From a virus: a stretch of 21,588 nucleotides of DNA. Position 1 is the first letter of the stretch. Every line of letters begins with the position of its first letter. Below are positions 1-21,588 of this stretch, one piece after another. Both the position numbers and the translations under genes were made by a program. The stretch spans positions 1 to 21,588 of IMG/VR virus record IMGVR_UViG_3300037635_002677, one strand, 5' to 3'. Below the pieces are notes generated by a model. That model saw only the letters and a list, made by a program, of their open reading frames with translations, was not told the DNA's origin and ran no database searches.

Positions 1-311
1 GCGCCATAGTAAGAACCGCCTTGGATTGATTCAGCTATTACAATGCCCTTTTGACGAAGGTATGTAAAAAATCTATTTTGGGCGCCGTATACCAAATCGT
101 TCATAGTTTCTTTTGGGAATGCAGTAATTTTGTTATTTTTAGAAGACATAACAATATCGATGTCAGCATGATCAAAGATCATTAAATCGCCACTTAGACT
201 TTTTCTTATGTTAAGCTCTAAAGTAATTGAAGGTGTAGGTTTGCGGGCAGCGGCACCCACTTTAATCTGTATTGGCTCATCCGATGGTATGAGATTAATC
301 TTAACCGACAT
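1..311 (-). CDS. Hypothetical protein, C-terminus cut by window edge
   Basis: An open frame starts at an ATG at 311 and runs without a stop to base 1, giving 103 complete codons (starts MSVKINLIPSDEPIQIKV). It overlaps the end of the upstream gene by 11 bases, the tight coupling seen throughout this strand, which supports the start. There is no signal peptide, membrane segment or recognised motif. The visible part is mixed beta/alpha in character, with a basic proline-containing stretch (about residues 18-30) followed by an acidic, hydrophobic core. It lies directly downstream of the packaging genes (terminase, portal). In T4-like phages that place holds prohead core, protease or neck genes, but nothing in the sequence assigns it to one of them. 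Function unknown. Confidence 0.75.
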   Translation of the reverse strand, partial: MSVKINLIPSDEPIQIKVGAAARKPTPSITLELNIRKSLSGDLMIFDHADIDIVMSSKNNKITAFPKETMNDLVYGAQNRFFTYLRQKGIVIAESIQGGSYYG

Positions 312-1125
312 CTTCGTAGATTTCCTTTACAAGTTGTTGTGTTTTCAACACAGTCATGATGACATTCTCACTGATTGTTTCTTTCGAAAAATCTTTTAGG
401 CGCTGTACGATTTGATTGGTTTTCTCAAGCATGACAGAATCATCTTTTATTTCATCTACTTTGGTTGCTTCATCTAATTTATTCTTTAGGCGGGCTATTT
501 CATCGTTTAAGTATATTTTTAATTCTATTGAGTTGTCAGTAAAAGAAGAAATATAATGAGTCAATAACGTTTTTTGTTCGTCTAACAGACCATTTTCATA
601 CTTTTCATTAAATTTATTAACAAATGATTTATAAACAACGTTGTCTACTTTTCTATTATCAGTTTCTTCTGGTTCACTCCCGGTCATGTTCTCAATTATT
701 TTATTCTCAAGAATAACTCTTTCTTTCGGGGAAGTAGTATTAAACATTTTACTAATTGTAGCTAGAGCTTTGTAGTTTGGAACAAAATTATTAAATACAG
801 AAGGCGAGATATTCTTGTTAACATCGTTAATAACTTCGGTTTGTTGTGCGAATAGTGCGTCAGGATCAATCATTCTTTTAGATAACGAAGCTTCTTTTAT
901 AATTTTTTCACTAATTTCGTTATCTAGGCCTTGATTTTCATATAGCGAGCGATAGCATTCTAAGTCTCTTTTAAGAAGAGAATCGGCACTAAAGTGTTCT
1001 CTAATAAGATCCACAACCTTTTTGCTCCTTTCGTTTTCATTTTTTAAGACAGCAACTGTTGCTTCCTTTATCAATGCCTCGTAAACAAACGCGGTGTTAC
1101 GTTTTTTGTTATGTTTAGCTTTCAT
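301..1125 (-). CDS. Hypothetical helical protein downstream of portal
   Basis: A 274-residue, highly charged, mostly helical protein with no signal peptide or membrane segment. It starts with a very basic stretch (MKAKHNKKRN). The last 100 residues are rich in Lys, Glu and Asn and probably coiled. The start overlaps the portal stop by 11 bases and is preceded by GGAG. Position after terminase and portal matches the slot occupied in T4 by small prohead core genes (67, 68) and the protease and scaffold (21, 22). A helical, charged composition would fit a core or scaffold-associated protein. That is only positional inference, as I see no protease catalytic motif and no family signature. Length and composition suggest a conserved phage protein of unknown function. 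Confidence 0.8.
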   Translation of the reverse strand: MKAKHNKKRNTAFVYEALIKEATVAVLKNENERSKKVVDLIREHFSADSLLKRDLECYRSLYENQGLDNEISEKIIKEASLSKRMIDPDALFAQQTEVINDVNKNISPSVFNNFVPNYKALATISKMFNTTSPKERVILENKIIENMTGSEPEETDNRKVDNVVYKSFVNKFNEKYENGLLDEQKTLLTHYISSFTDNSIELKIYLNDEIARLKNKLDEATKVDEIKDDSVMLEKTNQIVQRLKDFSKETISENVIMTVLKTQQLVKEIYEDVG

Positions 1126-3121
1126 CTTTTTGCTCCGTTAATGTATCTTTTTTCTTTTCTAAATCTTCAAGAAGACTTGTTATTGAATTGTTAACTTGTA
1201 GAAGTTTTTGTTCTTCGTCTTGTTCTCTCAATGAATAACTAGGCTCGTTATCTTGATAAACACTTTCAGTAATGCCGCGACCAAGCGATCTTAACTCTGA
1301 AGCACCTAAATTATTAGTGCGATAAGTGTTTGTTTCTGGTGTCGCGATACTTGCGTAATTTCTTGTGCGTGCACCAGCAGGGCGAGAATCAGTTTTTACC
1401 GGATGATAGACTTTTCCTCTTGAGCCAGGTGTGAGTCTGGGTGCGTTTCTGGTCCCGGGAGGAGCAGCCAGCAACGAAGAATCATCAGCCTTATCCGCGT
1501 CAGCAGCAGGTGCAGCAGCATCACCGCCAAGGTCAAGACCACCGGGTTCGCCACCGGGGGCAGCGGGTGGAGTATCAGCACCCAAGTCTAAACCGCCTCC
1601 GGGTGTGCTTGCTCCCCCGCCAAGGTCAAGACCACTACCTCCACCAGCGCCGCCGGCTTGGGCTTCAGCAACACTTTGAAGAGCAGCATCCTGCTTACGA
1701 TCATAAAACATCTCTCTCTGGCAACGTATAAATTCTTCGTGGGACATATTGAAAATATTTTCGGTAACCCAACGGCGTGAAAAGTACCCTTCGGTTGCGG
1801 TACCCGCAATATCAAACTTGGCTTTCCAATGTTCAATCTCTTGAAGCTCAGCAATTTTGGATGGATTGTTCAAGGAAAGTTTGAAGTTAATCAGATCATC
1901 GCCGCGGAAACCAAGAGTGTAAAGATGGATAATACCAATCTTCTCAAGTTCATGTATAACAGTTCTTTGCAACCTTTGAACAGTTCGTGCAAAGCGAATA
2001 TCTTTTTGAGCTAATGTAGTTTTATCTTCGGTGGCGCCTTCGCCCATAGAGAGATACGACTGCGGCACTTTTAATGCTGAGAATAATTTATCTCTTAAAT
2101 ATTTGATGTCATCAATTTCGGTAGTATTTGTGCCGCCGGCTATATTTTGAATGTCGGTGGCAGAACCAGCACGCACAGGAATATAATAATCTTCTTCAAT
2201 TGATAAAGGATTATAGCGAAGGTCTACACGGCCGGTATCTTTGTTGACAATAGAGTGGCGTTTAAGTTGTGATACGATCTTTTGCATATATCCCTCAACA
2301 TCTTGAGGTGGAATAGCTCCAACGTCAATTTTGAATACACGACGTTCAGAAGAGCGCACAACACGATAAGCCATCATTGCGTCTTCCATAAGGGTCAGCT
2401 GCCTCCAGATGCGCCGGGCCGGCTCTAACACCGAGGTACCGTATGGAGAATATTTATCATTACCTAAAATACGGAAATGAGCGACCTGCCAGTTTTCAAA
2501 AGTCATGCCGGCTGAGTTCCATTGATATTGAACATAGTTAGGGTTTGTCGCGTCTAAACCTTCAAGTCTCTCTACATCTTGCAGAGGTAATGGTAATGTG
2601 GATTGAACACCCATCTTGTCATCTATATCGAGATAAAGCATAAAGTCACCATACTTGCACATCGTGCGACACCAACCAAAAAGGTTGTATTCTATATTTA
2701 AGACATTATGATATAACAAATCAAGGACTGCTTTGATTTCTTCATTAGAACACTTAATGTTCAACATTGGACGCAAAGCCGAAAATGTCGTCATTTCATC
2801 CGCATAAATGTCAAGCGATGATGCAATCTCTGGCATATATTCCATTTGGTCAAAATCAATGTAACGCTCACCGCGCCGTTGATTTCCAATAGCGTTTGCC
2901 GCGATAGTATCTAAAGGGTTGTAAGTTTGTTTCTTAAACTGTTGACCCGAGGCAGATTTGAATCTAGATGAAAATTTATCTAAATGTTGTCTACGAATTT
3001 TACGACCTGACTGCGAACGATAGTTTACAATCGGTCCTGAAAAAAGACGTGTTAATCTTTTAAATAATTCTGATTCTTGATTTACTGGGTTTTTACCGTT
3101 TCTTGGGTTTCTTGGGGCCAT
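1115..3121 (-). CDS. Portal protein (T4 gp20-like)
   Basis: Portal vertex protein: a dodecameric ring at one capsid vertex through which DNA is packaged and ejected, and the docking site for terminase. The 668 residues contain the T4 gp20-like core. The segment around residues 257-300 (RSSERRVFKIDVG, then a Gly-Tyr-Met-containing helix and the turn VNKDTGRVD) is typical of this family. It is followed by an Asp-rich region ending with KVPQSYLSMGEG at 351-362, which corresponds to the portal wing/stem region. The basic N-terminus (residues 1-65) is common for portals. T4 gp20 is about 520 residues; the extra length here is a Gly/Ala/Pro-rich insert (about 488-560) containing three GLDLG repeats, then a charged tail. 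The gene lies 8 bases after terminase, the usual partner. Confidence 0.93.
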   Translation of the reverse strand: MAPRNPRNGKNPVNQESELFKRLTRLFSGPIVNYRSQSGRKIRRQHLDKFSSRFKSASGQQFKKQTYNPLDTIAANAIGNQRRGERYIDFDQMEYMPEIASSLDIYADEMTTFSALRPMLNIKCSNEEIKAVLDLLYHNVLNIEYNLFGWCRTMCKYGDFMLYLDIDDKMGVQSTLPLPLQDVERLEGLDATNPNYVQYQWNSAGMTFENWQVAHFRILGNDKYSPYGTSVLEPARRIWRQLTLMEDAMMAYRVVRSSERRVFKIDVGAIPPQDVEGYMQKIVSQLKRHSIVNKDTGRVDLRYNPLSIEEDYYIPVRAGSATDIQNIAGGTNTTEIDDIKYLRDKLFSALKVPQSYLSMGEGATEDKTTLAQKDIRFARTVQRLQRTVIHELEKIGIIHLYTLGFRGDDLINFKLSLNNPSKIAELQEIEHWKAKFDIAGTATEGYFSRRWVTENIFNMSHEEFIRCQREMFYDRKQDAALQSVAEAQAGGAGGGSGLDLGGGASTPGGGLDLGADTPPAAPGGEPGGLDLGGDAAAPAADADKADDSSLLAAPPGTRNAPRLTPGSRGKVYHPVKTDSRPAGARTRNYASIATPETNTYRTNNLGASELRSLGRGITESVYQDNEPSYSLREQDEEQKLLQVNNSITSLLEDLEKKKDTLTEQKDES
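1524..1635. repeat. Short GC-rich repeats inside portal gene
   Basis: The 19-base word CCGCCAAGGTCAAGACCAC occurs at 1524-1542 and again at 1617-1635, a spacing of 93 bases, with a more diverged copy between them near 1584-1605. On the coding strand the three copies encode the repeated peptide GLDLG in a Gly/Ala/Pro-rich linker of the portal protein. The block 1440-1680 is clearly richer in G+C than the AT-rich sequence on both sides. Confidence 0.8.
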
Positions 3122-3129
3122 TTATTTTC

Positions 3130-4713
3130 TCACTTTATAATCCACATATATTCTTTGTAAAGGTTCTCTGCATCGGACATTTTATCCATTATGCCATCTT
3201 CTTTATAACCAATTTGTCCTTTTATTTTTGTGTCAAAACTGGTTCTAGAAGTTATTATAGCATCTACGAAAGCCTTCTTGTAGTTCAAATCTCTTTGATT
3301 TGTCTGCAATGCTGTGTCTCTGACCCAACAAGCAATCGCGAGCGCCATAACTAAATCATCATTGTATCCTTTTAATGCTTGGGGTTTTCCATTTGTCCAA
3401 ATAAATGTTCGCAATTCATTTGCCAAACGAGACGAATATGTAGTAATTAGTTTGTTTCTTATAAACTCTTCTAATTTAGCAACAACCAGTGGACGCGTTT
3501 TTGATGAGGTGGTGAATCCAGGGACAGCAGAACTTCTGTGTTCGGCCATATGTTGTTCAATATATTCATGGGTAGACTTTACAGAATAATAAATATTTGG
3601 GTAAGCATAGTCAATAAGCTTATCTAGAACTGTGTATCCAATGCTGTTGTTTTCTATCACCACCATAGCATTTCCATACTCTCTTCCAATTTGGTTCAAC
3701 ATGTTGGCATACAGGTCAGGGGTTGGTTTGCCTTGATATTCGCCTATTATCTGCATAGTTTCTAATTTAATAATGTGAAATGTTGAATAGTCTGCCCCAT
3801 CTCCGCGGGCGACGTCGGCAGTTAACAGATAACTACACGATGGGTCATGTTCTTCCCAAATCCAAAAATTTCTATCAAAAGCAGTACGATATTTAGGTTC
3901 AGTAACGTTACCACCAATCCACTCTAGAGCGTCAGGATCAATTACAGTCTCACCTGAAGTATTGAAATTACACTCCAGTTCTTGAGCTATTTGGCGACGA
4001 GACATATTTCGGGTTTCTTTTTTAAACCATTCTTCATTTCGTTCAGGGTGGACATCCCACATCAAGGTCGTTAATTTAAAATTATTTTCTTTTGTTTCGG
4101 CGCCAATACAAGTTTTATGAAACCAGTTACCGACACCATTGGGTGTAGAAATAGCGATGCATCGCCCACCAGTTGACAACGTAGGGTACAGACCAGTCCA
4201 TAAGTCTTCAAGCCCATCAATATGGGCGGCCTCGTCAAGAACCAGCAGTGACAAGGCTTCTGAACGGCCGGCGTCACCAGAGGTCGAAGCAGCTTTGATT
4301 GTTGAACCGTTAGAAAGCTCAAACGAGGTGCGGTTATCAGTAGAGATAGATGCAATCCTAATCCAGTCTGGTAAGTTTTTCATTATGCTCTTGACCTTAC
4401 GGACAAGGTTTCCGGCAGTTTCAAACTTTGTAGCCATGACAAGAATAGACTTGTCGCGGTGGAACAGCATCATCCACACAATATAGCCAGCCGTTAAGGT
4501 TGATATACCAAGTTGGCGGCCTTTATTAATTACGTTGAAGCGGTAATCATTAAAATCATCTAACAACAAATCTTGATAATCAAAAGTATTAAAAAGGATT
4601 AGCCCGTGCATCGGGTGTGATATACGGGCATAAGTTTTAAGGAAATAGGAGGGGTCTTTACCACACTTAACTACTTCTTTTAATATCTCTTTCTTTGTTA
4701 ATTTGAAGCTCAT
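3130..4713 (-). CDS. Terminase large subunit (T4 gp17-like)
   Basis: DNA-packaging motor ATPase and headful nuclease acting at the portal. The 527 residues show the expected two domains. In the ATPase, a Walker A-type loop KGRQLGIS lies at about 64-71, Walker B LLVLDEAA at 156-163 with the catalytic Glu at 161, and the coupling motif IST at 188-190. In the RNase H-like nuclease, the acidic triad is D300 (TADVARGDGAD), E354 (VIENN) and the DD pair at 452-453 (YNDDLVMALA). All key residues are present and the length is close to that of the family (T4 gp17 is about 610). The start overlaps the upstream stop as ATGA. No small terminase is recognisable next to it; the tagged 253-residue protein just upstream occupies that place but shows no resemblance I can see. 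Confidence 0.97.
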   Translation of the reverse strand: MSFKLTKKEILKEVVKCGKDPSYFLKTYARISHPMHGLILFNTFDYQDLLLDDFNDYRFNVINKGRQLGISTLTAGYIVWMMLFHRDKSILVMATKFETAGNLVRKVKSIMKNLPDWIRIASISTDNRTSFELSNGSTIKAASTSGDAGRSEALSLLVLDEAAHIDGLEDLWTGLYPTLSTGGRCIAISTPNGVGNWFHKTCIGAETKENNFKLTTLMWDVHPERNEEWFKKETRNMSRRQIAQELECNFNTSGETVIDPDALEWIGGNVTEPKYRTAFDRNFWIWEEHDPSCSYLLTADVARGDGADYSTFHIIKLETMQIIGEYQGKPTPDLYANMLNQIGREYGNAMVVIENNSIGYTVLDKLIDYAYPNIYYSVKSTHEYIEQHMAEHRSSAVPGFTTSSKTRPLVVAKLEEFIRNKLITTYSSRLANELRTFIWTNGKPQALKGYNDDLVMALAIACWVRDTALQTNQRDLNYKKAFVDAIITSRTSFDTKIKGQIGYKEDGIMDKMSDAENLYKEYMWIIK

Positions 4714-5471
4714 ACATCTTTTAAGTTTTCGTTAGCTCGGCCAAGAGAATCTCCCGTGTCTAAACCATCTAAAATATTAGCGACATTATCAAGAGCGCTT
4801 TGTAATTCTGGATGGTGCTTGACTGCATCTTCAAGGGCGTGATATGTTGTCATTAACTTTTCATAATCGCTGGGGGCTTCTTTGGCTGGGGGCGTCCCCC
4901 CTTTCATTACGTCGTAAGATGCTTCAAAATCTTGGTAATCATCAAACACTTCTTTAATCATGGCTTTAACTTCTTCAAATCCTATTCTGCGACGTGGCGG
5001 CTCAACAGAGCCTGGAGCCAACTGTTCTAAAACATTAGTGAATAAATCTACCATTTCTTCTTCGGACATGCCTTGGACAAGTCCAATAACTTGCTCGCGT
5101 ACATCTATTTCTTGATTACCTGAAGGTCCGAGTGAGGCTTCATCCTCTACATCATACGCCCCTTCTTCGTCAGGCACGTCATTGTACTGAGGCATATCAT
5201 CCGTAGGAAGAGGCGTTGTTTCAGCAGAACGATCAACCTTGGAATCATATGCTGGTGTTTGCTTTCCGCGCTTGTAACTACCAGGACCATATTCACGTTC
5301 AAGCCACTCTGGCTTGGGGCCCTCTTTCTTAATCCAAGCTACAAACTCATCAGCCTTTTCTTGAGTCATAGCTTCGTCAAGATTAAATTCTTTAGCATAT
5401 TCTTCTAAAGCTTCTTCTTTGGCGTATTCTTCTAGAATGATCTGCTTAAGTCGTGGTTCAGTAATCTGCAC
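4710..5471 (-). CDS. Tagged acidic protein, GTG start (N-terminal MxIT..LKQIILEE)
   Basis: 253 residues from a GTG at 5471. A longer reading from an ATG at 5543 is possible, but it would overlap the upstream gene by 71 bases. The GTG lies one base after the upstream TAA, has an AAGGAA ribosome site 7 bases before it, and makes the protein begin MQITEPRLKQIILEEY, matching the N-terminal tag of five other proteins in this window. The tag is followed by a repeated LEEYAKE (residues 13-19 and 22-28) and by NLDEA (30-34), which resembles a T4 prohead-protease site. The middle (about 50-130) is acidic, Pro/Gly-rich and probably disordered. The C-terminal third is helical. It is immediately upstream of terminase. 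Function unknown; a virion-interior or scaffold-associated protein is the inference. Confidence 0.8.
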   Translation of the reverse strand: MQITEPRLKQIILEEYAKEEALEEYAKEFNLDEAMTQEKADEFVAWIKKEGPKPEWLEREYGPGSYKRGKQTPAYDSKVDRSAETTPLPTDDMPQYNDVPDEEGAYDVEDEASLGPSGNQEIDVREQVIGLVQGMSEEEMVDLFTNVLEQLAPGSVEPPRRRIGFEEVKAMIKEVFDDYQDFEASYDVMKGGTPPAKEAPSDYEKLMTTYHALEDAVKHHPELQSALDNVANILDGLDTGDSLGRANENLKDV

Positions 5472-5472
5472 T

Positions 5473-6021
5473 TTACGATTCCTTTTTTCTAGAATCGTTA
5501 TCTGGACGTTTGCCGCCTTTACCGTTCCAACCACCTTGGTCAAGGAACTTTTTAAAGCTGTCTTCTAATCGGTCTTCAGAAGGTACATTATGCGTCATGT
5601 CTTCAGATAGGCCACCAATCTTGTAGTGCATTGCTGCAGTTACCCAGCTTCTAACTCTAGAGCTGTTTTCAACACGAACATCTATCTCGCCCTGCTTTGT
5701 GAGTGTAACACCAGAGCCAGTAATCTTTTTATATTCTTTCTTCAAAAACTTAACGACATCGGCAATTCTCTGCTCTACTTCTTGTTCAAAACCATTAGCA
5801 TATACTTCGCGTAACTGTACTTCTGAATGATATCCGAGACACATCATATTACCATTGAAGTTAATATTAAATCCATCCATGACTCTCTTGTCGATTAAAG
5901 GACGACCTTCTTCGCGTTGAAGCCCAACCTTCACGGCTTCTCCATTTTCGTCTAATGCTCCATCATAGCCATTAGCTGCGGCCTGCGATAAGCCTTGTAT
6001 AATTTCGTAAACTGTTGCCAT
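5473..6021 (-). CDS. Hypothetical protein, possible virion component
   Basis: 182 residues starting MATVYEIIQGLSQAAANGYDG. No signal peptide or membrane segment. The middle (residues 60-120) alternates hydrophobic and charged residues as in a mixed alpha/beta fold, with a helix EVEQRIADVVKFLKKEYKKI at about 80-99. The C-terminus (from about 165) is a Gly/Lys/Asp-rich tail. The start overlaps the preceding stop as TAATG and the ribosome site is AAAGGAGA. It sits between two tagged proteins upstream of terminase, so a role in the virion or its assembly is plausible from context only. I know of similar sequences in uncultured marine phages from memory, without an assigned function. Confidence 0.8.
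   Translation of the reverse strand: MATVYEIIQGLSQAAANGYDGALDENGEAVKVGLQREEGRPLIDKRVMDGFNINFNGNMMCLGYHSEVQLREVYANGFEQEVEQRIADVVKFLKKEYKKITGSGVTLTKQGEIDVRVENSSRVRSWVTAAMHYKIGGLSEDMTHNVPSEDRLEDSFKKFLDQGGWNGKGGKRPDNDSRKKES
5479..5484 (-). promoter_or_regulatory. Ribosome binding site deciding the GTG start at 5471
   Basis: On the minus strand AAGGAA ends 7 bases before the GTG at 5471. Together with the TAA of the preceding gene ending one base before that GTG, it favours the short reading with the shared N-terminal tag over the ATG at 5543. Confidence 0.7.
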
Positions 6022-6626
6022 TACTGGTCTCCTTTCGTTTTCTTGTACTGTAAATAGTGTTTAACTGAAGAAAGGTAATCAGATGCTTTAGTGATTTTAG
6101 CTTGCACCCAAGCGTCTAATTCTTCCCCGTCTTGAATCATTTGTTCCAATTCTGATGCATATTCTGCTGTCCGGTATAATTGAGACTTGGCCATCTGTGA
6201 TTCATCTTGGTCATAACCACTACTCATTTGTGGAGATGGTTGTGCGGCTGGGAGTTGCGGGTCGCCACAGCCCTCAGTCTGCACTTGTGGTTTGGCCGCG
6301 GCCACTGCCGACGCCTTTGATGCAGTACCGGCTTTTTGCCCGGTCATCCTTGTTCTATTTTTCTTGACGTCCAGACCGGCCGGTTCAGACTTTAACCTAG
6401 TTTGTAAAATATTGAAAACTTTTTGAATAATAGGGCGTTTCGTATTAAGATCAAGACCTGGCTGCGCAGCTAAATCGAGTATGAACTGATTAATTTGAGA
6501 AGCAATACCTTGCTCTGCTGAGTTGACATCACCTTTTTCAGTGGGCGGTGGAGTTTCTGTGGTTTGTGGGTTCTCATCCAGAGCCTCCAATATTGCTTGT
6601 CTTATATCATTTTTAGTTATCTTCAT
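6021..6626 (-). CDS. Tagged protein with disordered middle and helical C-terminus
   Basis: 201 residues beginning MKITKNDIRQAILEALDENP, the most divergent of the six N-terminal tags. ILE-A at 12-15 fits the T4 prohead-protease pattern. After the tag come a Thr/Pro-rich spacer (about 20-32), a helical segment (40-80), a Lys/Ala/Gln/Pro-rich low-complexity linker (about 88-135), and a helical C-terminus containing ELDAWVQAKITKASDYLSSV (169-188). I associate that helical segment, from memory, with uncharacterised marine phage proteins. The tag-coding DNA overlaps the last codons of the preceding gene by 14 bases, so its first residues share bases with another protein. The ribosome site AAAAGGATGG lies within that gene. 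No enzymatic motif is visible. Confidence 0.82.
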   Translation of the reverse strand: MKITKNDIRQAILEALDENPQTTETPPPTEKGDVNSAEQGIASQINQFILDLAAQPGLDLNTKRPIIQKVFNILQTRLKSEPAGLDVKKNRTRMTGQKAGTASKASAVAAAKPQVQTEGCGDPQLPAAQPSPQMSSGYDQDESQMAKSQLYRTAEYASELEQMIQDGEELDAWVQAKITKASDYLSSVKHYLQYKKTKGDQ

Positions 6627-6996
6627 TTGGGCGCCATCCTTTTAGCCATCTGTCTTCTCTTTGCTGTACATATTTGTAGTAGCATTTCTCGCAACATTCG
6701 AACTTTACTAAACAAACACTGTCCATAGATTTTTTGGGGAATTCTCCACAAACAGGACAAGATTGAATAGATTCTCTATTAAGTAGTTTTTTTGATACCT
6801 TTATGCCATTTATATCTATTTTCTCGCCAGACTCTTCATTGCGTTTAGTTTTTTGGTATAGAGCTTTCATTTGCTCAAGATATTCTTTTTCCTTGTTCTC
6901 GTCCCAATTTGCCTTTGGATTTTGAATTGTTTCTTCGCCATACTTTTCAGCAATTGCTTTTTCTACAGCAGCAAGCTGATCATAATTTTTACTCAT
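6613..6996 (-). CDS. Cys-rich, zinc-ribbon-like hypothetical protein
   Basis: 127 residues. The N-terminal half is a charged helix (to about 60). The C-terminal half holds C80-x2-C83 (SCPVCG) and C102-x2-C105 (CCEKC), with further Cys at 95 and 101. This is the arrangement of a zinc ribbon or treble-clef-like knuckle. Such small zinc proteins in phages are often nucleic-acid or protein adaptors, but no specific family is recognised. The start overlaps the end of the upstream envelope-protein gene by 8 bases, and the 3' end overlaps the tag of the next gene by 14 bases, so it is embedded in the same operon. Confidence 0.78.
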   Translation of the reverse strand: MSKNYDQLAAVEKAIAEKYGEETIQNPKANWDENKEKEYLEQMKALYQKTKRNEESGEKIDINGIKVSKKLLNRESIQSCPVCGEFPKKSMDSVCLVKFECCEKCYYKYVQQREDRWLKGWRPNEDN

Positions 6997-7408
6997 TTAT
7001 TGCTCTATATGCGCCATAAGAGGCTGCAGTACCAATGAGGATCCCACCAGCAAAATACAACCATTTGTGACGGGGTGAAGTTTTTTTTAGTGAATTGGAC
7101 AAAGCTTTAATTTCCATATCTTTTTGTATTATAAACAAATCGTATTCATCTGTTAAGGCTTTATGTTCTATTCCTAGATTTTCTAGCTTAAACTCGTACT
7201 CTTCCTTTTGAATCTTTAATTGATAGTCAGTTTTTATATCGCACGAATATTTGTATATGTCAAAATCAGCTAGCATTTTTGCCATGGCTTTCTCATCAAA
7301 AAGTACACCAGCAAATGGGGCGGGGGCTTTGTACTCTAAAATGGTAAACTTTGCTGGCTCCGCGGCATTGGCTGTGAGACTAAACATTAAGAGTAGTTTA
7401 AGGAGCAT
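6989..7408 (-). CDS. Exported protein with C-terminal membrane anchor (spanin-like)
   Basis: 139 residues from the ATG at 7408; an in-frame TTG at 7420 would add four residues. The first 15 residues (MLLKLLLMFSLTANA) form a signal peptide with an Ala-x-Ala cleavage site near ANA-AEP. There is no Cys at the cleavage point, so it is not a lipoprotein. A Pro-containing stretch follows, then a charged helical region (about 60-110) likely to coil, and a membrane segment at about 116-134 (KWLYFAGGILIGTAASYGAY). The gene follows a holin-like and an i-spanin-like gene and overlaps the latter by 11 bases, as outer spanins (Rz1) often do. The topology differs from a classical o-spanin. It could be an unusual spanin partner or another envelope protein. 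Confidence 0.78.
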   Translation of the reverse strand: MLLKLLLMFSLTANAAEPAKFTILEYKAPAPFAGVLFDEKAMAKMLADFDIYKYSCDIKTDYQLKIQKEEYEFKLENLGIEHKALTDEYDLFIIQKDMEIKALSNSLKKTSPRHKWLYFAGGILIGTAASYGAYRAINE

Positions 7409-7781
7409 ACTGGATACCAAACCTATTTTCTATGTCTATAATCAATTGTTCTCTATCTTGGTTAAACTTGTTTCTATACTCACCTTTCTTATCTTCTCTC
7501 AATTGCTCAATCATTTCAAGAGCATTTTCATAGTCCTCTTCAATGGCGGCAATGGATTCCATATGCTCTTCCATCAATTTTTGCTTTTCGCGAATCTCTT
7601 GCTTATGGATTTCTTTTAAGCCATCAATCTGTGCTTTGTGTGAATCTGACTGTACTTCATATGCTTGCTGCATCAAATGGTAATCGTATTTACTTTTCAT
7701 TGCTATAACGGCAGAAAGCAACACGATCAGTATTGCCTTCCAGTTTTTGAGCGCAAATTCAAGTATTGCAGCCTTAGTCAT
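7398..7781 (-). CDS. Inner-membrane coiled-coil protein, i-spanin (Rz)-like
   Basis: 127 residues from the ATG at 7781 (MTKAAILEF). A longer frame from 7829 exists but would run far into the previous gene, whereas the chosen ATG overlaps its stop by 8 bases and has GAGG upstream. One N-terminal membrane segment at about 14-28 (KAILIVLLSAVIAM) is followed by a long, highly charged helix (about 35-115) expected to lie in the periplasm. This signal-anchor plus coiled-coil layout and its size match Rz-type inner-membrane spanins, which help fuse the inner and outer membranes at the end of lysis. It lies between a holin-like gene and an exported protein. The assignment rests on topology and context, not on a sequence motif. 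Confidence 0.75.
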   Translation of the reverse strand: MTKAAILEFALKNWKAILIVLLSAVIAMKSKYDYHLMQQAYEVQSDSHKAQIDGLKEIHKQEIREKQKLMEEHMESIAAIEEDYENALEMIEQLREDKKGEYRNKFNQDREQLIIDIENRFGIQYAP

Positions 7782-7974
7782 TATAACCTCGCAATCTAGC
7801 AATGCCATCAATAACTGTCTGGCCCCCAATATAGATTGCGGAGATGATTACCCAATCTTCACTGGTCACGTGTCCAGCAAGAGTGAGCCCTGTAGCTGTT
7901 AACCATACCATTAATTTACGTGAAGTCAGTTTTGACAACCATGAATCCATAAATGCTTGTGCTTTTGCCATCAT
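7774..7974 (-). CDS. Small two-helix membrane protein, holin-like
   Basis: 66 residues starting at tandem ATG codons, with ribosome site AGAGAGG 5 bases upstream. Two hydrophobic stretches, about 21-35 (LMVWLTATGLTLAGH) and 41-58 (WVIISAIYIGGQTVIDGI), are separated by a short polar turn. A basic C-terminal tail follows (ARLRGYND). Size, two membrane spans and a charged tail fit class II holins, which form the timed membrane lesion that starts lysis. The next gene is an Rz-like protein, supporting a lysis cassette, although no endolysin is visible in this window. Another small membrane role cannot be excluded. Confidence 0.65.
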   Translation of the reverse strand: MMAKAQAFMDSWLSKLTSRKLMVWLTATGLTLAGHVTSEDWVIISAIYIGGQTVIDGIARLRGYND

Positions 7975-7987
7975 TGTTACCTCTCTT

Positions 7988-8284
7988 TTAATTAAGTTTT
8001 GCCAGCTTAGAAGCTAAACTAGGAGTTTCTTTCTTGAACTGAGCTATGCAGCCTTTGATACTTTCTACATCTGCTGGGCCATCATACCAATCTACAAAAA
8101 CAGCAGCCATATCATATCGTACAATCCACTTCCTAGCTATACCAGCATCTTCACAAAGTTTTGTGAAGATATCTGCAACTGCTTCAGGATCTGTTTCTTC
8201 CTCGACGTCGACCGGAGTGGGTTCAACTTCTGCTGTAGCTGTTTTTTTCACCAGGCCGGTCCATAGTCTTTTTAATAAATTCAT
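7988..8284 (-). CDS. Hypothetical small acidic protein
   Basis: 98 residues. A short basic amphipathic N-terminus (MNLLKRLWTGLVKK) is followed by a Pro/Glu/Val-rich spacer (about 17-33) and then a compact alpha/beta region (about 34-98, including IVRYDMAAVFVDWYDG). No family recognised. It ends 13 bases before the holin-like gene. Its ribosome site AAGGAATAA is the same as that of the next two upstream genes because it lies within one copy of the 43-bp direct repeat (8288-8330). Confidence 0.72.
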   Translation of the reverse strand: MNLLKRLWTGLVKKTATAEVEPTPVDVEEETDPEAVADIFTKLCEDAGIARKWIVRYDMAAVFVDWYDGPADVESIKGCIAQFKKETPSLASKLAKLN

Positions 8285-8287
8285 TAT

Positions 8288-8330
8288 ATTATTCCTTTTA
8301 AATTGCTAATCCATTCATACTTAGTAGCGC
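8288..8330. repeat. 43-bp direct repeat, copy A
   Basis: Matches 8642-8684 at 40 of 43 positions (differences at 8302, 8319 and 8327). On the minus strand it reads as the last codons of the tubulin-like gene (AILSMNGLA-type end and TAA) plus its downstream ribosome site AAGGAATAAT. Here it lies at the 3' end of the tagged gene 8321-8638 and runs up to the start of the next gene. In the tubulin frame this copy would still read ALLSMNGLAI and stop, so it looks like a leftover gene end. Confidence 0.88.
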
Positions 8331-8638
8331 TCGTATTCGTTCTCTTCAGCGCGGTTTTCGTATCGCCTATAAATCTTATCGTGATTTTCAGGGTTTTCTC
8401 TCAATTCATCTACATAAGCCTTTTCCTGGGCATCGGTTAGACCCATTGGAGGATCGTTAAAATCGTTGTTTTTTAAGAAGGCTTCGTCCTCCTTAGTCAT
8501 ACCAGCGGGTTGGACTTGGAAATCGGGTCGGCGAGGCTGTGCAGCATCACGCTTTGATTGAGAGTGCGATTTTCCACCGTAGTAGTCTCTAAGCTCTTCT
8601 TTGATGATCTGCTTAAGTTGTTGTTTTGTAATTTTCAT
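8321..8638 (-). CDS. Small tagged protein between direct repeats
   Basis: 105 residues beginning MKITKQQLKQIIKEELRDYY, a clear copy of the shared N-terminal tag. The rest is very hydrophilic: a Ser/Gln/Arg-rich segment (about 22-48) and a charged Glu/Arg/Asn/Tyr-rich C-terminus with no obvious fold. Ribosome site AAGGAATAAT. The gene plus one copy of a 43-bp repeat forms a 354-bp unit that appears to have been inserted after the tubulin-like gene. Its stop codon lies inside repeat copy A. No T4-type E-A/G cleavage site is visible after the tag, unlike in three other tagged proteins. Function unknown. Confidence 0.78.
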   Translation of the reverse strand: MKITKQQLKQIIKEELRDYYGGKSHSQSKRDAAQPRRPDFQVQPAGMTKEDEAFLKNNDFNDPPMGLTDAQEKAYVDELRENPENHDKIYRRYENRAEENEYERY

Positions 8639-8641
8639 TTC

Positions 8642-8684
8642 ATTATTCCTTTTAAGTTGCTAATCCATTCATGCTTAGTATCGC
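8642..8684. repeat. 43-bp direct repeat, copy B
   Basis: Partner of 8288-8330, offset 354 bases. It covers the true 3' end of the tubulin-like gene (the codons for AILSMNGLAT and the TAA at 8652-8654) and the ribosome site of the following tagged gene. Confidence 0.88.
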
Positions 8685-9794
8685 AATCAATCCGGGCACA
8701 TTCTTTCTGACATAAACGCCAGAGAAAAGTGTCTCGCATCGACCGCCGACATAAGCGATTGCCGACTCAATATTCTTACTGACTTTAGGGTCAGCCACCA
8801 TCTCTTCCGAGACGACTAAAACCAATGAACCAGCCGCTGCCTTTCCCTTCGGTGGGGGGCACGCTGACCTGTTCATGCAGTTATGAAGGATCACCGATCC
8901 AAGCTTAGCAGTATTTGGATCTTTTATCATAGTTGAGCCTAAGAAGGCACGACCGTCATTGCCCAAACATGTTTCCAAATCCTTGCTGTCAAAAGATTGG
9001 ATCGGTGAATCCTCGGTGGAGAGCTTTAACACTTGGGCAAGTGACTTAGCAAAAGTTGTGTTGGCGACTGGGTACATGCCAAGCATGCCGATTCTGCCGC
9101 GCAGTAAGCGTGTAGCTCGTTCGTTATCAAGAACGATGTGCGGGTGCTTGGCGACATCGTTAGCCAGCGTCAACGCATTACGAGCGATTGTGGGGTTAAG
9201 GTTTTCTTGTGCCGTGGGCCAAGAGACTATGTAAATGACTTTGCCAGTCGACTGCACAGAGCGCATGTAGCGCTCAAAGACAGGGTGCAGAGCGGTAACA
9301 CTACTACCGGTACCACCGCCACCGCCAGCAAGGACGAATAACCAATCAACTTTACCGAGCTTGATACGCAGGGCATCTTCAACAATCGCGCCATTTTGAC
9401 TTAAAACCTCTTTTCCATAGTCTACGTTTTTTCCAATCCCGTCTGAATCGGGAATGAGGACAACGTGTTCCTCTTCTACATTCTTTGGAATGTCTTTACC
9501 TGTTGAATTTACGAGTAGCGTCTTATTGAAACCTAGCTCAATAAACGCATTCGCCATTTTATTGCCTCCACCGCCGACACCGACAAAACCAACATTGATA
9601 GATGAGGGTGCTGTGTTCTCAGGGAGTAAATCTTCATCAGAGTATTCCATCTGTAATCCGAAGTCCTCAACCATGCCGAAATCTTCTGCATCTACTTCTT
9701 CGTGGTAACTGTCTTTTTCCTGCGCAAACGCGGGAGGTGGTTCTGCGGGAGGCAGAAAATCAAATTCGTTTTTATCGTCGTTTTCGTCTGACAT
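8652..9794 (-). CDS. FtsZ/tubulin-family GTPase
   Basis: 380-residue cytoskeletal GTPase. Residues 1-65 are an acidic Pro-containing extension. Residues 66-80 (INVGFVGVGGGGNKM) match the FtsZ T1 loop. The tubulin signature loop is AGGGGGTGSS at 156-165. DNERATRLL at 223-231 corresponds to the FtsZ T5/H5 region. SFDSKDL at 267-273 fits the FtsZ T7 loop (NVDFADV), keeping the two catalytic Asp (269, 272) but with Ser for Asn. The protein ends just after the second domain, with no FtsZ C-terminal peptide. Phage tubulins (PhuZ, TubZ types) centre or move DNA or replication compartments. This one is closer to FtsZ in its motifs, so effects on host division are also possible. It is flanked on both sides by small tagged proteins. 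Ribosome site AAGGAATAA. Confidence 0.88.
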   Translation of the reverse strand: MSDENDDKNEFDFLPPAEPPPAFAQEKDSYHEEVDAEDFGMVEDFGLQMEYSDEDLLPENTAPSSINVGFVGVGGGGNKMANAFIELGFNKTLLVNSTGKDIPKNVEEEHVVLIPDSDGIGKNVDYGKEVLSQNGAIVEDALRIKLGKVDWLFVLAGGGGGTGSSVTALHPVFERYMRSVQSTGKVIYIVSWPTAQENLNPTIARNALTLANDVAKHPHIVLDNERATRLLRGRIGMLGMYPVANTTFAKSLAQVLKLSTEDSPIQSFDSKDLETCLGNDGRAFLGSTMIKDPNTAKLGSVILHNCMNRSACPPPKGKAAAGSLVLVVSEEMVADPKVSKNIESAIAYVGGRCETLFSGVYVRKNVPGLIAILSMNGLAT

Positions 9795-9807
9795 TGTTTA
9801 TTCCTTG

Positions 9808-10149
9808 TTATTTGCGCGGAAAAGCGCTTTGAAATCTCTCGGAAGGCGGGACATCCTTTGCAAACTTAGAGTATCCAGAGCGCTTTGGTTTTTTATTCTT
9901 AGGGCCTGCTGCGTCTATAGCCTGTCGAAGCCCCTGTAAGATAGGCTTCAGGCGCGGATGAAGGGCTTGTGGAGTATCAACATCGTCTGAACGATTATCA
10001 AAGTCATCATATACTTTTCTGTCTTCCGGACTTAGAGCGTCTAAATATTCTTGTTTAGCTGCATGGTAGGCTTTACTTCCAGCTTCATCTAATACAGCCT
10101 CGATCTCTTCTTTTATAAGTTGTTTGAGTTGTGATTTTGTGATTTTCAT
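9808..10149 (-). CDS. Small tagged protein
   Basis: 113 residues starting MKITKSQLKQLIKEEIEAVL, nearly identical in the tag to the gene just upstream. LDE-A at 20-23 matches the T4 prohead-protease pattern and would remove the tag exactly. The remainder is soluble, Asp/Arg/Pro-rich, with a helix (about 25-35) and a basic C-terminal third (KKPKRSGYSK and later), which could bind nucleic acid. The start overlaps the upstream stop as TAATG. Function unknown; a packaged basic peptide is an inference from tag, possible cleavage site and charge. Confidence 0.8.
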   Translation of the reverse strand: MKITKSQLKQLIKEEIEAVLDEAGSKAYHAAKQEYLDALSPEDRKVYDDFDNRSDDVDTPQALHPRLKPILQGLRQAIDAAGPKNKKPKRSGYSKFAKDVPPSERFQSAFPRK

Positions 10150-10463
10150 TACGCCATACCTAAATCGGCTTTAATTTGTTCAAGATTTTTAGGTAGACGA
10201 CCTGTATCATTTGAAACCTCGCCGGTTGGTTTGAATTGACCGCGGTCACCACCAACTCTGTACATAAATTGAGAACCGCCTGCTCCGCCGGACTTCATCG
10301 CAAATTCAATTTTGCCTTGACGAATTTGATTACCAAACATTTTAAAAATTTCAGGGAAATACATGTCCATCGTATTAGCATCATAAAATTGCGTGCGCTC
10401 GTTTAAAACACCTTCAATTTCTTCTTTAATGATTTGTTTAAGTTGCGACTTGGTAATTTTCAT
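10149..10463 (-). CDS. Small tagged protein
   Basis: 104 residues starting MKITKSQLKQIIKEEIEGVL. After the tag: a helix around MYFPEIFKMFGNQIRQGKIE (34-53), a Gly-rich stretch with SGGAGGSQFMYRVGG (58-72), and a polar C-terminus. No enzyme motif. Its tag DNA differs from that of the adjacent gene at most third codon positions while the amino acids are kept. Ribosome site AGGAG precedes the ATG by about 9 bases, just after the nuclease-ATPase gene. Confidence 0.8.
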   Translation of the reverse strand: MKITKSQLKQIIKEEIEGVLNERTQFYDANTMDMYFPEIFKMFGNQIRQGKIEFAMKSGGAGGSQFMYRVGGDRGQFKPTGEVSNDTGRLPKNLEQIKADLGMA

Positions 10464-10474
10464 TTTGTAATCTC

Positions 10475-13400
10475 CTATTGATTTACTCTTGCGTATCCGT
10501 CTTTCTTTTCAATCACGATTTGCATGTCAACACAATCTTTGAGTGAATCAAGGTGAGAGATCAACAAAACGTTCTTAAAATACACTTTAATTAGTTCCAA
10601 GATCCGAATAAAACCTTCCATATTTTCTTCGTCCAAAGCGGTGCCGGGTTCATCAAGGATAAATAAGTCTGATTTTGGTAGTGAGGATACCGATAAGAGA
10701 GCCAAACGAATGGCCATGGCGGCCATTGTTTTCTCTGCTCCTGAAGCCATCTCAATAGGGCGCTCATCATACTGTGGGTGTTTAATGAAAATATCAAATT
10801 TATTTCCAAGACTATCAAAAAATATTTCAAAATCTACGATGTTGGCTAATACTTTCGCGACCTCTTCATTAATTACCGGCATTTTCTTTTTAATAATATC
10901 GTAAGCAATTCCGTTAGAGTGCATACATTGCATAAAAAGATCGTAAGCAGAAAACTCTTTTTGAAGCTTTATAAGCTCTGCTTGTTGCTTTTGTGTGTCC
11001 TCAAGCTGCTGTTCATAAGAGCCGACGCGCTTATACAAACTCAACGTTTTTTCCTTTTCCATTTCTATAGTTTTCTTAATCTTTGTTACTAAAATCTCAT
11101 GCTCTTCTTTATTGTTTAATAGTTTTTCTAGATTTTCAATTGCTTCTTTATTTTGCTCATAAGCTATCTTTTTATCCATTAGCTGTGAAACCGAATTATT
11201 AATTCTTTCTAAAGCAATATTGTTTCTCTCAATAGACATCTTTAAGTCTCTAATCAAAAATTCAGTTTCTTGCTTCTTTTCATTTAACTTTTTGTACTTT
11301 TCAATGTGATCTCTTACAATATCGGGCGCCAATGTAGAAAGGGCGTCCTCTAGTGAATTAATTTCAGTTTCAAACTCGGGAATTGTGGCCACAGCAACAT
11401 GCGCATCCTTAATAAATTTACATGTAGGAAACGATGTGCCACACGGGATATCGTCTAGAAGTTTTTCCTTACCAATAGCAGAATCAAGCAAGGCAGCAAA
11501 ATCTGATAGTTTATTATTTATCTCTGAAATTTCACCTTGTTGGGTCAGAAGGGAATCGTAGTCCAATTGGCCCATTAATACCATTATTTTATCATACCGA
11601 GATTTTTCATTCTTAAGCGTGGAAGCATCTTCAATAACTTTGTTTGATAACAAACTAATTTGTTTTTGATTCTTTTCAAGGGTTCGATAAATGTCAAAAA
11701 TATCAATCGCTTCCGCAGGTATATCAGAAATTTGCTTATCTATTTCAACAAGTTTGTTGAGTTTGTCTTGGAGAAGGGCTTCATTAGAAAACACGCTCTT
11801 CTCATGTGCTGCGATTTCGGTTCTACAGGTTTTTAGGTTTATTTCAGACTGTTCAAGCTCTTGTTTATAATCCCTGTCTCCTAATTTTTTTAGGTAAACT
11901 TTTGCTTCAATTGACTCTTCTTTTGCTAATTTAAACTTCTGATCAAATATTTCTAAGTCCAAGAATTTAGCAATAATTTCTTTACGACGAGTTGAACCTT
12001 CATCAATAAATGTTAGCGAGCCATGTTGGGAAGCCAGTGATGATACATTAAAATCCTCTATAGTCCCGAAGTGTTTCCGAATGTTAGCATCAGTGTTATT
12101 TCGTGTAAGGCCATTCAAAGATGTCGTTTCACCAGTAGCATAATTAAGAACTTCAAAATTTAATTCAGTTTTAGCTTCTTGTGTCTTCTCACCTTTTAAA
12201 GTTTTAATATATTTTGTGGCCCTTCGTTCAATTGTATACAGGTTATCGTTAATTTGTATTTCTAATTTGCCGCGGCCAACATCTTTATTCTGATTGATTA
12301 CATTAAGATTTTTGCGTTCGTTTTTAGAAGTTGTGTTAAACATTGTCCACAGAGCAGCGTCAACGACCGAGCTTTTACCTGAGAAGTTTTTACCGAAAAT
12401 ACCAACGATACCATCAAGCGTATCAAAGCATACATTGTTGCCTTCACCATAATTAAATAAATTATCGAACTCAAAGTTTATTAGTTTCCAATTTATATTA
12501 CGTGATACATCTTCTTCCTTCTCAATAATTACATTGTATTTTCTATTTAATTCGTACACGCTTTCTAAGATATCATCTGAAATGTGGTAATCTTTTAAGT
12601 ATTCGCTGATAAGCTCTTCTTGTACTTTAATATCTCGCAGGTTTTCAGTTTTAAGGTCATCCGTTAAATCTTCTACATTGCCGCGCTGGCCAGAGGCTCT
12701 ATTAAGAAATGAGATACTTTCAGGTTTAAACCTGTGCTTTGCAATATCTACTGCGCGCTTCATTACATCTAGCGGTAAGTTGTTATTACTAACTAATCTT
12801 AAGCGAGCACCCGTAGGTATTTGGGTGTTCTTTGGCATACGGCCCTTGCGTGTAAGCTCTATTGTAATAAACGCTTTGGGGTTTATAAGAGATACATGCC
12901 GGGTATTAAAATTATTTTTGTCTTCAATATCCCAAATCAAATAACCCTTATCATTGCTTTCACCATGATTTTGCTGTACCAATGAGCCGGGGTATCTTGC
13001 TTTGCCATCATTGTCAATCTTTTGATTAGTCTTGTGGATATCACCCAAGAGTGCGTAATCATACTTCTCAAGGGTCTCCATATCAATATCGCCGTGAGTC
13101 ATCATCCAGCCACTGTCAGTGACTGAACCGACGACTGAACCATGATAGAGAGCAATGTTTGTACGATCTTCTGGTAAGTTTTCTTGCCAGTTTTCTGGAT
13201 CCACAATAGACAATACATGCAAATCAACCCCATCCGCTACTTCAATAACTTCTGAATACTTATGGAAATGCAAGTTAGGGTGTTTCAGATTGTCAACAAT
13301 CGGACTAATCGCATCTAGTCGACCGCTGTTCTTTAAATTCATGTCATGGTTGCCGAGAATCATATAATAAGGTGCAATGTCTGCTAGATTAACAAACAAA

Positions 13401-13588
13401 TCACTCATCATACGAATTGCCTCGGGACTTAAATCAAGTTTTGTGTGGAAGGTATCACCAGTATTGACTATGATATCTGGCTTTTCTTCCTTCAGCTTTT
13501 CATAAAGCTGCTCAAATACTGCACGGTATTCCTTGTGGTACTTTAATTTTCGGACATGGATATCCGATACGTGTGCTATTTTGATCAC
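10475..13588 (-). CDS. Mre11-Rad50 (gp47-gp46, SbcD-SbcC) fusion protein
   Basis: A single 1037-residue chain combining two proteins that are normally separate. The N-terminal 300 residues are an Mre11/SbcD/gp47 nuclease with all phosphoesterase motifs: D9-x-H11, GD at 44-45, GNHD at 79-82, H149 and GDIH at 182-185. A helical linker (about 310-360) matches where Mre11 binds Rad50. From about 366 it is Rad50/SbcC/gp46: Walker A FGKNFSGKSS at 398-407, a coiled coil with a hook C716-x6-C723, ABC signature SGAEK at 949-953, and Walker B LFILDEP near 975-981. The complex resects DNA ends for recombination-dependent replication. T4 encodes gp47 (about 340 residues) and gp46 (about 560) as adjacent genes in this order. 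Start is GTG with AGGAG five bases upstream. Confidence 0.95.
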   Translation of the reverse strand: MIKIAHVSDIHVRKLKYHKEYRAVFEQLYEKLKEEKPDIIVNTGDTFHTKLDLSPEAIRMMSDLFVNLADIAPYYMILGNHDMNLKNSGRLDAISPIVDNLKHPNLHFHKYSEVIEVADGVDLHVLSIVDPENWQENLPEDRTNIALYHGSVVGSVTDSGWMMTHGDIDMETLEKYDYALLGDIHKTNQKIDNDGKARYPGSLVQQNHGESNDKGYLIWDIEDKNNFNTRHVSLINPKAFITIELTRKGRMPKNTQIPTGARLRLVSNNNLPLDVMKRAVDIAKHRFKPESISFLNRASGQRGNVEDLTDDLKTENLRDIKVQEELISEYLKDYHISDDILESVYELNRKYNVIIEKEEDVSRNINWKLINFEFDNLFNYGEGNNVCFDTLDGIVGIFGKNFSGKSSVVDAALWTMFNTTSKNERKNLNVINQNKDVGRGKLEIQINDNLYTIERRATKYIKTLKGEKTQEAKTELNFEVLNYATGETTSLNGLTRNNTDANIRKHFGTIEDFNVSSLASQHGSLTFIDEGSTRRKEIIAKFLDLEIFDQKFKLAKEESIEAKVYLKKLGDRDYKQELEQSEINLKTCRTEIAAHEKSVFSNEALLQDKLNKLVEIDKQISDIPAEAIDIFDIYRTLEKNQKQISLLSNKVIEDASTLKNEKSRYDKIMVLMGQLDYDSLLTQQGEISEINNKLSDFAALLDSAIGKEKLLDDIPCGTSFPTCKFIKDAHVAVATIPEFETEINSLEDALSTLAPDIVRDHIEKYKKLNEKKQETEFLIRDLKMSIERNNIALERINNSVSQLMDKKIAYEQNKEAIENLEKLLNNKEEHEILVTKIKKTIEMEKEKTLSLYKRVGSYEQQLEDTQKQQAELIKLQKEFSAYDLFMQCMHSNGIAYDIIKKKMPVINEEVAKVLANIVDFEIFFDSLGNKFDIFIKHPQYDERPIEMASGAEKTMAAMAIRLALLSVSSLPKSDLFILDEPGTALDEENMEGFIRILELIKVYFKNVLLISHLDSLKDCVDMQIVIEKKDGYARVNQ

Positions 13589-13599
13589 ACATTCTCCTA

Positions 13600-13701
13600 T
13601 TAATTAATAGCTTTGAGTAAAAACAGGGTACTGTAGTATGCAGTGGCCAAAACAGTGGCGTCCAGAAGTGTTTTGAAAATAAAGAAAACAACTTTGTTCA
13701 T
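13600..13701 (-). CDS. 33-residue membrane peptide
   Basis: A short frame reading MNKVVFFIFKTLLDATVLAT, then YYSTLFLLKAIN and stop. Hydrophobic over nearly its whole length with a few charges, so a single membrane span. It has a strong ribosome site (GGGAGGG, 7 bases before the ATG) and a promoter just upstream, and it ends 11 bases before the start of the Mre11-Rad50 fusion gene. These signals argue it is translated. It could be a regulatory leader peptide or a small membrane effector; nothing in the sequence decides. No homologue recognised. Confidence 0.6.
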   Translation of the reverse strand: MNKVVFFIFKTLLDATVLATAYYSTLFLLKAIN

Positions 13702-13708
13702 AGTACAG

Positions 13709-13715
13709 CCCTCCC
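13709..13715 (-). promoter_or_regulatory. Strong ribosome binding site of the 33-residue gene
   Basis: GGGAGGG on the minus strand, seven bases before the ATG at 13701. It is the main argument that this very short frame is translated. Confidence 0.65.
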
Positions 13716-13726
13716 AAGCTACTATT

Positions 13727-13754
13727 ATTATATCATGTCTGTGGATAAATGCAA
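13727..13754 (-). promoter_or_regulatory. Sigma-70 promoter before the membrane peptide and Mre11-Rad50 genes
   Basis: Minus strand: perfect -10 TATAAT at 13732-13727, preceded by TGA giving an extended -10 (TGn), and a weak -35 TTGCAT at 13754-13749 with a 16-base spacer. It lies in the one sizeable intergenic gap and drives the 33-residue gene and the fusion gene. The spacer holds a DnaA-box sequence. Confidence 0.7.
13740..13748 (-). promoter_or_regulatory. DnaA-box 9-mer in promoter spacer
   Basis: Exact TTATCCACA on the minus strand, the high-affinity consensus of bacterial DnaA. It lies between the -35 and -10 elements of the promoter at 13727-13754. A single box with no cluster nearby, so regulation is more plausible than an origin. 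Chance occurrence is possible. Confidence 0.45.
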
Positions 13755-13772
13755 GCTTTTTCTGTTAATAAT

Positions 13773-14669
13773 TTACTTGCCGATGTCTTGACCAGTAATT
13801 TTGTTAAACATTTGCATGTAATATTGAGAAGCAGACATGCCTGCATTTGGAAGTTCAGGATTGACCATATCTAATAGAGGGTAAGATTCATATCCGAAAG
13901 ATTCACCCTTGCCTTTAAGGAATTTGATACCACCTTGAGATGCTTTCTGCATCTGTGCTTGGTTCCCACCAATATCGCTTTTACTTACTTTTGCTGGATT
14001 AAAGTCTGGTAAGTTATACAGTTGTTTATACTGCTGCGCATATTTTTCTTTGGACATGTCAGCTCCTCTAACCGTATTAGGATCAATGCCTGGTTTTAAA
14101 TCTGCCTTGTTGGTTACGCCCTTGGCAATTTGGTTTTTAATGTCTTGCTGTAGTTTCAGTAAAACGCCGTACTCTTGTGAAAACATTTGTGTACGGCCGC
14201 CATCGTAGTCTTGAAAAATAGGAAAGTTTTGCATCTGGGAAACTCTATCACTAAAATCTTGACCTGCTTCACCGCCTACAGAACCCTTATCAGCATCCGG
14301 ATTAATATTCCACATAAAGTTGGCCGATGAGCCTAACAGATCATTAACTGATTCTAATGCATGGCCAGACAATTGCTTTTCAGCTTCTACACTAGCTTCA
14401 GCGGCGGCGCGTTCTGCGGCTTTAATATCAGATAAATCGGAACTTTCGGATCCCAGAACACCCAATAAGCCACCAACAACTGCTAAAGGGAGTAACCCTT
14501 TTTTGATTCTAGAAACCAAGTCTCGCCGGCGGTCTTTTTTGTATGCTTGTAGATCTTCATCATTTTCAATAAGAAATTTGTCTAATTCTTCTTCAATTAC
14601 TTGTTCTAAAAAATTATCAACTATTTCTTCTAAAATAATTTGTTTAAGTTTTGCTTCTGTGATGTTCAC
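13773..14669 (-). CDS. Tagged protein with one membrane segment, GTG start
   Basis: 298 residues starting at a GTG one base after the primase TAG. The N-terminus MNITEAKLKQIILEEIVDNF matches the shared tag and continues with a second similar helix (EQVIEEELDKFLIE, 22-35), as if the tag were duplicated. A basic patch KKDRRRD (44-50) precedes a hydrophobic segment at about 58-73 (LLPLAVVGGLLGVLG), probably one membrane span. An Ala/Glu-rich helix follows (82-100), then a Gln/Asn/Gly-rich soluble C-terminus without known motifs. The mix of tag, membrane segment and soluble tail could fit an internal virion protein inserted into the membrane at ejection, but that is speculation. It ends before the promoter region at 13754. 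Confidence 0.8.
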   Translation of the reverse strand: MNITEAKLKQIILEEIVDNFLEQVIEEELDKFLIENDEDLQAYKKDRRRDLVSRIKKGLLPLAVVGGLLGVLGSESSDLSDIKAAERAAAEASVEAEKQLSGHALESVNDLLGSSANFMWNINPDADKGSVGGEAGQDFSDRVSQMQNFPIFQDYDGGRTQMFSQEYGVLLKLQQDIKNQIAKGVTNKADLKPGIDPNTVRGADMSKEKYAQQYKQLYNLPDFNPAKVSKSDIGGNQAQMQKASQGGIKFLKGKGESFGYESYPLLDMVNPELPNAGMSASQYYMQMFNKITGQDIGK

Positions 14670-14670
14670 G

Positions 14671-15609
14671 CTATACCGCCGATAGTAAATCTAGCAGTAA
14701 ATAGTTATCTCTATCAATAAAGGAGGCTTTATTTTTTCTTTCAACAAACACTTTTTTAGGCATGGAGCCTACATCTTCGTATCCCGAGACGTCAATCTTA
14801 TAAAGCTCAATATCGTATTCCAGTAGCATCTTAATAATCCGCCTTTCTTTGGCGGCTGCGTCTGGATCAAGTGCGACGTAGATAGGGGTGTCATTTCTGA
14901 CGATTTTGCGTAAAAGATCTGATCCTTTACGTAAAGTTGAGCCAAGTATCGGTACGGCATTCCCGGCAACCAATGCATCAAATACTCCTTCGACTATGGT
15001 TAAGTCTTTGTTCCAATCAATAAACAACTCATTAAACACTACATCCTTGGACGCTCTTGGGTTTTTATACTTGTAAGAGTCTCCGGTATAGGATCTTGCA
15101 ATAAAGTAGCTGCAATCACCATCCTCGTCAAAGGAAGGGATAATAATGCGATTGCGGTATTCCCCGCTGAAACAATATCCAATCTTCCACTTAATGATGT
15201 CTTGTTTAGTTAGTCCTCTTTTCTGTAAGTACTTGAGTGCATAGGAGCCAGTGGCTGGGACTTTTTTTGAGCATAATGTTGTGAATTCCTCTGGTAGTTG
15301 TACTTTTTCCTTGCCTGCTTTAAACTCTGTGTCCATAAAGAGTTCAGCGAATCTCTCCAAATCTGTGCGGTTTGTAATTTCGTCCCATTTCTGTAGTTGT
15401 ACAAAGGAACCAAAGCGGCGAACAATGCGCCTAATATTACGACCCCGATAATCACAAACCCAACACTTAAAAGCGTTCTTATCCAGATTAACAGAGAACT
15501 TACGTTTGTGGTGGCCGCACGAAGGACACGTAAAAAGAAGTTCGTTCCCTTTGTCTGCGTAGTTTCCAAGCGTTTCATATAAAATCTTCTTTGCTTCTTT
15601 CTTGTTCAT
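14671..15609 (-). CDS. DNA primase, DnaG/T4 gp61-like
   Basis: 312-residue primase that makes RNA primers for lagging-strand synthesis. The N-terminal zinc-binding domain has C28-x2-C31 (CPSC) and C49-x2-C52 (CWVC). The TOPRIM catalytic domain shows TIVEG with E207, followed by YVALDPD with D248 and D250, the metal-binding acidic residues. Length is close to T4 gp61 (about 340), and there is no fused helicase domain. A helicase gene is not in the window. It is the first gene after a strong promoter (TTGACA, 17 bp, TAGATT) and has a GAGG ribosome site, so it heads a transcription unit that includes the tagged membrane protein. Confidence 0.93.
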   Translation of the reverse strand: MNKKEAKKILYETLGNYADKGNELLFTCPSCGHHKRKFSVNLDKNAFKCWVCDYRGRNIRRIVRRFGSFVQLQKWDEITNRTDLERFAELFMDTEFKAGKEKVQLPEEFTTLCSKKVPATGSYALKYLQKRGLTKQDIIKWKIGYCFSGEYRNRIIIPSFDEDGDCSYFIARSYTGDSYKYKNPRASKDVVFNELFIDWNKDLTIVEGVFDALVAGNAVPILGSTLRKGSDLLRKIVRNDTPIYVALDPDAAAKERRIIKMLLEYDIELYKIDVSGYEDVGSMPKKVFVERKNKASFIDRDNYLLLDLLSAV

Positions 15610-15624
15610 GCACCCTCAAACTAT

Positions 15625-15653
15625 AATCTATCACGATTCACAAACAATGTCAA
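15625..15653 (-). promoter_or_regulatory. Sigma-70 promoter of the primase unit
   Basis: Minus strand: -35 TTGACA (perfect) at 15653-15648, 17-base spacer, -10 TAGATT at 15630-15625, about 16 bases before the primase start. It begins directly after the T-tract of the terminator at 15655-15678. Confidence 0.78.
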
Positions 15654-15654
15654 T

Positions 15655-15678
15655 AAAAAACCCCGCCGGGGCGGGGTT
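15655..15678 (-). terminator. Rho-independent terminator after the prolyl isomerase gene
   Basis: On the minus strand, an 8-bp stem (AACCCCGC with GCGGGGTT) closes a 4-base loop and runs into a T-tract of six at 15660-15655 (two of them in the stem). It begins 10 bases after the isomerase stop. On the plus strand the hairpin is followed by only two T, so it acts in one direction. Confidence 0.92.
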
Positions 15679-15688
15679 AGTTATGATA

Positions 15689-16261
15689 TTATAGAGTTTG
15701 CAAAGCTTCTATAATTTGCGCCTTGGTCGACTTTGTATTGACCGGTAAGCCTTGTGCTTTAGCAACATTGAGAAGTTCAGCCTTCTTCATGCTTGCACTC
15801 CAGTCAGCCATAGTTACGTCACTTTGCTCGTCAGTTCCGTGAATCTCCATAAGGCTGATTTCAAAAGTCAATTGCTCACCAGCTAGTGGGTGATTTAAAT
15901 TCAATGTGACTGTATCTTCGCTTACCTCGTGAATTTTTGCAAGAAATTGCCCCTCTGGACTGTTGCCTTGCACCAACTCTCCAATCACAAACTCAAAGTC
16001 TGGTCCGAATGCTTCCTTCGGGGCAGGCTTAAAAGCTTCAGGGTTGATAGGCCCGTATGCCTCATCAGGCTCAAGAGTAATACTCTTAGTCTCACCAATA
16101 GTCATGCCGACTACCGCGTTGTTGAATCCTTCGATCATGGCTCCGGTACCAAGTTCAAAATCCAAAGTTTGGCCGCGGGTGCGGGAATTGTCAAATTCGG
16201 TACCATCTATTAAGGTACCTTTGTAATGAACACTTACAGTGTGTCCGTTTGTTGCTTTCAT
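15689..16261 (-). CDS. FKBP/SlyD-type prolyl isomerase with C-terminal SAP-like domain
   Basis: 190 residues. Residues 1-68 and about 119-140 form the FKBP fold (VHYKGTLIDGTEFDNS; LGTGAMIEGFNNAVVGM; EPDEAYG). Residues 69-118 are the insert-in-flap chaperone domain typical of SlyD-like proteins. Peptidyl-prolyl isomerases of this class speed protein folding. Residues about 152-190 (ADWSASMKKAELLNVAKAQG, then LPVNTKSTKAQIIEAL) resemble a SAP/Rho-N-type helix-extended-helix motif that usually binds nucleic acid. SlyD's own metal-binding His-rich tail is absent. The gene has its own promoter, a strong AGGAGA ribosome site and its own terminator, so it is separately controlled. It could help fold virion proteins; the SAP-like tail hints at acting near DNA or RNA. 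Confidence 0.92.
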   Translation of the reverse strand: MKATNGHTVSVHYKGTLIDGTEFDNSRTRGQTLDFELGTGAMIEGFNNAVVGMTIGETKSITLEPDEAYGPINPEAFKPAPKEAFGPDFEFVIGELVQGNSPEGQFLAKIHEVSEDTVTLNLNHPLAGEQLTFEISLMEIHGTDEQSDVTMADWSASMKKAELLNVAKAQGLPVNTKSTKAQIIEALQTL

Positions 16262-16292
16262 TTTTATCTCCTAGGTTGATGAAAGTTCATCT

Positions 16293-16308
16293 TGTGTAAG
16301 ATAACACA
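16293..16308. promoter_or_regulatory. Dyad centred on the -10 box (possible operator)
   Basis: TGTGT and ACACA arms flank the six bases of the -10 element of the isomerase promoter, giving a perfect 5-bp inverted repeat with a 6-base centre. The position is where a repressor would block RNA polymerase. Short arms mean chance is a real alternative. Confidence 0.3.
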
Positions 16309-16326
16309 TAATGTTAATATTGTCAA
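16298..16326 (-). promoter_or_regulatory. Sigma-70 promoter of the prolyl isomerase gene
   Basis: Minus strand: -35 TTGACA (perfect) at 16326-16321, 17-base spacer, -10 TATCTT at 16303-16298, about 37 bases before the ATG. The -35 overlaps the TGA of the resolvase gene. Confidence 0.75.
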
Positions 16327-16880
16327 GCAGATTCTATGTTAAAACCGGCTTTAGCAATTATGATTGCGTCAGCTCTGTCATAAGATTCTGGTTTGGGATT
16401 TCCGTGCTTTGTATACTCAATTTTAAAGGCAGGTTCGTTTTCAAGTAAATGTTCAAGCACTACTACTTTTGCTTTTTGTCCTCTTGGGACTTTAATACCG
16501 GCTTGCTTTCTAGCCGAAGATGCACCAATGAATTTTGGTTTGATTTCAAATATTTCGTATAAAAGCCACGAAACTATTCCGTTAAAACGTGTCAGGGTTG
16601 AAAGAGTTTTTGCAGACGATTTGCCGCCCATAAACATATGAAGTGACTGTTCAATGTAGATATGCTCTATTGGGTACTCTGAACCGCCGAACGCCAATTT
16701 GTCATCATTATTGCACTGATACATTTCAAATAAATCTAATAGCTTTTCTTTTATGGCTATAGTTTTATCAAAAACATCTTTATATTTGCGTAAATCAATT
16801 GAATCATAATTGACTATTTGGCCATCTGCCACAATTGCAAACCCAGTAATACTGGTACTAATATCTACGCCCAAAACCAT
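16323..16880 (-). CDS. RuvC-family Holliday junction resolvase
   Basis: 185 residues with the RNase H-like fold of RuvC nucleases, which cut branched DNA so that replicated concatemers can be packaged. Acidic active-site candidates: D6 in VLGVDISTS, E77 in HIYIEQS, and D168/D171 in SYDRADAIIIA. Residues GASSARKQAG at 119-128 and the basic VPRGQKAKVV (131-140) also fit. Length is close to bacterial RuvC (about 170). T4 uses endonuclease VII (gp49) for this step; a RuvC-type enzyme replaces it here. The gene starts 3 bases after the metallopeptidase-like gene and ends inside the isomerase promoter. Confidence 0.9.
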   Translation of the reverse strand: MVLGVDISTSITGFAIVADGQIVNYDSIDLRKYKDVFDKTIAIKEKLLDLFEMYQCNNDDKLAFGGSEYPIEHIYIEQSLHMFMGGKSSAKTLSTLTRFNGIVSWLLYEIFEIKPKFIGASSARKQAGIKVPRGQKAKVVVLEHLLENEPAFKIEYTKHGNPKPESYDRADAIIIAKAGFNIESA

Positions 16881-16883
16881 TTT

Positions 16884-17228
16884 CTAAACCTTGTAATTTC
16901 GCCAGCTATATGATTTTCTATTATCTAAATAATTCGCGTTAAACATATGTGCGTAGGCCTCTTGTTCAAAGCGGATCCTGCGATATGCTAATTCTTTATT
17001 TCGGAATTTTATATACCCTTTTAAGTAATCCCAACCATATAACATATAAAAGAATACCACAAAAAGTTCTTTTTGTTGAGCAATATGTATACTTTCGTGA
17101 TTTAAAACATCCTCAGACATTTCCTCTCTACTAATGATGAAGGGATATAAGGTTATGGCAACAATGTCCACGACCCACGAGATGGCTTTGAGAAACTTCG
17201 GTGCGATTAATAATATAGGTATTTTCAT
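16884..17228 (-). CDS. Small HExxH metallopeptidase-like protein
   Basis: 114 residues. The zinc-binding motif is HESIH at 44-48. A possible third ligand Glu lies in FEQEAYA (E88 or E90) about 40 residues later. An aromatic, hydrophobic stretch between them (FVVFFYMLYGWDYL, 56-69) and a hydrophobic N-terminus (about 1-30) suggest membrane association. The pattern (NHE-x-IH, an aromatic helix, then FE-x-EA) resembles a small family of minimal zinc peptidase-like proteins in bacteria, from memory. The substrate is unknown; prohead or envelope proteins are possible. It overlaps the last structural gene as ATGA, so it is co-transcribed with tail genes. Confidence 0.75.
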   Translation of the reverse strand: MKIPILLIAPKFLKAISWVVDIVAITLYPFIISREEMSEDVLNHESIHIAQQKELFVVFFYMLYGWDYLKGYIKFRNKELAYRRIRFEQEAYAHMFNANYLDNRKSYSWRNYKV

Positions 17229-18514
17229 ATATCCAGCTTTAATTTAAATGAAATATCTTCTCCCTCTTCTTTAAGAATAGGGTTAGAGAGTGTTGCCACG
17301 CCCATCAAGTTTTGATGCTCATCGTAAATGGCAACTCTAGAAATATATACTTGTCTTTTAAAATCAGAATTATATCCCATATAACTCGATGATACCACAT
17401 TAGCAATTAATTTGTTATCATTTTCTTGGTAAATAGTGGATGAAGAGATCGCCATTTTATCTTGACCATACTTAATATATGTTGGGTTGTTAGAGTAATT
17501 GACCTCACCTTTTTTTGCGTGAGCAAACATGGTCACAACTTGTGTGTCTGTTTGCCCTCTAAACGATAAATTAAATGAAGCTGACACAAAGTTTCCGCCA
17601 GCAGTAGTTTGATTAACACCGTCTAGTGCACCAGCACCAAAATATACCCATCTAGGGTAATCGCTTGTTGAGTCATCTTTGATTGGTATGCTGTCCCCTT
17701 CAAGTTGCCAAGAACCAGTAAGCATTACAAAGCCCTCATCGTACATTATAACGCCGCCAACAGAGCCAGAACCAGTAGAACCGACCGGGGCAACTTGAAT
17801 AAGCTCGCCATTTTGCTTAATATCTCTAAGTTCTCCTACCAGTGAGCCTGTGAAGTACCACTTTAGCGAAACTGTGCCGGGTTGAATTTTTGTGCCGTAA
17901 AATATGGATGGGATTGAAACAAGATTTATAATTTGATTGTCTTTGTCCCAATTCCACGCTAATGTTGGGTCAGGGTGCGAACCACTAGCGCGAACAAGAT
18001 AGTGTTTACTAAGAGTAGAGCCGTAAAAGTTTAATCTATTTTTGAGCGCAAAGTAAAAAGGATGCAGCGGTGAACCGGTTGCAGTTCTAGTGCCGGTGTT
18101 GTCGTCAACAACAGTATCTCTTTGGCTTGGGTTAGCCATATAATAACGATGAATGGAGGCAGACATAGGATAACTGCTCGTTATAATATCCCCATACACG
18201 AATTCATTGCTATAACTAGCGGGGCTAGCTGTTCGGAAACTAGCTTTCGCTGAATCTTTTGTTATGAATGGATATATTGATTTTGCGGTAGAGGGTTTGC
18301 CAGGTGTTCCTCGATCTATGACACGATCAATATTGTACTCATATAAACTTATGTGGCCTTCTGGGACATTATATACATCATGAGAAATAACGCCTGACTG
18401 TTCAGGGATGTTATTGTAAAACACGCGGCTATCAAAAACTAAGAACTCTACCCTAGGGTGAGCCCTCATAGTATTGATTATAATGTCTTTGTCCGTAAAC
18501 TTCTTGAGGGACAT
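17225..18514 (-). CDS. Virion structural protein, paralogue of the next upstream gene
   Basis: 429 residues, beta-rich with many Ser/Thr/Gly/Tyr, no signal peptide: the composition of tail or fibre proteins. It shares three ordered blocks with the 371-residue protein encoded just upstream: KIQPGTVSLKWYFTGS (209-224), GGVIMYDEGFVMLTGS (253-268), and a C-terminal module starting NYSNNPTY (339-346) and ending LKLDI. The N-terminal part (1-200) is not obviously shared. It follows the paralogue by 12 bases with a near-consensus GGAGGGG ribosome site. The position within the virion is not known; tail, neck or baseplate are possible. Confidence 0.82.
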   Translation of the reverse strand: MSLKKFTDKDIIINTMRAHPRVEFLVFDSRVFYNNIPEQSGVISHDVYNVPEGHISLYEYNIDRVIDRGTPGKPSTAKSIYPFITKDSAKASFRTASPASYSNEFVYGDIITSSYPMSASIHRYYMANPSQRDTVVDDNTGTRTATGSPLHPFYFALKNRLNFYGSTLSKHYLVRASGSHPDPTLAWNWDKDNQIINLVSIPSIFYGTKIQPGTVSLKWYFTGSLVGELRDIKQNGELIQVAPVGSTGSGSVGGVIMYDEGFVMLTGSWQLEGDSIPIKDDSTSDYPRWVYFGAGALDGVNQTTAGGNFVSASFNLSFRGQTDTQVVTMFAHAKKGEVNYSNNPTYIKYGQDKMAISSSTIYQENDNKLIANVVSSSYMGYNSDFKRQVYISRVAIYDEHQNLMGVATLSNPILKEEGEDISFKLKLDI

Positions 18515-18526
18515 AACCGCCCCTCC

Positions 18527-19642
18527 TTAGTAGTCCAACCTAACGCGGAGGGTTAATTCATTTGTTGGGTCTTTACGAAGGGGTTCAGACACCTTGGCAG
18601 TTGCAAGCAACTCGCCGGCGGCGCTATACATGCCAACTGTTGTAACATAGGAAATTGGAATATCGCTTCCAATATTTTTAACCACAACTGCTCCGCCGGA
18701 TACATAGGTGGGGTTTGTACTATAGTTAAATTTGTTCCAAGGAACACGGCAGAAGAATATGTTTGAGTTAATCTCTGTTGTGTTGTTGAAAGCAATGTTC
18801 GTGATTCTATGACGTAATGCGTTGCATGCGCCTGAGATAGAAGAGCCTGTAAGAGTCTGGCTGACTCCCTTAAGATTCTGTACCAAATCGCCAATTTGTT
18901 GAGAAAAGATACCTTCTTCTGTAAGATCAACACCTGACGTTGATGTCTCAAGGCTATTCTTGAATATAGAAGCAGTTATAACAGCAATTCCAGCTTGATA
19001 GAAAATATTGCCCACACCGTTACCAGCAGGATCTTCCATCCCAACAGAACTTGTATAAAGAATACCATAGTCTCCGCCTAAAGCAGATGCGACTCCACCG
19101 GTAGAAGTAGCGTTGGAATCAGCCAGTGTCTTAACGGCGCCGGCGGTCACTGCGTCTTCAATAGAACCAGTAGCCAAAGTCATGCTGAAAGAACCTTTCT
19201 TGATTTGATCTTTCGTCAACAATCTAGAAAAGTTTACGAAAAACACTTCAAGCATTTGATTACTGTTATCTGAGATATTTAAGTCAGCTTCAAATCTTTC
19301 GACGAACTCGCCAGTACCTTTACTATAGCCAAGTAAAACTTGCGTCATAGAATTGTACATGTTGATTTTCTTTGAATTTTGGATTGAATTGGAAGATGAC
19401 AAAGGCGAAGCTTCGTCGTATCCCACTGTTAAATCAAAAATGTGGTTTGCAGAAGAACTTAAATATGGATAGTCGTAAACAGACTGAAACTGGCCGTGGC
19501 TAAAGTTTTTAATGTTCTCTTCAATGTACGAGCCTGTCTGGAACTTGTAAATTGTTCCAGTTATAGGAAGTGCTTCGTGAAGTAAAGTTTTAGTCGTGAT
19601 GACGTCCGTACTTAAATTAAACGGTTGAAATTGATTAGGCAT
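18527..19642 (-). CDS. Virion structural protein, paralogue of the next downstream gene
   Basis: 371 residues, Ser/Thr/Gly-rich and beta-type. Blocks shared with the following 429-residue protein: QIKKGSFSMTLATGS (146-160), GNIFYQAGIAVITAS (211-225), and NYSTNPTY (306-313) leading to a C-terminal module with VGMYSAAGELLATAKVSEPL and ending RVRLDY. The N-terminus (1-110) is specific. The ribosome site is GGAG seven bases before the ATG. It lies in a run of four structural genes; its exact role is unknown. Confidence 0.82.
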   Translation of the reverse strand: MPNQFQPFNLSTDVITTKTLLHEALPITGTIYKFQTGSYIEENIKNFSHGQFQSVYDYPYLSSSANHIFDLTVGYDEASPLSSSNSIQNSKKINMYNSMTQVLLGYSKGTGEFVERFEADLNISDNSNQMLEVFFVNFSRLLTKDQIKKGSFSMTLATGSIEDAVTAGAVKTLADSNATSTGGVASALGGDYGILYTSSVGMEDPAGNGVGNIFYQAGIAVITASIFKNSLETSTSGVDLTEEGIFSQQIGDLVQNLKGVSQTLTGSSISGACNALRHRITNIAFNNTTEINSNIFFCRVPWNKFNYSTNPTYVSGGAVVVKNIGSDIPISYVTTVGMYSAAGELLATAKVSEPLRKDPTNELTLRVRLDY

Positions 19643-19654
19643 TAGGGAACTCCA

Positions 19655-20686
19655 TTATACTTTCCTTGTTATTCTAATTGGGATGTGAACAGTGACACCC
19701 GATGTTTTTCCAACAGCGTACACTGTCGTGTCTATATAATCGTAGGTGTTACCATCACCAAATAAATCTTGGCCGGTCTTTCCATGAAGGGCGTATTTGG
19801 CCGAACTTGAAATTAAATCTGTGTGTACATGAAAGTGCAAAAGTGCAATGACGCCGCTAGGTCCATTGATCATAGAATAAACGTCGTTGCTGCTAGCACC
19901 GTCTTTCAGCGCCGAAACTTGTGTAACAATAGAGGGTACGATGGCTGTGCCATAATTTGCAACTCCAATCCTGTTAACACCGGGTCGTGCGACCTCACCG
20001 CTGGCGACCTGCAGGCGGGCTTCACCAGTTTCTGTAACACTCCACATGGAGGTACCCGGGTTAATACCGCCGACTCCTATTAAAAATCTTGTGTCCATTG
20101 ATATGTCAAAGTTTGAGTCTAAGAGGCCCTGATCGGTTAGGAACGTTTGCTTGTTTGTACGACCGACTGTACGAGGTGGATCAGCATTGATAGAATCGAT
20201 ACCAGTTTCAATATAAATCGCGGTGGTCGCACTACCGGGAGTTTGATAATAAGTAGAGCCGGCATCACTGCCAAAATCTGTGTTGAGCGCACTCAATAGC
20301 GCAGCGCCCGTAGTGTCGCTAGAACCAATATAATAAACACTGCCGCTGGTTCTTTGAATGGAAGGGCCTTCTACATCAATTGTCTTGTTCCACACTTTTA
20401 ACGATGGCATATAAAGTAAATTCATATTACCGTTAAAACTAACCAAGCCATAATTGATGTTGGCGTTTGACGAAGCAAATGCCTCCAATACCGGTGTTTG
20501 TAAAATCTCTAAATCATAATATGCCGACCCGGAAGGGTGGTTTTTATTATAAATTCTATAATCAATCTCGTCGTCGCCCAATGCAAATTGAGTAATTCTA
20601 AAATTACCCTCTGCCATTCTCTTACGACCCAAATCTGTTAAAACAGCGTCAAGTACTATGTCGCCGCTATTGTCTAAAAAAGCCAT
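19655..20686 (-). CDS. Virion structural protein (tail/neck-associated)
   Basis: 343 residues starting MAFLDNSGDIVLDAVLTDLG. The N-terminus includes GRKRMAEGNFRITQFALGDD and NKNHPSGSAYYDLEILQTPV, which I recognise from memory as a recurrent, uncharacterised structural protein of marine myoviruses. Beta-rich middle, and a Gly/Ser-rich C-terminal half ending in a basic strand (HIPIRITRKV). No enzymatic motif. Ribosome site GGAGAGAGG before the ATG. Probably part of the tail or neck, by sequence character and neighbourhood. Confidence 0.82.
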   Translation of the reverse strand: MAFLDNSGDIVLDAVLTDLGRKRMAEGNFRITQFALGDDEIDYRIYNKNHPSGSAYYDLEILQTPVLEAFASSNANINYGLVSFNGNMNLLYMPSLKVWNKTIDVEGPSIQRTSGSVYYIGSSDTTGAALLSALNTDFGSDAGSTYYQTPGSATTAIYIETGIDSINADPPRTVGRTNKQTFLTDQGLLDSNFDISMDTRFLIGVGGINPGTSMWSVTETGEARLQVASGEVARPGVNRIGVANYGTAIVPSIVTQVSALKDGASSNDVYSMINGPSGVIALLHFHVHTDLISSSAKYALHGKTGQDLFGDGNTYDYIDTTVYAVGKTSGVTVHIPIRITRKV

Positions 20687-20728
20687 CTATTTTCCTCTCT
20701 CCTGATAAATAGTAGTGAAAATTGTTTA

Positions 20729-21588
20729 TCACCTTGTCAATTTGTAAGTAATGTTTAAATCAAATTTTTTGCCAGTCTTTTTGGAAGTCAATCTAATTTT
20801 AAACCTTTTGTCCCATAAATTCTCGTCGGCCAAGCCAACTTTAATCTTCTCTTTCTGACTGTAAGCCGGTAAAGAATAATCAACCTCGCCATCATCAAAT
20901 AACAAGTGTTGTAAATTAGGAACAATGTTAATTAGTTTTTTAAACGATTTAGTTGTGTTAATAAATTTATCTTCAACCAAATCGTACGGATATATAATAT
21001 CAAAAATTGGATACAAATATCCGCCATCATTGATCAATTCAGCAACATATATAGGGCTGAAGTGTCCCGGTTCGTAACGTTCACTTAAAAATCTCATAGC
21101 GTAATAGTATTTTTTATTAGTTTTAATTGTATCATAATAAATAAAGTCTGTGAAGACCGGCATGTCTTTTAATATTGTGCCATCTACGCTTATGTATTTG
21201 TCATCACCAGAGGCGCTTACAGCATCATCGGCTTTTCCTAAGTTATTGGCTAAATCTTGCATAAAAATATTTTTGTTTTCAAAGTCAGAATAACTTGTTG
21301 GTCTAGTATCAGTTCGATAAATTTCAACATATCTGGCGCTCGCCACAGATTCAGATTCAATTTCTGAATTCTCTAAAAGACTGTTAGAGACTAGATATTC
21401 ATTCTTGTCTTGCGTTTCTACAATAGTCATTGTGTTCGGGTAGGGCAAGTTTTCAAAAGTACGATATTCTATATCAAAACCGATGCGTTGTGAATTGTCT
21501 TTAACGCCAAACGGCTGCACTGCAGCAGCATTGGCTGGATGATCCATGATTCTGATAGTTTTACTACCAATTGGTATTTCAATAAGCT
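20729..21588 (-). CDS. Virion structural protein, N-terminus beyond the window
   Basis: The frame is open from base 21588 down to the TGA at 20729. An ATG at 21547 exists, but the preceding 13 codons (LIEIPIGSKTIRI) read like normal protein and the ATG has no good ribosome site, so the gene most likely starts beyond the window. About 285 residues are visible. The segment FTDFIYYDTIKTNKKYYYAM, with ERYEPGHFSPIYVAELINDG soon after, resembles a fibronectin type III-like domain of phage structural proteins. The C-terminal 70 residues are basic and beta-rich (ending NITYKLTR). Likely a tail or fibre-associated protein. Confidence 0.8.
   Translation of the reverse strand, partial: LIEIPIGSKTIRIMDHPANAAAVQPFGVKDNSQRIGFDIEYRTFENLPYPNTMTIVETQDKNEYLVSNSLLENSEIESESVASARYVEIYRTDTRPTSYSDFENKNIFMQDLANNLGKADDAVSASGDDKYISVDGTILKDMPVFTDFIYYDTIKTNKKYYYAMRFLSERYEPGHFSPIYVAELINDGGYLYPIFDIIYPYDLVEDKFINTTKSFKKLINIVPNLQHLLFDDGEVDYSLPAYSQKEKIKVGLADENLWDKRFKIRLTSKKTGKKFDLNITYKLTR

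Follow-up and report, generated by a model that had tools for sequence, protein, structure and literature searches.

Tagged genes in the window and their context

The window, that is, the whole stretch of DNA analyzed here, is a 21.6-kb IMG/VR virus contig that carries, both on the minus strand, the genes for a T4-type (gp17-like) large terminase (positions 3130–4713; phrog_2, E = 1.4e-54) and a gp20-like portal protein (1115–3121; phrog_213, E = 1.2e-68). The gp17-like terminase identifies the virus as a far-T4 myovirus, with the nearest terminase among phage records, at 47% identity, found in Flavobacterium phage immuto. A 194-kb relative, referred to here as G001, shares about 97% DNA identity with the window over most of its length, and when the window terminase and portal were considered along with the G001 protease, scaffold and major capsid protein (MCP), homologs of gp17, gp20, gp21, gp22, and gp23 were found in conserved order, as in the immuto-like far-T4 myoviruses. 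Furthermore, a 78%-identical terminase is encoded on a contig assigned to a Flavobacteriaceae MAG, and this contig bears both classes of the tags described below. Immuto and this contig hint at Bacteroidota hosts, with MAG binning being weak evidence.

Six genes in the window, all on the minus strand, start with versions of the same N-terminal peptide, with the consensus MKITKxQLKQIIKEExxxVLNE (class 1 tag). Two of these are adjacent: gene A (9808–10149, 113 amino acids; first 20 residues MKITKSQLKQLIKEEIEAVL, tag score 46.7), with tag residues 1–22 encoded at 10149–10084 and a predicted cut after VLDE22, before AGSK, and gene B (10149–10463, 104 amino acids; first 20 residues MKITKSQLKQIIKEEIEGVL), with the tag encoded at 10463–10398 and a predicted cut after VLNE22, before RTQF. 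The original prediction was confined to the interval 9808–10463 and described both genes correctly, but this interval covers only two of the six tagged genes. The third canonical tagged gene (8321–8638, 105 amino acids; tag MKITKQQLKQIIKEELRDYYGG) contains no L-x-E within residues 16–24, and G001 has additional tagged genes at this place. The gene at 13773–14669 (298 amino acids, GTG start; tag MNITEAKLKQIILEEIVDNFLEQ) lies between an SbcCD-like gene and a primase gene and has homologs in loci L083, L118, and L053. The remaining two are divergent, namely, the gene at 6021–6626 (201 amino acids; tag MKITKNDIRQAILEALDE, with NPQT following the predicted cut), relatives of which were found in 62 loci, and the gene at 4710–5471 (253 amino acids; tag MQITEPRLKQIILEEYAKEEALEEYAKEFNLDE), which immediately precedes the terminase gene. 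This last tagged gene likely starts with GTG at 5471; the mechanical ORF start at 5543 appears too early because the orthologs begin at the same place as the preferred start.

The G001 ortholog of gene B is 97% identical. At the position of gene A in this 97%-identical relative (g110_481), the tag is retained and the part of the protein behind it (hereinafter, cargo) is largely different. A swap of the gene A cargo breaking exactly at the tag end was considered and rejected: in the base-level alignment, differences, most of them silent, extend into the tag, and therefore the whole gene has been replaced between the window and G001. Window positions 8285–8651 and G001 positions 191850–193183, whose flanks are about 97% identical, differ by two to three tagged genes, and a partial copy of the FtsZ gene 3' end lies in front of a tagged gene. 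This region is a hot spot of cargo turnover.

Among the neighboring genes, all on the minus strand, the one at 8652–9794 encodes an FtsZ/tubulin GTPase homolog (PF00091, 5e-8; PDB FtsZ, 9e-11) that is 93–98% conserved in related viral contigs and is unmatched among 50,697 phage records; we assign it to an undescribed branch of phage tubulins. The 1037-amino acid ORF at 10475–13588 is a fusion of an SbcD-like phosphoesterase and an SbcC-like SMC ATPase, unlike T4 gp47 and gp46, which are separate proteins. The gene at 15689–16261 encodes an FKBP-type peptidyl-prolyl isomerase, here in a phage.

A family of N-terminal tags on unrelated proteins

In related viral DNA, we identified 467 tagged ORFs, at least 291 of which have mutually unrelated cargoes, 75–264 residues long (5–95%), with a sharp edge of similarity at residue 22–25. 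In the first ~160 loci, the tag profile matched 428 ORF starts, as against none of 41,058 starts in which residues 2–15 were shuffled; thus, the likeness of the tags of genes A and B is not due to chance. The largest contig sampled (273 kb) carries 23 tags. Conservation is high up to residue 16 and has a small second peak at E22 (0.90 bits), but only about 0.1 bits are left at residue 25. Distinct tag 14-mers are found immediately after the start codon in 240 cases and elsewhere in 17, most of the latter being N-terminal MKK variants that are one residue shorter.

No paper containing class 1 strings was found in the searched literature, and in cultured phages, class 1 was matched only weakly, in LR756508. 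The class 1 profile matched immuto twice, once well and once marginally, and Mel-JY01 not at all, whereas the MKK variant had no match in cultured phages. The tag DNA pattern was not detected in any of the 84,980 genomes of bacteria and archaea searched, and we accordingly dropped the possibility that the tag belongs to host genes; this search relied on an exact degenerate pattern that misses variants, such as those in the Flavobacteriaceae MAG contig, which was reached via its terminase.

Selection and silent variation in the tag

As originally claimed, genes A and B have tags that agree at 18 of 20 residues, and the number of shared codons altered at the third base, put at about ten, is exactly ten. 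The two non-synonymous codons are 11 (L/I) and 18 (A/G), and identity collapses past residue 22. The ten silent differences, among 17 shared non-Met codons, compare with 9.5 ± 2.0 expected if codons were sampled independently at the frequencies used by the closest relative, so that this pair is at silent saturation. Hence, genes A and B bear out the proposal that the tag has not been copied recently as DNA, but this does not extend to the family. Family-wide, silent differences amount to 0.31 within a locus and 0.42 between loci, against the expected 0.54, indicating that many tags were copied as DNA more recently than this pair. Moreover, most tags, including those with unrelated cargoes, have position-specific codons in common (CAA for Q7, CAG for Q10, GAA for E14, and GAG for E15), and therefore the tag spreads as DNA, too. 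Together with the low level of silent differences, these codons show that the tag DNA has a common origin and has often been re-copied, with genes A and B representing an old pair.

Among orthologs with both copies tagged, the tag has a pooled dN/dS of 0.12 and the cargo one of 0.23, in agreement with the proposal that selection preserves the peptide. The corresponding pN/pS is 0.20 [0.16–0.25] in the tag and 0.35 [0.30–0.40] in the cargo, and for paralogous tags with unrelated cargoes within a single genome, it is 0.105 [0.091–0.126]. A cruder test without the tag-score filter, blurred by misassigned starts and partial hits, yielded a dN/dS of 0.15 for the tag and 0.22 for the cargo, a difference that is not significant (P = 0.09). 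The comparison of tag and remainder thus places dN/dS at about 0.1–0.15 in the tag, not near 1, and the tag evolves under purifying selection in the filtered and unfiltered tests alike. That the tag is more conserved than the rest of the protein is clear for diverged orthologs and for paralogs but not for close orthologs, in which the tag and the cargo are equally constrained.

The position-specific codons, together with silent differences below codon-usage saturation and the turnover of cargo genes between genomes that are otherwise 97% identical, would also fit a conserved DNA or RNA element, such as a translation leader, a recombination seam or a promoter, with the peptide as a by-product. 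We consider this extremely improbable given the pN/pS of 0.1 among paralogous tags and the 10 silent vs. 2 amino acid changes in the A/B pair; furthermore, no RNA structure was found over the tag (z = +1.6, +2.2, and −1.1), and, as described below, the tag can be replaced by a different sequence with the same L-x-E end. The codons in common are accounted for by the common ancestry of the tag DNA.

A second, exchangeable tag

By searching for cargo homologs irrespective of their N-termini, we identified another tag, MKxLFENWRKxLNE (class 2), on 77 cargo-distinct proteins. It nearly always begins at residue 1, and its L-x-E ends at residue 14, with E present in 63 of the 77 proteins and N as the middle residue in 37. 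This tag has no match in cultured phages. Sixteen class 2 proteins have a class 1-tagged homolog. In the cleanest of these swaps, the similarity between cargoes begins immediately behind the E that ends each tag, at the predicted cut, as in loci L127 and L086, where KVMNE precedes SMPGMEPYDLS and NKFLKE precedes SPPGMEPYDLS, respectively. Other swaps (for example, L071/L062) lack such an exact junction, the similarity starting either within the last part of the tag or some way beyond it. The substitution of two unrelated peptides on one cargo is best explained if both perform the same job. The original suggestion that the peptide itself is functional is supported by the low dN/dS and, more strongly, by these exchanges.

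The exchanges also bear on the possibility that the tagged genes form one paralogous family in which the N-terminus is a leftover of ancestral homology. Although genes A and B are adjacent and alike only at the N-terminus, and tandem duplication is visible in G001, this explanation is highly improbable because simple decay cannot yield cargo homologs with wholly different tags, and it sits poorly with 291 tagged proteins that have unrelated cargoes and a sharp edge at residue 22–25.

A third N-terminal type, MA(I/R)RKNKKxxDPRYFL(N/D)E, was observed in L109, L145, L006, and L149 and likewise swaps with class 1 on homologous cargo. A cargo domain containing CPxATQDLELNTKNRD recurs behind class 2 tags in L121, L169, and L186.

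Putative cleavage motif, protease, and head genes

Both tags end with L-x-E, frequently L-N-E, which corresponds to the logo of sites cleaved by gp21, the prohead protease of T4. Among 175 non-redundant canonical class 1 tags, [ILMFV]xE is present at residues 16–24 in 79%, compared with 9–13% per later 9-residue window, and the strict [IL]xE in 59%, compared with 3–6%. Exact [IL]xE at residues 20–22 occurs in 66 tags vs. 44.7 ± 3.3 after permutation (maximum 57 in 20,000 permutations). The middle residue of the class 1 motif is N in 26 of 83 cases (background 3%), and the motif is followed by G in 29% (background 7%).

G001 encodes a gp21-like protease (181682–182287; phrog_207, E = 3e-55), and this protease was detected in 24 of the 29 records searched, including all those longer than 112.4 kb; the five others are contigs of 78.9 to 112.4 kb. 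T4-like phages generally encode a gp21-type protease, so that its co-occurrence with the tags is weak evidence. The MCPs of the lineage contain LLRE or LLKE (a near-invariant L-K/R-E) immediately ahead of the mature core, at a place that aligns with the region of the T4 gp23 site. Class 2 tags are present on head-core genes flanking the protease gene, roughly where T4 has the core genes 67 and 68. In G001, seven of the eight class 1 genes lie in a 54-kb head, packaging and tail block comprising 28% of the genome (P = 0.0008, to be read in light of the choice of the block after inspection). A C-terminal sequence, R(M/W)xxLAGI(N/K), is present in the scaffold and in a large class 2-tagged core protein (G001 171560–172939 and 179725–181689; loci L173 and L174), as well as in the L162 scaffold and the immuto scaffold; perhaps, this is a C-terminal docking motif. 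For the class 2 tag and the LAGI motif, the searched literature yielded no relevant paper, only chance string matches.

In our assessment, the tag is most likely a capsid-targeting propeptide, a functional analog of the T4 CTS in a far-T4 marine myovirus lineage. Tagged proteins, most of whose genes lie in the head and packaging block, would be made late. The amphipathic N-terminal helix would bind the prohead core and carry the protein inside, and the gp21-like protease would cut after L-x-E during maturation, around residue 22 in class 1 and at residue 14 in class 2; the end motif, the protease gene and the matching MCP site all point to such cleavage. The mature cargo would then remain in the head and probably be ejected with the DNA. 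Cargoes would be free to change because entry requires only the tag, and the tag would be under purifying selection because its docking and cutting partners are fixed. Docking to the core and presence in the virion are likewise predictions, and no virion proteome of a tagged phage, including immuto, was found in the searched literature. Several observations count against a propeptide: residues 16–24 prolong an amphipathic helix, which alone would yield some L..E patterns; not all swap junctions coincide with the predicted cut; some tagged proteins, such as that encoded at 8321–8638, lack L-x-E at residues 16–24; class 2 genes are also located far from the head block (G001, 79–88 kb); and a few tags are internal or C-terminal, with the class 1 core LKQIIKEE at residue 291 in L109, residue 325 in L127, and residue 382 of 403 in L158.

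Alternatively, the tag could be an uncleaved docking helix for another assembly, such as the tail or baseplate, the filament formed by the FtsZ-like protein encoded next door, or an infection compartment. The amphipathic character of the tag, the location of many tagged genes between head and tail genes, and an FtsZ/tubulin GTPase gene that neighbors tagged genes in the window as well as in 51 of the first loci are all compatible with this role. Nevertheless, we regard it as unlikely: the FtsZ-like protein is unmatched in the same phage records in which LR756508 has 18 tag-like N-termini, and a docking helix gives no reason for the L-N-E end followed by G, for the occurrence of this end in class 2, or for the presence of class 2 tags on protease-flanking genes.

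Scans of class 1 cargoes with Pfam, PHROGs, and PADLOC returned almost nothing, with PADLOC matches at chance level and a single pentapeptide-repeat protein; among class 2 cargoes, a few enzymes were matched (NUDIX, DnaJ, GNAT, and HAD). With the scans nearly empty, cargo function cannot serve as proof of the role of the tag.

Comparison with known systems

In T4, internal proteins are targeted to the prohead core by 10–19-residue N-terminal propeptides that are removed there, and gp21 cleaves head proteins after L/I-x-E (PMC9026906). The marine tags resemble the T4 CTS (IPI, IPII, IPIII, and the Alt propeptide) in being short N-terminal peptides common to different cargo proteins and ending with L/I-x-E (a likeness of motif only), in occurring in genomes with a T4-type head gene set and a gp21-family protease, and in the turnover of cargoes between close relatives (PMC9026906, PMC3012670). 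The class 1 tag is longer, with ~22 residues compared with 10–19, and the marine lineage, unlike T4, employs at least two exchangeable tag classes. Furthermore, up to 11 class 1-like tags are found per lineage contig, or 23 in the 273-kb contig, whereas T4 has a handful of tagged proteins. By inspection, the N-terminus of T4 IPI (MKTFKEFTS...) matches neither tag beyond MK, and the tag search of T4 records returned no match. The marine tags, with a CTS-like function and without T4 sequence, would therefore be a functional analog rather than a homologous member.

In giant phages, head propeptides (of the substrates of SPN3US gp245 and phiKZ gp175) are likewise N-terminal and cut after glutamate during maturation by a gp21-related protease, but most comprise 111–254 residues, with two short ones of 20 and 24, and no large family with one common tag is described (PMC10052503). 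LR756508, a huge uncultured phage (484 kb), has 18 class 1-like N-termini, MKxxExxLRxIIKEE, many near the portal and protease genes; its tag consensus has drifted, and its protease match is split in two inside one frame. As far as the searched literature goes, which includes few subscription journals, the expansion to many cargoes and the interchangeable tag classes are undescribed.

Implications

We lean towards the broader view that, in the evolution of this lineage, head loading expanded into a system with two or more (possibly three) interchangeable labels, in which the tag predicts packaged and ejected proteins and serves as a portable cassette for recruiting cargoes. If the tag is a capsid-targeting propeptide, the proteins that are packaged and probably ejected could be listed from sequence in abundant uncultured phages, and more than 200 cargo families, very few of which match Pfam, could be assigned a location as well as a probable time of action, at the very start of infection. 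The internal proteins of T4 include inhibitors of host defense, and the list of cargoes would therefore be a source of candidate anti-defense proteins. The tags themselves would provide new short labels for loading proteins into phage heads.
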